Program-made: the position numbers and the translations under genes
IMG/VR virus record: IMGVR_UViG_3300021170_000008
Span: 1-64,000 of that record
Source: a virus
DNA length: 64,000 nt
Direction: 5' to 3' (one strand)
Shown here: positions 1-64,000 of the stretch, piece after piece
Layout of the letters: the number at the start of each line of letters is the position of its first letter
How positions within the stretch are numbered: the first letter of the stretch is position 1
Notes under the pieces: model-generated
The model's database searches: none
Seen by the model: the letters and a program-made list of their open reading frames with translations, nothing else
What the model was told of the DNA's origin: nothing

Positions 1-89
1 GCCCGAAGATTCCCTGGATTTGTGTGATCCGCAGGCATCCCTTCTTGCCGAAAAATGGCTGCGATCAGGCGTTGGATTAGATCCCCCAT
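1..89 (-). CDS. Lysozyme-like protein, N-terminal fragment cut by the window edge
   Basis: The reading frame begins at an ATG (89-87) three bases after the stop of the large upstream gene and continues off the left edge, so only about 29 residues are visible. They include QRLIAAIFRQEG and NPGNLR, a combination typical of the start of lysozyme-like (soluble muramidase) domains in phage and bacterial proteins. A cell-wall hydrolase is therefore likely, either a virion-associated lysin or an endolysin. The fragment is too short to decide between these. Confidence 0.5.
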   Translation of the reverse strand, partial: MGDLIQRLIAAIFRQEGMPADHTNPGNLR

Positions 90-92
90 GGT

Positions 93-3000
93 TTAGTGAA
101 CCACCTTTCCAGGGAATACCGTCCCGCTTGAGGTCACAGCCCGGCTGGTTACGGGTGCGACGGGGGCGACATCTCCAGCCGAAGGCGCAAGTAGGCGTGT
201 AGATATAGTTGAATTACCGCCATCCCTGAATACAGCCAAAAAGTAACCTACGTATCCAGAGATGATTGGTATTTGAATCGCACAAGTTGAAGCACACGAT
301 ACCCCAGTGATCCCGGACTCTACTCCACCTACTCCATCGGCTGGCCACTGAAATGGATTCGATTGATTAACCGTGCCGCTATTAGCAACACATGGATCTC
401 TTCGCTGCGTACAGTAATACTGCGTAGGTGTTCCGTACTCGGCATAACCGAACCTGACGATGACATTATTGGTGCCGCCAGGGACTCCTGAGATCGTAAC
501 GGAGTGAGACGAAAACTGGGTCCTATTAAGGCCGTCATACGGAGGCTGCGTCTGAGGGACTTTTACTAGATATACGCCACCACGCCCGCCTGCGTAAAGC
601 GGCCCGCTTGAATTTGCCGTGAAGACAACCTGCCATCCGCCCCATAGTAGCTTACCGTTAAGTGTATCTGGGTCGCCCTTGGCATTGATCGCAAACTGCT
701 CAAGTAGCGGGTAGAACTGGTTCTGCTGTTGAGTAAACGAAGTTGAGACCGGTCCAGGGTAAACAAACGTACCTAACCCCTGCGCCGCCAAATCTGAGAA
801 GCACAAGTCATATGCGTCTGCTGCCGATAAATCGCATGGTCCAGGAGGACCGGCATTGAAGTAGTTCGGGTTAAGATAGGGTGCATTTACGTAGATATCC
901 CCGACCGAAGACCCGGTTCGGCATTCGTTGACTTTATACGCGATGCAGTAGTTGTAATTATCCATGGTTGTGCCGCCGATCTGATTGCCGGTCGCGCTGC
1001 TGCTCATGTCGTTGAGCGAACGGAAGTTGGACTCAACCAGATGTGGCTGGCACTTATAGGAGATCCCGTCAGACGGGAGTAGCCCTCCAGGGTTTTCGTT
1101 ATACGTGAGCTTGAACAAAGTTCCAACGACCCAGGTAGCTGAGTTTTGATTAAATGCAGCCCCGATATTAGGGTGTGTGTCTGTGATAATCGACCACGGT
1201 GTCGGCTTGTATGATGGATGCCCTTCGTATAGATCTGGGTACTGCGGAGAGTAGCAAGACCCAGAAAATAAAGGTGAATCAAACGCCTGAGCAAATGTTG
1301 TCCCCATCGGGAACTGGGACTTGTCGTTTGAGATCCCAGTGGGAGTATACGCTCCCGAAATAGACGGAGATCCAAAATTAACTTTGTCGTAGGATACCGA
1401 GTGACCGCCACCTGGATCGAACCTGCAATAATTATTCGCATTCGATGTTGGTCCGTTAGGCTGGGCCAGAAAATCCCAAAAGCAAATAGATGGGATTGGG
1501 TCAACTGTAGTCACGCCCCAGTACGGAGTTAACAAAGCAGTAGATCCGTTGGCCCATGACTGTAAGGGGTAGTTCGGATCAAGTCCTCTAGTCAAGGTGA
1601 TGTCGGCGTTTGTTGACTGGATCGATAAGACCTGATCGTTTTCGCACGGCACCCCTGGGCAGTTCCCCCACTCGATAACATCGCCGACGGCTAAATTCTG
1701 TAGTGTCGTCGGCGCTATCATCGCAGTCGGGATACCGGTGATCTGTATCCTGCAAGTCGGCGAGCATGTCGGAGGCATCGCGCCAGCCATAAATGTCGGA
1801 CTACCTCCACCGCATCCAGCGACGCAGTAGTTGCCCGCATAAGTGATTCGATAGGCTGGGCCGTTGACCGTGTCGTCGCGGCCACGCTTGCCTTGATAAG
1901 CCAAGAGAGGGACGGCATTAGCCCCCTGAAGTGGCGCTACCCATTCGACCCCATGAATTACGGACCATCTCGATCCGCTAGGATTGCAGAACGAGCACCA
2001 GTCCGCGACGACCGTGTTAGACATCATGTCGTAAACCCAGAAGTAAGCAAGGGTATCCTGCCCTCCACGATAAGCCGCGCCATGCACGTAGCGCCCCGAC
2101 GAGTAACCCATAACCGTGTAGTTGTCGTAATCGGTCGAATCAAATGTTGGGTCAAAAGCGAGTATCTTAGTCGCGATAGGTCCGCTTATATCAGTCCAGG
2201 TGATACTACTCGGGTAGACAGACTGGTCCGTAGCCAGAGGAGTTAGCGGAACATCATTGGCCGCATTACCGGTAAGCTGCGCCGTAAAGATAACAAACTG
2301 ACTGTCGGATGCACGGATGCATCCCGTGACAAACGTATTTGCGTCCGACCAGAATGTGCTACCGTTTCCAATAGCCTCGCACTCTTGCCCGCTTGAAGGC
2401 TGATCCCCGCTGCTCGCCATACCAGGAGTCGTACCAAGATATCCACTCACCCCCGTGGTCGGATTGTAGAACATGATCTTCTCAATCCAGCGGCACTTGT
2501 AGTTCCCCATACCGTCAAGCCACTGCGAGCAGCGCTCGTGAAATCCACCGCTCGTGTTGGTCAGGCTGCCGCCACGCGAGTCAGCCCAATTCGGAGATCC
2601 GATAGAGAATGTATTTGAAGCTGTCGTAGAGTTCTTGTCGATCAAAATTCCGAAGCGCGGATTCCACCAGATCCCCGCATAGTACTGGAACGGATAACCA
2701 GTGGGTCCCGTGAAAGAGGATATGTCGAGGTTGATCGGAGATGTCGCGACAAAGTGTGGCGTCCCAGAACAAACAGGAGCCGCTGCCGATACAACAACAG
2801 TGCCGCCGTTGACCTGTAAGGTCTCATTTGGCTGGGTACGGTTGCAGTCTGTAGTGCTAGTGAAGTTGACCGTGGTCGATGTGCCTGATGTGTACAGATA
2901 GCCTACGCCGAACAGGGAATATCCCGTATCAGTGTAGGGCATACCCCACAGATCGTTAATTGTACAAGATGACGATCCCCCGTCGCCACATAGGTTTACT

Positions 3001-3932
3001 GGTCCAGGAGTTACCGGGAAGACTAATGACTGGACGTTCGAGGCGCAGGTACCAGGAGTTGTCGGAGTGCTATCCAGAGTTAGGCAAACATGAGCAGTGC
3101 AGTCTGCCGTCATCGTGTTTGCCCCAGTGCAACTGGCCGTGTTGATGATGAAATTAAACCAGTTCGGATGCACTGGCGTCGATACCCACTGCTCGAAGAA
3201 TTGGCTAGATGAGATATTCAGATATTGAGCAGGTAAAGATATGAATAGCTTATCCTGAGTTGTTCCTGAGTAAGTGGTGGCTGTTCCGGTTGCATTCGCG
3301 CAACTCGTCCCGACGGTCCAGTTAGTCCCGGAGCAGGCCCCAAATGTACTTGCTAGTAACCGCTTCTCGTCGTTTGGCAGGGAAAAGTTACAGATTTTAG
3401 CTCCCGTAAATGGCTCTATTTCGCACGCCGTTCTGTCGGTCTCAGAGATGTTAGGGAACAACATGTGATGATCTGAAGCTGTGATCACCGGGTCCCGATA
3501 CGTCCTACCCCAGGACGGGTACCCAGTTGAAACTGAACCGGTTGCGATGTCCATGAGTGTAGCCCCGCAGCTTACGCGCCAATAGTGCGTCGTCACCATC
3601 TGAAGGCCACGAGAATAATACTTACCGTCAGATGCCTGTTGAACTGCCCTAGTGCCAGCTACAAAGACTCGATGCAAATTATTCAGCGGATCGGTAAAGG
3701 CACCAGTCCTGGTATCTAAGTTAGATCCAGAGAACAGCGATGAGTTTACGTCGTTAACCAAAGGTGAGTACGTATTAGATTCGCTAACTTCGTACTGGCA
3801 TGGGTCTGACGTTGTCGCGATGACATCAAATAGGATCTGTGCTGGCTGATCAGGATTGACCTTCGTAGTTACCGTAGGGGTAGCGGCTTTCGCAACAGCG
3901 CAAATAATAAATACAGTAGCTAGCGGTCTCAT
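93..3932 (-). CDS. Very large secreted-type virion or host-interaction protein (1279 aa)
   Basis: This is the longest gene in the window. It starts immediately after the TAA of the preceding tail-fibre-like gene, with no gap, which implies translational coupling. Residues 1-17 form a Sec-type signal peptide (MRPLATVFIICAVAKAA), rare for a phage structural protein. The rest is rich in Thr, Ser, Gly, Asn and aromatic residues with scattered Cys pairs, as expected for extracellular beta-rich proteins. I recognise no catalytic motif. Similar Cys- and Asn-rich proteins are familiar from Acidobacteriota-related sequences. A tail or receptor-binding role is inferred from position beside the fibre-like gene. 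Confidence 0.6.
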   Translation of the reverse strand: MRPLATVFIICAVAKAATPTVTTKVNPDQPAQILFDVIATTSDPCQYEVSESNTYSPLVNDVNSSLFSGSNLDTRTGAFTDPLNNLHRVFVAGTRAVQQASDGKYYSRGLQMVTTHYWRVSCGATLMDIATGSVSTGYPSWGRTYRDPVITASDHHMLFPNISETDRTACEIEPFTGAKICNFSLPNDEKRLLASTFGACSGTNWTVGTSCANATGTATTYSGTTQDKLFISLPAQYLNISSSQFFEQWVSTPVHPNWFNFIINTASCTGANTMTADCTAHVCLTLDSTPTTPGTCASNVQSLVFPVTPGPVNLCGDGGSSSCTINDLWGMPYTDTGYSLFGVGYLYTSGTSTTVNFTSTTDCNRTQPNETLQVNGGTVVVSAAAPVCSGTPHFVATSPINLDISSFTGPTGYPFQYYAGIWWNPRFGILIDKNSTTASNTFSIGSPNWADSRGGSLTNTSGGFHERCSQWLDGMGNYKCRWIEKIMFYNPTTGVSGYLGTTPGMASSGDQPSSGQECEAIGNGSTFWSDANTFVTGCIRASDSQFVIFTAQLTGNAANDVPLTPLATDQSVYPSSITWTDISGPIATKILAFDPTFDSTDYDNYTVMGYSSGRYVHGAAYRGGQDTLAYFWVYDMMSNTVVADWCSFCNPSGSRWSVIHGVEWVAPLQGANAVPLLAYQGKRGRDDTVNGPAYRITYAGNYCVAGCGGGSPTFMAGAMPPTCSPTCRIQITGIPTAMIAPTTLQNLAVGDVIEWGNCPGVPCENDQVLSIQSTNADITLTRGLDPNYPLQSWANGSTALLTPYWGVTTVDPIPSICFWDFLAQPNGPTSNANNYCRFDPGGGHSVSYDKVNFGSPSISGAYTPTGISNDKSQFPMGTTFAQAFDSPLFSGSCYSPQYPDLYEGHPSYKPTPWSIITDTHPNIGAAFNQNSATWVVGTLFKLTYNENPGGLLPSDGISYKCQPHLVESNFRSLNDMSSSATGNQIGGTTMDNYNYCIAYKVNECRTGSSVGDIYVNAPYLNPNYFNAGPPGPCDLSAADAYDLCFSDLAAQGLGTFVYPGPVSTSFTQQQNQFYPLLEQFAINAKGDPDTLNGKLLWGGWQVVFTANSSGPLYAGGRGGVYLVKVPQTQPPYDGLNRTQFSSHSVTISGVPGGTNNVIVRFGYAEYGTPTQYYCTQRRDPCVANSGTVNQSNPFQWPADGVGGVESGITGVSCASTCAIQIPIISGYVGYFLAVFRDGGNSTISTRLLAPSAGDVAPVAPVTSRAVTSSGTVFPGKVVH

Positions 3933-6062
3933 TTAGATGATCCGGAACCTTGTCCCGTCATACCCCAGAGGAACAATCATCCCAGCCGCACACTGCGCCG
4001 ATGTTGGGTCCGTAGATCCATCAGCTTGCTTAACGGATTTAGCCCCAAGACCGTCGATGTTCATTGTCGTGGCTGTTCCACCACTACAACTCATACCGAC
4101 TAACCAGTACACAACCAAACGTGTCGCGTAAGCTTGTAGTGGCCCATTCGCTAGAGTCGTAGTATAGACCGTCGCGCTCGAAGATGTCTCCGTAAGGCCC
4201 AAAGAGAAGTCATTAGCTGAGATCACATCTCCCGCTACAACTCGTGGGATCGCGTGACGATTGCTACTAGCGTTGGCGTAATATACAGCGGTATGTGAGG
4301 AACTGTCATACGTCATGACTCCCACTCCGGATGTCGATGATGTAATTGCGGTTCTTTCTGGCCCTAATATATACGTCGGAGAACACGTTGGGCAAGTTGC
4401 AGGACCACCTTGGTATGTTGTACCGTCCCAGTCAAACTGTTGTATCGTGACCATGTTCGCTCCGAGATCAGGTTGCGCTGGCCCGCTTACGGTTCCAGGC
4501 CATCCAGACACCAGGAAGTTACCGGTACCGTTCTGCGCGAAGGCGACCTTAAAGGACTGGTGCGATACAGAGTTGGTGATAGAAATTGATGTCACATTAG
4601 CCGTCAATATGTTTGAGAAGTACGATCCCTTACTTAAATCAATCGTAATTGAAGCAGCAGAAGCTATGACCGTAGGAGTATCCGAGAACCTTCCAGTAAT
4701 AGCGACATTCCCGGAAGATGATGGATTGGATTGAATATCGCTTCCGGAAAGAATAAATGGACATATAAAGAAACCGGGATCAGAGCTTACCCCCGATCCC
4801 TCAAAACAGAAATTGACAGCCGCTGGGGCGATAAGCGTTGGGGCGCTCGTTCCATTACCAACCATAATTGCGTGCGCCGTAATAGATCCCAAGCTCGTCC
4901 CGCCCTGGCTCACCGTTACCACCGCATTGTCGGTTAATATATTCGCGCTAGCGTTCGGCAAGGTGAATGTCTTAAGAGATGTTCCGGGTCCAGCGAACTG
5001 CATGAAGCCGTTGTTGGTTCCGCCGTTGGCCCCAGGTAGAATCGCCGTGACTTTAGATGTCAGATCGATAGTCGCGTTCGCGATGTCAGCATTGACAACC
5101 GATGTAAAGCTAGGCGGTCCAGCGCCGTTGCCGTGTAGTACCTGCGTCGTCGTACCAAGAGATCCAAGCACACTCGGGGCCGCGCCAGCACCACCGCCCA
5201 ACACGATTGCGTTTACCGAAAGAGCAGCACTCGTTGCCAGCGTTGTCCCGTTTGAGAAATAAGGGATTCCGCCAGACGTGCCGGTAACTCCAAGCGCAAG
5301 TGTTCCAGATCCAGTGATAGGGCCACCGGTGAACGCGAAGATCCCCGTAGCGGAAGCGTTCACGCTTGTTACTGATCCGCCACCAGCCGGTGTTTGACAC
5401 GACCCATCCCCACGTAAGAAACTTGATGAATTACAGGTCCCTGTCCATAGAGCTATGATTGTTGCCGATGTCGCTATACTAGGCACACCGGATGACATCT
5501 TAATAAGTCCGGTTAACGCGGCTATACTAGCCCCCATAAGTTGGTTGGCGTTAACTATTCCGGAACCGCTAAATGTCATACTGGCCCCAGTACCTAGCGT
5601 CATTACCGCTGAACCATTTGTACCACTAGTTATAGAGTTAAATGCAGGACTGCCGCCACCACCCGTACCTCCGTTAGTTGGTATGTAGATATTTTTTGTG
5701 CCAGTGTAGTTTATAGATACCGTACCAGTGATATTGAACCTCAGGTACGCATGATACCCTGATGCGGCTCCGATACAACTAGGTGCTGTATTCGCTACGG
5801 TTGCGTCTCCGTCCGCAAAGCTATTCCATGGTCCAGTTGTAGCAACGTCAGAGTATTGAATAGTTACTGACCAAGACCCAGTACCAGTTACACAGAAAGT
5901 ATGCACGTTGCTCGTTCTCTGCGTACTTCTATTATCAATAACAGTTGCTTGGCTTGTTATGTTGTTTATTGCAACGACTTGTACGGTGCCTGGAGGTTGC
6001 GCTACCGCCTGAGCTGCGAGTAGCCCGCAGAAACCAAAAATAAGTATTGATAAATACTTCAC
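3933..6062 (-). CDS. Tail-fibre-like repeat protein with signal peptide (709 aa)
   Basis: The body (about residues 130-450) consists of Gly/Ser/Thr-rich repeats such as SSFLRGDGSCQTPAGGG and the recurring pattern GNG.. .APT/PSF, characteristic of phage tail-fibre and appendage proteins. Residues 1-21 (MKYLSILIFGFCGLLAAQAVA) are a clear signal peptide with an AQA-type cleavage site. The C-terminus (from about residue 560) looks like a globular tip domain. An 18-bp palindrome of the dispersed AGTATT family covers codons 2-7, so expression may be operator controlled. A GGAGG ribosome site lies just before the start. Confidence 0.7.
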   Translation of the reverse strand: MKYLSILIFGFCGLLAAQAVAQPPGTVQVVAINNITSQATVIDNRSTQRTSNVHTFCVTGTGSWSVTIQYSDVATTGPWNSFADGDATVANTAPSCIGAASGYHAYLRFNITGTVSINYTGTKNIYIPTNGGTGGGGSPAFNSITSGTNGSAVMTLGTGASMTFSGSGIVNANQLMGASIAALTGLIKMSSGVPSIATSATIIALWTGTCNSSSFLRGDGSCQTPAGGGSVTSVNASATGIFAFTGGPITGSGTLALGVTGTSGGIPYFSNGTTLATSAALSVNAIVLGGGAGAAPSVLGSLGTTTQVLHGNGAGPPSFTSVVNADIANATIDLTSKVTAILPGANGGTNNGFMQFAGPGTSLKTFTLPNASANILTDNAVVTVSQGGTSLGSITAHAIMVGNGTSAPTLIAPAAVNFCFEGSGVSSDPGFFICPFILSGSDIQSNPSSSGNVAITGRFSDTPTVIASAASITIDLSKGSYFSNILTANVTSISITNSVSHQSFKVAFAQNGTGNFLVSGWPGTVSGPAQPDLGANMVTIQQFDWDGTTYQGGPATCPTCSPTYILGPERTAITSSTSGVGVMTYDSSSHTAVYYANASSNRHAIPRVVAGDVISANDFSLGLTETSSSATVYTTTLANGPLQAYATRLVVYWLVGMSCSGGTATTMNIDGLGAKSVKQADGSTDPTSAQCAAGMIVPLGYDGTRFRII
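6042..6059. promoter_or_regulatory. Dispersed palindrome at the start of the tail-fibre-like gene
   Basis: AAGTATT-GATA-AATACTT: perfect 7-bp arms around a 4-bp centre. It overlaps codons 2-7 of the minus-strand gene starting at 6062. The same palindrome type recurs at more than a dozen other places. Confidence 0.55.
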
Positions 6063-6103
6063 GCCGCCTCCAGTTAGTCGTTATTATTATCGGAGAGAAT
6101 AAC

Positions 6104-6598
6104 TTAGAGGGATACGCTGGCGGCTTTATAGGTGCTGTCGAGGGCTGGGGATTTGTCAAGACACATCTGAAGTTCTACGGTGTGGATATGGTTCGCATAC
6201 TTGCTATCCACAAACCTGGAGTGCTCTTGCCAGGGAATTTCTTTATGTGTACCGTCGGACCAACTAGCCGTGGATTTATAGGTAGTATCCAGGGAGAAGA
6301 ACGCAACCTGACTATCCACGCGGTCTCCACGAACCATCAGCTTCTCTCGGCGCAGGTAGTCGATAATTGATCCTTGCACCCGAGTATAGGCGAATGTCCA
6401 GAATGTATTGTTGGATGTTTCTTGATGGCGAAGGCAGGTTTTCCAAAGAGCCATCATAACTTCTGACATGATGTCGTCTTTGAGATGCCGGACGGCTGGG
6501 TTAATATCTCGGCAGTATCTATTGACAAGAGCGGTGGCTCGCTTCTCGTGGTCCGCGAAAAGCTGCTCGCAAACACCTAGATCTACAGTTTCTTCCAA
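6104..6598 (-). CDS. Sigma-70-like factor with region 2 only (164 aa)
   Basis: Residues about 30-85 match sigma-70 region 2: DDIMSEVMMALWKT, then FWTFAYTRVQGSIIDYLRRE, which corresponds to the DL.QE...LW and YA..RIRGAI.D.LR signatures of FliA/SigB-type sigma factors that contact the -10 element and core polymerase. No region 4 helix-turn-helix follows; the last 60 residues are unlike any sigma domain I know. It may redirect host RNA polymerase to phage promoters with an atypical -35 partner. It has its own promoter (6605-6634), which puts the ATG at the predicted transcription start. Confidence 0.65.
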   Translation of the reverse strand: MEETVDLGVCEQLFADHEKRATALVNRYCRDINPAVRHLKDDIMSEVMMALWKTCLRHQETSNNTFWTFAYTRVQGSIIDYLRREKLMVRGDRVDSQVAFFSLDTTYKSTASWSDGTHKEIPWQEHSRFVDSKYANHIHTVELQMCLDKSPALDSTYKAASVSL

Positions 6599-6604
6599 AG
6601 TGGA

Positions 6605-6634
6605 AGTGTAGACCTATTTGTATTACGCTGTCAA
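6605..6634 (-). promoter_or_regulatory. Promoter for the sigma-like gene (leaderless)
   Basis: On the minus strand: TTGACA (6634-6629), 18-bp spacer, TACACT (6610-6605). The predicted start point, about 7 nt further, coincides with the ATG at 6598, so the mRNA should be leaderless. Confidence 0.6.
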
Positions 6635-6664
6635 GAAAGGACTTGTATTTCTAATCAATACGCA

Positions 6665-6871
6665 CTATCTTCTATGAGTCCATCCTGCGTAAGCAAGTTG
6701 CTCCCGCAGGTATGTTATAACCTCCGGAAGCCTCCGTACGGGGACTACTTTTATAAGATCCCCGACGCAGTCTCGCCGGTCCGTATGGACCCGGCCAAGG
6801 CCACAAAGCGGGCAGGCAACCTTAGCATCGTCGTAACTTAAAGCCTTCGTTACGGCCTGAATATCGGTCAT
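6665..6871 (-). CDS. Small CxxC protein (68 aa)
   Basis: Start chosen at 6871, where the ATG overlaps the preceding stop (ATGA) and a GGAGG lies 9 nt upstream; a longer frame to 6898 is open but lacks such a site. Contains CPLCG..R, half of a zinc-knuckle-like motif, in an otherwise unrecognised sequence. Function unknown. Confidence 0.6.
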   Translation of the reverse strand: MTDIQAVTKALSYDDAKVACPLCGLGRVHTDRRDCVGDLIKVVPVRRLPEVITYLREQLAYAGWTHRR

Positions 6872-7128
6872 ACCGTAATTTCCTCCGTTTCGTGGCAATC
6901 ACAAGAGCACGATCCTGCGTCACGGAATGGGGAGCAGCCGCAGTGATCGCAGGTCAGGGACGCTTCTAGGTTATTCCACTGGCAGCTATGACATAGCGCC
7001 GATAATGACAGGCCTTTCCGGGATCTACATCTTCTGCAACCTCGGTGGGTGAGGCCATAAGCGTACATCCTTATAAGTCTTCGCGCCATCAACCAGCGCC
7101 TCTTTTGGATTGCTCTAACTAGTCGCAT
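6868..7128 (-). CDS. Cysteine-rich probable zinc-binding protein (86 aa)
   Basis: Begins with a basic segment (RAIQKRRWLMARRLIR) followed by four Cys pairs (CRRC, CHSC, CDHC, CSCDC) that could form two zinc ribbons. The ATG directly follows the stop of the 46-residue gene upstream, and the stop overlaps the next start. Nucleic-acid binding is plausible but unproven. Confidence 0.65.
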   Translation of the reverse strand: MRLVRAIQKRRWLMARRLIRMYAYGLTHRGCRRCRSRKGLSLSALCHSCQWNNLEASLTCDHCGCSPFRDAGSCSCDCHETEEITV

Positions 7129-7269
7129 CTAGGCGTCTATCCTGAACTTTATTTTGTGAATGAGATACGGCTGGGGCTTAATACGGCGACGCTCGAAGAC
7201 TTTAGCCACAAAGACACCCCATCCGGCACCAGCTAGGAAGAAGGCTAAATCTATGAATCCTGTTCGCAT
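7129..7269 (-). CDS. Small membrane protein, leaderless (46 aa)
   Basis: A short gene: one hydrophobic segment (FIDLAFFLAGAGWGVFVAKV) followed by a basic tail (ERRRIKPQP), which is the pattern of a single-pass inner-membrane peptide with the C-terminus in the cytoplasm. The ATG at 7269 lies at the predicted transcription start of the promoter at 7277-7305, and the stop TAG abuts the next ATG at 7128. Role unknown. Confidence 0.65.
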   Translation of the reverse strand: MRTGFIDLAFFLAGAGWGVFVAKVFERRRIKPQPYLIHKIKFRIDA

Positions 7270-7276
7270 TTGTTTG

Positions 7277-7305
7277 ATTGTATCTAGCTTGGGTGTTTAC
7301 GTCAA
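7277..7305 (-). promoter_or_regulatory. Promoter for 7269-6104 operon (leaderless)
   Basis: Minus strand TTGACG (7305-7300), 17-bp spacer, TACAAT (7282-7277). The predicted start is 1-2 nt from the ATG at 7269. Confidence 0.65.
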
Positions 7306-7312
7306 GCGTAAT

Positions 7313-7768
7313 TCACTTCCCCTCATTGGGCTGCGCGGCGATTGCCGCCAGCACCTCCGCTGTTTCTTTTCGCCAGTCGTCATGAACGTGGTAGCAAGAG
7401 TGGCTATCGATGTGCGAATGGACAATTCGATAAATCCACGAGAGTTTCCCATGAGCGGTTTTCTCGGTTTCCGTCATCTTCTCCGCGTGGAAGGCCACGC
7501 GGCATTCCAAGTCCTCGCAGAAGTCGTCTCCCACGCTGCGCTCGATTAGCACGAGCAATTTCCGCAGCCGGTCAATCTCGTCCGCAAGTGCTGGAAGAGA
7601 GTCCAGTTCGTTGCTGCGTCGCTGGAGCCACGCGATCCGTTCAGAACATGCGAAATTGTGACCAGAGCCTCCAGGCGCGCCGCATCGGTCGCACTGTTCT
7701 GCCGGCACCTCGGGAGAACGCTCCAGTTCTTTCCACAGTTCTCGCAGTTTGGCGGTATCCACGCTCAT
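7313..7768 (-). CDS. Hypothetical protein with coiled-coil segments (151 aa)
   Basis: The start at 7768 (MSVDTAKL) is favoured because GAGGAAG lies just upstream; the open frame extends further without a site. An N-terminal CDRC and a short Cys-containing loop are followed by helical, Leu/Glu-rich segments (LADEIDRLRKLLVLIERS). The C-terminus has an SHIDSHSCYHVHDD stretch rich in His. No family recognised. Confidence 0.55.
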   Translation of the reverse strand: MSVDTAKLRELWKELERSPEVPAEQCDRCGAPGGSGHNFACSERIAWLQRRSNELDSLPALADEIDRLRKLLVLIERSVGDDFCEDLECRVAFHAEKMTETEKTAHGKLSWIYRIVHSHIDSHSCYHVHDDWRKETAEVLAAIAAQPNEGK

Positions 7769-7800
7769 GGCTTCCTCTGGCCGTGTGCTGCGTTGAATCG

Positions 7801-7956
7801 TTAAACACGCTTGCGGTATGCGACCTTGCATCGCTTGCAGGTTACCCGTTCCGGTTTCCACGTCCAATTTCTACCCTGGTCAGGTGGGCCGCTGTATGCC
7901 GTAGCACCGCATTCAAGACCACCCTTACCGCCATTACCGAGATGTATCTTACTCAT
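7801..7956 (-). CDS. Small basic CxxC protein (51 aa)
   Basis: MSKIHLGN start at 7956 overlaps the preceding stop (ATGA) and has GGAGGG 5 nt upstream. A single Cys near residue 15 and a C-terminal CKRCKVAYRKRV suggest a tiny zinc ribbon. Phage proteins of this layout (short, Gly-rich, VTCKRC near the end) are common and uncharacterised. Confidence 0.6.
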   Translation of the reverse strand: MSKIHLGNGGKGGLECGATAYSGPPDQGRNWTWKPERVTCKRCKVAYRKRV

Positions 7957-8237
7957 TTTCCCTCCAGGAACTGCTGGATTTCGGCATCCAGCGCAATAAC
8001 ATCTGGCCACCCGCCCCGTACTTCCATCAGACGTTTAGCGGCCAGCTTCAATAGTTCCCTGCTGCGCTTGTCGCGCTCGCGGAGGGAATCACGCTCTCTG
8101 CTTGCATCACGAAGGGCTAATGTAGTGAGTTTCACGGCTTCCTTGCATTCCCGATCAAGCTGATCGATGCCCTGGCGTGCCACTACAAGAAGGCGATCTG
8201 GACCCGGTTCTACATCATCATATGCGTATGCGCTCAC
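7953..8237 (-). CDS. Coiled-coil hypothetical protein with YDDVEPGP start (94 aa)
   Basis: Almost entirely helical, with heptad-like Arg/Glu/Leu repeats from residue 25 on. Its N-terminus AYDDVEPGP.R is shared with the protein at 10206-10565, so the two are probably diverged copies or share an exchangeable N-terminal motif. Ends by overlap with the next gene. Confidence 0.55.
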   Translation of the reverse strand: MSAYAYDDVEPGPDRLLVVARQGIDQLDRECKEAVKLTTLALRDASRERDSLRERDKRSRELLKLAAKRLMEVRGGWPDVIALDAEIQQFLEGK

Positions 8238-8755
8238 TTCTGTGCCTCCCGAGCTTCGAGCCAGTCTATCAACGTCAGTATTGCTAACGCTGAAGTGAAC
8301 AGCCCACGATCCTCTAAGTGTTTAGCTATGACCCTAAGACTTTCCGCGCTCACCGGGCAGGGCGCGGCATCGCGTGATTCGTCCAATCCAGCAAGATATT
8401 CACTGACGTTCTTAATATGTGCAGCATCGCGTGGGGCAGACTGCTCGTCGGGCATAGCCGGATACTTCCACTGGTGTGGTGCTGCGTTGCCCTGCGCAAG
8501 CGCACTCAGATTATCCAGAACGGACATAGGGGCATTAATAGCCCCGGCCCATTGATACAGCCACGCGAACGCCTCGCGACATAGATCGGGCGGAGGTTGC
8601 TCGTCGGGGGATGGTATGCGCAGGCCGATCTCGTCCCAGGATACTTTTAGAGTCCACTCGCCCATAACATACAGCGCAGCCTGCCATGGACCAGGCTTGC
8701 CTTTCCATATATTCCTCACCCAATACCACCCATCAGGGCGCTCACTCGCACTCAT
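8234..8755 (-). CDS. DUF551-like hypothetical protein (173 aa)
   Basis: The first 45 residues (DGWYWVRNIWKGKPGPWQAA, then GEWTL) match the Trp-rich pattern of DUF551-type phage proteins. The remainder is helical and may be a separate domain. The start overlaps the stop of the 56-residue gene upstream (ATGA). No enzymatic motif. Confidence 0.5.
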   Translation of the reverse strand: MSASERPDGWYWVRNIWKGKPGPWQAALYVMGEWTLKVSWDEIGLRIPSPDEQPPPDLCREAFAWLYQWAGAINAPMSVLDNLSALAQGNAAPHQWKYPAMPDEQSAPRDAAHIKNVSEYLAGLDESRDAAPCPVSAESLRVIAKHLEDRGLFTSALAILTLIDWLEAREAQK

Positions 8756-8922
8756 ACTCCCTCCGACTTTACCTGCTTGGCGGCATTCAAAGCTGCCGTG
8801 GTAATAAACTCAGCAACATGCTCTGATCCACCGGCGGCTTTCTCGATCAGTTTGTACTGAGCAATTGTGAGATGGACCGTCAAGATTCTGTATTTATTGC
8901 CTGGGTTGGTTTTAGCTGCCAT
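8752..8922 (-). CDS. Small ribbon-helix-helix-like protein (56 aa)
   Basis: A short gene: the sequence TVHLTIAQYKLIEKAAGGS then VAEFITTAALNAA follows the beta-strand, helix, helix pattern of Arc/MetJ-like (DUF1778-like) DNA-binding proteins. ATG at 8922 overlaps the end of the preceding gene by 11 bases; the stop overlaps the next ATG. It may be an antitoxin-like or local repressor. Confidence 0.6.
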   Translation of the reverse strand: MAAKTNPGNKYRILTVHLTIAQYKLIEKAAGGSEHVAEFITTAALNAAKQVKSEGV

Positions 8923-9226
8923 CTTTATCTTCTCCAGACATTTCTTTCATGAGCTTGGCCGCACAATCCATGCAGATTTTCCTAGGAGCCTTAGGCAGGT
9001 GTGGCCGGTGCTGGACTTCACGACCGCAGTCCGAGCACACTCCTATTAAGTTATCCGTGAAAGGCGTCTTAACCGTCGCTAGTACGCAGACGGCGATATC
9101 GGCTTGTTCGGCTTCCTCCCCGGAGACTATATCTATGGGGATTTCGGTATTGGCACTACCGCCTTGATCGACCGGGCCTTGCATGGTGTGGACGACTTCG
9201 TTGTTTTTTCTGAACACGATCTTCAT
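8912..9226 (-). CDS. Zinc-ribbon hypothetical protein (104 aa)
   Basis: The C-terminal half has CSDCGR and, 17 residues later, CMDCA, a canonical two-knuckle zinc ribbon. The N-terminal half is unrecognised. Sits two bases after the preceding gene in a tightly packed operon. Confidence 0.55.
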   Translation of the reverse strand: MKIVFRKNNEVVHTMQGPVDQGGSANTEIPIDIVSGEEAEQADIAVCVLATVKTPFTDNLIGVCSDCGREVQHRPHLPKAPRKICMDCAAKLMKEMSGEDKDGS

Positions 9227-9228
9227 GA

Positions 9229-9561
9229 TTACGCTCTCCTGAGCATCGGGGCCGGGGTCGTATTAGAGTAAAGCGGCGCACCCCTGAGCATCTCACTTGC
9301 GCGAGTATAACGTATTGAATTCATCATCTTGCGTATCTTCCTACGCTGCCATCGAGTACCTATCCGTGGTCCATCTGACCCTATCGTTAGATCCGCGTAA
9401 GGTCTATTAGCTATCCAGAGATCTAACTTACCGCAGATAGCATAATGGCTGTCGAATTTCCAGGAGGCCGGTCGGAATCTCAAGGACTCCATGATCTCTT
9501 CGGCCAACGACTTAGATGTCACCGGCTTTGGCTTCGGCTTGTCGGGGCCGTCGATGATCAT
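9229..9561 (-). CDS. Hypothetical protein (110 aa)
   Basis: Begins with a Lys/Pro-rich linker (DKPKPKPVTSKS), followed by a compact basic region (RWQRRKIRKMM). The ATG at 9561 overlaps the stop of the LRAIEL-tagged protein upstream. No domain recognised. Confidence 0.5.
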   Translation of the reverse strand: MIIDGPDKPKPKPVTSKSLAEEIMESLRFRPASWKFDSHYAICGKLDLWIANRPYADLTIGSDGPRIGTRWQRRKIRKMMNSIRYTRASEMLRGAPLYSNTTPAPMLRRA

Positions 9562-9839
9562 AGCTCGATAGCTCTCAGCTTAGGTGGTTTCTCTGACTCA
9601 GGATCGGCTGGGCGTAGGTCACTGACCTTAATAAGGTCAACAGGGATCATAGATTCCACTCGGTAGCCGCACCGAGAGCAAATAAGTGGACCGCCTCCGT
9701 ATATGCGATACATCCGACCATCTGCACACACCGGACACAAAATAGAAGACACCATCAGGCAGCAGGTAACCGACTTTAAGTCTTCCTCGGCCCAGCGGCG
9801 AGTAGCCTTCATGGATAGTGTTACGAGATCTACCGGCAT
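9558..9839 (-). CDS. Zinc-ribbon protein with C-terminal LRAIEL tag (93 aa)
   Basis: Two Cys pairs (CPVC and CSRC, 17 residues apart) define a zinc ribbon. The last eleven residues are EKPPKLRAIEL, the same ending found on four plus-strand proteins more than 19 kb away. The ATG coincides with the predicted start point of its promoter (9846-9874), so the transcript is expected to be leaderless. Confidence 0.65.
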   Translation of the reverse strand: MPVDLVTLSMKATRRWAEEDLKSVTCCLMVSSILCPVCADGRMYRIYGGGPLICSRCGYRVESMIPVDLIKVSDLRPADPESEKPPKLRAIEL

Positions 9840-9845
9840 ACTCCG

Positions 9846-9874
9846 ATTGTCCCACTTTGCAGAGTTTATGTCAA
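9846..9874 (-). promoter_or_regulatory. Promoter for 9839 gene (leaderless)
   Basis: Minus strand TTGACA (9874-9869), 17-bp spacer, GACAAT (9851-9846). Start point expected at 9839, the A of ATG. Confidence 0.6.
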
Positions 9875-9880
9875 GCGTAA

Positions 9881-10039
9881 TTATGACGGTTCAGGTATTG
9901 GCCGATACTTTTTACATCCGCATACGGAGCAATTTACAATGGTACCGTCGCCCTTAAACCAGTGCTGGTCTTTTCTGTGAGTGCAAACGCAAGGATGGTC
10001 GAGGTCGTCCTGTTGTTTGAGTGGCACGGCTATGCTCAT
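9881..10039 (-). CDS. Small zinc-ribbon protein (52 aa)
   Basis: A short gene in the space between the promoter at 9869 and the stop at 10046. It encodes Cys/His pairs CVCTHRKDQHW and CSVCGCKKY, a zinc-ribbon layout common in small phage proteins. The start at 10039 has only a weak ribosome site. An AGTATT-family palindrome (9895-9908) lies in its 3' end. Confidence 0.55.
   Translation of the reverse strand: MSIAVPLKQQDDLDHPCVCTHRKDQHWFKGDGTIVNCSVCGCKKYRPIPEPS
9895..9908. promoter_or_regulatory. Dispersed palindrome upstream of the 9839 promoter
   Basis: GTATTG-GC-CGATAC, arms pair over 6 bp with one T/C difference. Lies about 20 bp upstream of the -35 box at 9874. Confidence 0.4.
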
Positions 10040-10045
10040 GCGGTA

Positions 10046-10213
10046 TTAGTTTGCTTTGCTCTGGCCCTGATCGACACGGCTTGCGAACCACTCCAGGCAC
10101 TTCGTACATAAAGGTACGTAAGCCCCTTCTTCGTCGCCGACAAAGTACATCTTGACTACCTGGATGCGGGACATCTGGATAGACATACCGGGTCTAAATT
10201 TTACTTCAGGCAT
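10046..10213 (-). CDS. Small CxxC hypothetical protein (55 aa)
   Basis: The start MPEVKFRPG at 10213 is chosen because it overlaps the preceding stop by 8 bases, as usual in this operon; a longer open frame upstream is only a shadow of the neighbour. Contains LCTKCLEWF near the C-terminus. Unknown function. Confidence 0.5.
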   Translation of the reverse strand: MPEVKFRPGMSIQMSRIQVVKMYFVGDEEGAYVPLCTKCLEWFASRVDQGQSKAN

Positions 10214-10565
10214 TTTTAAGCCTTTCCCGTAGGGCGTGGCATTCGTTGTGAGTGATAGCGACCCGTTCGAAGGCGTCAAGGGTCTGCTTCCGGCTGATCT
10301 CAAGGGATCGCTGAAGTCCAGAGATAGTGGCCTTAAGCTCGTCAATCTCAGCCTGCCGCTTGGCTGCGACTTCAGAAACCGCCGGATCGTCGTGGATCTG
10401 GATGTTCCAGGTCACAAGATCATGCAGGGCTTTGCGGTAGTCGCCGTCTTTAACCGTGATCCAGTTGACAACCAGAACATCATCCACCTGATCGAGTTGC
10501 TCTCTTAGCTTCGCCAACTGGCGCTCTGGGCCGGGCTCGACATCATCGTAAGCTGATTGGCTCAT
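10206..10565 (-). CDS. Coiled-coil protein with YDDVEPGP start (119 aa)
   Basis: N-terminal AYDDVEPGPERQL resembles the start of the protein at 7953-8237. The C-terminal 60 residues form a long amphipathic helix (AEIDELKATISGLQRSLE), likely a coiled coil. No catalytic motif. Confidence 0.5.
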   Translation of the reverse strand: MSQSAYDDVEPGPERQLAKLREQLDQVDDVLVVNWITVKDGDYRKALHDLVTWNIQIHDDPAVSEVAAKRQAEIDELKATISGLQRSLEISRKQTLDAFERVAITHNECHALRERLKNA

Positions 10566-10570
10566 AGAGG

Positions 10571-10825
10571 CTAATCCGTAGTCACCCGATAGTAGAAGGG
10601 CCAGCCTGGAAAAAATGCCCCAGACATAGCCGCCTGAATCCGGTATTCATCAATACTCGACTCACCTACAACTGTAAAGGGATGACGGAATGTCGTTTCG
10701 GAAGTGTAGTCTAAACTAAGACCTGGATACACGTAGCCGATATCTCGTGGTACTAAATCGGTAACGCACAAGTATCCGAAGTTACAAATCACACGAGCTA
10801 GGGCGTCGCGGGTGATGTCGCTCAC
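10571..10825 (-). CDS. Hypothetical protein (84 aa)
   Basis: The start is taken as GTG at 10825, which shares its G with the TAG stop of the upstream gene; the ATG further upstream lies inside that gene. The mid region has many aromatic and Thr residues typical of a small beta-rich fold. An AGTATT-type palindrome (10643-10656) lies in the coding sequence. Confidence 0.45.
   Translation of the reverse strand: MSDITRDALARVICNFGYLCVTDLVPRDIGYVYPGLSLDYTSETTFRHPFTVVGESSIDEYRIQAAMSGAFFPGWPFYYRVTTD
10643..10656. promoter_or_regulatory. Dispersed palindrome inside a minus-strand gene
   Basis: GTATT-CATC-AATAC, perfect 5-bp arms, one of the intragenic copies of the recurrent palindrome. Confidence 0.4.
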
Positions 10826-11169
10826 TAAGCTACCCCCACTACATCGCAACAAGATAGGCCGCGTTCACGCTTCCCGAATTCAGCTTGGATTACACGGTCT
10901 ATTTTCTTGTTCAGTTTCACGTGAGTGCCGGTCGGACGGTAGCCCATCTGGACAAGATCATTCCCGTTATAAGACGTATAGCAGCGATGAGTCCAGGAGC
11001 ATTTACGTATTGAAAATGTAAAAGTCTCCCGCGTATGACTGCGACCGTATCCGTCATCAACTCTACAAGAATGAACCGCCCGGACAACACGTAATACGCC
11101 AGATCCAGATCGTAGAACATCTCCGACCTTTATATATTTAGTCCAGTGCGTGGGATGAGTCGGACTCAT
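10825..11169 (-). CDS. Basic hypothetical protein (114 aa)
   Basis: Unrecognised, mostly beta-type composition with several Cys residues (SCCDVV at the end). A TTGACA at 11203-11198, embedded in the stop region of the upstream gene, would place the transcription start at about 11168, again at the start codon, although the -10 (AAAATG) is poor. Confidence 0.5.
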   Translation of the reverse strand: MSPTHPTHWTKYIKVGDVLRSGSGVLRVVRAVHSCRVDDGYGRSHTRETFTFSIRKCSWTHRCYTSYNGNDLVQMGYRPTGTHVKLNKKIDRVIQAEFGKRERGLSCCDVVGVA

Positions 11170-11174
11170 AACTA

Positions 11175-11203
11175 CATTTTTTCATCTACCTTAATGATGT
11201 CAA
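11175..11203 (-). promoter_or_regulatory. Weak candidate promoter for 11169 gene
   Basis: Minus strand TTGACA (11203-11198) embedded in the stop region of the preceding gene, 17-bp spacer, AAAATG (11180-11175), poor -10. Distance to the ATG at 11169 matches the other leaderless starts. Confidence 0.35.
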
Positions 11204-11391
11204 GCGAAAACGACATACGCGGATTTAGGGACCGCTATTCCGTAATTCCGGCAGTCACAAAACCGGCATGGACCCATCTCGAAAGTCTCTGAAATATGAA
11301 CATCGCCGTGGTCTTCTGCCGGAGCCAATATTGTCGTATGCAGTTCTGCTGAGCAGTTACAATTATAACACGCAGGCATGAAAGCCGTCAT
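11200..11391 (-). CDS. Small zinc-knuckle protein (63 aa)
   Basis: CYNCNC near the N-terminus and CRFCDC near the C-terminus form a plausible zinc ribbon, a layout seen in many small phage proteins. The ATG overlaps the stop of the RHH gene upstream (ATGA). Confidence 0.6.
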   Translation of the reverse strand: MTAFMPACYNCNCSAELHTTILAPAEDHGDVHISETFEMGPCRFCDCRNYGIAVPKSAYVVFA

Positions 11392-12002
11392 TTTCCCTCC
11401 AGTGGATGATGCTCGTCAAGCCACGCGGCCCTAGCAACTAGCTCTTTCTGATTGCTAACCGGGGTATAGCCACGGTGCTTCGGAGGCATCTTCATATTAC
11501 GTACCAAATAGGCGTAATCCTCCAGGGCCGATCCCTTGTCTTCGTCGTAGGTTTTTTGGATCTTCAACAACTCCGGCAACCACGGGCGTGACGCCGGACC
11601 AAGCTGGCGTTCAGCCGCATCGTCAAGGGCGATAGTAAGTTCGTTTTCAATGCGTCCAGCCGGTACAGAGATCTTTGGCTTGGCGGACAACAAAAACTCC
11701 GTGACACTACGACCGATCCCAGACTCCGCTTTTGCCGCCTGCTCCAAAACCACAGGCGAATAAATAGTTGTCACGGATTCTACTGCTGACTTATCTGTGG
11801 TAGTTTTCTTATCCTGATAAGTCTGTGGTACGGCGGAATTCTCTCCATCTAATCGTAAGCGCATCGACTCTACGATCCAAGTGTTTAAACTGCAATCACT
11901 TTCCTCGCAAGCAGCATCTACGCGGAGCCCTAAGATCTCAGGGAAGCGCAGTGTGAACCTCCGGATGTCATCAGGTGTCTTTTCTATAGTGTCATCAGCC
12001 AT
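11388..12002 (-). CDS. Ribbon-helix-helix (Arc-like) regulator (204 aa)
   Basis: Residues 14-52 read RRFTLRFPEILGLRVDAACE followed by LNTWIVESMRLRLD: a beta-strand with alternating polar residues, then two helices, matching the Arc/MetJ fold. The C-terminal 140 residues are an additional domain of unknown type. The gene is the first of the leftward operon, and its promoter overlaps three TGGTGTCA repeats spaced exactly 22 bp apart, suggesting autoregulation. The start codon sits at the predicted transcription start (leaderless). Confidence 0.7.
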   Translation of the reverse strand: MADDTIEKTPDDIRRFTLRFPEILGLRVDAACEESDCSLNTWIVESMRLRLDGENSAVPQTYQDKKTTTDKSAVESVTTIYSPVVLEQAAKAESGIGRSVTEFLLSAKPKISVPAGRIENELTIALDDAAERQLGPASRPWLPELLKIQKTYDEDKGSALEDYAYLVRNMKMPPKHRGYTPVSNQKELVARAAWLDEHHPLEGK

Positions 12003-12053
12003 GGTGTCACTTTAGCGAAATCGTGGTGTCATGTCAAGGATTTAGTGGTGTCA
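12002..12053. repeat. Three direct repeats TGGTGTCA at 22-bp spacing
   Basis: TGGTGTCA occurs at 12002-12009, 12024-12031 and 12046-12053. The spacing of 22 bp places them on the same face of the helix, as expected for cooperative binding of ribbon-helix-helix dimers. They overlap the start codon, -10 and upstream side of the promoter of the RHH gene. Confidence 0.65.
12009..12037 (-). promoter_or_regulatory. Promoter of the RHH regulator gene (leaderless)
   Basis: Minus strand TTGACA (12037-12032), 17-bp spacer, TAAAGT (12014-12009). The start point falls at the ATG at 12002. Interleaved with the TGGTGTCA repeats. Confidence 0.65.
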
Positions 12054-12452
12054 CTTTTTGAATTCTACGCCTGAGTAATTTTAGAAAAGATTTTGGAATA
12101 GCCGGGGGAAGCCAGCCCCGCGCCTACGGCGCGGCCAAGTACGGCATGCCACCCCTTAGGCGCTTCACACATGCCTCATAAACGCGCTACAAGCGATCCA
12201 CGGGCAATCGGTGATACCCACGCATAGGGGCGTAATTCGATTGCTCTGGCGTCGTTCTAGCGATTACCCTTGTCCCACGTGTGCGAAATCTCCCTAGGAT
12301 TAGTCCTAGATAAGGCCACCTAAGCCCGTGATAAGCCTATCTTTCGCCCTATGTTTCACCCGCAAATGGGGGTATTGACATACCGTCAAGCGCATATAAG
12401 CTAGTGATACCGCGTAGCTTAGCCAAAAGGACGCGGGCAGGAGATAACACAT
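12054..12452. other. Divergent intergenic region without a convincing gene
   Basis: About 400 bp separate the leftward and rightward gene blocks. It holds a strong hairpin (CCGCGCC-TAC-GGCGCGG, 12118-12134), a second hairpin (CTAGGA-TTAG-TCCTAG, 12294-12309), and near its right end TTGACATACCGTCAA (12375-12389), an inverted repeat that gives a -35 box on both strands. A weak TATAAG follows on the plus strand. The region may hold the early rightward promoter, a small RNA or a replication origin; nothing seen decides this. Confidence 0.45.
12375..12403 (+). promoter_or_regulatory. Candidate rightward promoter
   Basis: TTGACA at 12375-12380 followed by AT-rich TATAAGCTA around 12395-12403; spacing is not ideal (14-17 bp depending on the -10 chosen). 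The TTGAC/GTCAA inverted repeat could also be an operator. Confidence 0.35.
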
Positions 12453-12752
12453 ATGACTGATAACAAGAGTGTTGATAAGAGAGAGACAGCGGGCGGAGGG
12501 TTACCTAGTCACTTCACCGCTGGATTCTGGCTGATGACTCACACAACTATCTGGCAGGGGATACTTAAGGCTTTCCCTGAACCCATCGAAGTGTTGTATC
12601 TCTCTGAGTCGGACGAGCATAACGCTAGATTAGCTCTGGCTCAAGGATCATCAGGCAAATGGTTTCTCCATGATGAGACTGATTCGGGCCTTACTTATCG
12701 GGCCTGGGATACGCTCACCGCTGCTAAGTCTTACCTGCGGAGGTTACGCTAA
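12453..12752 (+). CDS. Hypothetical early protein (99 aa)
   Basis: First gene of the rightward block, with GGAG 10 nt before the ATG. Central part mixes charged and aromatic residues without a recognisable motif. Followed immediately by the next gene with no gap. Confidence 0.55.
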   Translation: MTDNKSVDKRETAGGGLPSHFTAGFWLMTHTTIWQGILKAFPEPIEVLYLSESDEHNARLALAQGSSGKWFLHDETDSGLTYRAWDTLTAAKSYLRRLR

Positions 12753-13025
12753 ATGTACACTCTTCATCCGTTCGCTACTTCATCGGGTGCGGCATCTTTC
12801 GCAGAGCAATTTGCTTCAGGCCCGGTATGCGTCCTGTTACAGAGCTTGGCTAAGCCCGTAGGTTCCAAGCGATATACGCTCTGGCTTAACGTCGCTACCC
12901 TTGACGCCGATAGTGATGGGGTTCATTTCGATGTCAAGCCCGTCAAGCAGATTGCTCCGGCTGTATCGTCCCATAAGTCTCATGCTGAGTTACGGTCCAT
13001 CTTGAAAGGGGTTTCTCATGCGTAG
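12753..13025 (+). CDS. Hypothetical protein (90 aa)
   Basis: Starts directly after the preceding TAA. The sequence has the look of a small alpha/beta protein (YTLWLNVATLDADSDGVHFD). Its end overlaps a 31-residue membrane peptide gene. Unknown function. Confidence 0.5.
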   Translation: MYTLHPFATSSGAASFAEQFASGPVCVLLQSLAKPVGSKRYTLWLNVATLDADSDGVHFDVKPVKQIAPAVSSHKSHAELRSILKGVSHA

Positions 13026-13113
13026 ACTAGTCGCCACTGCGTTCATTCTCGCCGTTTGGATCGGCGTTATCTGTCGCGCATTGGGGGTGAATCTCATCCC
13101 CATCCAACCGTAG
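13018..13113 (+). CDS. Single-span membrane peptide (31 aa)
   Basis: MRRLVATAFILAVWIGVICR then a short polar tail: basic start plus one hydrophobic helix. It overlaps the previous gene by 8 bases and has AAAGGGG upstream. Too short to assign; small phage membrane peptides of this kind occur in superinfection or lysis functions. Confidence 0.45.
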   Translation: MRRLVATAFILAVWIGVICRALGVNLIPIQP

Positions 13114-13199
13114 GTGTTCCATGATGAAACGGGGCCTTTGAAGCCCCGTATACCGGACATGGTCACCCGGTACTGACGATTCAGACCAGATAGGAACAT

Positions 13200-13523
13200 A
13201 TGACAAACGTATCTGATAACTTCGCCGTCCCAAGTGCCGTAACGGTACTCCGTCCAACAGTCTTAACTGCCGATTCACTTGCTAACCTGCTAGCCGGAGC
13301 GGCAGAAGCCCATCACATCTACGAAGCTAAGATCGGCATGGCCGATTCTTCGTGGGAATCGTGGTACGCAGCATGGATCATGGATCGCCTTCCAGTTCCC
13401 GTTGAAAGCTCCACACGTACTAGTCTCCGTTCACAGGAACCTGAAACCGGGTTTGACGACGAGCAAGGGACATACGGTCTGTCGGCTTATCCCAACATTC
13501 CCTCGGAAGATTCGGCGTACTAA
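13200..13523 (+). CDS. Conserved-type phage hypothetical protein (107 aa)
   Basis: Residues 30-70 (LLAGAAEAHHIYEAKIGMAD then WESWYAAWIMDRL) resemble a helical domain found in small phage and actinobacterial hypothetical proteins with the pattern AxxAHHxYE....D..W..WYA.Yi. The N- and C-termini are acidic and probably disordered. Function unknown. Confidence 0.5.
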   Translation: MTNVSDNFAVPSAVTVLRPTVLTADSLANLLAGAAEAHHIYEAKIGMADSSWESWYAAWIMDRLPVPVESSTRTSLRSQEPETGFDDEQGTYGLSAYPNIPSEDSAY

Positions 13524-13534
13524 GGGGCTTTATC

Positions 13535-13897
13535 ATGAGCTTTCAACAACACGCCAAAGGGTCATTTGCAGTTGACGTTCAAGGCCAGTTCCATTGCGGA
13601 CCTAATCACGATTCGCCTAAGCGCTTTGACTTCGAAGTGACTATCCACTACCCTGCTAACGCGCTAGACTCCCAAGGGTTCCTACTCGACAATACGGCTT
13701 TCAAGGGTTACTTTGAGTCGCTTGGCCGAACGGAGCTTAGCTGTGAGCTTTTAGCTAAGACGGCTTGCGAGTACTTCGATTCCCTAGCAGGCGACCGGGC
13801 GCAATCCATCGATGTGGCGATATGGGGTATTCCCGATCATGCGCGGATATCTTACCGCATAGAGAAACCACCTAAAGCTATTCCCGCAAGCGCTTAG
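13535..13897 (+). CDS. Hypothetical protein (120 aa)
   Basis: Last gene before a strong terminator. Residues 15-60 contain alternating hydrophobic and polar residues, suggesting a beta-rich protein with one long helix (ELLAKTACEYFDSL). The sequence resembles 6-pyruvoyl-tetrahydropterin-synthase-like layouts only in a general way, too weakly to assign. Confidence 0.45.
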   Translation: MSFQQHAKGSFAVDVQGQFHCGPNHDSPKRFDFEVTIHYPANALDSQGFLLDNTAFKGYFESLGRTELSCELLAKTACEYFDSLAGDRAQSIDVAIWGIPDHARISYRIEKPPKAIPASA

Positions 13898-13920
13898 ACG
13901 CTCTACAGCCGTTCCACTTA

Positions 13921-13950
13921 ACCCCTGGGTATCGCAAGGTACCCAGGGGT
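13921..13950 (+). terminator. Rho-independent terminator
   Basis: ACCCCTGGGTA (13921-13931) pairs perfectly with TACCCAGGGGT (13940-13950) around an 8-nt loop and runs into TTTTTCTTTT. Ends the 12453-13897 operon. Confidence 0.85.
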
Positions 13951-14015
13951 TTTTCTTTTGCCTTGACGGGCCTTGAATCCTCATACCATCCAAGTAACTG
14001 AAAGGGGAAAACAGA

Positions 14016-14222
14016 ATGGACAATCAACACCGGCTGCTAGTGTGGGACGGCTCCCGCATAGAGGAAGTGGCGCAAGTGGCGGAACGCGCGGTTATAGACT
14101 TCCTTGAGCAATTCAACGGGCCTGATACCGATACCACCTGGAACCTAGCAGCCGAAGTACATTCGCTGGTAGAAGAACGGCTGCATACCTGGGATGAATC
14201 CCCGGTCAATCTAAGTAACTGA
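14016..14222 (+). CDS. Hypothetical protein (68 aa)
   Basis: Small acidic helical protein preceded by AAAGGGGAAAAC. The upstream leader contains the recurrent intergenic motif ATCCAAGTAACTG found before other genes in this block. Confidence 0.5.
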   Translation: MDNQHRLLVWDGSRIEEVAQVAERAVIDFLEQFNGPDTDTTWNLAAEVHSLVEERLHTWDESPVNLSN

Positions 14223-14260
14223 AGACGCCGATTCGGCGAGATAGGAAAACCGATATCTGA

Positions 14261-14575
14261 TTGAGCAAATATACCTTCACAATAGGGCAAGGTTACGACT
14301 CGAACGGTCACAAGCTACAGAACGTCTCCCGCAAGCGTAGGAACGCTCTGCAATCGATTGCTAAGACGTTCGGCGGGTATACCGCGACTCCCGCTAGTGG
14401 TGGATGGATAGACCGCGGAAAGCTCATAACGGAGCCTAGCCTAGCTATCACGGTGTTAACCGATAAACCGGCCAAGACGATCAAGGCCACGGCGCAAGCA
14501 CTTCGGGAAACCTTCGGACAGACGAGCGTACTCGTCACGCGGGAACCGGCTAAGGCTCAGTTCGTCACAGCTTGA
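14261..14575 (+). CDS. Hypothetical protein with TTG start (104 aa)
   Basis: Start TTG (14261) gives MSKYTFTIGQGYDSNG; no ATG is available nearby. Sequence pattern suggests a small alpha/beta fold with an AT..ALRETFGQTSVLV segment. The leader contains a GACGCC-GATTC-GGCG hairpin shared with another leader at about 15.78 kb. Confidence 0.45.
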   Translation: MSKYTFTIGQGYDSNGHKLQNVSRKRRNALQSIAKTFGGYTATPASGGWIDRGKLITEPSLAITVLTDKPAKTIKATAQALRETFGQTSVLVTREPAKAQFVTA

Positions 14576-14589
14576 CCCTGAATCCTCAC

Positions 14590-14631
14590 AACATCTAAGA
14601 AATAGAAAGGCAAGGACATACGAATACGAAT
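14590..14631 (+). promoter_or_regulatory. ACGAAT start-associated leader
   Basis: Leader with ATACGAATACGAAT directly before ATG 14632, plus AGAAAGG. Same unit precedes genes at 15511, 17931, 18790 and 24021. Confidence 0.4.
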
Positions 14632-15138
14632 ATGGACAAACGAACGAACGAATCAGAACAGCAAACAATGGAGCGCATCTGGCGCGAAGTCCAGACCAAA
14701 ACCGGAACGCAGACTCACCTGGGAGTCGGCCCGCTACAGGGTTTCGATCTGTTCTTCATGGGCCTAATCAACGCAGACGGGAGTATTAATCCCAATGCGG
14801 CGATTAACCCACGCGAAGGAATCCGCTACACTCCTGGGTTTTCTAAGCTCTTTACAGACAGTCAGATTGCCGGGACACTGGCGCACGAATTGGGGCATTT
14901 TGCCGGAGGATTCAAACACGGCCATGCATCCGAAGTCGCCGCCGATGTGTGGGCAGCAAAACACGGATACGGTCCTCAGTTGCTCGATACGCTGCATTGG
15001 TTTGCAGCCAAAGACCCTGAGGGCGCAAAGGCGGAAGATTCCGACCATCCAGTTGTAGGCAAACGATTTGCCGCAATCAACAAAGTGATTGAATCCCAGC
15101 AACATCAAACGAATAGGAGCAAAGCCAAAGCAGCATGA
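14632..15138 (+). CDS. Zincin-type metallopeptidase (168 aa)
   Basis: Residues 85-89 are HELGH, the zincin HExxH, followed by FAGGFKHGHASEVAADVWAA in which Glu101 and the downstream Asp are placed like the third zinc ligand region of M48-type peptidases (E..AD..A). No membrane helices, so it is a soluble minimal peptidase. Phage proteins of this type may process a host factor or a virion protein. The start ATG is preceded by the ACGAAT-repeat leader seen before several genes here. Confidence 0.7.
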   Translation: MDKRTNESEQQTMERIWREVQTKTGTQTHLGVGPLQGFDLFFMGLINADGSINPNAAINPREGIRYTPGFSKLFTDSQIAGTLAHELGHFAGGFKHGHASEVAADVWAAKHGYGPQLLDTLHWFAAKDPEGAKAEDSDHPVVGKRFAAINKVIESQQHQTNRSKAKAA

Positions 15139-15287
15139 AACAGAAACCCGCCGTACTCGCAAAGAACCTGCCGTACCTGAAAGCCTTCAAGCTCTATCGT
15201 GAGCTTTCATCTAACCGGCCTGATTTGACGTTTTCCTTCAAACCGCAAGGCAATGCGGGGCTGTACCAAGTGGAGCTAGAACGATGA
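15135..15287 (+). CDS. Small hypothetical protein (50 aa)
   Basis: A short gene coupled by ATGA overlaps at both ends to its neighbours. Basic, helical N-terminal half (NLPYLKAFKLYRELSS). Function unknown. Confidence 0.55.
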   Translation: MKQKPAVLAKNLPYLKAFKLYRELSSNRPDLTFSFKPQGNAGLYQVELER

Positions 15288-15466
15288 CCAAAACGGCCTT
15301 GACGGAACAGGAGATCCGGCTTTGGATCTTGAACGACGAACGGCTTTACAACTGGTATCGCGCCGAACGTGGGGATGCTGACGTTTACACGTTCATCCGT
15401 GCGAATCGCCTAGCGCTTGAACGCGCTATCGAACGCACACGCGATAGAGTGACGCCTAAACCTTGA
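15284..15466 (+). CDS. Small hypothetical protein (60 aa)
   Basis: Helical, charged; begins LTEQEIRLWILNDERLYNWY. Coupled to the preceding gene by ATGA. This N-terminal layout (E..I..WILNDEGLYNW) is common among small phage proteins of unknown function. Confidence 0.55.
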   Translation: MTKTALTEQEIRLWILNDERLYNWYRAERGDADVYTFIRANRLALERAIERTRDRVTPKP

Positions 15467-15510
15467 ATCCCTGATACATCTAACAGATAGGAGCGAACGA
15501 ATTAACGAAT
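15466..15510 (+). promoter_or_regulatory. TGAATCC/ACGAAT intergenic leader
   Basis: Begins with stop-linked TGAATCCC, then ACATCTAA, GGAG and two ACGAA(T) units up to the ATG at 15511. Related leaders occur at 13974, 14577 and 15736. Confidence 0.4.
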
Positions 15511-15738
15511 ATGAGCAAAACCATACGCCACGAAAAATACGACGAGCTAAGCGGCATTATCGCTTGGGAATCCGGAGAGCTTGACGACGAGGGAACCCGC
15601 GAGCTTTTTCAACACCTTGTCGATAACGGCCACGCATGGACCTTACAAGGCACCTACGGGCGAACCGCTTCAGCACTGCTTAAAGCAGGCGAGATCGAAG
15701 CTACCACCGAAACCGCGCGGCGCGTCAAGAATCGCTGA
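15511..15738 (+). CDS. Hypothetical protein (75 aa)
   Basis: Acidic N-terminal half with YDELSGIIAWESGELDDEGT.. pattern followed by a helix and LQGTYGRTA. It resembles small DUF-type phage proteins containing the motif AYESGELDEE..I.LFQ.LI..G....L.G.YGR.A..LI..G, frequent in phages and of unknown function. Preceded by GGAG and two ACGAAT units. Confidence 0.6.
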   Translation: MSKTIRHEKYDELSGIIAWESGELDDEGTRELFQHLVDNGHAWTLQGTYGRTASALLKAGEIEATTETARRVKNR

Positions 15739-15805
15739 ATCCCGGTAGCATCCAAGTAAGTGTAAGAGATAGAAAAAAGACGCCTTCGGGCGAGATAGGA
15801 GATAG

Positions 15806-16015
15806 ATGCGGAAGCTCAAAACCCACGCGAAACATGCGCTCTATCAGGCGCATAAACACTCGGACAAAACTCGGACGGTCTTAGAGGCCGTAGCGAACAT
15901 CATTATCGCACTCGAAACCCGACTGCTGTTTCTGTCGGCGCTGCTCATCGTTTGGTCTATCGTCGATGTGCTCAATATCCTCGAAATCAAAAACAGGGAG
16001 GTCAAAAGCCGATGA
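15806..16015 (+). CDS. Small membrane protein (69 aa)
   Basis: Basic N-terminus (KLKTHAKHALYQAHKHSDK) then a hydrophobic helix (LLFLSALLIVWSIVDVLNIL). Single-pass inner-membrane protein of unknown role; leader contains GACGCC-TTC-GGGCG hairpin before GGAG. Confidence 0.5.
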   Translation: MRKLKTHAKHALYQAHKHSDKTRTVLEAVANIIIALETRLLFLSALLIVWSIVDVLNILEIKNREVKSR

Positions 16016-16167
16016 ATCTACAGTTTAGGAACTTAGTCAACATGGTCCCGCAACACGCGGGACCTGCGGCGGAGCGTAAGCCAGAACACGCTACAAGCGA
16101 CCTGGGATACGACTTCGGGGCCATCTTCCACGATGAAGAGGACAGAGAGGAAAACGGCGAATTATGA
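16012..16167 (+). CDS. Small hypothetical protein (51 aa)
   Basis: ATG overlaps the preceding TGA. Acidic C-terminus (HDEEDREENGEL). No motif. The next gene begins in its stop. Confidence 0.45.
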   Translation: MNLQFRNLVNMVPQHAGPAAERKPEHATSDLGYDFGAIFHDEEDREENGEL

Positions 16168-16376
16168 ACAGCAACTACAGTATAGTAAAGCGCTACACCA
16201 GAAACGGGCGCGTGGTTTGGGATCTATTCGATCCAGACGGTCATCAAGTCCTCGAAATTGTCGCGCATGGCAAAGAACGAGCCGTTGGGGTTTACGACGC
16301 TGACGGGAACCAGCGTGTTTACATAGGGCCATCCTTGGAACAACTGGAACAACAGAAAAAAGAGGGACAAAAATGA
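16164..16376 (+). CDS. Hypothetical protein (70 aa)
   Basis: Short beta-rich protein (WDLFDPDGHQVLEIV) with a C-terminal Gln/Glu-rich helix. Coupled on both sides by ATGA overlaps. Confidence 0.45.
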   Translation: MNSNYSIVKRYTRNGRVVWDLFDPDGHQVLEIVAHGKERAVGVYDADGNQRVYIGPSLEQLEQQKKEGQK

Positions 16377-16486
16377 AACAGTGGCTCACACTGGCAGCTA
16401 TCGCGGGACTCACCGGCGCATCCTGGCCGTGGGTCCTGGGCTTCATCGGCATCGGCTTAGCACTACGGAGGTCGAATGCGAGCTAA
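16373..16486 (+). CDS. Membrane peptide (37 aa)
   Basis: Nearly all hydrophobic: LTLAAIAGLTGASWPWVLGF then IGIGLAL and a basic end. Probably one membrane span or a hairpin. Coupled by ATGA to the preceding gene. Confidence 0.4.
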   Translation: MKQWLTLAAIAGLTGASWPWVLGFIGIGLALRRSNAS

Positions 16487-16553
16487 ACGCAGACTGGCCG
16501 ATAGACTCCTGATTGCATTGATTCAAAAGAGGAAAGCGAGGAAACGAACATGA
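16476..16553 (+). CDS. Basic peptide (25 aa)
   Basis: Overlaps the preceding peptide in another frame and ends in the next gene's ATG. Highly basic amphipathic helix (RAKRRLADRLLIALIQKRKA). Real translation is plausible only because of the coupling pattern. Confidence 0.3.
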   Translation: MRAKRRLADRLLIALIQKRKARKRT

Positions 16554-16687
16554 ACTTAAACTACACATACGACGAGAAAACCGGCCTGTACGAGAATGAT
16601 CTACAGACAAAGCCGGAAGAGAAACCTGAAGATTGGCGCGAGCGCGAGAAAAACGCTGGCGATCCGTTTAGAAACTGGAGGCCATAA
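16550..16687 (+). CDS. Small acidic hypothetical protein (45 aa)
   Basis: Charged, with DEKTGLYEND and PEEKPEDWRERE. Preceded by a GGAAAG/GAGG-rich stretch; coupled to the peptide upstream. Unknown. Confidence 0.4.
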   Translation: MNLNYTYDEKTGLYENDLQTKPEEKPEDWREREKNAGDPFRNWRP

Positions 16688-16691
16688 AACT

Positions 16692-16907
16692 ATGCCTGAT
16701 AACGAATTACGATGTGAGTGCGATGTGGATTCCACGAAGAATCCCAACCCGCCTTCATGGTACCTGCCTGAAGAACGCAAGGCCATGAAGCACAAGCCCG
16801 GCAAATGCCCTGGAACCTACGAGCTAAAGCAGTATAGACGCAAGGGGAAAGTTGTAAACCTATGCTCTGCCTGCAACTTAACGTCGGATAAGGAAATAGC
16901 GCGGTGA
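16692..16907 (+). CDS. Small zinc-binding type protein (71 aa)
   Basis: Start at 16692 has GGAGG 12 nt upstream. Cys pattern CECDVD, CPGTYEL and CSAC suggests a zinc knuckle; PSWYLPEERKAMKHKPGKCPGT fits small phage proteins with PxWY motifs. Unknown function. Confidence 0.5.
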   Translation: MPDNELRCECDVDSTKNPNPPSWYLPEERKAMKHKPGKCPGTYELKQYRRKGKVVNLCSACNLTSDKEIAR

Positions 16908-16909
16908 GT

Positions 16910-17026
16910 CCCGCGCACTACGGAAGCAACAACACCCGCGCTGGATCGTATTAGACGATCAACTCAACGGCGTTCTAATGCCATTGCCCTGTCATGGCGG
17001 GAAAAGCACAGGGTCCGTAGTGCGGG
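16910..17026. ncRNA. Candidate structured RNA closed by a long inverted repeat
   Basis: CCCGCGCACTACGGA (16910-16924) pairs with TCCGTAGTGCGGG (17014-17026): 13 bp with a 2-nt bulge. Inside are GATCGT-ATTAG-ACGATC and CCCTGT...ACAGGG hairpins, which give a branched fold of about 117 nt. No open reading frame of interest covers it. Strand cannot be fixed; as read with the neighbours it would be plus. Confidence 0.45.
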
Positions 17027-17041
17027 CGATTTGCCCGGAAA

Positions 17042-17338
17042 GTGAAGATATGCTTAGTGAAAACATACATTGTACGAATACAAGTTAACGGCAAAACAGT
17101 CGGCGGCGCAGTCGCTATCGGCTCAGGATCACCCGATCAGGCAGCCGAAAGCGTCAAGGCCAAGTTCGACAAAGATAACGAATCAGAACACTTTGCCAAA
17201 CACGGCGATATCATCGACATCGAAGTGTTTGAAGCGCCACCTGAGTTAGTTCAGAAAGCCCTGCAAGGCCAGCTTACCGGCAAGGTGGGGGTAGATTCGA
17301 TTCAGATGCCGCAGCAAGGAAAGGTAGGAGTAGCCTAG
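17042..17338 (+). CDS. Hypothetical protein with GTG start (98 aa)
   Basis: Begins at GTG just after the structured region; a second in-frame GTG at 17057 is possible. Middle resembles a small alpha/beta domain (TYIVRIQVNGKTVGGAVAIG then AAESVKAKFDKD). The C-terminal 30 residues are Gln/Gly-rich. Confidence 0.45.
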   Translation: MKICLVKTYIVRIQVNGKTVGGAVAIGSGSPDQAAESVKAKFDKDNESEHFAKHGDIIDIEVFEAPPELVQKALQGQLTGKVGVDSIQMPQQGKVGVA

Positions 17339-17378
17339 AAACGAATAGGACGCTCCAGGAACGATTGAAAGGACAGTT

Positions 17379-17567
17379 ATGTCACTATGGACCCATTCGC
17401 TCTGCGAAGCGTGCTACGCGGCGCTAGAGCCAGGACGAGAACCAGCACGAATTGTCGATCCAGAAACCGAGAGGTGTTGCCGGTGTGGCGTCGAGCATTC
17501 AAGCGGGATCTACTATCGCGCGGACCCGAAAACGCTATTGTGCACTGGAAAGCATTTGACGGAGTGA
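17379..17567 (+). CDS. Zinc-ribbon protein (62 aa)
   Basis: CEAC near the N-terminus, then CCRCGVEHSSGIYYRADP. This CC.CG..t..GIY.R.dP layout is familiar from many small phage proteins of unknown function and predicts one zinc ribbon. Preceded by AAAGGACAGTT. Confidence 0.65.
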   Translation: MSLWTHSLCEACYAALEPGREPARIVDPETERCCRCGVEHSSGIYYRADPKTLLCTGKHLTE

Positions 17568-17819
17568 AGCTACACTACTTCGCAGTTGGGCCACTTCGTA
17601 ACGGAGGGCCTGCGTTTCTGCTCGCCACGTCGATACTTCTGCGGCCAGCAATGAATACTTCGATAGTGGTCTGGCTAGCTTCGCCCTGTACTGATATACA
17701 AATCGCTTACTACACCCGGCTATCTCGGAGATTTCCCTAACATTACTTCGGCCTTCCGAGATCAAGTATCGAACCGTGCGAGCTTTATAAGTATTTGTCA
17801 ATACTAGCAGTGTTCCCAA
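17535..17819 (-). CDS. Helix-turn-helix regulator on the opposite strand (up to 94 aa)
   Basis: Residues about 16-50 read TVRYLISEGRSNVREISEIAG then SKRFVYQYRAKL, a classic HTH; the C-terminal 40 residues form a coiled coil (EVAQLRSSVASLRQM). The gene opposes all its neighbours and is read from a promoter that lies back to back with the promoter of the following plus-strand genes. Starts are TTG only: 17819, or 17801 inside an AGTATT palindrome. A phage repressor or activator is a reasonable inference. Confidence 0.5.
   Translation of the reverse strand: MGTLLVLTNTYKARTVRYLISEGRSNVREISEIAGCSKRFVYQYRAKLARPLSKYSLLAAEVSTWRAETQALRYEVAQLRSSVASLRQMLSSAQ
17790..17805. promoter_or_regulatory. Dispersed palindrome at the start of the HTH gene
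   Basis: AGTATT-TGTC-AATACT, perfect 6-bp arms. On the minus strand it contains TTGACA. It overlaps the N-terminal codons of the opposing HTH gene. Confidence 0.6.
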
Positions 17820-17836
17820 GTAAGCGACGCATCATT

Positions 17837-17866
17837 AGCTTAGACCTTTTCGGTATGGCATGTCAA
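17837..17866 (-). promoter_or_regulatory. Promoter for the HTH gene
   Basis: Minus strand TTGACA (17866-17861), 18-bp spacer, TAAGCT (17842-17837); start point about 17830, ten bases from the TTG at 17819. Confidence 0.5.
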
Positions 17867-17876
17867 GTTAAAAACC

Positions 17877-17906
17877 TTGACTATCTGTTTCCGTCAAGCG
17901 TAAAAT
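17877..17906 (+). promoter_or_regulatory. Rightward promoter of the divergent pair
   Basis: TTGACT (17877-17882), 18-bp spacer, TAAAAT (17901-17906). The spacer contains GTCAAG, inverted relative to CTTGAC, and the two opposing -35 boxes are only 10 bp apart. Confidence 0.6.
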
Positions 17907-17930
17907 AGAAGAGGAACGAATAAACGAATT

Positions 17931-18197
17931 ATGACTATTTGGAAGTATGCGTTGGCCGTCAAAGATCGCCAGGATATCGACATGCCGAAAGGGGCTAAGA
18001 TTTTAGCTGTTCAGAATCAGAACGGCGGCGGGCAGCTATGGGCGCTAGTCAACCCGAAAGCCAAGAATGTCACGCGCACGTTTGCCACATTCGGCACAGG
18101 CCACGAATTGCCGAACAACCTACACGACGAATTTAAGTACGTCGGTACTTATTTAGCTAACCCGTTCGTCTGGCATGTTTTCGAGGTATTGCCATGA
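17931..18197 (+). CDS. Hypothetical protein (88 aa)
   Basis: Sequence WKYALAVKDRQDIDMPKGAKILAVQNQNG then TFATFGTGHELP matches a common phage hypothetical family with IWKYxL......V.MP.GA.IL.V......LWALVdP.....R.F...GTGH. The role is unknown. Preceded by two ACGAAT units. Confidence 0.65.
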   Translation: MTIWKYALAVKDRQDIDMPKGAKILAVQNQNGGGQLWALVNPKAKNVTRTFATFGTGHELPNNLHDEFKYVGTYLANPFVWHVFEVLP

Positions 18198-18436
18198 AAC
18201 TAACCTGCCAGTGCTGCGGATTCACGCAGTACTTTGACGACGGCGAAGTGGCGTTTCATGCCGGGTGGGATTGCCCGCCACACTTCACCGGCTACGTGTG
18301 CTGTAATCTATGCCCTGGATCGTTTGTAGTCCTGGGCATGACGGACAAACATAAAGCCGATCACGAACGCTGGAAACGCGACGGACGACCGGCTGAGTTT
18401 CAGATACCAATGGACGAAGAAGGGAAACGGATATGA
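18194..18436 (+). CDS. Zinc-ribbon protein (80 aa)
   Basis: N-terminal CQCCGF plus CCNLCPG 27 residues later form a zinc ribbon of the kind found in small phage proteins (L.C..CGF.......F..GWD.P..F....CC..CPG). Coupled by ATGA at both ends. Confidence 0.6.
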   Translation: MKLTCQCCGFTQYFDDGEVAFHAGWDCPPHFTGYVCCNLCPGSFVVLGMTDKHKADHERWKRDGRPAEFQIPMDEEGKRI

Positions 18437-18705
18437 GTTTATACCGAGAAGATTTAGATGCAAGCGGCTGTGCTACCCCCAACTGCGGGCATGATCACAG
18501 CGAGCTATTCTTTCATGGCAAATGCCACATGGACGCGCCAAGTATTGCTCGATACGTCAAAACCACTGGTACCGTCGAGATCGAATGCGCCGAATGCAAC
18601 CGGCCAATCGCCAGCGTGAAGGTCGCAAGCCATCGGCACTGCAACTGCGGAGCGGGCGAGAATGCACCGGCCAAGGCGCACGCCAGGGGATGTTTGGTGA
18701 ACTGA
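18433..18705 (+). CDS. Cysteine-rich zinc-binding protein (90 aa)
   Basis: CATPNCGHDHSELFFHGKCH, then CAECNRPIASV and HCNCG: three metal-binding segments. The family (C...CGH.H..L....CH...........Y....G.l.l.C..C.......) is common in phages, unknown function. Confidence 0.55.
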   Translation: MSLYREDLDASGCATPNCGHDHSELFFHGKCHMDAPSIARYVKTTGTVEIECAECNRPIASVKVASHRHCNCGAGENAPAKAHARGCLVN

Positions 18706-18718
18706 ATCGATTTAACGA

Positions 18719-18747
18719 TTGACACAATCTAAGTATTGAGCGATACT
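18719..18747 (+). promoter_or_regulatory. Promoter overlapped by an operator palindrome
   Basis: TTGACA (18719-18724), 17-bp spacer, GATACT (18742-18747). The palindrome AAGTATTGAGCGATACTT (18731-18748) covers the spacer and the -10 box, a direct indication that a protein bound there would block transcription. Confidence 0.7.
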
Positions 18748-18789
18748 TTCTGAGTACCGCAAAAGATAAACGAATAGGAGATAGGACGA

Positions 18790-19380
18790 ATGGGACAATA
18801 CCGGAAACCCGTAAACCTTGACAAACACGAGTTCATTTATCCTCACAAGCTAGGCACCGGCCTAAAGCTGTGGGAGCAACTCGCCAACGCACCCGGCACC
18901 GGCGCGGCGCTGATCGTTTTAACAGCGGCGCTACCCGAAACGCGCGGTGGTGGAGATTTTGATCTTGAGGAAAACTGGCATGGTCCAGAGCGCACATTCC
19001 CCGAGCACGACGTAACGCCGGGACCAATGCCAGAAGACTACGCGCCCATCGCCCAGCGCACCATTGGGCGCTGGGCGGGCGACCGCATCGCGCTAATCGG
19101 GGACTATGCCGAAGACGGAGACCTGGGCGACAGTCCGGTATTTCAAACGCCAAAGGGCAACGATCCGCTTAAACTGATTCCGGCCAGCAAGGTGTATGGA
19201 CTATGCACCGACGAACCAACGAATGAAGATCCAGAGCGACAAGCCGAGATCGAAGCATTGGGCGGGGCCTGGAAAGACATTACCGACGATGTCGCGCTGG
19301 TGATCGAGCACGAATTGAACGGCAAATTCGAAGGCGAAGGTTGGCGCAACTGGAAGCCGACAGAACGGAAACGCGCATGA
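18790..19380 (+). CDS. Conserved phage/actinobacterial-type hypothetical protein (196 aa)
   Basis: Starts MGQYRKPVNLDKHEFIYPHKLG.GLKL and has WAGDRIALIGDYAEDGD in the middle; this is a widespread protein family (MGQY..vVNLdk.E...P...G.G.KL......WAGD.I...GDY) of unknown function. GGAG is followed by an ACGAAT unit directly before the ATG. Under control of the promoter and operator at 18719-18748. Confidence 0.65.
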   Translation: MGQYRKPVNLDKHEFIYPHKLGTGLKLWEQLANAPGTGAALIVLTAALPETRGGGDFDLEENWHGPERTFPEHDVTPGPMPEDYAPIAQRTIGRWAGDRIALIGDYAEDGDLGDSPVFQTPKGNDPLKLIPASKVYGLCTDEPTNEDPERQAEIEALGGAWKDITDDVALVIEHELNGKFEGEGWRNWKPTERKRA

Positions 19381-19697
19381 GCCTAAAGTGCGATATCTGC
19401 TATGCGGAAACCCCCACATGGGATTATCCCGTCAAGTCCTTTCAGATGCCAGCGCTTAACTGGGTCAGTATTGAGAACTGGGCTGCTTGCGATACCTGCC
19501 ACGACTTGATCGAAGCAGACGACCGAATTGCCCTTAACCAGCGGTCCCTTGGGACGTTCATATTGCCGGATGGCTCGACGCCACCGGAGTGGGAGAGGCC
19601 GTTTTTGCTTGAAATCATCGAGCAGCTTAACGAAAAGTTCTACGCCAACCGCCTGGGGCCAGCAACACTGATTAGTCAGGAGGAACTTGCGAAGTGA
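19377..19697 (+). CDS. Zinc-ribbon hypothetical protein (106 aa)
   Basis: CDICYAETPTWDYP and, 28 residues later, CDTCHDLIEADD: a zinc ribbon followed by a helical tail. The pattern (C..C.....W.Y.........w.ACd.C..Li......L..R) is frequent in phages. Start overlaps the preceding TGA. Confidence 0.6.
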   Translation: MSLKCDICYAETPTWDYPVKSFQMPALNWVSIENWAACDTCHDLIEADDRIALNQRSLGTFILPDGSTPPEWERPFLLEIIEQLNEKFYANRLGPATLISQEELAK

Positions 19698-19969
19698 CAA
19701 TCGACGACATCAGGCTAGAACAGACATGCGATACCTGCCCTGAGCAGTACGATGCCTACGTGGGCGAACAACGAGTTGCCTACTTGCGGCTCAGGTGGGG
19801 CCACTTTCGAGTTGAAGTTCCATTTGACGGGAAGACCGTACTCAGCGAGCAGATCGGAGACGGCCCACGGGGCGCATTTGCCGACGAAGAGCGCGACGAA
19901 TGGCTTACAAAAGCCAAGCAGGCAATTCTGGACGAATTATGTACACCGAAAAGCAAATCGAACGGCTGA
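19694..19969 (+). CDS. Hypothetical protein (91 aa)
   Basis: GTG start overlapping the previous stop. CDTCPEQYDAYVG then VAYLRLRWGHFRVEVP matches a frequent small phage protein (E...G.PEQYDV..g...vgYlRLRhG.F.v..P). Unknown function. Confidence 0.6.
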   Translation: MTIDDIRLEQTCDTCPEQYDAYVGEQRVAYLRLRWGHFRVEVPFDGKTVLSEQIGDGPRGAFADEERDEWLTKAKQAILDELCTPKSKSNG

Positions 19970-20127
19970 CGCATTATCACAAGGCCGCGACGGTCTTTAA
20001 AGCCAAACGAATAATGGGGCCGGGCTATCTCTACATCCTGAAGTTTGACGACGGTAGAGAAGAGATCGTCCATTCGCAAAAACGAGCGCATGAGATCTAC
20101 AACATGCTCAAGACAAAGGGAGTGTAG
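19939..20127 (+). CDS. Small hypothetical protein (62 aa)
   Basis: Chosen start ATG at 19939 overlaps the preceding gene by 31 bases; the longer frame upstream is shadow. Helical N-terminus, then GPGYLYILKFDDGREEIV. Unknown. Confidence 0.45.
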   Translation: MYTEKQIERLTHYHKAATVFKAKRIMGPGYLYILKFDDGREEIVHSQKRAHEIYNMLKTKGV

Positions 20128-20619
20128 GTGACAACCGAGACACAAATTAACGAAGCCCGCCAGTATCTCGAAATGATCGAGAGCCTGCGGCAGAAACACG
20201 TAGCAGGCGAATTCCTGAGCCCCTACGCCTACATCTTGAAGAATGGCCGGGAGTGGGGGCCGCGTATATTCCCGGCAGGCGTTAAGAAAATGAAAGACAA
20301 AGCCTGCTTTCAAAACGCCTACAACCTTTCACAAAAGAAGGGCTACCGCTACGTCGAGGGGATGGCGACCAGTATCATCCCGTGTGACCATGCGTGGTGT
20401 GTAAACGACCAAGGCGAAGTGATCGATCCGACCTGGGGTAAGACGTTTTTGAGCGGCAAAGAGCGCGGGCCTGCCGATTACTTCGGTGTCGAGATCCCGG
20501 TTGAGAAGCTCCACAAGATCATGCTGCTTACACGAGTCTACGGCGTGTTCGGCAACTGGCAGCAGTGGGACGAAGTACTGAAGATTTTAAATGAAGAAAC
20601 GAAAACCAGGACGGCCTAA
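20128..20619 (+). CDS. Protein with transglutaminase/papain-like Cys-His-Asp pattern (163 aa)
   Basis: Residues about 57-105: DKACFQNAYNLSQKKGYRYVEG, then HAWCVNDQGEVIDPTWG. A Cys followed by N/A, a HAW and a downstream VIDPTW align with the catalytic Cys-His-Asp triad of transglutaminase-like or NlpC-like cysteine enzymes. The family is known in phages without a defined role. GTG start directly follows the previous stop. Confidence 0.55.
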   Translation: MTTETQINEARQYLEMIESLRQKHVAGEFLSPYAYILKNGREWGPRIFPAGVKKMKDKACFQNAYNLSQKKGYRYVEGMATSIIPCDHAWCVNDQGEVIDPTWGKTFLSGKERGPADYFGVEIPVEKLHKIMLLTRVYGVFGNWQQWDEVLKILNEETKTRTA

Positions 20620-20794
20620 GCACCCGCGCGTATCTCGGGCTGAGATCTTGGAGTACGTCAATACGAATATCGGCAGGTTGTACGTAGTCCGAGAACAGGT
20701 AGGCCAATTCGGAGGTTACGTGGAACCAACCTACAAGTCCATGCTTCAGCTTCGAGATCTTCTGACGACCGGCAAGCGATACCCAACAATTTGA
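20591..20794 (+). CDS. Small basic protein with AT-hook-like start (67 aa)
   Basis: N-terminus KKRKPGRPKHP resembles an AT hook. The remainder is a short helical domain (RAEILEYVNTNIGRLYVVR). Overlaps the end of the previous gene. A DNA-binding accessory role is possible. Confidence 0.45.
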   Translation: MKKRKPGRPKHPRVSRAEILEYVNTNIGRLYVVREQVGQFGGYVEPTYKSMLQLRDLLTTGKRYPTI

Positions 20795-20806
20795 AAGGAT
20801 AACCAG

Positions 20807-20998
20807 ATGGACGAATTGAGATTAGAGCAGCAGCAACCCGAAAAGTCGAAACACGAGTTCGGCAAGCGCAAGCTGAAAAAGATCGGCCAGCATATCGCGC
20901 AGATCCTCACAGGTAAACTCAGGGGAAAATGGATCGTCGAGAACGGAAAAGTTAAAACTGATCGACGGGCGCTGGCTAACTCCACGTCAACTCCTTGA
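20807..20998 (+). CDS. Small hypothetical protein, possibly frameshifted (63 aa)
   Basis: Basic and helical (KRKLKKIGQHIAQILTGKLRGK). Near its end, at the AAAA run about 20952, removal of one base would fuse the frame to LIDGRWLTPRQLLEEI and the CGTVCC protein that follows, which otherwise has no good start codon. Either separate genes or one gene with an indel. Confidence 0.4.
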   Translation: MDELRLEQQQPEKSKHEFGKRKLKKIGQHIAQILTGKLRGKWIVENGKVKTDRRALANSTSTP

Positions 20999-21047
20999 AG
21001 AGATCAAGGCACAGCTACGGCTACGACCGGAGCTTTACGACCAAGAG

Positions 21048-21347
21048 ATGATCGTAGACACAGCAAATAACGACTGTGGGACTGTGTGTTGCTTGGGTGG
21101 CTGGGCTGCTGTAATGACTACCGGCGGGCGAGTAATGCTGTCTAAGATAGCCGATTTCCTCACAAGCGGAGCGGACCCCGGTACTTGGCTGTTCTACGCA
21201 GAGTGGGGTAATCCATTTTCAACTCAATTGCTCACACAGAGAAAGGCGATAGAAAGAGAGTACCTTGCGGCTAGAACCGGCGCAGGCCGGGTCGAAGCGG
21301 CCTGCAAAGCCATCGACTTGTTCATCAAGGAACATGACCTGAAATGA
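21048..21347 (+). CDS. CGTVCC-family hypothetical protein (99 aa or longer)
   Basis: DCGTVCCLGGWAA corresponds to the CGT..C.AGWA signature of a widespread phage/bacterial hypothetical family; a second member lies at 59374-59877. Coding-like sequence (LLEEIKAQLRLRPELYDQE) extends upstream of the ATG without a start codon, so the true N-terminus may lie earlier behind a frameshift. Confidence 0.55.
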   Translation: MIVDTANNDCGTVCCLGGWAAVMTTGGRVMLSKIADFLTSGADPGTWLFYAEWGNPFSTQLLTQRKAIEREYLAARTGAGRVEAACKAIDLFIKEHDLK

Positions 21348-21445
21348 GCGACAAAACACTGACCTATATGAAAGATGGCGCTCTGGTAGTGCCATGGGAA
21401 ATAGAAAGAACGGGGGCAGATTATCAATCTGCTTACGCCAGATGA
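21344..21445 (+). CDS. Very small hypothetical frame (33 aa)
   Basis: ATGA-coupled to the preceding gene. It reads MSDKTLTYMKDGALVVPWE, then enters a G5 run (21412-21416) after which a different frame continues as a convincing phage protein. It may be a real peptide or the remnant of a shifted gene. Confidence 0.3.
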   Translation: MSDKTLTYMKDGALVVPWEIERTGADYQSAYAR

Positions 21446-21584
21446 GTACTCCAAGCTACCGCTAGGTACGGAAGTTACAAATATCTTCGGCGAAGTTAAA
21501 ACCAAGACAGAGCGTTCCAGCATACCGGGCGATCCAAATTACATTGACGAAGATACAAGGTACGGCAGGCTACGGGATACCAGC
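21405..21584 (+). pseudogene. Phage LTPDEY...LPLGTEV protein lacking a start codon
   Basis: The frame open from 21405 encodes LLTPDEYSKLPLGTEVTNIFGE then YIDEDTRYGRL, a well-known small phage protein type (L...E...LP.GT.l.SI.G.......d.ID.DTR.G). No start codon exists in frame. If the G5 run at 21412-21416 had one more base, an ATG at 21394 would open it (MGNRKNGGQ). Sequencing error or decay are both possible. Confidence 0.45.
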
Positions 21585-21916
21585 TTGAAGCTCTGGCTGG
21601 ACGATGTGCGCGAGCCCTGGAAACACGGGGCGCTGGGCTGGGAGTGGGCCAAGGCCGCCGACGAAGCTATAGCTCTGCTCAAGACCGGCAATGTCGAGAT
21701 CGCAAGCCTGGACCACGATCTAGCGCCAGAGCATTATCCCTGGAGCGGGGTCCCGATTGAGGAAGTCACCGGCACCGGCTACGATGTAGTCTGTTTCCTA
21801 GAGGCCAACCCGCACAATACTGGCCGCAGGACGGCGTCCGGTGTCATTCGATGAACCCGGTAGGCCGCAAGCGAATGGAGATCGTTGTAGAGAGACATTA
21901 CGGGAGATTGTTCTGA
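21585..21916 (+). pseudogene. Cyclic-phosphate-processing receiver (cREC) gene with a frameshift
   Basis: KLWLDDVREPW, WEWAKAADEAIALL, EIASLDHDL and GYDVVCFLE match the cREC receiver-like domain thought to act on cyclic phosphates in RNA repair settings. The expected end HSMNPVGRKRMEIVVE is present in another frame (about 21817-21913, stop 21914-21916). One base is missing near 21811-21816. Start is TTG at 21585, or the domain may be fused to the preceding frame. Confidence 0.6.
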
Positions 21917-21918
21917 AC

Positions 21919-22413
21919 GTGCTGGCACATATCGACGGGTTCATCCTGAACTGCTTTGAGCGCTTCAGCCACTTCATGCAGCGGACTTTCGGTACCAAGG
22001 CTGTGGACTGGGAGCGGTTCTGCTTGATGGCCTCTGCGGCCATAACGATGACTCGCGAATCCAAAATAGCCGGGCTAGCGCTCGCTATTTTTACGACGAT
22101 AATCACCATCCTTATGTTCACGTTGACGTACTTTAGGATACCGACGCCACCAGGAACGATGAACCCACGCAAGATCCGAAATCAATTCTCCAGGCCATTT
22201 TGTATACTTTTTTGCCTGACGTTCCTGTGGAACGATCTTAGAACCGGCAATCTATGGTACGAGTTATGGCGCTTTGCTGACTATTTTAGCGCCTGCGACG
22301 ACCTGCCGCCTGGGGAATCACAAGTACGAAAGTTCGTCAACAGCCTCAAGGCAGGCTTTAGACAGCCGGTGCCAGTAGGTGCATCTTTTCGCTTGACGAA
22401 AACATCGAAGTAG
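21919..22413 (+). CDS. Membrane protein (about 164 aa)
   Basis: GTG start at 21919 follows the cREC stop; the open frame further upstream overlaps cREC coding sequence and is probably not translated. One strong hydrophobic segment (LALAIFTTIITILMFTLTYF) and a second weaker one (FCILFCLTFLW). Unknown function. Confidence 0.45.
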   Translation: MLAHIDGFILNCFERFSHFMQRTFGTKAVDWERFCLMASAAITMTRESKIAGLALAIFTTIITILMFTLTYFRIPTPPGTMNPRKIRNQFSRPFCILFCLTFLWNDLRTGNLWYELWRFADYFSACDDLPPGESQVRKFVNSLKAGFRQPVPVGASFRLTKTSK

Positions 22414-22421
22414 TGTAGGCT
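22393..22421 (+). promoter_or_regulatory. Promoter for the AAA+ ATPase operon
   Basis: TTGACG (22393-22398, in CGCTTGACG context), 17-bp spacer, TAGGCT (22416-22421). A palindrome follows at once. Confidence 0.6.
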
Positions 22422-22422
22422 G

Positions 22423-22438
22423 AGTATTCGCCAATACT
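22423..22438. promoter_or_regulatory. Operator-like palindrome at the AAA+ promoter start point
   Basis: AGTATT-CGCC-AATACT, perfect arms, at +1 to +16 of the promoter at 22393. Confidence 0.6.
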
Positions 22439-22485
22439 TGATAGGATGCGTGGCAATTGGCCGCGCCAGATAGGGAGATAACAAC

Positions 22486-24015
22486 TTGATAGATCAGTTT
22501 ATAAGCGCAAGAAAAGTATCGACTCCAATCGTACTTATTCGCTCTACGGATTATAGTTTGACAACCAGGGCGATAAAGTCTGCATTGGATGTCAAGGATA
22601 AGACCGCCAAGAAGCAGAAGGGCGATCCGATTATTACGTGGGACTGCATCAATGGATGGATGCCCATGAATGACGCTGGCAAAGAAGCGTGCGCTAAGTT
22701 CGGGTCAAACGATGACCTGAAATCGAAAACCACCAACGCGGTAGAGTCTATCGAGTTAGCGCAACAGCTACCTGCCGGTTCAATCCTGTTCCTGTATAAC
22801 GCCCATCAAGGATTCGATAATCCTAATTGGATTCAGGGATGCTGGAACACCAGGGACACCTATAAAACCAATAGACGCACGCTGGTGCTTCTAACGATCA
22901 GCAACGTCGCTCTGCCGCCGGAACTGGCGCAAGATGTCATGGTGATCGACGAGCCACTGCCAGACGCCGAACAGCTTGAGACGCTCGTCAAAGCCGTCTT
23001 TGATTCCGTTGACGAAAAAGTTCCGGATGGAGTTTTACCGAAAGCTGTTGAAGCGCTCGCCGGGCTATCAAATTTTCCGAGCGAGCAAGTTACAGCCATG
23101 AGCTTGTATCGTGATGAAGGCAAGAAAGTCACCCTGAACCTTGATGGACTCTGGAGTCGGAAACGGTCGATGATTTCTAATACCCCCGGCCTGTCTGTTT
23201 GGCGTGGCGGGGAGACGTTCGATCAAATCGGTGGATGCGAGAACGTCAAGGGCTTTATGAAGCGCATCATCGCCGGGAAACGAGCACCGCGAGGTATCGT
23301 GTTCATCGACGAGATCGAGAAGGCGTTCGCTGGAGCCACGGCTGGGTCGAGCGATAGCTCTGGAGTCAGTCAAGGATTCTTAGCTCAGATTTTGAGCTAC
23401 ATGGAAGACAATCAGACCGCAGGCGTGATCTTCATCGGTCCACCTGGGGCGGCAAAGAGCGCAGTAGCTAAGGCCACCGGAAATACCGCAGGCGTCCCGA
23501 CGATTAGTTTCGACCTGGGCGGCATGAAAGATTCACTTGTCGGGGCCAGCGAAGCAAGGCTCCGCAACGCACTGAAAGTCGTAACTGCGGTCACTCAAGG
23601 GCAGGCGTTGTTCATTGGAACTTGCAATCGTATTTCGATACTTCCGCCAGAGCTTCGTCGTAGATTTACTTTGGGCTGCTACTTTTTTGATCTCCCGCGA
23701 CCTGAAGAGCGCGAGGTTATATGGGATATCTACCTGAAAAAATACAACCTACCGGAACAGGAACTGCCGAACGATGAAGACTGGACCGGCGCTGAAATCA
23801 AGCAATGCTGTGATATTGCTGATCGGATTAGCAATACGGTAATCGAGGCGTCTCAGTTTATCGTACCTGTAGCTAAGAGCGCAGCCAAACAGATTGCCGA
23901 GCTTCGCGAAGAAGCCAGCGGCAGATTCATTTCGGCGTCTGAGCCTGGGTTTTACAAACACCGGGCCTCAGATACCGCTGCCGGGGCGAGCAGAGCAATC
24001 AGCCTGGAGGATTAA
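22486..24015 (+). CDS. AAA+ ATPase with Walker B-like motif ahead of Walker A (509 aa)
   Basis: TTG start with GGGAG upstream. C-terminal half: IVFIDEIEKAFAG (about residues 271-283), then GPPGAAKS (318-325, Walker A), LVGASEARLRNALK, GTCN (sensor 1) and ELRRRF (arginine finger region). In ordinary AAA+ proteins the DEIEK strand follows Walker A; here it precedes it. I recall phage homologues with the same order, so it is a family trait, but the permutation is mechanistically odd. The N-terminal third resembles AAA+ proteins of the Ycf46 type. It may remodel a phage or host complex with the DUF2997-like neighbours. Confidence 0.7.
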   Translation: MIDQFISARKVSTPIVLIRSTDYSLTTRAIKSALDVKDKTAKKQKGDPIITWDCINGWMPMNDAGKEACAKFGSNDDLKSKTTNAVESIELAQQLPAGSILFLYNAHQGFDNPNWIQGCWNTRDTYKTNRRTLVLLTISNVALPPELAQDVMVIDEPLPDAEQLETLVKAVFDSVDEKVPDGVLPKAVEALAGLSNFPSEQVTAMSLYRDEGKKVTLNLDGLWSRKRSMISNTPGLSVWRGGETFDQIGGCENVKGFMKRIIAGKRAPRGIVFIDEIEKAFAGATAGSSDSSGVSQGFLAQILSYMEDNQTAGVIFIGPPGAAKSAVAKATGNTAGVPTISFDLGGMKDSLVGASEARLRNALKVVTAVTQGQALFIGTCNRISILPPELRRRFTLGCYFFDLPRPEEREVIWDIYLKKYNLPEQELPNDEDWTGAEIKQCCDIADRISNTVIEASQFIVPVAKSAAKQIAELREEASGRFISASEPGFYKHRASDTAAGASRAISLED

Positions 24016-24020
24016 GACGA

Positions 24021-24284
24021 ATGAAATGGTATGCGTTTAAGTTTCAAATCCGAAAGTGGCAAGCGAAGGACGGGCGTTACACGAATCTGGAATCCGTAAC
24101 GGTCGTCCACGGCATTGGCCGTGACTGGCAAGAGGCGATAGAACGAATGAAGGTATTCTTTCAGCCGGTTAGGATCGAGATCGGAGATCTAGAGTGGCGC
24201 GTAGAGCTTTCTGGTATGTACAACTGCGAGCACTTTAACCTGCCGGAGCCTGAGGCGGAGGCCACGCGAAAGATAGAAATATGA
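24021..24284 (+). CDS. Hypothetical protein (87 aa)
   Basis: Compact alpha/beta sequence starting MKWYAFKFQIRKW; no family recognised. GAGG and an ACGAAT unit precede the ATG. Coupled by ATGA to the next gene, whose start resembles it (VHLYHVTYVRW), so they may be related. Confidence 0.5.
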   Translation: MKWYAFKFQIRKWQAKDGRYTNLESVTVVHGIGRDWQEAIERMKVFFQPVRIEIGDLEWRVELSGMYNCEHFNLPEPEAEATRKIEI

Positions 24285-24553
24285 CGGTACACCTATACCA
24301 CGTAACCTATGTCCGCTGGAATAGGGAGAATACACTTCTAGGCCAGAAGATGGAGGTCTATACGCCTGGGACCAGCGGATGGGACGCGGCGGCGCGAGTT
24401 CGTGAGTGGGTTTCTGATAGGATCGAGATATTCCGTTGCCATAAACAAGACCTAAAGGTCGTCGGCTTGGATTTCGCCAAGCTGGGCTTCGTTGATCCAG
24501 AAACCGGAAAGCGCCGGGCCAAAAAGTCCGAGCGGGCCATCCAGATAGACTGA
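24281..24553 (+). CDS. Hypothetical protein (90 aa)
   Basis: Begins TVHLYHVTYVRWNRENTLLG; ends with a basic patch (KRRAKKSERAIQID). Unknown; coupled to the preceding gene. Confidence 0.45.
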   Translation: MTVHLYHVTYVRWNRENTLLGQKMEVYTPGTSGWDAAARVREWVSDRIEIFRCHKQDLKVVGLDFAKLGFVDPETGKRRAKKSERAIQID

Positions 24554-24554
24554 T

Positions 24555-24728
24555 ATGGAGCCAACCTACGAAATCGTTTCAGAACGCGCAGTACTAGGCA
24601 TACGCTGCCTGCTCTGCGGTCTAACTTCCTGGAACCAAATGGATGTCGTGGAGCGGTACTGCGGACGCTGCCATCGTTTCCATTATTCCGAGCATCTAAT
24701 TAACGAGGAGCAAAAAAGTGCCGTGTGA
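24555..24728 (+). CDS. Small zinc-ribbon protein (57 aa)
   Basis: A short gene: IRCLLCGLTSWNQMDVVERY then CGRCHRFHY. This is a common phage protein type (I.C..CG..S....DV...YC..CH.FH). Its stop lies inside the start of the next gene. Confidence 0.65.
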   Translation: MEPTYEIVSERAVLGIRCLLCGLTSWNQMDVVERYCGRCHRFHYSEHLINEEQKSAV

Positions 24729-25026
24729 CATGGTCCAAGTGAATACTCTTGACTTTTCAACAGCGAAAGGTCACGAGGACATCCTAGCAGAAGCTCTGCG
24801 AGCGCTGGGCTATACCGTCCAGCAATCCGGCAAGAGTCTGTCGTTCTATAAGACCGGCGTCAGCGGAACGTACTCTAATGGCACGTTCCGAACGCAGAAC
24901 AGCACGATAGACCTGGACGCCGTCAAACAGCAGTTCAGCCGTACTGTTGTTAAAACAGCCGCACGAAAATTCGGCTGGCAGTTCACGGAGAAGGCCGGGA
25001 AAATCCAACTGAGGAAGCGCATATGA
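24718..25026 (+). CDS. DUF1257-like protein (102 aa)
   Basis: VQVNTLDFSTAKGHEDILAE, LRALGYTV and the ending VVKTAARKFGW fit the general plan of DUF1257/Ycf35-type proteins, which often sit beside an AAA+ ATPase and a DUF2997 protein, as here. The match is by pattern only. GTG start overlaps the previous gene by 11 bases. Confidence 0.4.
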   Translation: MPCDMVQVNTLDFSTAKGHEDILAEALRALGYTVQQSGKSLSFYKTGVSGTYSNGTFRTQNSTIDLDAVKQQFSRTVVKTAARKFGWQFTEKAGKIQLRKRI

Positions 25027-25244
25027 GCAAAGAAGACATCATCAACATCGAGATTCTGGCAGACGGCCAAATAAAGAGTACTTTTGATCCGATATCGCCA
25101 GCCAATCATAGTGTCGCTGAGGCATTCACCCGCCTGCTCGACGAGCTTACCGGGACCAAGGGTAAGCGTACCAGGCGCAAGGATGCAAAAGTCCACGTTC
25201 ACACGCACACCCACGAAAACGAAGGTGGAGGTCACAAACACTAA
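25023..25244 (+). CDS. DUF2997-like protein with His-rich tail (73 aa)
   Basis: IINIEILADGQIKSTFDPIS then NHSVAEAFTRLLDELTG matches the DUF2997 pattern (I.i.I..DG.I......s...H..A..FL..i..l.G). The C-terminus is KVHVHTHTHENEGGGHKH, a natural His-rich metal-binding-type tail. Coupled to both neighbours. Confidence 0.5.
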   Translation: MSKEDIINIEILADGQIKSTFDPISPANHSVAEAFTRLLDELTGTKGKRTRRKDAKVHVHTHTHENEGGGHKH

Positions 25245-25516
25245 TGCCTTGCCTTGGACCAGATGAGGGCGAGTATAGCGCCGAGCTAAGCCGTGATGTG
25301 GATAAATTGACCAGAATGCTCTGCGAAATGTGCCGTCGGGCTGACGCAGGCAAAAAGGGGATGCCGGACGGGGAAACGGCAAAGTGGTGGAAGGAACACC
25401 AAAAGCTCGACGCTCGCCGGGAGCGCGAAGAACGGGAAGAGCGTGAACGCAAAGAAACGGCCAAGAAAGCATTTGGGAAACTCAGTAAAAAAGAGCGGGA
25501 AGCACTTGGGCTCTGA
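25244..25516 (+). CDS. Small charged helical protein (90 aa)
   Basis: MPCLGPDEGEYSAE start, a DKLTRMLCEMCRR helix, WWKEHQKLDARRERE... and a highly charged coiled coil. The MPCLGP..... LT..LC..C family is frequent in phages; role unknown. Confidence 0.55.
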   Translation: MPCLGPDEGEYSAELSRDVDKLTRMLCEMCRRADAGKKGMPDGETAKWWKEHQKLDARREREEREERERKETAKKAFGKLSKKEREALGL

Positions 25517-25642
25517 GCGTTTATATTTTGGGAGAAACCAAAAGATCTGCCTGCGGAGGTACGACTGAGAGTGCTCATGGATGGAAGATCCACTAGTCAG
25601 TATTTTCAAGCCGACAAATGGAAACCGATAGGAGATAAATTG

Positions 25643-26134
25643 ATGGCAAAACCGATAAAGTGTGATATCTGCGGGGCGGGGCCTTTCAAGCACCCGGCAC
25701 CGCTTGGCCGACATAAGCGTGACGCTCACGGCATACCTGGGACGAGTCACACCACTCTCGATTATCACAAGGCAAAACAGGCGGCGCAGACGCCCGAGGA
25801 AGCTCTCAAGGCCAGGAAACTGACGTGTGATATCTGCGGCGCTGGGCCTTTCAAGGGACCGCATCTAGTAGGTATCCATAAGAAAAAGGAGCATGGTATA
25901 GAAGGCTCCAGCGCTTCTGTGATCTACAAACGCCAGCGCCGGGCTATCAACGGAGCTACCGGCATAGGATTCGACCGCATCAGCACCAACCTTGACGCGC
26001 TAGCACGAGTCCGTAAACCCAACGGCGGTATCAGCCTGGACGAGGCAATCTCCGCACTTGAGACCAAACGCGACTCAGACTATCGGGCCGCAAACGAAGC
26101 AATCGCGTATCTCAAAGAAATGAGGAACCAATAG
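25643..26134 (+). CDS. Protein with two C2H2 zinc fingers (163 aa)
   Basis: Two tandem fingers, CDICGAGPFKHPAPLGRHKR..H (about residues 7-32) and CDICGAGPFKGPHLVGIHKK..H (about 63-88), of the eukaryote-like C2H2 type. The C-terminal part is helical. AGGAGAT precedes the ATG at 25643; an open extension to 25571 is possible. Probably DNA or RNA binding. Confidence 0.65.
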   Translation: MAKPIKCDICGAGPFKHPAPLGRHKRDAHGIPGTSHTTLDYHKAKQAAQTPEEALKARKLTCDICGAGPFKGPHLVGIHKKKEHGIEGSSASVIYKRQRRAINGATGIGFDRISTNLDALARVRKPNGGISLDEAISALETKRDSDYRAANEAIAYLKEMRNQ

Positions 26135-26135
26135 A

Positions 26136-26453
26136 ATGACGCCGTTTCTTTCGCTTCAGGCACCGATCTCCTACCGGATGATCGCTATGCTCCGATACAT
26201 CAAGTCGCACCCGCTTCCACTGGGGAAGCTACGCATCGTCAATCAGTTGACATTGTGGGCACTGTTGCACCGTAGCCCCCAACTGGTCAAGCGTGAGGGT
26301 GATTTCGTGGTCATCACCAACGCAGGTATTGAGGTTCTGGCCGGGTACACCAACCCTGCGCTTGCCGTACGAAAGGTCGAAGCAGACCTGTCTCAACGAG
26401 TTGAGAGTTTGATCGCCTTAGTTCGTAGCCGCGCCCGGCGCAAATCTCAGTAG
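26136..26453 (+). CDS. Winged-helix-like hypothetical protein (105 aa)
   Basis: IAMLRYIKSHPLPLGKL, LTLWALLHRSPQLVKREGDFVVITNAGIEVLAGY: helix, helix, wing pattern (..LV.R.....i.T..G...L) typical of winged-helix DNA-binding folds. A small phage regulator is likely. Confidence 0.5.
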   Translation: MTPFLSLQAPISYRMIAMLRYIKSHPLPLGKLRIVNQLTLWALLHRSPQLVKREGDFVVITNAGIEVLAGYTNPALAVRKVEADLSQRVESLIALVRSRARRKSQ

Positions 26454-26467
26454 CTTAGCGCGAATTT

Positions 26468-26500
26468 AGTATTGACAAATACTTTCTGTAGTGCGAGAAT
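26468..26500 (+). promoter_or_regulatory. Promoter built into an operator palindrome
   Basis: AGTATTGACAAATACT (26468-26483) contains TTGACA (26472-26477). With a 17-18 bp spacer the -10 is GAGAAT or AGAATA (26495-26501), and transcription would start at the ATG at 26505 (leaderless). Confidence 0.6.
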
Positions 26501-26504
26501 AAAT

Positions 26505-26792
26505 ATGAGAGACATCAAACCAGAAAAGCCTGTGCTCCGGCCTTCAGACCGGTTCGTGAAGTTCAGCTACGACGATCTGACCGTACTGATAGATCTCATG
26601 GAATGCGTCGATTTGGAGCCAGAAGAGATCATCGTGAAGGAAAAGGCAGTCCAGATCAGATCTTTGATGGTACAAAAGAGGGCAGCCGAAGACGCCCAAG
26701 ATAGAGCGATACGTAAAGAAAGATCAAGAAGATACAAGGATACCCATGGAAACGCAAACCCTTCCAAAAACGGTGAGCCAGCAGGTAGCTGA
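26505..26792 (+). CDS. Hypothetical protein, probably leaderless (95 aa)
   Basis: Acidic N-terminal half and a basic helical C-terminus (RAAEDAQDRAIRKERSRR). No ribosome binding site precedes the ATG, consistent with the promoter position. Overlaps the next gene by 47 bases. Confidence 0.5.
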   Translation: MRDIKPEKPVLRPSDRFVKFSYDDLTVLIDLMECVDLEPEEIIVKEKAVQIRSLMVQKRAAEDAQDRAIRKERSRRYKDTHGNANPSKNGEPAGS

Positions 26793-27717
26793 ACTTACCG
26801 GCAAGACGCCACAGAAAGTACGGATATTCGACAAAGCCTGCTGCGTGCGCGTGAAGTTCAACAAAGTTGGGACTTCCCGCAAGATTCCGTCCGGGGCCGT
26901 CGAAACAGACAGTGACCGTGATCTCATCAGGGTCAGCAAGACTCTGTACGATTCCTCTGAGATGAAGGCTGTCAAGAAATTCGACGGCGAGATCCGGGCC
27001 TGGATCTACTCACGCTGTCTCAGTTCCTACATCGACGACGGCTTGTATTTCATCAGCTTACAGTCTCTTAAAGACTTCGACGAGCAGATGAAAAAGTTCG
27101 AAGTCCAGCGAGCGGCCTTAGTCGAATCTCTGGTCGCAGCTTCCGAGCGCATCATCGATCAAGACAAGAACCGTCTGCGGTCAAACTTCAGAGAGTCCGA
27201 CTACAAGAGCCCTGACGCTTTGAGGAAAGCCTTTAGCCTCTACTGGCGCTACGTGTCGTTCGTGGCTCCAAAGTCGCTTGAGGCCGTCTCTGAAGACCTG
27301 TACAAGAAAGCTCAGGATCAGATCAACGCCGATATCGCCGATGCGACCGCCATGGTCCGCTACGCCCTACGGGAGGAAATGAAAAGTCTGGTAGATTGGA
27401 CCGTGAATCGCCTCACACCAGATGAAGGCGGCAAAAAGAAGATTTTTCGTTCGAAAACCAAAGAGGGCGAAGAGATCGGCTTCACAGCCAAAATGAAAGA
27501 CTTCCTGTCCTGCTTCCAGGGCCGCAATATCACCGAAGACGCCGAGCTACAGCAACTTGTACAGAAAGCTCAGGCTTTGATGGCCGGTGTCGATCCCGAA
27601 AAGCTCAGGACTTCCGACATGGACCGGGATTACGTCCGCGCAGGCTTTGAAGAACTAAAGGCCGAACTGGACACGATGGTCAAAGACGCGCCCTTGCGGG
27701 CAATCGAGGTAGACTAA
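26746..27717 (+). CDS. DUF3150-like phage protein (323 aa)
   Basis: Helical throughout (LRKAFSLYWRYVSFVAPKSL, IADATAMVRYALREEM). Layout and size resemble DUF3150-type proteins found beside AAA+/vWA or recombination genes, but the assignment is only by general similarity. The last residues, APLRAIEVD, are close to the LRAIEL tag found on five other proteins. Confidence 0.45.
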   Translation: METQTLPKTVSQQVAELTGKTPQKVRIFDKACCVRVKFNKVGTSRKIPSGAVETDSDRDLIRVSKTLYDSSEMKAVKKFDGEIRAWIYSRCLSSYIDDGLYFISLQSLKDFDEQMKKFEVQRAALVESLVAASERIIDQDKNRLRSNFRESDYKSPDALRKAFSLYWRYVSFVAPKSLEAVSEDLYKKAQDQINADIADATAMVRYALREEMKSLVDWTVNRLTPDEGGKKKIFRSKTKEGEEIGFTAKMKDFLSCFQGRNITEDAELQQLVQKAQALMAGVDPEKLRTSDMDRDYVRAGFEELKAELDTMVKDAPLRAIEVD

Positions 27718-27719
27718 CG

Positions 27720-27857
27720 ATGTTAAACAACAATAATCCAATCAACCTGCCGGGCACGCAACCGGCCTGCCACGGCGAAGTGGCAAAAGCTCAGGCGATC
27801 ATGAAGAACATCGTCAAGAACCGTGGCGTGTTCGATCCAGGAGTCAATAATGGCTAA
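27720..27857 (+). CDS. Small hypothetical protein (45 aa)
   Basis: A short Asn-rich peptide starting MLNNNNPINLPG; includes AIMKNIVKNRGVFDPG. Its stop overlaps the ParB-like gene's start by 8 bases. Unknown. Confidence 0.4.
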   Translation: MLNNNNPINLPGTQPACHGEVAKAQAIMKNIVKNRGVFDPGVNNG

Positions 27858-28743
27858 AGTATCGACAATCTCAAAAGTCAAAACAAACGCCGGGCCGGAT
27901 ATCCGAACGATCCCGATTGCCAATATCGAAAATAAATTCGATGTCAGGCAGGTTTTAGACGACGACCGGGTAATCTATCTGGCTGAGCTTTACGAAGGCG
28001 GCGTCAATGTCGAGCCCATTAAGGTCATCCTGGTCACACCCAAGGCCGCTAACCCAAGCGATCAGAAGTATGCCTTCGTTGACGGGCGGCACCGAGCCGC
28101 AGGTAGAGCATTACTGGGCTTGCCGACAATCGAAGCTGAGGTAGTATCAGCGGAAGAACTTGACATGGCTGGACTCTATGCCGAGTCACTCAAGGCCAAC
28201 TGGGGCGGAGCGAAACCGCCGACACGCCAAGATATCCGGCATACCATTCAGAGAATGCTTGAATCAGGCGCGACGTTTAATCGTGTGCGAGCGGCACTGG
28301 CATTTCTGCCTCCGAGCGTTTTCAGGCGCTATGCCGCCGATGCGATGTCGTCTATTGGCAAACACAAGATGCTCATGGCTCTTGAAGCTATCGCAGGAGG
28401 GATGAAGCTGCCTGCGGCTGCTGAAAAGTACGGTATCGATCCAGAGAAATTGAGGGACGCCATCACCGGCCAAAAGAAGAAGGGCAAGACCACGCAGATC
28501 ATGTTGAGTGAGAACAAGATGTTCGTAACCAACGCCCTGCGTAGCGCCAATCAGAAAGTGGCCGGGAAGATGAAAGCACTGTTGGTCAAAGTCGAAGACA
28601 GCGAAATGCCGGTACACGTCATGATGGACATTATCGAAGCCTGGGAAAGCTCTGTTTCAGCTTCGCAGCATCGCATCAAAGACTGGAAAGAGCGGCTCCA
28701 GAGTATCGCCGGGGGCCTTGGGAAAGGCGTCGAAGAAGACTAG
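27850..28743 (+). CDS. ParB-like nuclease-domain protein (297 aa)
   Basis: Start ATG at 27850 overlaps the preceding stop. The N-terminal 110 residues show the ParB/Srx fold: RTIPIANIENKFDVR, then EPIKVILV and FVDGRHRAAGRALLG (the conserved Gxx-R-xxA box). Middle helices may bind DNA. In phages such proteins act as CTP/DNA-dependent regulators or as nicking-type nucleases; which applies here cannot be told. Confidence 0.65.
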   Translation: MAKVSTISKVKTNAGPDIRTIPIANIENKFDVRQVLDDDRVIYLAELYEGGVNVEPIKVILVTPKAANPSDQKYAFVDGRHRAAGRALLGLPTIEAEVVSAEELDMAGLYAESLKANWGGAKPPTRQDIRHTIQRMLESGATFNRVRAALAFLPPSVFRRYAADAMSSIGKHKMLMALEAIAGGMKLPAAAEKYGIDPEKLRDAITGQKKKGKTTQIMLSENKMFVTNALRSANQKVAGKMKALLVKVEDSEMPVHVMMDIIEAWESSVSASQHRIKDWKERLQSIAGGLGKGVEED

Positions 28744-28755
28744 AAAGAGTCTAAC

Positions 28756-29112
28756 ATGACCAACATGGCACACTTTACCAAGGCCGACATCGACGGAATC
28801 TTCCAGGCATTTAGCCACGATGACTACGTCGATGAGCTTAAAAAAGAAGCGAAAGAAATCATGAAGGTCGCCGAAGACAGCGAGCACTTCCGTACCGTGG
28901 TCAATATGTTTTTACAGAAGGCCATGGAGTCGATCACCGCCGGTGGCTTGAAGCCGAAAGTCCTGGGCAATATGGTCCTGGTATCGTTCCTGGTTGGCAT
29001 GAAGTACCAGCAGTCTGTCGGCGGCGTGAGTTCCGATCCAGATATCGATCCAGAACTGCTTAGAAAGATGCTCGAAGGGTACGAAGATCCAGACAACGAT
29101 GCCGAGAAATGA
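28756..29112 (+). CDS. Hypothetical protein (118 aa)
   Basis: Helical acidic protein ending in DPDIDPELLRKMLEGYEDPDND. The LRKMLEG motif near an acidic end is reminiscent of small chaperone-like interaction motifs, without clear family. Ends by overlapping the next gene. Confidence 0.45.
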   Translation: MTNMAHFTKADIDGIFQAFSHDDYVDELKKEAKEIMKVAEDSEHFRTVVNMFLQKAMESITAGGLKPKVLGNMVLVSFLVGMKYQQSVGGVSSDPDIDPELLRKMLEGYEDPDNDAEK

Positions 29113-29479
29113 TCGAAGCAACGGGCGCTACATCCTGAAGGGAAAGACGCCGGTACCTGAGCCGGACCTGCTCAAATGGGCTCAGTGGTTCGAAGAAGCC
29201 AATAACCGGGTAGTCAAGCAAGACACGATCAACGGATACTTTGTATCTACGGTTTTCCTTGGCCTGGATCACGACTTTGGGTTCGGCGGGGCACCGATAC
29301 TATTCGAAAGCATGGTCTTCGGCGGTCGAACTGAAATCATGGATCGGTATTGCACCTGGGAACAGGCAGAGCGCGGACATAAGCAGATCGTGCGACGTGT
29401 GTCTCGATGGAAAATCAAGGGATCACGCTGCGAGCCAGAGAAAGAGAAACCACCAAAACTGAGGGCAATTGAGTTATGA
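29099..29479 (+). CDS. LRAIEL-tagged protein (126 aa)
   Basis: Core: WAQWFEEANNRVVKQDTINGYFVSTVFLGLDHDFG...PILFESMVFGG then MDRYCTWEQAERGHKQIV. This is a frequent phage protein family (W.e..dR.va.t.i.g..VSTVFLGLDH.fg.g.P.lfETMVFG). Function unknown. It ends EKPPKLRAIEL, with the tag codons also forming the GAGGG ribosome site and ATGA overlap for the next gene. Confidence 0.7.
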   Translation: MPRNDRSNGRYILKGKTPVPEPDLLKWAQWFEEANNRVVKQDTINGYFVSTVFLGLDHDFGFGGAPILFESMVFGGRTEIMDRYCTWEQAERGHKQIVRRVSRWKIKGSRCEPEKEKPPKLRAIEL

Positions 29480-30009
29480 GCACACCGATCCTAACGCGAG
29501 CCAAGGGAAAGACAGGACGTGTATGGATAGCCAAGGAAGCCCTGCAAACCCTCTACTATGAACGCAACTTATCCACCGTAGAGATCGCGTCTCTTCTTGG
29601 TGTTTCCAAGAAAACCGTCCGCTTGCGCATGGAAGAATACGAGATGAAGGCTCGCTCTCTACGCGAAGCGTTCTCCGTGTCTACCAAGCATTACGGGAAA
29701 AATCCACGCATTGGCCAAGACTCCACGGCGTGGAAGGGCGGAAGAAAATATCACGCCTGCGGATATATTCAGGTTTTATCTAAAGGACATCCAGAAGCCA
29801 ACGCCGATGGCTATGTTTTTGAGCATCGATTAGTCGCCGAGGGGATGATCGGACGCAGGCTTCTACCTGACGAAGAAGTACACCATATCAACATGGAGCG
29901 AGACGACAACAGGCCGGAGAATATCCTCGTTATGAAAATTTCGGAGCACCGTTCTATGCACATCAAAGCACGCTGGGACGCTGGGCTCATGCCTGGAGCA
30001 AAATTATGA
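29476..30009 (+). CDS. HNH endonuclease with N-terminal helix-turn-helix (177 aa)
   Basis: Residues 18-55 (LQTLYYERNLSTVEIASLLG then VSKKTVRLRMEEYEM) form an HTH; residues about 80-165 form an HNH domain (YVFEHRLVAEGMIGRRL, DEEVHHINMERDDNRPENIL). Such proteins are often free-standing homing endonucleases. It sits immediately before recT, in frame overlap on both sides. Confidence 0.75.
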   Translation: MSTPILTRAKGKTGRVWIAKEALQTLYYERNLSTVEIASLLGVSKKTVRLRMEEYEMKARSLREAFSVSTKHYGKNPRIGQDSTAWKGGRKYHACGYIQVLSKGHPEANADGYVFEHRLVAEGMIGRRLLPDEEVHHINMERDDNRPENILVMKISEHRSMHIKARWDAGLMPGAKL

Positions 30010-31454
30010 CAACTGAAGTAACTACCGGGGTTCATGCATTCACGCCAGAACAGGTGGCGTTAATTAAAAGCCAGATCACCCCTGAAGGCACTACCGACGA
30101 TGAACTGGCTATGTTTTTACTGTACTGCACACGTACCGGATTAGATCCATGGGCGCGTCAGATTTACCTGAGTGAGCGCCGGACTAAAAAGGGAGATCGC
30201 TGGATCACGACGCGCAAGCCGGAAACTACTATTGACGGCTTTAGGTTAATCGCTGATCGTACCACTAAATACGCCGGTCAGCTTGGACCCCAGTGGTGTG
30301 GCGAGGATGGTGCCTGGAAAGACGTTTGGACGCCACGGGAGCCGCCGATAGCTGCAAGGGTAGGCGTCCTGCGGCATGACTTCAAGGAGCCATTGTACGC
30401 CGTGGCTCTCTATGACGAGTACGTTCAGAAGAACAGCGAAGGCAGGCCAAATTCGATGTGGCTCAAGATGCCCGCTAATCAGTTGGCCAAATGCAGTGAA
30501 TCGCTCGCTCTGCGTCGTGCATTCCCCCGCGAATTAAGTGGTCTCTATACTCGCGAAGAAATGGCGCAAGATACACCGGACTCGCCTGCGCCAAGTACTG
30601 AGCAATACTTCGTGGAGGAAATCCCGGCTGATTCAGAACCGGTAGTCCAGGTCGTCGATCACATTAACGGGAATCCGACCGACAACACGCTATCCAATTT
30701 GAAGATCGTGCCTCAGTCAGCGAAACCGGAGCCGACCCTCAACGAGCAAGTAGACGCGCACCGGGCTCTGGCTGAGATCGAGGTTAAGCAGATTCGCGAG
30801 GATATCATCAAAACCACCGGCGGCGTGACCAAGCAGATGACCGACGAGTTCTTCTTGGGATGGTTTGGGGCTAAAGACAAGCGCAGTCTGCCTAGGATCG
30901 TTTCGTCTTATCTTGCTCCGCTACAGGCGCTCCAGAAGACTCTTGTAACCGTAGCTGGATCGCATCAGCAACTTTTAGAGAGCCCCCAAGCACTTGGGGC
31001 TAGCGTCAAAAAAGAGTACGACCAAGTTACCGCAGGCGGGACACGAAACCACGCAGCACAAACAACCGAGGCCGTATTTGAACGGACTGAAGTGCTCGAC
31101 GACAAAGACATCTTAGAAGATCCGCTGCTGACGAAGTTTAACTGGAAGAACATCAATACCGCGATCTTCGCCAAGGCCCTGATGGTTAAATGGGGCCACG
31201 ACATGGAGACGTTTGAAAAGCACCTGCGGCTGCTCAAGATTCTGGATCTGCCGGAGCCGGAGATCGTGGCGCTGTGCAAGATGTTATGGCACTCGACAGA
31301 CGCCTACACGATATGGAAGCGCGGCCTGGACAAGAAGATACCGCTGACGGTTTCGCTCATAGCGATAGAAAACGAACTTGGCGAGACTCTCGGAAACGGC
31401 TCCGACTCAGCCAAGGTCGCCAAAGCGATATCCGTAGTAGCTGGAGCGATGTAG
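30006..31454 (+). CDS. RecT/Bet-family single-strand annealing protein with an HNH-like segment (482 aa)
   Basis: Residues 10-190 match phage Bet/RecT annealing proteins (GLDPWARQIYLSERR, TIDGFRLIADRT, CSESLALRRAFPRELSGLYT). Residues about 215-235 read VVDHINGNPTDNTLSNLKIV, the core of an HNH nuclease motif (DHInGn..DN...NL), a segment not normal in RecT. The C-terminal part is helical. It should act with the PD-(D/E)XK nuclease at 32069. A dispersed palindrome lies at 30593-30610, just before the HNH segment. Confidence 0.75.
   Translation: MTTEVTTGVHAFTPEQVALIKSQITPEGTTDDELAMFLLYCTRTGLDPWARQIYLSERRTKKGDRWITTRKPETTIDGFRLIADRTTKYAGQLGPQWCGEDGAWKDVWTPREPPIAARVGVLRHDFKEPLYAVALYDEYVQKNSEGRPNSMWLKMPANQLAKCSESLALRRAFPRELSGLYTREEMAQDTPDSPAPSTEQYFVEEIPADSEPVVQVVDHINGNPTDNTLSNLKIVPQSAKPEPTLNEQVDAHRALAEIEVKQIREDIIKTTGGVTKQMTDEFFLGWFGAKDKRSLPRIVSSYLAPLQALQKTLVTVAGSHQQLLESPQALGASVKKEYDQVTAGGTRNHAAQTTEAVFERTEVLDDKDILEDPLLTKFNWKNINTAIFAKALMVKWGHDMETFEKHLRLLKILDLPEPEIVALCKMLWHSTDAYTIWKRGLDKKIPLTVSLIAIENELGETLGNGSDSAKVAKAISVVAGAM
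30593..30610. promoter_or_regulatory. Dispersed palindrome inside recT
   Basis: AAGTACTGAGCAATACTT: arms AAGTA and TACTT with one interior mismatch; intragenic. Confidence 0.45.
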
Positions 31455-31479
31455 ATAGAAAGAAAGGGATAACTGATAA

Positions 31480-31941
31480 ATGAGGAATAGTGAAGTTATG
31501 ACTGGATTAGACATACTCGAAGAGCTTGAAATGGAACTGGCGCAGGTCAGCGATGATCAAGTAGCGTTTCGCGCTACCAAGTTCGACAAGGTCGAAAAGG
31601 GCGAAACCGTCGTCGGTACGGTCCAAAACGATACGCTCAAAAAGCTGTGGTGCTTGATGGCGATTCTGGGCGCTCGCGGGGTCAAGGGCAAGGCCGACAT
31701 CGAGACGGCTACTTCGGAATCCGAAGAGAAAGACAAGCTGTCTGCGGCTGCTCGTGATATGTGCTTGGCGAAGATCGCAAAGTTCCTGTTCTGGGCGCAG
31801 CTTCGGCGCGAGTTCGATATTTTCGCCGCAGACAATATCGGCGTTCGCTCCAACTGGCAGGTCATTACCTCCAAAGAAAAAGATCAGCACCCGCTGGTCG
31901 GTCTGCTCGGCGGGATCTTGGGCCAGGGAGGGGACGATTGA
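31480..31941 (+). CDS. Hypothetical protein in recombination operon (153 aa)
   Basis: Helical, with KLWCLMAILGARGVKGKADIE and a conserved-looking FWAQLRREFDIFAADNIGVRSNWQ. Proteins with this FW..iR.......D.lgi...W pattern occur near phage recombination genes. Unknown role. Confidence 0.5.
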   Translation: MRNSEVMTGLDILEELEMELAQVSDDQVAFRATKFDKVEKGETVVGTVQNDTLKKLWCLMAILGARGVKGKADIETATSESEEKDKLSAAARDMCLAKIAKFLFWAQLRREFDIFAADNIGVRSNWQVITSKEKDQHPLVGLLGGILGQGGDD

Positions 31942-32072
31942 ATCCACTAACCCCGGAGCAGTGTGATTACCTCTACGAAGTGCTACTCGGCTTTCTCTTG
32001 CCGCCAGAAACAGCAAGATCGATTGTTCAGGCGATGGCGAATAAGTTCGGTATGCACGAAGTCGAGATATGA
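31938..32072 (+). CDS. Small hypothetical protein (44 aa)
   Basis: TTG start with GGAGGGG 7 nt upstream, overlapping the previous stop. Sequence MNPLTPEQCDYLYEVLLGF, one amphipathic helix. Ends in the next gene's ATG. Confidence 0.45.
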   Translation: MNPLTPEQCDYLYEVLLGFLLPPETARSIVQAMANKFGMHEVEI

Positions 32073-32638
32073 ACCTTACGTTTGATCCAGTGTCGCACAC
32101 GTACCGGCTGGACGGGGTAGAGATACCATCGGTTACGACCGTGCTGGACTGGGCGGGGTTTTCTCCGCCCTATCCTGCGACTGGAGACTATAAGGCCAGA
32201 GGCACAGCAGTCCATACTGCTTGCTTGTACTACGACCAAGGTAAAAGGTTTAGAGTTGATCCGCGTATTGATGGATACTTGGCTAGTTACGAGATCTTCA
32301 GAAAAGACTTCCCGATGAAGTGGGACCTAATGGAGATCCAGGCATTTCATCCGGTTCTGGTATACGCAGGTACGTTGGATCGTGGCTATCTAGGCAGGCA
32401 CAGGGGAAATATGTTGATCGTGGACATCAAAACCGGAGAACCACCAAAGAAACGATTGGGGCTCCAAACAGCGGCTTACGCGATGCTCCACGCCAATCCT
32501 CCGCGATCAGCCGAACGTATGGGCGTTCAGTTGGACAAAGACGGCGGGAGATATAAGCTGCATGAATGTTCGGACCCGGCTGATTTCGATGTCTGGGTCG
32601 GACTGGTACACAGATGGCATTGGGAAAGGAAAAGATGA
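32069..32638 (+). CDS. PD-(D/E)XK exonuclease-like protein (189 aa)
   Basis: SVTTVLDWAG..., RGTAVHTA, GTLDRGY, LIVDIKTGEPPKKRLGLQTAAYA: the G-T-x-D, D-I-K-T and Q-x-x-x-Y motifs identify a RecB/YqaJ-type nuclease with catalytic Asp, Asp and Lys. Paired with RecT two genes upstream it completes an exonuclease plus annealing recombination system. Confidence 0.8.
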   Translation: MNLTFDPVSHTYRLDGVEIPSVTTVLDWAGFSPPYPATGDYKARGTAVHTACLYYDQGKRFRVDPRIDGYLASYEIFRKDFPMKWDLMEIQAFHPVLVYAGTLDRGYLGRHRGNMLIVDIKTGEPPKKRLGLQTAAYAMLHANPPRSAERMGVQLDKDGGRYKLHECSDPADFDVWVGLVHRWHWERKR

Positions 32639-32994
32639 ACACTGTAAAAGTAAACCGCGAAGAGCTTCTGACGACCGTCAAGGCTAACTTCGACAAGCAC
32701 AAAGAGATCGTTACCGAGGCTTTCGCTAAGTATCGAGAGCTTGCGGTAGCTGAACTGGATGCGATGATCGCAGAAGCCAAAGCAGGCAAGCGCATCCGCA
32801 GACAGGTGTCTCTTGTCGAGCCGATTGACCAGAGCGCTGAATATCTGACTGCGATCAGAAAGCTCGAAATGTCGGTAGATCCCGTTATCGAGATCGACGA
32901 CGAAGACTTCCGGCACCTAGTCATGGACGAGTGGCGCTGGAAAGGGCAGTTCATGGCGTCCAACAGAACTTACACAACAAAGGCGGATCAGTAA
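32635..32994 (+). CDS. Coiled-coil phage protein (119 aa)
   Basis: Start ATG at 32635 overlaps the previous TGA. VKANFDKHKEIVTEAF.KYRELAVAELDAMIAEAKAGKRI, then Y..AIRKLEMS.D, matches a common phage family (L...l..NR..H..i...A...Y...A...L...l..A..G). Function unknown but frequent in early regions. Confidence 0.6.
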   Translation: MNTVKVNREELLTTVKANFDKHKEIVTEAFAKYRELAVAELDAMIAEAKAGKRIRRQVSLVEPIDQSAEYLTAIRKLEMSVDPVIEIDDEDFRHLVMDEWRWKGQFMASNRTYTTKADQ

Positions 32995-32995
32995 A

Positions 32996-33451
32996 ATGAA
33001 GAAAATCAAAAAGCAGCAGAGCACGGCGCTCGGGATCGTCAGGAGATACTTCCCGAACGTCAGGAAAGTAGTTGACGCCAAAACAGCGATGAATGTCACG
33101 GTCAGCAAAAGAGACGCTGATAGCGCTAGCGCGAAGATGCCGGATGAGTGTGCCGTCGCCAAAGCTATGCAGCGACATCACACTGGCGCAATTATCTCCA
33201 AATCGACTTCGTATGTCATTGACGGGGATGTAGCGACTCGCTTCAAAACTCCCGAGAGCGTCACCAGGGAGATAGTCTCGTTCGACAGAAACAAAGTATT
33301 CGAGCCTGGAGAGTATACACTACGGGCACCGTCGAGCCACGAGCGCCTGGGGCCGAGAGACCGGCCACAATACAGTAAGAGTAGGACAACTGACACACCT
33401 CATCGGGCCTATCACGCAACAAAAGGCGTTAGATCCCTCAAGAGAAAGTGA
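32996..33451 (+). CDS. Basic hypothetical protein (151 aa)
   Basis: Highly basic, starting KKIKKQQSTALGIVRRYFP; the pattern VVDAK......VS..D...A....P..CA.A.A....D.A.I....+YV.......R.......EI..FDR +.F.PG.Y.L matches a common small phage protein whose role is unknown. Confidence 0.6.
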   Translation: MKKIKKQQSTALGIVRRYFPNVRKVVDAKTAMNVTVSKRDADSASAKMPDECAVAKAMQRHHTGAIISKSTSYVIDGDVATRFKTPESVTREIVSFDRNKVFEPGEYTLRAPSSHERLGPRDRPQYSKSRTTDTPHRAYHATKGVRSLKRK

Positions 33452-33454
33452 TCA

Positions 33455-33697
33455 GTGACACAATCGCAACTACAATTCGTCTACGAGCTTTCGCTCTGGT
33501 TCAAGGAACATGCCATGTCAGGAAAGTCGATTACGCCTGACGCTATCTCATGGCGAGACGCATCCAATACTTTGAAGCAGATTTTGGAAGAGACGCCGAT
33601 GTCTACGCCTGTGCGCCGTAAAAAGATTAACGCGCAGGCGGCGGCTGAAGCAGCCAGGGACGACAAACCCCCGAAGTTGAGGGCGATAGAGCTATGA
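33455..33697 (+). CDS. LRAIEL-tagged small protein (80 aa)
   Basis: GTG start. Helical N-terminal half, then a basic linker (RRKKINAQAAAEAARD) and the ending DKPPKLRAIEL. The tag region carries GAGGG 10 nt before the overlapping ATG of the next gene. Confidence 0.55.
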   Translation: MTQSQLQFVYELSLWFKEHAMSGKSITPDAISWRDASNTLKQILEETPMSTPVRRKKINAQAAAEAARDDKPPKLRAIEL

Positions 33698-34065
33698 AGA
33701 AAGGCAGATACATGATACAGTGCGCGTGCGGCAAGATACACGAAGTCCAAGCTGAATGTTTTCAGCCTAAGAAAGTTCTAGCAACGGTTCAGTACAAAGA
33801 CTGGGGCTTTGAAGTTTCGGAGGATCAGTCCTGGTTCCAGGTTCGCATTAACGACGAGCACAAGGGCCGTAAGTGGAAGCTCTCTCCGCACATGACCAAG
33901 TCCGAGATCGTCCAGACGGCGTTTCTGGCCGTTCTGACTGCCGAAGAGCATGAGACTCGCGAGCAGTTTAAGTATCGCGGCTATGCTATCTTCGGGCCAC
34001 ACTTCAACGTGGATCGCTTGGCGGATCTCATTCACCAGGGCGGAGCGCACCAGATCAGGGACTAA
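33694..34065 (+). CDS. Hypothetical protein with CxCGKxHE motif (123 aa)
   Basis: Cys pair CACGKIHE near the N-terminus, then a domain with KWKLSPHMTKSEIVQTAFLAVLTAEEHETRE, like small phage/bacterial proteins of the pattern W....Ms..E+v.t...A...AE.HE.rE.F.Y.G..if.PH. Function unknown. Confidence 0.55.
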   Translation: MKKGRYMIQCACGKIHEVQAECFQPKKVLATVQYKDWGFEVSEDQSWFQVRINDEHKGRKWKLSPHMTKSEIVQTAFLAVLTAEEHETREQFKYRGYAIFGPHFNVDRLADLIHQGGAHQIRD

Positions 34066-34070
34066 CCTAT

Positions 34071-34271
34071 ATGGACTTCATCGCCGTAACATCGTCAAAC
34101 ATCCAGGCATACGCAGTGGACGGCAGTACTTTGTATTTGCAATTCAAAGGGGGCGAAACTTACGCCTACCACCTACTGCCAGACACAGTGACCCAGGGAT
34201 TCGCGGATGCAAGTAGCAAGGGCGAGTTCTTCCATGGCCAGATCCGGCCATTCTACAAGGGGATAAAGTGA
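34071..34271 (+). CDS. KTSC-domain protein (66 aa)
   Basis: VTSSNIQAYAVDGSTLYLQF, TYAYHLLPDTVTQGF, ASSKGEFFHGQIRPFYKG fits the KTSC domain (V.SS.I....Y....L.v.F..G..Y.Y..vp......l..A.S.G.yf...Ir..Y). These small proteins are common in phages and sometimes linked to RNA-related genes; role unknown. Confidence 0.75.
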   Translation: MDFIAVTSSNIQAYAVDGSTLYLQFKGGETYAYHLLPDTVTQGFADASSKGEFFHGQIRPFYKGIK

Positions 34272-34589
34272 ATGGACTCCAATTTCAAGTACATGATCGT
34301 ATGCCTTGCGGGGCCTGCAATCGATAAAATGGATTCCTTTTGGAGCAACAAACTTCAGTATCGTGACTTTAACGGAGCGTGGACGCTACGCAAGCGCGAC
34401 GCCGCGACGTTTACAGCCACGGAAGCTGAGGAAGAGATGAATAAAGTATCAACGCAGACAAACTCTGATTACTTCGTCTATCTCGTCAGGCTCCCGAAGG
34501 GAGTCCCCTATCTGAGAATGTTAGGGGAGGGCGACGAGCATAGACCAGAGAAGCAGGCTGCCGAGAAGCTGCGAGCAATTGAATTATGA
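34272..34589 (+). CDS. LRAIEL-tagged hypothetical protein (105 aa)
   Basis: No known domain; a short hydrophobic strand (YMIVCLAGPAID) and VYLVRLPKG-like beta segment. Ends EKQAAEKLRAIEL. Tag codons overlap the next ATG as in the other four cases. Confidence 0.5.
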   Translation: MDSNFKYMIVCLAGPAIDKMDSFWSNKLQYRDFNGAWTLRKRDAATFTATEAEEEMNKVSTQTNSDYFVYLVRLPKGVPYLRMLGEGDEHRPEKQAAEKLRAIEL

Positions 34590-34951
34590 AGAAGCTAACC
34601 AAGAAACAGGCCAAAGAGGCTATTATCCAGGCTGTTGATGCCGGGCGTGTAAAGTTCTCCCACCCTGACGCGACCAAGATGCTCAGCGGGCCCGCGGTCG
34701 ATCCCAAAACAACCGAGTTCGACTACTTGGAATCTGAAATGATCGCGCCATTCAATCCGACCGAAGAAGACCGTAAGGCGTGGCAACATGACGGCGGGAT
34801 TCATTTTCGGTGGGGCCTGAAGGGTTTTGGGTTCGGCGAGGCCAGTATCGTGTCCCGTAATGGGAAGTGGGTCGCAGATACCGAGCACCTAGGTCGGGAC
34901 TTTTTGATCAAAATCCTGACTCGCTGGGCCAAGCAGATGAAAATCCGATGA
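34586..34951 (+). CDS. Hypothetical protein (121 aa)
   Basis: Coupled by ATGA to the tagged protein upstream and to the next gene. Contains GGIHFRWGLKGFGFGEASI, suggesting a beta hairpin, and a C-terminal helix. Unknown. Confidence 0.5.
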   Translation: MKKLTKKQAKEAIIQAVDAGRVKFSHPDATKMLSGPAVDPKTTEFDYLESEMIAPFNPTEEDRKAWQHDGGIHFRWGLKGFGFGEASIVSRNGKWVADTEHLGRDFLIKILTRWAKQMKIR

Positions 34952-35652
34952 GCGACACGACAATCTCTACTCCTGACACGTCAGAGCTACAGCCGCGCAT
35001 CTTAGCGCTTGAAGAGCTTCGTAACCTGAAGATCACCGACGCCGCTACGCTCCAGGCAGCCAAAGATGGCATAGACGCCTGCGCCGAGCTTCAGAAGCAT
35101 GAGACGCTCACTAAAATCTCCACAGCCTGCGCGGAAGCCAACTCACTCCATAAAACGCTCACAGCACTTAGAGATAGTTTTCTGGACCCAATCGAAAGTA
35201 TTTCTCGATACTTACGCGGGACTGTGGCGAGGTATTTAGAAGATCAAGAGCGCCTAGCCCTAGAGCGGCATCTTCAGGAACAGGCCGAGTTGGCTGATAA
35301 ACAAGCTGAGGAAGAGCGTGACCCGTGGGAACAGGCTCCAGAGCCTTCGTCGGTCAAAGTGTCTCTGGCTCCGTCTAAACCACTAGTAACCGGGTTGTCT
35401 CTTCGAAAGCTCCCCAAGAAAGCCGAGATTGTCGGCTATGCCGAGAAGGGTGTATTCTCGGAGGGCTTCAAGTTACTCGTATTGGCGGCGGCGGAGAAGC
35501 TCAAGCAGGGCGACGATTCTATGCTCGTGTTCCTAGAACCAAACGGAGTAGCTTTAACCGCTAGAGCCCGCGAGTGGGGCAAGAAGATATTCGAGGAACG
35601 TATCCCCGGCGTGGTCGTGATCGACGACAAGAAAACGGTGTCCAGGCGATGA
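34948..35652 (+). CDS. Coiled-coil protein (234 aa)
   Basis: Start at 34948 overlaps the preceding TGA. Residues about 20-130 form a long helical coiled coil (LRDSFLDPIESISRYLRGTV), typical of phage proteins of the pattern R..fv.P......ik....p. The C-terminal domain (LRKLPKKAEIVGYAEKGV) is a small alpha/beta unit seen with such proteins. An AGTATT palindrome lies inside (35196-35213). Confidence 0.5.
   Translation: MSDTTISTPDTSELQPRILALEELRNLKITDAATLQAAKDGIDACAELQKHETLTKISTACAEANSLHKTLTALRDSFLDPIESISRYLRGTVARYLEDQERLALERHLQEQAELADKQAEEERDPWEQAPEPSSVKVSLAPSKPLVTGLSLRKLPKKAEIVGYAEKGVFSEGFKLLVLAAAEKLKQGDDSMLVFLEPNGVALTARAREWGKKIFEERIPGVVVIDDKKTVSRR
35196..35213. promoter_or_regulatory. Dispersed palindrome inside the coiled-coil gene
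   Basis: AAGTAT-TTCTCG-ATACTT: perfect 6-bp arms, intragenic. Confidence 0.45.
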
Positions 35653-35936
35653 GATGCGAAGTCCAATGGGCGCTAGAAAAAGGGGCCAACTGGGACGGGG
35701 GACAGTGTATGAATCCGGCGACCAGAAGAGCTATCGCCACAGACTCGCATTGTATTTTCCGTGTATGTGAAGCTCACGCCAGAGATGTGGCCACGCTAAC
35801 ATGGGGCGGGCGTCTCGGTGAAGTCACCAAAATGCTCCCGACCGATCCCCTTTGGGTTATATGGCCACCACTTGGATGGCATAACGACGAGGAAGAAGTT
35901 CAGGAACGGAAGCGCTTGCGGGCAATCGAGCTATGA
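35649..35936 (+). CDS. LRAIEL-tagged Cys-containing protein (95 aa)
   Basis: Start at 35649 overlaps the previous stop. Contains QCMNPATRRAI and HCIFRVCEAHA, possibly metal binding. Ends QERKRLRAIEL; next gene starts in the overlapping ATGA. Confidence 0.55.
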   Translation: MRCEVQWALEKGANWDGGQCMNPATRRAIATDSHCIFRVCEAHARDVATLTWGGRLGEVTKMLPTDPLWVIWPPLGWHNDEEEVQERKRLRAIEL

Positions 35937-36148
35937 AGCTAACCTGGGATGACTTCGAGATGATCATCTGCCCGAAGTGCTCCATCCACTTCGCGGTGAC
36001 TACAACTCTTAGCAAACTTCGCCGGAAAGACCAGCAGCCATTCTACTGTCCAATTGGACACGGAATGCACTGGCCGGAGGAAAAAGATCCCCCACCAACT
36101 GAAGACAAGGAGCTTAAAGAACTTCGCAGGATGATTGATCTACCATGA
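35933..36148 (+). CDS. Zinc-ribbon-like protein (71 aa)
   Basis: CPKCSIHFAVTTTL..LR, then FYCPIGHGMHWPEE: the pattern C..C...F........L.......FyCP.GH...w is a common small phage protein. ATGA-coupled on both sides. Confidence 0.65.
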   Translation: MKLTWDDFEMIICPKCSIHFAVTTTLSKLRRKDQQPFYCPIGHGMHWPEEKDPPPTEDKELKELRRMIDLP

Positions 36149-36438
36149 CAGAGCAAGAGCAGAAAGAAAACGGCTTCGTGTACTACCGCGAAGTGAGCCA
36201 CGGGAAGTATCTAGCGGTGGTCCCACGTCCGTTTAATTCGATCTTGGTCATCGGAGACGCGGATAATTCGCGCTATTACGATACCCACTACTGTTACACC
36301 ACTCCAGGCGAAGCCATAATAGCGGCTGAAGACTGGGACCCAGCACAACATAAAGAGCCTGACGGGTGGTTCCGACACGCCGACACAGGGAGACGCAGGC
36401 CAGACGGAGACCGAACGAAAGAGTATATTGCGCCATGA
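36145..36438 (+). CDS. Hypothetical protein (97 aa)
   Basis: Aromatic-rich beta protein (FVYYREVSHGKYLAVVPRPF, WFRHADTGRRRPDGD). The pattern G..YYR.l.........G.W.RH..T.RRRpdGD is widespread in phage proteins of unknown function. Confidence 0.6.
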   Translation: MTEQEQKENGFVYYREVSHGKYLAVVPRPFNSILVIGDADNSRYYDTHYCYTTPGEAIIAAEDWDPAQHKEPDGWFRHADTGRRRPDGDRTKEYIAP

Positions 36439-36801
36439 ACGATATCACCCCAGTTAAACTGCCCCAAATGCAACAAGCTGCTCGAAGCGGCTTCGCATAT
36501 GACCGACGATGTCAGGCCCAGCGAGGGAGACTTTACGCTTTGTATTGGATGCGGTACGGTTTTAGTGTTTGGGGAGAATCTAATCGCGAGATTACCCAAA
36601 GATCACGAGTTAAAAGACTTGCCGAATCACCCTGAGCTATGCCGCGAGATCGCACGGATAAGATCCGCGATCTTGTGGGTTAGTCCCCGTCCCAGAAGTA
36701 GCTCGGCTGGTAGATCCCGGCTTGTCTTGTCGTCAACTGATACCACCCCAGATCGTGCCGGTAATGGCGCTTCGCTAGATTTCGAGCAGCGAAATGCGTG
36801 A
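36435..36801 (+). pseudogene. Zinc-ribbon phage protein with a frameshift near its start
   Basis: The frame from 36455 on encodes NCPKCNKLLEAASHMTDD and FTLCIGCGTVLVF, a typical two-knuckle phage protein. The natural start ATG at 36435, coupled to the previous gene, lies in another frame (MNDITPVK); deleting one A in the AAA at 36457-36459 joins them. Its 3' end runs into the opposing gene at 36680, so the true stop may also be disturbed. Confidence 0.5.
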
Positions 36802-36994
36802 AGCGGATCGCCCACGGCAAAATATCCCTGTCGGAATCGTATGATGCCGACTTCAGATGCATATTGAGCATAGCTGCGCCGACGGCGTCTTCTGCGTCTT
36901 CGTAATTTCTCAATACTCGATACGCTACTTCATGGAGCTTGTTGTATTGCGAGTACGCACGCTCAAGTACTTCACACCCAGATATGTTGGACAT
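36680..36994 (-). CDS. ECF-sigma-like protein with region 2 only (104 aa)
   Basis: LHEVAYRVLRNYEDAEDAVGAAML then LPWAIRFTHFAARNLAKRHYRH matches ECF sigma-factor region 2 (A.r.lrn..dAEDavQ......W...i..N.ar...RrR). No region 4 helix-turn-helix is present. Together with the 6104-6598 protein it is the second region-2-only sigma-like protein in this window. It is the second gene of a minus-strand pair read from 37988. Confidence 0.6.
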   Translation of the reverse strand: MSNISGCEVLERAYSQYNKLHEVAYRVLRNYEDAEDAVGAAMLNMHLKSASYDSDRDILPWAIRFTHFAARNLAKRHYRHDLGWYQLTTRQAGIYQPSYFWDGD

Positions 36995-37034
36995 AGTGGC
37001 GGGAAACTCATTCTGCCACTACGCATGAAGTGTG

Positions 37035-37826
37035 TCAATTAGATTTTGCGGCTATTTCGCGGAGCTTCCGTAGCTCTTTTTTGTTGGCCTGTTTGATCTT
37101 AGTGAAAACCTGCGTGCCGCTTCTGCGACCACCGGAAACATTCGGCCACTCCGGATCAGGATAAGTATATCGGCGCCAGCGCTCGCCGGTCTGCTCTACG
37201 CCGTAAAAAGGAACTTCCCTATAGGTCCCGATGTACCAGACTCCCCTGATGCTTACAAACCACCTATCTCCGTCCGGAAATCTGTCCCCTTGCCTGCGTA
37301 CTACCGGAGGCTCTACCTTCACGTTACGATAGAGCAAATACCGTGGAAATTTGACTAGCTTAGTGCAGGCGCGAAGTGCTCGCGTCTCTGGCTCAACGTA
37401 GAATTCAGGGTAATTTGGGCTGCCGGATACCGGCCCAGGCCCGTATTTGTCAAAGTACCAAACATTCCCATCGATGCCGCGATAGGTGTTAATTTTTACA
37501 TCAACGTGCTGAGTGAGGATGTGCCGTACCGGCCACGTTCCCTGCCCGAGATTGCGGCTCAACTCGCTGAAGACATCATCCCATGGACGACCGCAGGAAT
37601 TTAGTAGGTATCCCTGGATCGGGCCAAGAACGTCAGTGAAGTCCTTGTCTCCGATCTTTTTGTGATAACCTTCCTGCTTTCTCGATACCGGCAGACGAGT
37701 GAGACCATCATAATCCAGGCCGTCTTCCGTATCTACAATTTTCCCGTACCACCGAGCCTTTGCGCTTGGGTTGGACGACCCACGGCGCGGGCGCTCTGTA
37801 ACGCACTTTGCCATATCCGAACGCAT
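37035..37826 (-). CDS. Conserved GRPWDxVFSE-type protein of unknown function (263 aa)
   Basis: RPRRGSSNPSAKARWYGK, then LGPIQGYLLNSCGRPWDDVFSELSRNL and HVDVKINTYRG. I recall a hypothetical family with GRPWdkVysEi..h......HV..H.. in planctomycetes and some phages; no function is known. GGAGG lies 9 nt before the ATG at 37826. Opposite orientation to its neighbours and own promoter (37965-37993). Confidence 0.55.
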   Translation of the reverse strand: MRSDMAKCVTERPRRGSSNPSAKARWYGKIVDTEDGLDYDGLTRLPVSRKQEGYHKKIGDKDFTDVLGPIQGYLLNSCGRPWDDVFSELSRNLGQGTWPVRHILTQHVDVKINTYRGIDGNVWYFDKYGPGPVSGSPNYPEFYVEPETRALRACTKLVKFPRYLLYRNVKVEPPVVRRQGDRFPDGDRWFVSIRGVWYIGTYREVPFYGVEQTGERWRRYTYPDPEWPNVSGGRRSGTQVFTKIKQANKKELRKLREIAAKSN

Positions 37827-37964
37827 GTTTCGCCCCTCCTAAGGGCTGCTACGTGTTATCTGGCATGGCTTTTCTCCTGTTATTAAAAGTTTGGGGCCGG
37901 ATTGTGTCCAAGCAACCGGCCCCGACGTGCAGAGTGTAATGAGTCTACGATACTACTTGCGCTT

Positions 37965-37993
37965 ATTATTGCGCGACGGGAAGTATTTGTCAA
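37965..37993 (-). promoter_or_regulatory. Promoter for the 37826-36680 gene pair
   Basis: Minus strand TTGACA (37993-37988), 17-bp spacer, AATAAT (37970-37965). The -35 lies within the palindrome GTATT-TGTC-AATAC (37983-37996), so an operator-bound protein would block it. Leader of about 130 nt. Confidence 0.65.
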
Positions 37994-37996
37994 TAC
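37983..37996. promoter_or_regulatory. Dispersed palindrome over the 37988 promoter
   Basis: GTATT-TGTC-AATAC, identical core to the copy at 17790-17805; overlaps the -35 box. Confidence 0.55.
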
Positions 37997-38073
37997 AAAA
38001 ATAGTGAAAAAATTTGCCTGCGCCGCGTATTGCTTTCGACCGGCAGGCGGGTGTACACTGCTTGAGTCCTGCA

Positions 38074-38148
38074 ATAAAAAGCGCCGAACCACTCATCATG
38101 GCCCGGCGCGGATTTCGCTGGAGTCTGTACCTCCAGGAATGTGTCCCG
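38074..38148 (-). ncRNA. Candidate small RNA with own promoter and terminator (about 75 nt)
   Basis: On the minus strand: promoter at 38155-38184, predicted start about 38148, then a hairpin CTGGAG-N7-CTCCAG (38136-38118) and a terminator hairpin GCGCCG...CGGCGC (38109-38081) running into TTTTTATT (38080-38073). No coding frame of interest. It sits between divergent genes and would not overlap either. Confidence 0.55.
38081..38109 (-). terminator. Rho-independent terminator, minus strand
   Basis: GCGCCG (38109-38104) pairs with CGGCGC (38086-38081) with a 17-nt loop; on the minus strand it is followed by TTTTTATT. Confidence 0.6.
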
Positions 38149-38154
38149 ATCAAA

Positions 38155-38184
38155 AGGGTACCATAGCCTGCCCGGCGTAGTCAA
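38155..38184 (-). promoter_or_regulatory. Promoter for the candidate small RNA
   Basis: Minus strand TTGACT (38184-38179), 18-bp spacer, TACCCT (38160-38155). Confidence 0.5.
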
Positions 38185-38214
38185 GACTTTCCTGCTGGAC
38201 GGAAAGGTTGACCG

Positions 38215-38976
38215 GTGGATAAACCCCGTATTTACAAATACCTAACTTCTGGCCGTCCACGGCTCGGATGGCTCAAAAAATCCACTAATCAGGCTAAATT
38301 GGCCCTAGCGGATGCCTTTCGGTCTGATCTAAACACGCCAGAACGCTTGACCGGCGCGTGGTTAGATTCATTTGAGAGGCGGGGTGACGGATATCATTTC
38401 GACCGTCAGTATGTAGTCCTTGGCTGGATTGTGGATTTCTGGTGCGAAGAACTCTACTTAGCTATAGAGATCGACGGATCAGTCCACAACACCACCAAGA
38501 CTGCGGCTAGGGATCAAATCAAGAACACCAGCCTTACGCGATCCGGTATCGCGGTCGCCAGAATAAATCCGGACGCAGATCCATGGGTTTTCAGGCTGTC
38601 TCTAGCGTCCGCCATTATCACTAGACAACAAGAACTGTACTTAGCTGGATTTCCTATCGCGGATTCGAAAGTCACTGGGTGCCGAGCCGAACTACTTAAG
38701 TACAAAAGCGAAATTATCGACAGAATCAAAGCCGAGAAACAAAATGCTATATGGGCTTTCCGCACCAGGATCTTTGACGATAACGTAAACAAAATTTCGT
38801 ACGACGAGTGCGGCTATAGTAATTTTTTCTGGGAGTGGTATTTTGGCGAAAAAGAAGCTGACGACGAGCGGTTTGTTGGTATCACGGTTCGCGATATCCG
38901 CAGTGGGGTAGTGCTAGGCGATGGACCAAGGACCATGGCTGAGATTATGGATTCCATGGGGTTCAAGCGTGTCTAG
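38215..38976 (+). CDS. DUF559-like PD-(D/E)XK nuclease (253 aa)
   Basis: Residues about 55-115: FDRQYVVLGWIVDFWCEELYLAIEIDGSVH, then RDQIKNTSLTRSGIAVARI. The D..........E.DG..H...R...D....+.G....R pattern is that of DUF559/Vsr-like endonucleases, with catalytic Asp and Glu in IVDF and IEIDG. GTG start. The C-terminal half is unassigned. A dispersed palindrome overlaps codons 5-9. Confidence 0.65.
   Translation: MDKPRIYKYLTSGRPRLGWLKKSTNQAKLALADAFRSDLNTPERLTGAWLDSFERRGDGYHFDRQYVVLGWIVDFWCEELYLAIEIDGSVHNTTKTAARDQIKNTSLTRSGIAVARINPDADPWVFRLSLASAIITRQQELYLAGFPIADSKVTGCRAELLKYKSEIIDRIKAEKQNAIWAFRTRIFDDNVNKISYDECGYSNFFWEWYFGEKEADDERFVGITVRDIRSGVVLGDGPRTMAEIMDSMGFKRV
38228..38241. promoter_or_regulatory. 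Dispersed palindrome at the start of the nuclease gene
   Basis: GTATT-TACA-AATAC, perfect 5-bp arms within the first codons of the gene at 38215. Confidence 0.5.
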
Positions 38977-40081
38977 TATTCTTCCATACTATCCGCTATA
39001 CGTGTACGACTTCGACGACGATCCAAACGTCCTGTCGATGAGCCTGCCTGAAGTTGGGTTGTACCAATTAGCACTAAACGAGGCGTGGAAGCGGGGGTCC
39101 ATCCCGGACGACCCTACGGCCCTCGCCGTCCTGATCCGCCGGAAGCCATCCGACGTGAAAAAGGCTTGGTTGAAAGTGCGCTCGTGCTGGATCGAAAGCG
39201 GCACGCCCGGAAAATTGGTAAATCCACGCCAGGAGAAAGAGAGGGAGCTTGCGTTGCAGAAGTCCGCTGCGGCATCTGCATCTATAAGAAAGCGTTGGAT
39301 TGATGCTAAATCAGATCCATACGGACGTATTACTACGCGATCTGAATCTGATTCTGTATCTGGTTCTTCGGGATCAGTGCGTTCAAACACAGATAGAGCT
39401 ACTACGCGCGCGAGGATTGAGCCGGAACGGTTCATGCGAATGTGGTCGGATCATCGCGGTTTCAAGAAGCCGTCACGCGGTCAGCGTCCCAGAATTCTCG
39501 AAAAGATGCAGACTATCGACATCACAGAAGACGAATTGGGACCGTCCATGGATGGTTTTTATAATTCGGACTGGGCTAAAGAACAGAGCTACCCAATTTT
39601 CGCTTTCCTGAAAGATCCGCTTTCCTGGAACGAGCCCGCCACGTACGACCCGCCTGCGCCATTAACTGGAAGTGTCCCGTCTTCCACCGGGGGCGCGGTA
39701 CAAGCTAATTACGCTGTACAGAATATCGATTTCGTGGCAATATGGAACACTGACGCTCCCAGCGCCCCAAAAGCTGGCATGTTTTCAGCGCAGGAGCAGC
39801 GCAGGATCAATTCTATCCAACGTGATGAACCAGACTTGGCGGATAATTACCGTGACGTTGTAGGGCGCGTGCAAGCCATCTGCGCGAATCTGCATTCGGA
39901 CTGGAAAGATGAGTCGGATTGGTTTAATTTCGAATGGGTGGTACTGAAAGGGAACTGGGGCCGGGTGCAACGTGGTGTCTGTAACTTTCTGACTCGTCCG
40001 AAGCGAGCAGGTGGTCCAGGTGGCGGGAAAGGTCGGGCAGTAGATCTCGCTGATCGTATTCTGAAAAGAAAGGGCGCATAA
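38969..40081 (+). CDS. DUF1376 replication-associated protein (370 aa)
   Basis: GTG start at 38969 overlaps the previous stop. YYPLYVYDFDDDPNVLSMSL, GLYQLALNEAWKRGSIPDD is a DUF1376 N-terminal domain, common in phage replication initiators; a linker rich in Ser/Arg follows. The C-terminal half has helical DNA-binding-like segments. It probably loads or assists the helicase at 41304. A palindrome (38975-38990) lies at its start. Confidence 0.65.
   Translation: MSSILPYYPLYVYDFDDDPNVLSMSLPEVGLYQLALNEAWKRGSIPDDPTALAVLIRRKPSDVKKAWLKVRSCWIESGTPGKLVNPRQEKERELALQKSAAASASIRKRWIDAKSDPYGRITTRSESDSVSGSSGSVRSNTDRATTRARIEPERFMRMWSDHRGFKKPSRGQRPRILEKMQTIDITEDELGPSMDGFYNSDWAKEQSYPIFAFLKDPLSWNEPATYDPPAPLTGSVPSSTGGAVQANYAVQNIDFVAIWNTDAPSAPKAGMFSAQEQRRINSIQRDEPDLADNYRDVVGRVQAICANLHSDWKDESDWFNFEWVVLKGNWGRVQRGVCNFLTRPKRAGGPGGGKGRAVDLADRILKRKGA
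38975..38990. promoter_or_regulatory. Dispersed palindrome at the start of the DUF1376 gene
   Basis: AGTAT-TCTTCC-ATACT, perfect arms with a 6-bp centre; codons 3-7. Confidence 0.5.
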
Positions 40082-40440
40082 TGCAGGAAACGCCGGAAGC
40101 CGTAGCGGCCATTTTGAAGATGGCGTCAAAAATGGAAAGTATGCCTGGATTTCCACGGACAGACGACGGCCTGGAGGGCTACGCCGAAGGGATCTGCCGG
40201 ATTATTCAAGATCAGCCCCAAAAGGAACTGCTAGCGATGGAGACGGCTCAAATTCTAATCAAGCGAGCCATGGATGATTTCGAGCGTTTCCCGACAGTTA
40301 GAGAGATGAGCGACTTTTACCGGGATGAACTTCGATTCCAACCAGCCTACAAAGGCCCCGTAGATATGGTCGAAGTCGAGTGGGCGCGAGCCAACCAGGA
40401 ACCAAAATGGGAGCGGTCGAAACAGGAGCCAGGAAAATGA
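40081..40440 (+). CDS. Hypothetical protein in replication operon (119 aa)
   Basis: ATG shares a base with the preceding TAA. Helical (EAVAAILKMASKMESMPGFP, ILIKRAMDDFERFPTVREMSDFY). This resembles small helicase-loader-associated phage proteins with L..A......i..FP....l...Y, but no specific family is certain. Confidence 0.5.
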   Translation: MQETPEAVAAILKMASKMESMPGFPRTDDGLEGYAEGICRIIQDQPQKELLAMETAQILIKRAMDDFERFPTVREMSDFYRDELRFQPAYKGPVDMVEVEWARANQEPKWERSKQEPGK

Positions 40441-40592
40441 TTGAAATCGAAGACGACGATCCACGCCAGAACAAAGCCGAGATCCCGTGTCCGGCCTGCG
40501 GCTCTGAGCGGGTATATTTCGAGTCCCTGCTTTTGTCTGACCGATATTACTGCCGCAATTGTGGACGGATCTGGGAGGAAGACGCTCTATGA
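40437..40592 (+). CDS. Zinc-ribbon protein (51 aa)
   Basis: CPACGSERVYFESLLLSDRYYCRNCGRIW: a complete TFIIS-like zinc ribbon on a short acidic leader. Coupled by ATGA to both neighbours. Nucleic-acid binding likely. Confidence 0.65.
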   Translation: MIEIEDDDPRQNKAEIPCPACGSERVYFESLLLSDRYYCRNCGRIWEEDAL

Positions 40593-40834
40593 AACGCGGA
40601 AACGGAACCCACGACAGCCGAGACGCACAGCCGATACTTGGCTACGAGTTTTTCGAGAATAATTTCCGGTGTACGCGATGCTTTGAGGTCGTCCCAGACG
40701 ATTCCCTGACCTGCCCATTTTGTCTCGCTAAGAATGCCCCTAAAAACCCGGCTCCGCCCCGGTCAAGAAAACGCAAGATCAATTCCGCTACTCAGGAACG
40801 CCTACCGCTTTACGGGAGTACACGCCTTGACTAA
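40589..40834 (+). CDS. Zinc-ribbon protein with basic tail (81 aa)
   Basis: CTRCFEVVPDDSLTCPFC is a short zinc ribbon, followed by a Pro/Lys-rich tail (PPRSRKRK). ATGA-coupled. Confidence 0.55.
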   Translation: MKRGNGTHDSRDAQPILGYEFFENNFRCTRCFEVVPDDSLTCPFCLAKNAPKNPAPPRSRKRKINSATQERLPLYGSTRLD

Positions 40835-41300
40835 AAAATTCACGTTGTACATGGAAACGACTCGTATAGCCCCTGAACGGACGGTTGGGGAGGTAACGTC
40901 AGAACTAGTACGGGCTGGGGCATCGCAGATTTCGACTGACTACAAAGACGGGAAGCTCGTCGGTCTTCGGTGGATTATGCGGATCAACGGCGTAGACGCC
41001 CTATTTGACATGCCAGCACGAGTCGAGCCCGTCATGAAGCTATTTCTGGATCGCCGTAGCGACAAAGGTAGGTGGATCAACGCTAACGAAAAAGCCGAGC
41101 TACGCCTGAAAGCTGAGCGCGTGGCGTGGCGGCAACTTCTCCGTTGGTGCCAAGCACAAAACGCGATGATAGAGAGCCAGATGGTGCAGCCGAGCGAAGT
41201 CTTTCTGGCATACTTAGTCAACCCATCGACCAACCAGACCCTGTTCCAGCACATGATGGAGACGCGCTTCAAGGCGCTCCCTCCGGCTTCAGAGCAGTAG
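40827..41300 (+). CDS. Hypothetical protein with TTG start (157 aa)
   Basis: TTG at 40827 with GGGAG upstream; an internal ATG at 40851 is the alternative. Reads TRIAPERTVGEVTSELVRAGASQI then RLKAERVAWRQLLRWCQAQNAMIESQMVQPSEVFL.YL. This matches a phage protein family (T.......v..L..aGa..i.........l.F......F.lP............RA..RQAWR.l..wi.aqla.ie.g.........Y) of unknown function, common near replication genes. Confidence 0.6.
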   Translation: MTKKFTLYMETTRIAPERTVGEVTSELVRAGASQISTDYKDGKLVGLRWIMRINGVDALFDMPARVEPVMKLFLDRRSDKGRWINANEKAELRLKAERVAWRQLLRWCQAQNAMIESQMVQPSEVFLAYLVNPSTNQTLFQHMMETRFKALPPASEQ

Positions 41301-41303
41301 CCC

Positions 41304-42644
41304 ATGGAGCCACTCCCGCCCGTTCCGCCGGAAGAGCTATCCCTTCCATCAAGCTCCGAGACTGAGCGTATAGTTTTAGGGTCCTGCTGTCTGGGGACGG
41401 CTTACGCAACGGAAGCCGTAGCGCGTTTAACGACTGACGATTTCTACGGCCAGACCAACCGGCGAACTTTCCAGTGCATAAAAGAACTCGTCACCGCCGG
41501 GATAACCGCAGACTACGTTACCGTTTTTGAAAAAGCAGTGCTCGCTGGATGGCACCTGGAGATCAGCCAGACGTTCCTGATGGGCCTGACGGAGGGCATC
41601 CCGGACCTGATCAGCCTGACGGCTTATATCGACATCCTGATCGAGAAATCCACGTTACGGCGGTTGATCCGGATCGGCATGGAGACCCAGGCGCTGGCCT
41701 TGCGTGGGGATTTTTCGTCCGGCGAGATCGTAGGTAAGTTGACCGAGCGCCTGGGCGGCGTAGTACGTGACAAGCAGGAAGGTCCGCGGTCGCTAAAAGT
41801 ATTCGTCGATACTTTTGAGGGTGGAATTGGGAAGCTGCTAGATCCGAGCTTGGCTGATCCAGGCATCCCGACCCGCTTTACGAGAATCGACGAGCTTACT
41901 GGAGGGTTTCATGAGTCAGAAATCTGGTTACTTGGCGGTTATACGGCATCCGGGAAAACCAGTATGCTACAGAACATCATCACCAACATCGCCCTATCCG
42001 GAAAGCGTGTTGTGTTTTTCAGCCTGGAGATGCCCACGCGCCGGATCTTCGAGCGCATGATCTGCGAACGCGCTGGGATCAGCATGACCCGTTTCCGTGC
42101 TGGTGGATTGCCAGCAGACGACAGAAAACTCATCCAAGAAGCCTCTAACGTCGTCTACGATCTTCCAGTTTTGATCGACCACCGCAGCGGTCGCAAGGCA
42201 TCCGACATCGCCATGGCGGTAAAAGCGATCCACCAAAAAACTCCTGTGTCGCTCGTGTGCATAGACTACATCCAGCTTGTGCGACCGGCGCATCGTAGCT
42301 CGTCTGGGAACGAACGTCTGACGGAAATAACGACCGACATCCAGCAGTTGGCGAAAGATACCGGCATCCCGTTCCTGATCGCGTCGCAGTTGAACCGCGA
42401 GTCGCAAAAACGCGGCTACCAATCGAAAAAAGAGATCGTCCCACAGCTTTCAGATTTTCGCGATTCTGGATCTATCGAACAGTGCGCTAACGTCGCGATG
42501 ATCATCAACCGTCCACAGGTTGATCAGGTTCGCGGTGACTCTAGCTCACGCGCCGACATTCACGTATTGAAGAATCGTGACGGCGCAATCGGCGTCGTGC
42601 CGCTGCGCTTTACGGGATGGAAGTTCAGCTTCGCAAATTCGTAA
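41304..42644 (+). CDS. DnaB-type replicative helicase (446 aa)
   Basis: N-terminal DnaB domain (ETERIVLGSCCLGTAYATEAV, TNRRTFQCIKELVT), then RecA-like ATPase with Walker A GYTASGKTSM (about 212-221), FFSLEM, VCIDYIQLV (Walker B), FLIASQLNRE and LSDFRDSGSIEQCANVAMI. All canonical DnaB motifs are present. The hexamer unwinds DNA at the phage fork. A 22-bp AGTATT-type palindrome lies inside the gene at 41795-41816. Confidence 0.9.
   Translation: MEPLPPVPPEELSLPSSSETERIVLGSCCLGTAYATEAVARLTTDDFYGQTNRRTFQCIKELVTAGITADYVTVFEKAVLAGWHLEISQTFLMGLTEGIPDLISLTAYIDILIEKSTLRRLIRIGMETQALALRGDFSSGEIVGKLTERLGGVVRDKQEGPRSLKVFVDTFEGGIGKLLDPSLADPGIPTRFTRIDELTGGFHESEIWLLGGYTASGKTSMLQNIITNIALSGKRVVFFSLEMPTRRIFERMICERAGISMTRFRAGGLPADDRKLIQEASNVVYDLPVLIDHRSGRKASDIAMAVKAIHQKTPVSLVCIDYIQLVRPAHRSSSGNERLTEITTDIQQLAKDTGIPFLIASQLNRESQKRGYQSKKEIVPQLSDFRDSGSIEQCANVAMIINRPQVDQVRGDSSSRADIHVLKNRDGAIGVVPLRFTGWKFSFANS
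41795..41816. promoter_or_regulatory. Dispersed palindrome inside the helicase gene
   Basis: AAAAGTAT and ATACTTTT arms (8 bp, perfect) around TCGTCG; the most complete intragenic copy. Confidence 0.55.
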
Positions 42645-42652
42645 CGAAGTGC

Positions 42653-42682
42653 TTGACACGATGTACGGAAACGCCGCATACT
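42653..42682 (+). promoter_or_regulatory. Promoter after the helicase gene
   Basis: TTGACA (42653-42658, in GCTTGACACGA context), 18-bp spacer, CATACT (42677-42682). The -35 context and first spacer bases (CGANGTACGG) also occur at the Y-RNA promoter 49708. Confidence 0.55.
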
Positions 42683-42725
42683 TAATCGTTCAGAAATCCA
42701 AACGCAGTACTTTTCGAGGTATCTA

Positions 42726-43496
42726 ATGGCCGACATCGCGATCCGCGACAACTCAGACGCCGTATTTCTATCTACAATACTCAGCCCGGAAGAGAAAGAG
42801 ATCATCCGCGAACTGCTCACAACTACGCGCCCGGCAAACGAGGTCATCCCGGATGATATTTCATCTTCCGACCTGTGGATGATGCTGGCGGCAACGTGTA
42901 AGGGCGTCAAGGGCGTAGAAGACGCTAAGAGCCGCCTGAAAATCTTCCTTGGAAGAATGTTGGTCCAGCTTCAAAAACACCCCGAACTGTATCAGGCCCA
43001 CGGCTATCCCAACTACAATTCCTTTATGACCGAGGGCGTCCAGGCGCTGTTCGGCGTCAGTCGCAACGAAGCGTTCGTCTGCAAGAAAATCATCGAAGAG
43101 CTTGGCGACCGTCTGACCATCGAAGAGATGTCCGACATGGGGATCAGCAACTTGAATCTGGTGGCCAATGCGATCCGGCAGAAGGTCCCAGACGGCGTCG
43201 CTTCGGACGTTCGGGAACGCGAGATAACGTACTGGGTCGATCACGGCAAGACCGATAATTACGCGACCCTCAAAGAGCGTCTAGTGATCCGTGGCATTAT
43301 CGATGAGGGCGAAATCGATATGCAGATGCTCAGTATAAATCTCCAGAAAAGTGTCCGGGATCGCTGGATGCGGTTCCGGAAACAAGACTGGGTCAAGGCT
43401 CACGCAGGCGAGACGGATTCGATGATCTTAGACGCGCTCATGTCTGAAGCAATGTGCTGGGAAGCGACTGTCGAACGGGAGCGGGAGCAGGCGTGA
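42726..43496 (+). CDS. Hypothetical helical protein (256 aa)
   Basis: Acidic, helical protein; LGRMLVQLQKHPELYQAHGYPNY then LFGVSRNEAFVCKKIIEELGD resembles the region in DUF3102/ParB-related proteins where an HTH follows a helix, but no assignment is safe. First gene after a promoter; ends by overlap with the RNA ligase gene. Confidence 0.5.
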   Translation: MADIAIRDNSDAVFLSTILSPEEKEIIRELLTTTRPANEVIPDDISSSDLWMMLAATCKGVKGVEDAKSRLKIFLGRMLVQLQKHPELYQAHGYPNYNSFMTEGVQALFGVSRNEAFVCKKIIEELGDRLTIEEMSDMGISNLNLVANAIRQKVPDGVASDVREREITYWVDHGKTDNYATLKERLVIRGIIDEGEIDMQMLSINLQKSVRDRWMRFRKQDWVKAHAGETDSMILDALMSEAMCWEATVEREREQA

Positions 43497-44065
43497 AGAA
43501 GATCCCGACAATGTTCGAGCGTGACTGGGCTGGCGATAAAAGCCGGGTCATAAACAAGATCCATCCAGGCTGTGAATGGGTCGCTAGCGGTGAAGGCGTT
43601 GCCACGCGCAAGATCGACGGCACTAGCTGTATGGTGCGTGACGGCAGGCTTTATAAGCGCAAAGAGCTACGGGCCGGTGAGCCGCAGCCTGCGGACTTTG
43701 AACTTTCCGACAAAGACGAAGAGATCGGAAAAACGATAGGCTGGCTGCCGGTAGGCAACGGCCCGGAGGATAAGTGGCACCGTGAAGCATTCGCGGCAGT
43801 AGCATTGCCGGACGGTACGTACGAACTTGTCGGCCCTAAGATCCAGGGGAACCCGGAGGGGTTTACGTATCACTGCTTAGTGCCGCATGACGAGACCGGA
43901 GAGCTACCGGATGTCCCGCTAACCTTTGATGAACTTAAGGAATTTCTGGACGGTCAGGATATCGAAGGTATCGTTTTCCATCACCCAGACGGCAGGATGG
44001 CTAAGATCAAGTTGAAGGATTTTGGCTTGAAACGCATGAGGCCGATGGATGCGCTCAGCGCGTAG
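43493..44065 (+). CDS. RNA ligase of the DUF5565 type (190 aa)
   Basis: GTG start overlapping the previous TGA. Residues 1-65 read KKIPTMFERDW...CEWVASGEGVATRKIDGTSCMV, where Lys40 in KIDGT is the adenylated nucleophile (motif I). Later WHREAF, YELVGPKIQGNPE, EGIVFHHPDGRMAKIKLKDFGL supply motifs IV and V (EGIV, KIK). Known relatives are annotated as RNA ligases in phages and bacteria. It would reseal broken tRNA or other RNA and fits the RNA theme of the Ro locus. Confidence 0.75.
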   Translation: MKKIPTMFERDWAGDKSRVINKIHPGCEWVASGEGVATRKIDGTSCMVRDGRLYKRKELRAGEPQPADFELSDKDEEIGKTIGWLPVGNGPEDKWHREAFAAVALPDGTYELVGPKIQGNPEGFTYHCLVPHDETGELPDVPLTFDELKEFLDGQDIEGIVFHHPDGRMAKIKLKDFGLKRMRPMDALSA

Positions 44066-44363
44066 CAAGGGCCTCAAAGATCCGGCTTATTTAGCTTTTG
44101 TCCATGAATTTACCTGTGTTGCCTGCGCCGGAGTGGTCGTAAAAAGAGTATCAGGTAGGCCAGTCCAGGCTCATCATGCGGGAGCGCGGGGATTGGGGCA
44201 GAAATGCTCAGACAGGGAAACAATCCCGCTCTGTTCACTGCACCATTTGGTAGGAAAGGACGCTATCCATGTCCTTGGTAGGAGATTCTGGGATTACCAC
44301 GGACTAGACAAAGATCGAATAATCGAGACGCTAAACAAGCTGTATGATTCGCGGGAGAAGTAG
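44049..44363 (+). CDS. DUF968-like HNH nuclease (104 aa)
   Basis: CVACAGVVVKRVSGRPVQAHHA, then IPLCSLHHL..DAIHVLGRRFW: the C..C........EAHH......k......PLC..HH....G.H..G...F pattern of phage HNH nucleases (Rap/DUF968-type Holliday junction enzymes). Start ATG overlaps the RNA ligase end by 17 bases. Next to RusA, hence two junction-processing enzymes. Confidence 0.7.
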   Translation: MRSARSKGLKDPAYLAFVHEFTCVACAGVVVKRVSGRPVQAHHAGARGLGQKCSDRETIPLCSLHHLVGKDAIHVLGRRFWDYHGLDKDRIIETLNKLYDSREK

Positions 44364-44845
44364 TGATCACATTTACCGTCTACGGAACGCCTGCACCAAA
44401 GGGCAGCAAGAGATTTGTCGGGCTAAGTAAGCTCGGACGCGGAATCCTCGTAGAGTCAAGCAAGAAAGAAAAGCCATGGGCTGAGGCAGTTAAGTACGCC
44501 GCGCTACAAGCCAAGGAGGATGCCGGTGGCGGTCTTGATGGGCCGATCTCAGTCGTCATGTTTTTCACTCTCAAAAAACCGGCTTCCGCACCGAAACGTA
44601 AGATTACTTACCCAGACAAAAAGCCGGACTTGGACAAGATTATCCGGAGCACGGCAGACGCCATGGTTGCATCTGGGATAATTCATGACGACTCAAGGAT
44701 AGTTCAGATAGTAGCGGCTAAATTCTATCCTGGAGAAGCCTCACAGGCATTAACATCACCTGGGGTCAGGATTACCATCAGCGATTACCGCTTGACAAAT
44801 ACTCAGGCCGTGAGTGATTCTGGTACTGAAGGAGAACTTCAGTAA
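44363..44845 (+). CDS. rusA: RusA-type Holliday junction resolvase (160 aa)
   Basis: GTG start. ITFTVYGTPAPKGSKRFV at the N-terminus, then KPDLDKIIRSTADAMVASGIIHDDSRIVQI: the KPD.DN/K..K...D.l......DD..v signature with the conserved Asp triad. RusA resolves four-way junctions in recombination or packaging. The end of the gene contains TTGACAAATACT, a candidate promoter for the following gene. Confidence 0.85.
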   Translation: MITFTVYGTPAPKGSKRFVGLSKLGRGILVESSKKEKPWAEAVKYAALQAKEDAGGGLDGPISVVMFFTLKKPASAPKRKITYPDKKPDLDKIIRSTADAMVASGIIHDDSRIVQIVAAKFYPGEASQALTSPGVRITISDYRLTNTQAVSDSGTEGELQ

Positions 44846-45117
44846 TGAATATCGAGCAGATGGTTTTACAGTTGACCGCACAAAAGAATCGCCTGGATGT
44901 GGCGATCTCCGCGCTCCAGGCTTGCAATGGCACCCGGCGTGGACGACCACGAAAGATTTCTCTTCCTGAATTCGACTATCACCGTGGCCAGGAATTCGAA
45001 AGGCCGCGTAAGAAGAAGCGTCACATGAGCCCCGAAGGCCGTCTGGCGATCCAGAAAGCTATCCAGAAGATGTGGAAGCGCCGGAGAGCGGAAGCCAAGG
45101 CCAAGAAAACTAAGTAG
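44845..45117 (+). CDS. AT-hook-like DNA-binding protein (90 aa)
   Basis: N-terminal helix LTAQKNRLDVAISALQACNG, RRGRPRKI AT hook, and a basic end (HMSPEGRLAIQKAIQKMWKRRR) typical of small H-NS/AT-hook nucleoid-type phage proteins. ATG overlaps the previous stop. A TTGACA (44792) with TGATTC is a possible promoter. Confidence 0.6.
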   Translation: MNIEQMVLQLTAQKNRLDVAISALQACNGTRRGRPRKISLPEFDYHRGQEFERPRKKKRHMSPEGRLAIQKAIQKMWKRRRAEAKAKKTK

Positions 45118-45133
45118 GTAACAAGGAGAAAAT

Positions 45134-45541
45134 ATGCCTGGATGGTTTGGTGTTGGGTTGGATGGAACACTAGCTAAAAACGAGGGGGCCGATCTTGCGA
45201 AGACTATTGGCGAGCCAGTTCCTCTCATGGTTAAGCGAGTCCAAAAATGGATCTCTGGCGGTATCGAAGTCCGGATCTTCACGGATCGGGTGGCGGAAAC
45301 AGGCCACGAGGGATTCTACTCATATCATTCAAAACTAACCCCACAGGGGCAACGTAAGATCATCGAAGATTGGTGCCTTGATCACATCGGCACCGTGCTA
45401 CCGGTAACCTGCGTGAAGGATTGGGGTATGGTAGTACCTTACGATCATCGCGCCGTAAGTGTTGAAAGGAATACCGGAAGACTGGCTTCAGTCCATGGGG
45501 ACAGTGATGATGTCGATGTCGATACTGTTGAAGCCGCTTAA
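45134..45541 (+). CDS. HAD-like protein lacking the catalytic aspartate (135 aa)
   Basis: GVGLDGTLAK occupies the place of the HAD motif I (normally VDLDGTLA with the first Asp as nucleophile); here that residue is Gly. The rest of the fold is intact: IGEPVPLMVKRVQKWISGGIEVRIFTDRV and CVKDWGMVVPYDHRAVSV, where the usual DD is DH. A phage phosphatase relative, probably inactive and repurposed. Confidence 0.65.
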   Translation: MPGWFGVGLDGTLAKNEGADLAKTIGEPVPLMVKRVQKWISGGIEVRIFTDRVAETGHEGFYSYHSKLTPQGQRKIIEDWCLDHIGTVLPVTCVKDWGMVVPYDHRAVSVERNTGRLASVHGDSDDVDVDTVEAA

Positions 45542-46917
45542 TGACGCCGGTAATGATCCCAGACTTTCCACTTTCCGACCAAGACCTGCTTGAAGCCGGG
45601 ATGTTTGCGGCAAAGGAAGCAAAGTTCGATCTGGCCGAGCGCTTATTCCTGGGCTCGGTCAGTCTGAACGGGAGAAACTATCACTCTCTCGGGAATCTGG
45701 GATCGCTGCTGAGCCGTTCAGGCCGTCTGGATGAAGCCCAGGAGTACCTGACCAGAGCTATCGCGACACGTCCTAGCCACGCTGTCGCCTGGGCTATGCT
45801 AGCGACGGTCTACAATCATAAAAATCAGTTCCTTGACGCCCGGCTGTGCGATCAACGAGCTATCGAGCTTGATCCGTCTCACGCTGAGTTTCACAAGCAT
45901 CTAGCCGGGCAGTGGGAGATCGCCGGTAACTGGGACAAAGCCGAAGAGTGCTACAAAAAAGCCGTCGAACTGGCCCCTGCTGACGCCTATATCCGTACCG
46001 GCTGGGGCATGGTCAAGATGCTCCGGGGGGATTTCGCTTACGGGTTACCACTCTATGAGTGCCGCAGGCAGCTTTCTGAAGCGTATAACGTCGGAATCAA
46101 GGGAGTGACGCAGCATCCCATTGAGATCTTCGCCCGGTGGGCCACACACAACGAAGAGTGTGAGCAGATTGTAATTGAATGCGAACAGGGCGTGGGGGAT
46201 CTGTTCCAGATGTCCCGCTACGCGCCGATGCTTCAGAAGCTGTTCCCTAACGCCAATATCGTACTGCATTGTTTCCCGGCGCTCGTAGATCTCATGAAGC
46301 GTTTCTACGGGTTCCACGACATCGTATCGCAGGACGAAGAGATTGAACATGCTAGCAACTCGTTCTCGGTAGCCGTGATGTCGCTGCCCTATCTGGCGAC
46401 ACTGTTTGGTCAGGATATATATCAGCCACCGACGCAGGTGAATCTGGAGGGATTGCCGCCGGTGTTGCGGAATGTGCCTGGGAGAGATTTCAAGATTGGC
46501 GTCTGCTGGAAGGGCAATCCAGGGCATGGACTAGATCGCTTTCGGTCTGTCCCATTCGAAGCATTCAGGCAGGCGCTTCCGTATGTGCAGAGCTATACGA
46601 TAGTGAACTTACAGTACAAGGACACCGAAGCTCCGGATAACTGGGTGAGTGGCACTTTTACGTGGGAGCAGACTCTGGCCACAGTCTCTAAGATTGATCT
46701 TGTTTTGACTGTTGATACAGCCGTGGCACATCTTGCCGGAACCATCGGGAAACCTGTCTGGCTGCTCACCGCTGCGTTAAATGATTTTCGGTGGCAATTA
46801 GAAAAGGAGACCACCCCATGGTACAACTCTATGATACTTATAAGGCAGGAGAAATTATTGTCATGGGAGCCGGTAATGGCCAGGGTAAGGCAAATGCTGC
46901 AAAAATCCGTCCAATGA
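45541..46917 (+). CDS. TPR protein with glycosyltransferase-like C-terminus (458 aa)
   Basis: Residues 10-185 contain TPR repeats (FLDARLCDQRAIELDPSHAEF, NWDKAEECYKKAVELAPADA). The C-terminal half, FKIGVCWKGNPGHGLDRFRS, WVSGTFTWEQTLATVSKIDLVLTVDTAVAHLAGTIGKPVWLL and PWYNSM, matches the GT9-like domain of TPR-glycosyltransferase proteins (DTa.aHLaGa.G.PvW..L....dWRW). It may glycosylate phage or host targets together with the next glycosyltransferase. Confidence 0.7.
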   Translation: MTPVMIPDFPLSDQDLLEAGMFAAKEAKFDLAERLFLGSVSLNGRNYHSLGNLGSLLSRSGRLDEAQEYLTRAIATRPSHAVAWAMLATVYNHKNQFLDARLCDQRAIELDPSHAEFHKHLAGQWEIAGNWDKAEECYKKAVELAPADAYIRTGWGMVKMLRGDFAYGLPLYECRRQLSEAYNVGIKGVTQHPIEIFARWATHNEECEQIVIECEQGVGDLFQMSRYAPMLQKLFPNANIVLHCFPALVDLMKRFYGFHDIVSQDEEIEHASNSFSVAVMSLPYLATLFGQDIYQPPTQVNLEGLPPVLRNVPGRDFKIGVCWKGNPGHGLDRFRSVPFEAFRQALPYVQSYTIVNLQYKDTEAPDNWVSGTFTWEQTLATVSKIDLVLTVDTAVAHLAGTIGKPVWLLTAALNDFRWQLEKETTPWYNSMILIRQEKLLSWEPVMARVRQMLQKSVQ

Positions 46918-47390
46918 AGTTAAACGCCAAGTCCACGGCTCTTTTTTGGACTCACGTAAACGTAAGAGAAGAAGATAAATGCTGGGAGTGGATGGCGTAC
47001 CGGAATCCAGACGGATACGGGATTATGGGCGTTGGTCGTGGAACCGCATCAGCGCATAGATACAGCTACTTGCTAGCGTTCGGGGACTTCGATCTGTCTC
47101 TTCGTGTTCGACACACCTGCGACAATCCTCCGTGCGTTAATCCTAAACACCTATTACTTGGTACGCAGGGTGACAATGTGATTGATTGTATTACTAGGGG
47201 GCGTAGGGGTGATATGTCACGTCCAGGTTCGCGGAATGCTATGGCGAAGCTCACCGAAGAATTAGTACTGAGGTTACGGTCTGAATGGATTCCAAGGATT
47301 GTTACTGCGAGAGACCTTAGCGCAAAATTTAATGTGCCGCATAGCACGGTATCGAAGGTATTATTGCGAAAAACCTGGAAGCATGTCTGA
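46914..47390 (+). CDS. HNH homing-type endonuclease (158 aa)
   Basis: Start ATG overlaps the TPR gene stop. CWEWMAYRNPDGYGIMG, AHRYSYLLAFG, VRHTCDNPPCVNPKHLLLGTQGDNVID and a C-terminal helix-turn-helix (LSAKFNVPHSTVSKVLLRKTW). This is the HNH_3 type. A close relative sits at 60633-61136 and a C-terminal fragment type at 47490. Confidence 0.8.
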   Translation: MKLNAKSTALFWTHVNVREEDKCWEWMAYRNPDGYGIMGVGRGTASAHRYSYLLAFGDFDLSLRVRHTCDNPPCVNPKHLLLGTQGDNVIDCITRGRRGDMSRPGSRNAMAKLTEELVLRLRSEWIPRIVTARDLSAKFNVPHSTVSKVLLRKTWKHV

Positions 47391-47489
47391 TTGCTCCAGC
47401 TTCGTGATCTCCGTCGTCACGGGTTCTGGTAGATATTTATTACCTACCGGGGGAGGCCGGTGGCGGCGGGGATCAGGAGGCTGTATAGC

Positions 47490-47627
47490 GTGATACGCGA
47501 TATCCCAGACTTCCCGAAGTATGGAGTTGATGATCTTGGAAAGTATCCGGAGCTTGGTAGAAAGTATGGCGTTAGTAGTAAAATGGCTGGCTATATTATT
47601 CGCCGTCAGTCTTGGACACATATATGA
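47490..47627 (+). CDS. Short HTH-type protein like the HNH C-terminus (45 aa)
   Basis: GTG start with AGGAGG upstream. DDLGKYPELGRKYGVSSKMAGYII then RRQSWTHI resembles the helix-turn-helix that ends the HNH proteins at 46914 and 60633. It may be a truncated homing endonuclease remnant. The stop overlaps the next ATG. The 99 bases before it contain only an unconvincing frame. Confidence 0.5.
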   Translation: MIRDIPDFPKYGVDDLGKYPELGRKYGVSSKMAGYIIRRQSWTHI

Positions 47628-48658
47628 TCCGAGCTTGCTTGCCGGTAGGGGATACATGGGGTTGGGGGGTTTGTGGGCGCAATCTACTCCAAGAACTTAC
47701 CAAGCTAACCGATATAGGGCAAATCACAGATCCAGGATTGCCCCTATTGATGGCAGTGCAGGGAGCTAATTTCCAACCACTAAAGTACGTCCCATCCGGA
47801 CCTAGGAATGTTGGATTTGCCTTCATTGAACAACCATCGGAGGCTGTAAAATACATTGAGACATATAAGACCTACTACACCGATCTTATCTGCGGGTCAC
47901 AGTGGATGGCCGAGATGATGCGGGAGATTGGTGTAGAGCGTACCCGCGTAGTACTACAAGGGTTAGACTCGGAAATCTTTAAGCCATCACCAGAACCAAG
48001 AGATCTAAATTCCCCATTTACAGTCTTTGTTGGATCAAAAGCCGAACTCCGTAAAGGGACAGATATCGCTATCGCGGCCCTGGCGATCTTCCTGAGCAAG
48101 CACGCAGACGCGCAGGCGATCCTGGCTGTGGGTAACCAGTGGCCCATAACGATGCACACGCTAGCGAATAGTAAGTGGATCAACTACCAACCAATCAGCG
48201 ATGACTGGCGCATCCAGATCCGTGCTGTGCTTACTGGCAACAATATATCCTTGTCTCAGGTTGAGCTTCCTGAGCTTAGCACCAATCTGATGATGCCAGA
48301 TCTCTACCGGCGCTGCGACGTGGGATTATTTTTAAGTCGGGCCGAAGCCGGTACAAATATGGTCCTTAACGAAGCCGTGGCCTGCGGCGTCATGCCCATT
48401 GCGTCATTCGCCACGGGACACACAGATGTCCTACGTGGTTTGGCTGGGGCTCAGAGTCTTTGTAACGGCAAGACTGATGGACCTGACGGCTGGTGGGAGC
48501 CGAACGACCTGGATGATATTTTGAAATACCTAGAAATGGCTTATCAGGACCGACAGCTTACCCGCAACAACGGGTTAGCGGCAGCTAAGTCTATTAAGAA
48601 CGTCGTCAGGGACTGGCCCACTATGGCGAAGCGGATACTGGAGGTTTTGACTAAGTGA
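47624..48658 (+). CDS. Glycosyltransferase, GT4-like (344 aa)
   Basis: ATG overlaps the previous stop. LPVGDTWGWGVCGRNLL at the N-terminus, VFVGSKAELRKGTDIAIAAL (start of the C-terminal Rossmann domain), and RCDVGLFLSRAEAGTNMVLNEAVACGVMPIAS, the E..E motif of GT4 enzymes. Likely modifies a surface sugar, virion protein or DNA base. Confidence 0.7.
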   Translation: MIRACLPVGDTWGWGVCGRNLLQELTKLTDIGQITDPGLPLLMAVQGANFQPLKYVPSGPRNVGFAFIEQPSEAVKYIETYKTYYTDLICGSQWMAEMMREIGVERTRVVLQGLDSEIFKPSPEPRDLNSPFTVFVGSKAELRKGTDIAIAALAIFLSKHADAQAILAVGNQWPITMHTLANSKWINYQPISDDWRIQIRAVLTGNNISLSQVELPELSTNLMMPDLYRRCDVGLFLSRAEAGTNMVLNEAVACGVMPIASFATGHTDVLRGLAGAQSLCNGKTDGPDGWWEPNDLDDILKYLEMAYQDRQLTRNNGLAAAKSIKNVVRDWPTMAKRILEVLTK

Positions 48659-49032
48659 GAGAAAATATCGCCGCTAAGCTCATTGCGGCTGTTGTGATAT
48701 GCGTAGTTAGTGTTGGAACGACGGTAGTGGTTCTTCGTAGTCAGCCTAAGCCACCCGTGGCCCCACCCGACAAAGTCTCCCGGCTCAAGCTCGACATCGA
48801 GCGTGACCGCAGGTTGTGGTGGGCGACGCAGGCACAGTACGAGACCACGATTACAGATCAGCAGCGGCAGTTGCTCGGGACAATTCAGCAGCAGACTCAG
48901 AAAGTCCAGATGAAGATCAAGGAGCTTGACGGCTACCTGGGGTGCGAGTCACGCAAGCAGATCCTAGATGAAGATCTTCTGGAGTGTAAGGTGCCGGTTG
49001 GCCCAGGCTTACTATCAGGAAAAGACAAGTGA
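48655..49032 (+). CDS. Membrane-anchored coiled-coil protein, spanin-like (125 aa)
   Basis: N-terminal membrane helix (AAKLIAAVVICVVSVGTTVVV) followed by a periplasmic Gln/Arg-rich coiled coil (RDRRLWWATQAQYETTITDQQRQLLG). This is the plan of an Rz-type i-spanin, but it also fits other membrane-anchored phage proteins. GTG start. Confidence 0.4.
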   Translation: MRENIAAKLIAAVVICVVSVGTTVVVLRSQPKPPVAPPDKVSRLKLDIERDRRLWWATQAQYETTITDQQRQLLGTIQQQTQKVQMKIKELDGYLGCESRKQILDEDLLECKVPVGPGLLSGKDK

Positions 49033-49658
49033 AGCTAACGCCGACCATCTCTTTATTGATCAAACAGACGATAGACACCTGCGCGAAGTCAATCTACCAG
49101 GAACAAGAAGGCGGAATCCATAGTGAGTTAGTACCGGCTGTCTGGAATTGGATTAAAGAGCGCGTTTCGATCCAGGTTGGTCAGCGAGTGCTAGATATAG
49201 GACCCGGCAACGGACTTGCTATAAATCTATTCCTTAAGGACGGCCTTGAGCCAATAGCTCTCTGCGGGAGCGAAGCTGAATGCGCCGCGATCAACACTTC
49301 AGGTACCGGCGCTGTCGCTCTCTGGGCCGACATGCACGAGATCTCGATGTTCAGTAACTTCTTTTCGGGCATCTTTGCTCGACACGCCCTGGAACATAGT
49401 TTCGCACCGTTAACTATGCTACTCGGGATGAAGTTCGCACTTAAGCCCGCTGGCTGGATTTACGTAGAGGTCCCTGCGCCGGGCACGGCCTGTAAGCATG
49501 ACTCTGACAATCCGAACCATTTCAGCGTCCTAAGCAGGCCGATGTGGCGCAAGCTGATCGCCGACGCAGGCTTCAAGATCATCGACGAAGCGTCTATCAC
49601 CTTCACCGTCCAGGCTGGCGACGACGAGTATTATAGTTTTCTCGCAGTTCACGCTTGA
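49029..49658 (+). CDS. Class I SAM-dependent methyltransferase (209 aa)
   Basis: RVLDIGPGNGLAINLFL is motif I (SAM loop); ...ARHALEHSF is motif IV-like with the conserved H-x-L-E-H of the Methyltransf_11/23 group, and YVEVPAPG follows. Start GTG overlaps the previous stop. The target (glycan, small molecule or protein) is unknown; neighbours are glycosyltransferases. Confidence 0.75.
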   Translation: MKLTPTISLLIKQTIDTCAKSIYQEQEGGIHSELVPAVWNWIKERVSIQVGQRVLDIGPGNGLAINLFLKDGLEPIALCGSEAECAAINTSGTGAVALWADMHEISMFSNFFSGIFARHALEHSFAPLTMLLGMKFALKPAGWIYVEVPAPGTACKHDSDNPNHFSVLSRPMWRKLIADAGFKIIDEASITFTVQAGDDEYYSFLAVHA

Positions 49659-49707
49659 CAGCCCTTTCAAGCTCCGCCCCGAAGGCGACTATTTACTAAA
49701 ATAGCGC

Positions 49708-49736
49708 TTGACACGAAGTACGGCAAGATGTATGCT
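49708..49736 (+). promoter_or_regulatory. Promoter of the Y-RNA/Ro locus
   Basis: TTGACA (49708-49713, in CGCTTGACACG context), 17-bp spacer, TATGCT (49731-49736). The predicted start, 49742-49743, is the first base of the outer stem of Y RNA 1. Confidence 0.75.
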
Positions 49737-49742
49737 GGTTAA

Positions 49743-49865
49743 GTTCGGGTCGGCAGGTTAGCCTTATCTGGTTACCTTGGTTCGACTCCAAGACCCACGC
49801 AAGTGGGTTCTAGTAGCTCTGTTAAGGGGTTGCTAGTCGATGGCTGGCCACCCACTTATCCGGAC
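49743..49865 (+). ncRNA. Y RNA 1 (YrlA-like, permuted tRNA module)
   Basis: Outer stem GTTCGGGT (49743-49750) with ATCCGGAC (49858-49865), 8 bp; internal loop CGGCA against ACCCACTT; inner stem GGTTAGCC (49756-49763) with GGCTGGCC (49842-49849), 8 bp; then TTATC. The head holds a T arm CTTGG-TTCGACT-CCAAG (49776-49792), an acceptor-like stem ACCCAC-GCAA-GTGGGT (49793-49808) closed by a GNRA tetraloop, and TAGCTC with a D-like arm (49816-49830). Order T, acceptor, D is the circular permutation known in YrlA RNAs. Confidence 0.75.
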
Positions 49866-49881
49866 ACCTTTTAAGTTCTCA

Positions 49882-50015
49882 GATTCGGGTCGATAGATTA
49901 GGGTTATCTTTTATCAAAAGAGAGGTCGCTGGTTCGAGTCCAGCCGTGTCTCGCGAGGGGCGCGTAGCTCAGTTGGTAGGGCGCTAAAACGCCCTGGTTA
50001 ACACTTATCCGAGTC
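49882..50015 (+). ncRNA. Y RNA 2 (YrlA-like, canonical permuted tRNA module)
   Basis: Outer stem ATTCGGGT (49883-49890) with ATCCGAGT (50007-50014); internal loop CGATA against AACACTT; inner stem GATTAGGG (49896-49903) with CCCTGGTT (49992-49999); TTATC follows. Head: AGGTC variable-loop-like (49923-49927), T arm GCTGG-TTCGAGT-CCAGC (49928-49944), acceptor CGTGTCTC-GCGA-GGGGCGCG (49945-49964, 8 bp, tetraloop), TA, D arm GCTC-AGTTGGTA-GGGC (49967-49982). Compensatory changes relative to Y RNA 1 support both stems. Confidence 0.8.
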
Positions 50016-50141
50016 GATACTGCGTAGTTTGACGGTGGTTGATGTGACTTGCCCGGAAACGGGCCGTGGAGCCACGGTTACCTTACTTGGGGCCACGGGT
50101 CTGTCGATCCATCTGCGTCCCGAAATAGGAGAAAAAATCAC

Positions 50142-51767
50142 ATGGCAAAGAACTATCTGGCTGGCGTTTTGAACCCGTTGTCAGTTCCACAGTCCGAGCC
50201 GCTTCCCGGCAAAGAGATGGTCGCCAATAACGCAGGCGGCTACGTGTTCTCTATCTCCACAATGAAGCAGGTAGAGCGCTTCCTGATCTTGGGATCTGAG
50301 GGCGGTTCGTATTACGTCACCGAGCGCAAAATGACGTTAGGCAACGTCAACGCCTTGAAGGCTGCGCTTGCCGCAGATGGACCTGCCGTTGTCCGGCTGA
50401 TCGTCGATATCAGCACTAAGGGACGTGCCCCCAAGAATGACTCCGCGCTGTTTGCTCTGGCATTGGCTGCGAGCCCGAAGTTTGCCGACGCTCGCACCAA
50501 CTCAATGGCGCTTGCCGCTCTGCCGCAGGTTGCACGTACTGGCACGCACTTGTTCCAGTTCGTAAACTTCGTCGAAGGCAACAAGCTCCGTGGTTGGGGC
50601 CGTGGTCTGCGTGCGGCTGTGGCTGACTGGTACCTGTCGAAGACGCCGGACAAGTTGGCGTATCAGGCTGTGAAGTACCAGAACCGCGAGCAGTGGTCGC
50701 ACCGCGATCTGCTTCGGCTGGTCCACGCGAATAATCCGGCGCTCCAGAATGTTTTCCACTGGATCGTGAAGGGTGAGATCGAAGGTCCGGTACCGGCGTT
50801 TATTGAGGCATTCGAAAAGGCCAAGGTCTCAACTGATCCGAAAGAGATCATCAGCCTGATCGAGAGCGCCAACCTGACTCGGGAAATGATCCCGACGCAA
50901 TTCCTGAACGATGTCGCTGTTTGGGACGCATTACTCCAGAAGATGCCGCTGACGGCTATGGTCCGTAACCTGGGTAAGATGACGCAGGTCGGTTTGATCA
51001 AGCCGTTGTCGGACGCATCTGCGCTTGTTAGCGGACGGCTCCGGAACCAGGAATGGCTGAACCGGGCGCGGGTCCACCCGATTGCTCTGCTGATGGCGGC
51101 TTCGACGTACGAGTCTGGCCGTGGTCTGCGTGGCAGTTTGACTTGGGAGGCCGTGAAGCCGGTTGTCGATGCGCTGGATGAAGCCTTCTATCTGGCCTTT
51201 GATAACATCGTTCCAACTGGCAAGCGGTTCTACCTTGGAATCGATGTCAGCGGATCGATGGGCATGGGAAGAGTGGCCGGTACGGCGCTTACCCCACGCG
51301 CAGGCGCGGCAGCGATGGCAATGGTGACGGCTCGCCGAGAGTCCAACTATTACATGGCAGGGTTCCAGGACAAGATGGTCCCGCTCGATATCGGGGCTCG
51401 TGACCGTCTGCCGGATGTTATCCGCAAGACCGATAATCTGCCGTTTGGAGCCACGGATTGCGCTCAGCCGATGATCGATGCGTTGAAGAAGAAGCTCGAA
51501 GCCGATGTCTTCATCGTGTACACCGACAACGAGACCTGGGCCGGTCCAAAGCACCCGACAGCAGCACTTCAGGAGTACCGGGAGAAGATGGGGATCAATT
51601 CGAAGTTGATCGTCTGTGGTTTGACGGCTACCGGCTTCTCTATCGCAGATCCGTCTGATCCTGGGATGCTTGATGTGGTTGGATTCGATACTTCTGTTCC
51701 TCAGGTAATCTCGTCGTTTGTCGGTGGAGGCGAGATGCCGGAGGAACAGGAAGTCGAAGCAGAGTAA
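50142..51767 (+). CDS. rsr: Ro60/Rsr-family TROVE-vWA RNA-binding protein (541 aa)
   Basis: Start ATG at 50142 has AGGAG 10 nt upstream; a longer frame from 50049 lies in structured RNA and is rejected. Residues about 20-340 form the helical TROVE ring that holds the 3' ends of misfolded RNA and Y RNA on its outer face; residues about 360-530 are a von Willebrand A domain with the MIDAS signature DVSGSMG (368-374), GATDC and VYTDNE, so metal-binding residues are intact. Known bacterial Ro acts in RNA degradation and stress with PNPase. The gene is flanked by five Y-type RNAs, so this is a complete phage Ro particle. Confidence 0.9.
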   Translation: MAKNYLAGVLNPLSVPQSEPLPGKEMVANNAGGYVFSISTMKQVERFLILGSEGGSYYVTERKMTLGNVNALKAALAADGPAVVRLIVDISTKGRAPKNDSALFALALAASPKFADARTNSMALAALPQVARTGTHLFQFVNFVEGNKLRGWGRGLRAAVADWYLSKTPDKLAYQAVKYQNREQWSHRDLLRLVHANNPALQNVFHWIVKGEIEGPVPAFIEAFEKAKVSTDPKEIISLIESANLTREMIPTQFLNDVAVWDALLQKMPLTAMVRNLGKMTQVGLIKPLSDASALVSGRLRNQEWLNRARVHPIALLMAASTYESGRGLRGSLTWEAVKPVVDALDEAFYLAFDNIVPTGKRFYLGIDVSGSMGMGRVAGTALTPRAGAAAMAMVTARRESNYYMAGFQDKMVPLDIGARDRLPDVIRKTDNLPFGATDCAQPMIDALKKKLEADVFIVYTDNETWAGPKHPTAALQEYREKMGINSKLIVCGLTATGFSIADPSDPGMLDVVGFDTSVPQVISSFVGGGEMPEEQEVEAE

Positions 51768-51771
51768 TTCA

Positions 51772-51847
51772 AATCGGCGAGCCGATAGGGGATCGTTACC
51801 TATTGCAAAAAAGCGGTCCTCGGCAACTTGTTCGCCGGTTAATTTTT
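51772..51847 (+). ncRNA. Y RNA 3 (minimal, loop type)
   Basis: Outer stem AATCGGCGAGC (51772-51782) with GTTCGCCGGTT (51830-51840), 11 bp; internal loop CGATA against GGCAACTT; inner stem GGGGATCG (51788-51795) with CGGTCCTC (51814-51821); an 18-nt loop beginning TTACC. No tRNA-like arms. AATTTTTC follows, so the RNA can also act as a terminator 5 nt after the Ro stop codon. Confidence 0.7.
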
Positions 51848-51990
51848 CTACGAGCCGGAGTGGATTCGTTATCTTACTCCAAGCCGAAAGGCAAACAATC
51901 GCTGTCGTTAAACAGCCATGCCGGGTAACTCTGGTATGCTTCACGTCAGAAATGATGTGTTGAAATGGATTCACGACACTTGTTCGTAGA
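51847..51990 (+). ncRNA. Y RNA 4 (large novel head domain)
   Basis: Outer stem TCTACGAGC (51847-51855) with GTTCGTAGA (51982-51990), 9 bp; internal loop CGGA against GACACTT; inner stem GTGGATTCG (51860-51868) with TGGATTCAC (51966-51974); TTATC follows. The head carries four hairpins: GCC-GAAA-GGC, GCTGT-N6-ACAGC, CATGCC-N10-GGTATG and CACGTCA-GAAA-TGATGTG. None has a T-loop consensus, so it is not a tRNA mimic of the YrlA kind. Confidence 0.7.
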
Positions 51991-52000
51991 GTAATCTGGC

Positions 52001-52067
52001 TTCGGGCCGAAGTGGGATGGTTATCTTTCTGAAAAAAAATATGCCATCCCGCACATACTTGTCCGAG
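52001..52067 (+). ncRNA. Y RNA 5 (minimal, loop type)
   Basis: Outer stem TTCGGGC (52001-52007) with GTCCGAG (52061-52067); internal loop CGAA against ACATACTT; inner stem GTGGGATGG (52012-52020) with CCATCCCGC (52044-52052); loop of 23 nt starting TTATC and A-rich. The 5' strand GTGGGATGGTTATC resembles the corresponding stretch of metazoan Y RNAs. Confidence 0.7.
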
Positions 52068-52093
52068 CAAATCACTCCTGCTTCAGTTTCCGC

Positions 52094-52123
52094 TTGACAA
52101 TAAGTATCCATCAATGCTAAACT
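52094..52123 (+). promoter_or_regulatory. Promoter for the Ro-linked AAA+ ATPase
   Basis: TTGACA (52094-52099, in CGCTTGACA context), 18-bp spacer, TAAACT (52118-52123); start point about 52130, so the ATG at 52114 is excluded and 52171 is used. Confidence 0.65.
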
Positions 52124-52170
52124 TGAAGCTGTCCACAATTTCCAAGATAGAAGGTTGGTACCTATACCAC

Positions 52171-64000: not shown

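What the first reader, a model, noticed from the sequence alone, without database searches (positions are those of the whole stretch)
49923..49983. Circularly permuted tRNA-like module in Y RNA 2
In order: AGGTC (variable-loop-like), T arm with loop TTCGAGT, acceptor stem of 8 bp closed by GCGA, the dinucleotide TA (tRNA positions 8-9), and D arm with loop AGTTGGTA carrying the GG that contacts the T loop. All tRNA elbow elements are present, but the natural 5' and 3' ends are joined by a GNRA tetraloop and the RNA is open where the anticodon stem would be. Salmonella YrlA is known to be a tRNA mimic of this type, so the phage RNA probably exploits tRNA-modifying or tRNA-binding enzymes, or a host exoribonuclease.
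Basis: partly seen in the sequence, partly recalled or inferred. Interest (0 to 1): 0.88.

Follow-up and report, generated by a model that had tools for sequence, protein, structure and literature searches.

The report
Phage Y RNA hiding permuted tRNA
Next to its gene for the RNA-binding protein Ro60, this phage encodes a small RNA that contains a whole tRNA, anticodon arm included, cut open and rejoined at a different point; relatives carry the same RNA in normal tRNA order, so the shape rather than the position of the ends seems to be what evolution keeps.

Summary
A model built from 25 other Y RNAs (window left out) hits window 49880-50017 at 109 bits, E 1.7e-25.

The claim that the RNA is 'open where the anticodon stem would be' is wrong. 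The anticodon arm is present (49908-49922, 7-nt loop UUAUCAA), paired on to C27-U28 (49984-49985). The Ro60-binding stem is inserted between tRNA positions 28 and 29. Removing it and rejoining in tRNA order gives 74 nt that ARAGORN calls a tRNA.

Relatives show the arm is selected: among 72 distinct permuted Y RNAs a 3-bp stem goes with a 7-nt loop 31 times, and at most 4 times with any other loop size. About 40 distinct relatives carry the reciprocal isomer: normal tRNA order, Ro stem closed by a small loop, sometimes an encoded CCA. On a Ro60 tree the two topologies interchange at least five times.

tRNA mimicry by Y RNAs is published. The anticodon arm and the two isomers appear new, but the key papers could not be read here. 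Effector and function are untested.

The parts
49708..49736 (+). sigma-70-like promoter TTGACA-17-TATGCT just upstream of Y1
   Evidence: 10 of 12 consensus matches, 0.4 expected by chance
49740..49868 (+). Y RNA 1: Ro60-binding stem, T-arm-like hairpin, GCAA-capped acceptor-like hairpin, long third hairpin in place of a D arm; no anticodon arm seen
   Evidence: R1 22 bits, E 0.0012; folds better than all 200 shuffles, z -3.6
49880..50017 (+). Y RNA 2, whole RNA
   Evidence: R1 109.1 bits, E 1.7e-25, model built without the window
49882..49903 (+). Ro60-binding stem, 5' strand: lower helix 49882-49890, upper helix 49896-49903, followed by conserved UUAUC
   Evidence: pairs with 49992-50015; both helices covary in relatives
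49908..49922 (+). anticodon arm: 29-31 CTT, 7-nt loop TTATCAA (anticodon position AUC), 39-43 AAGAG
   Evidence: arm conserved in relatives with 7-nt loop, U33 and R37
49923..49927 (+). variable loop AGGTC (tRNA 44-48)
   Evidence: sequence, alignment
49928..49944 (+). T arm, loop TTCGAGT
49945..49964 (+). acceptor helix, 8 bp, its two strands joined by GCGA
49965..49982 (+). TA (tRNA 8-9) and D arm, loop AGTTGGTA
49983..49985 (+). tRNA 26-28 (G, CT) that close the anticodon stem with 42-43
   Evidence: 27:43 and 28:42 both pair in 47 of 72 permuted and 28 of 40 tRNA-order relatives, shuffle maxima 28 and 15
49992..50015 (+). Ro60-binding stem, 3' strand: upper 49992-49999, lower 50007-50015
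50142..51767 (+). Ro60 (Rsr) gene, 541 aa, TROVE and vWA_Ro60 domains
   Evidence: Pfam 8.8e-49 and 1.3e-66; Ro60 and Rsr structures 1yvp, 2nvo, 9nen matched at E 1e-120 to 1e-129
51997..52070 (+). further Y RNA without a tRNA module, downstream of the Ro60 gene
   Evidence: R1 30.3 bits, E 1e-5

Best explanation
Y RNA 2 is a noncoding RNA that binds the phage's own Ro60 ring through its conserved end stem and displays a complete, circularly permuted tRNA mimic at the other end. The mimic has acceptor, T, D and anticodon arms and a variable loop; the Ro60 stem is inserted between tRNA positions 28 and 29, and the acceptor ends are sealed by a GNRA loop, so it cannot be charged or extended like a tRNA. 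Most likely it works as other bacterial Y RNAs do: the stem docks on Ro60, and the tRNA-shaped module brings a tRNA-binding host or phage protein, such as the PNPase of the RYPER complex or a tRNA-modifying enzyme, to the Ro60 ring. Shown here by sequence comparison: gene context, the architecture, conservation of the anticodon arm, and the existence of a reciprocal tRNA-order isomer. Inferred: transcription, Ro60 binding, the bound partner, and any benefit to the phage.
For: Ro60 gene 125 bp downstream, with full-length matches to solved Ro60/Rsr proteins. Model R1 hit at E 1.7e-25. Covariation in 25 relatives: 94% of cells paired against 71% shuffled and 33-43% slid, 218 double changes against 72 (that set was chosen for an intact anticodon arm, so helices 3-4 are tested without that choice). 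Unselected anticodon-arm test: 7-nt loop 31 of 72, other sizes at most 4; U33 35/41, R37 37/41, A38 37/41, 26 different triplets. With the Ro insert removed and the order restored, ARAGORN calls a tRNA for the window RNA, 67/72 permuted and 39/40 tRNA-order relatives, against 15-40% when halves of different RNAs are joined. Reciprocal isomer: 79 cases against 3.1 (maximum 7) with swapped acceptor strands. Ro60 in the fetched DNA of 56 of 80 permuted and 39 of 49 tRNA-order loci. Published for YrlA: Rsr binding by the stem, PNPase binding by the tRNA-like domain, DusA and TruB act on it (PMC8394870).
Against: Nearest-neighbour folding prefers another fold for the D-arm side (P(D) 0.01). Only 31 of 72 permuted and 10 of 40 tRNA-order relatives show the strict 3-bp, 7-nt anticodon arm. 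No expression or binding data; PNPase or any other partner was not tested. No rtcB in the phage record.
Confidence: 0.72

Rival explanations
1. Decoy: the anticodon arm and elbow make the RNA a bait or competitive inhibitor for anticodon nucleases, a tRNA-cutting host defence; several Y RNAs per locus with different loops would widen the cover.
For: Published suggestion that YrlA, which is not cut, competitively inhibits an anticodon nuclease (PMC7790460). Loop architecture is kept while the triplet varies freely. The phage carries 27 tRNA genes of its own, a usual companion of tRNA-directed conflict.
Against: YrlA as published lacks an anticodon arm and fragments of it were not seen. Many relatives lack the strict arm. 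No nuclease identified.
Confidence: 0.2
2. Substrate or docking site for tRNA-modifying enzymes, with modification regulating the Ro60 RNP.
For: YrlA carries D and pseudouridine made by DusA and TruB (PMC8394870). All elbow elements those enzymes read are present here.
Against: Modification could be a by-product of the shape.
Confidence: 0.2
3. A permuted or intron-bearing tRNA gene that yields a working tRNA, the Ro stem being removed.
For: After removal ARAGORN calls a tRNA-Asp with anticodon AUC. Some tRNA-order relatives encode CCA: offsets 8 and 9 hold 6 and 4 of 40, other offsets at most 1.
Against: In the window the acceptor ends are joined by 4 nt, leaving no leader, trailer or CCA. 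A34 is unusual in bacterial tRNAs. The body does not match the isoacceptor of the loop: 7 of 41, shuffled 5.7. The insert is the Ro60-binding stem next to a Ro60 gene.
Confidence: 0.03
4. The stable fold is the GGGCG/CGCCC hairpin and no D arm forms.
For: Minimum free energy fold, P 0.98.
Against: Not conserved: relatives keep the GAGC-type D stem and the Ro-stem pairing of CCC. Folding also misses the covarying anticodon arm in the relatives. Tertiary contacts and Ro60 are not modelled.
Confidence: 0.1

Closest known systems
YrlA, bacterial Y RNA (Rfam RF02553; Salmonella structure 6CU1 as cited in PMC8394870)
   Same: Ro60-binding end stem, permuted T-acceptor-D order, elbow sequences, location beside Ro60
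   Different: Rfam YrlA joins the module to the stem by a plain 4-bp helix; here a split 5-bp anticodon stem with a 7-nt loop adds a full fourth arm. Score 33.5, below the cut-off of 69
Y RNAs of actinobacteriophages (Turret, Sparky, BearBQ, FuzzBuster, Forza)
   Same: Same permuted module; hits of 109-118 bits with R1 (L139, L141 and one L011 RNA are in the model), beside genes annotated as Ro-like; the RNAs are not annotated
   Different: Ro60 only 43-47% identical; different anticodon-loop triplets and acceptor sequences
Permuted tRNA genes of algae and archaea (own knowledge)
   Same: 3' half precedes 5' half
   Different: Those are processed to normal tRNAs; here the acceptor is sealed by a tetraloop and a Ro60 stem is attached
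tmRNA
   Same: A non-tRNA RNA that mimics a tRNA (review PMC8394870)
   Different: tmRNA keeps a chargeable acceptor end and lacks an anticodon arm (own knowledge); here the acceptor is closed and the anticodon arm kept

Membership tests
Bacterial and phage Y RNA (Ro60 partner) | Encoded beside a Ro60 gene | tested here: met
   TROVE and vWA_Ro60 gene at 50142-51767
Bacterial and phage Y RNA (Ro60 partner) | Conserved Ro60-binding stem from paired 5' and 3' ends | tested here: met
   Lower and upper helices pair and covary in relatives
Bacterial and phage Y RNA (Ro60 partner) | Physical binding to Ro60 | not testable with these tools
   needs an experiment
YrlA (RF02553) | Reaches Rfam gathering score of 69 | tested here: not met
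   33.5 bits, model positions 24-84 only
YrlA (RF02553) | T, acceptor and D arms in permuted order | tested here: met
YrlA (RF02553) | Module joined to the Ro stem by a plain helix, no anticodon arm | tested here: not met
   Rfam consensus against window 49908-49922 and 49984-49985
tRNA | Recognised as tRNA in its native order | tested here: not met
   ARAGORN none; Rfam tRNA 20.3, below 29, in a chance register
tRNA | Full cloverleaf after the Ro insert is taken out and order restored | tested here: met
   74 nt, ARAGORN calls tRNA-Asp(atc)
Permuted tRNA gene giving a working tRNA | Room for 5' and 3' maturation and CCA between the halves | tested here: not met
   only GCGA between the acceptor strands
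RYPER-type Y RNA | Tethers PNPase to Ro60 | not testable with these tools
   published for Deinococcus; not testable from sequence

The most novel reading that the evidence does not exclude
Y RNAs of this class are complete tRNAs carrying a Ro60-binding stem between positions 28 and 29. They exist as two circular isomers that have switched repeatedly. The anticodon arm is functional: it is presented by Ro60 to anticodon-reading proteins (anticodon nucleases, synthetases or modification enzymes), and the tRNA-order isomers with an encoded CCA can be charged or CCA-extended.
Probability: 0.2. Interest if true: 0.88.

Novelty: new variant of a known kind. Interest (0 to 1): 0.66.

Why it matters
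Published accounts held here describe tRNA-like Y RNAs as copies of the acceptor, T and D arms only. A conserved anticodon arm, and two naturally interchanging circular isomers of the same RNA, give an evolutionary experiment: whatever is kept in both isomers (overall shape, elbow, anticodon arm, Ro stem) is what the RNA needs, and free ends are not. This makes the open question of what the tRNA-like module binds directly testable, and points to anticodon-reading proteins as well as elbow binders. It also shows that phages carry a large, mostly unannotated stock of Ro60 RNPs.

Tried and rejected
A generic permuted T-arm plus D-arm pattern in viral contigs mostly returned tandem ordinary tRNA genes; only hairpin-joined cases were kept. 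The R1 hit at 94806-94884 of the phage record lies in a tRNA array and is a junction artefact. Rfam tRNA hit at 49881-49952 is a chance register. A few tRNA-order hits were ordinary tRNAs whose D loop mimics the Ro motif; they were removed by requiring the D arm to end before the Ro strand, though two or so (L395, L442) may remain. Descent of Y2 from one phage tRNA: tRNA-Gln(ctg) looked closest among the phage's own 27 but is not special against 1955 tRNAs, and loop and body isoacceptors do not agree. RtcB in the phage: none. Primary Y RNA papers (Chen 2014, Wang 2018, Sim 2018 and 2020) are not in the library, so novelty against them is unchecked.

Full report
What was checked. A descriptor for T arm, acceptor hairpin, TA and D arm finds one convincing hit in the window and 0.13 hits of any score per random 64 kb. 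Rfam aligns YrlA to exactly this module (33.5 bits, E 1.7e-5 for 601 nt), below the family's cut-off of 69. The gene 125 bp downstream is a full Ro60 protein with TROVE and Ro60-type vWA domains, matching solved Ro60 and Rsr chains at E 1e-120 to 1e-129. A good promoter lies just before Y RNA 1, and no terminator-like site was found between the Y RNAs and the gene.

The record is a virus contig of 106134 bases, with portal and terminase genes and 27 tRNA genes between 88.6 and 96.6 kb. Ro60 genes occur in 341 of 50,697 phage records, mostly actinobacteriophages. In five fetched GenBank phages the intergenic Y RNAs are not annotated.

Relatives and the anticodon arm. Scans of viral and genome contigs with the Ro-strand plus T-arm pattern (capped at about 120 rows each and biased to that motif, so counts are not prevalences) gave hundreds of Y RNAs. 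Between the conserved GGUUAUC of the Ro stem and the variable loop many have a hairpin that had not been searched for. In tRNA numbering it is 29-31 paired with 39-41 around a loop of exactly 7 nt, continued by 27:43 and 28:42 on the far side of the Ro stem. It was not part of the selection. Among 72 distinct permuted RNAs (under 80% identity; the window RNA is one of them) the 3-bp Watson-Crick stem goes with a 7-nt loop 31 times and with any other loop size from 3 to 11 at most 4 times; for 40 tRNA-order RNAs, 10 against at most 3. Whole-helix counts exceed all 2000 shuffles, and double changes exceed all shuffles. Position 33 is U in 35 of 41, 37 is a purine in 37, 38 is A in 37, and 34-36 hold 26 different triplets, none a stop anticodon. 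So the Ro60 stem sits between tRNA positions 28 and 29, and the module is a complete tRNA.

The window RNA fits this model: 49908-49922 forms the arm with loop UUAUCAA, C27-U28 are 49984-49985, and both Ro helices pair. A covariance model from 25 relatives, window excluded, gives 109.1 bits and E 1.7e-25; E-values of this short calibration are rough. Taking out the Ro insert and restoring tRNA order gives a 74-nt sequence that ARAGORN calls tRNA-Asp(atc); so are 67 of 72 permuted and 39 of 40 tRNA-order relatives, against 15-40% when halves of different RNAs are joined.

Two circular isomers. In about 40 distinct RNAs the order is acceptor, D arm, 26-28, Ro 3' strand, small loop (often GNRA), Ro 5' strand, anticodon hairpin, variable loop, T arm, acceptor. 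True cases number 79, against 3.1 on average (maximum 7) when acceptor strands are swapped between loci; permuted cases number 119 against 0.3 when the downstream 70 nt are shuffled. These tRNA-order RNAs occur in 17 viral loci and, among bacteria, in Nostoc and other cyanobacteria, Polyangium and Sorangium, Litorilinea and an Armatimonadetes genome, mostly beside Ro60. Some encode CCA exactly after the acceptor: offsets 8 and 9 hold 6 and 4 of 40, other offsets at most 1 (one of these, L442, may be an ordinary tRNA). On a Ro60 tree of 75 proteins the labels need 11 changes, at least 5 forced by strongly supported branches. The two forms have therefore interchanged repeatedly.

Counter-evidence. 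That hairpin depends on the window's GGGC in the D stem; relatives have GAGC. The same energy model finds the D stem at probability above 0.5 in 57% of relatives but the covarying anticodon arm in 6%, so it misses the multi-helix junction generally. Only probing can settle the window RNA itself.

Mechanism. Published for YrlA: the end stem holds Rsr, the tRNA-like part binds PNPase, DusA and TruB modify it, and it has been proposed as an inhibitor of an anticodon nuclease (PMC8394870, PMC7790460). TROVE proteins in jumbo phages have been linked to RNA repair with a tRNA-like partner (PMC7824862). The permuted isomer cannot be charged, because its acceptor is sealed by GCGA; a feature kept in both isomers is therefore unlikely to serve translation. 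The best reading is a Ro60 tether that presents a tRNA shape, anticodon arm included, to a tRNA-binding protein. Loop triplet and tRNA body do not agree with one isoacceptor (7 of 41, shuffled 5.7), which speaks against recent capture of whole tRNAs or decoding.

Novelty. tRNA mimicry by bacterial and phage Y RNAs is published (Chen 2014, cited in the papers above; from my own knowledge it covers phages too). The held texts describe only D, T and acceptor arms, and Rfam's YrlA has no anticodon arm. The anticodon arm and the reciprocal isomers are therefore new as far as could be checked; the primary papers were not available.

Noticed in passing
window 13122-13190: Type II hammerhead ribozyme above the Rfam cut-off (40.5 bits).
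   Followed up: no
window 51997-52070: Another Y RNA without a tRNA module between the Ro60 gene and an AAA ATPase gene; R1 30.3 bits, E 1e-5.
   Followed up: partly
window 50030-50084: Possible third Ro-type stem in reversed order (ACTTGCCC-GGAAAC-GGGCCG..GGTTACC) in the leader of the Ro60 gene; no tRNA module recognised, folding z only -1.4.
   Followed up: partly
window 49740-49868: Y RNA 1 has a T arm and a GCAA-capped acceptor hairpin but a long 11-bp hairpin where the D arm should be, and no anticodon arm.
   Followed up: partly
phage record G000:C1:88656-96542 (L499): 27 tRNA genes, covering most amino acids.
   Followed up: no
window 52114-53703: AAA ATPase downstream of Ro60 (phrog_10440); among the fetched Ro60 relatives L001-L016 only L006 has a clear homologue.
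   Followed up: partly
L499 18064-19941 (- strand): 625-aa ORF whose sequence reads like a Hint/intein segment with an HNH-type insert; judged by eye from the translation.
   Followed up: no
window 30006-31454: RecT-like annealing protein that also matches HNH endonuclease families around residues 202-241, perhaps a decayed HNH insertion.
   Followed up: no
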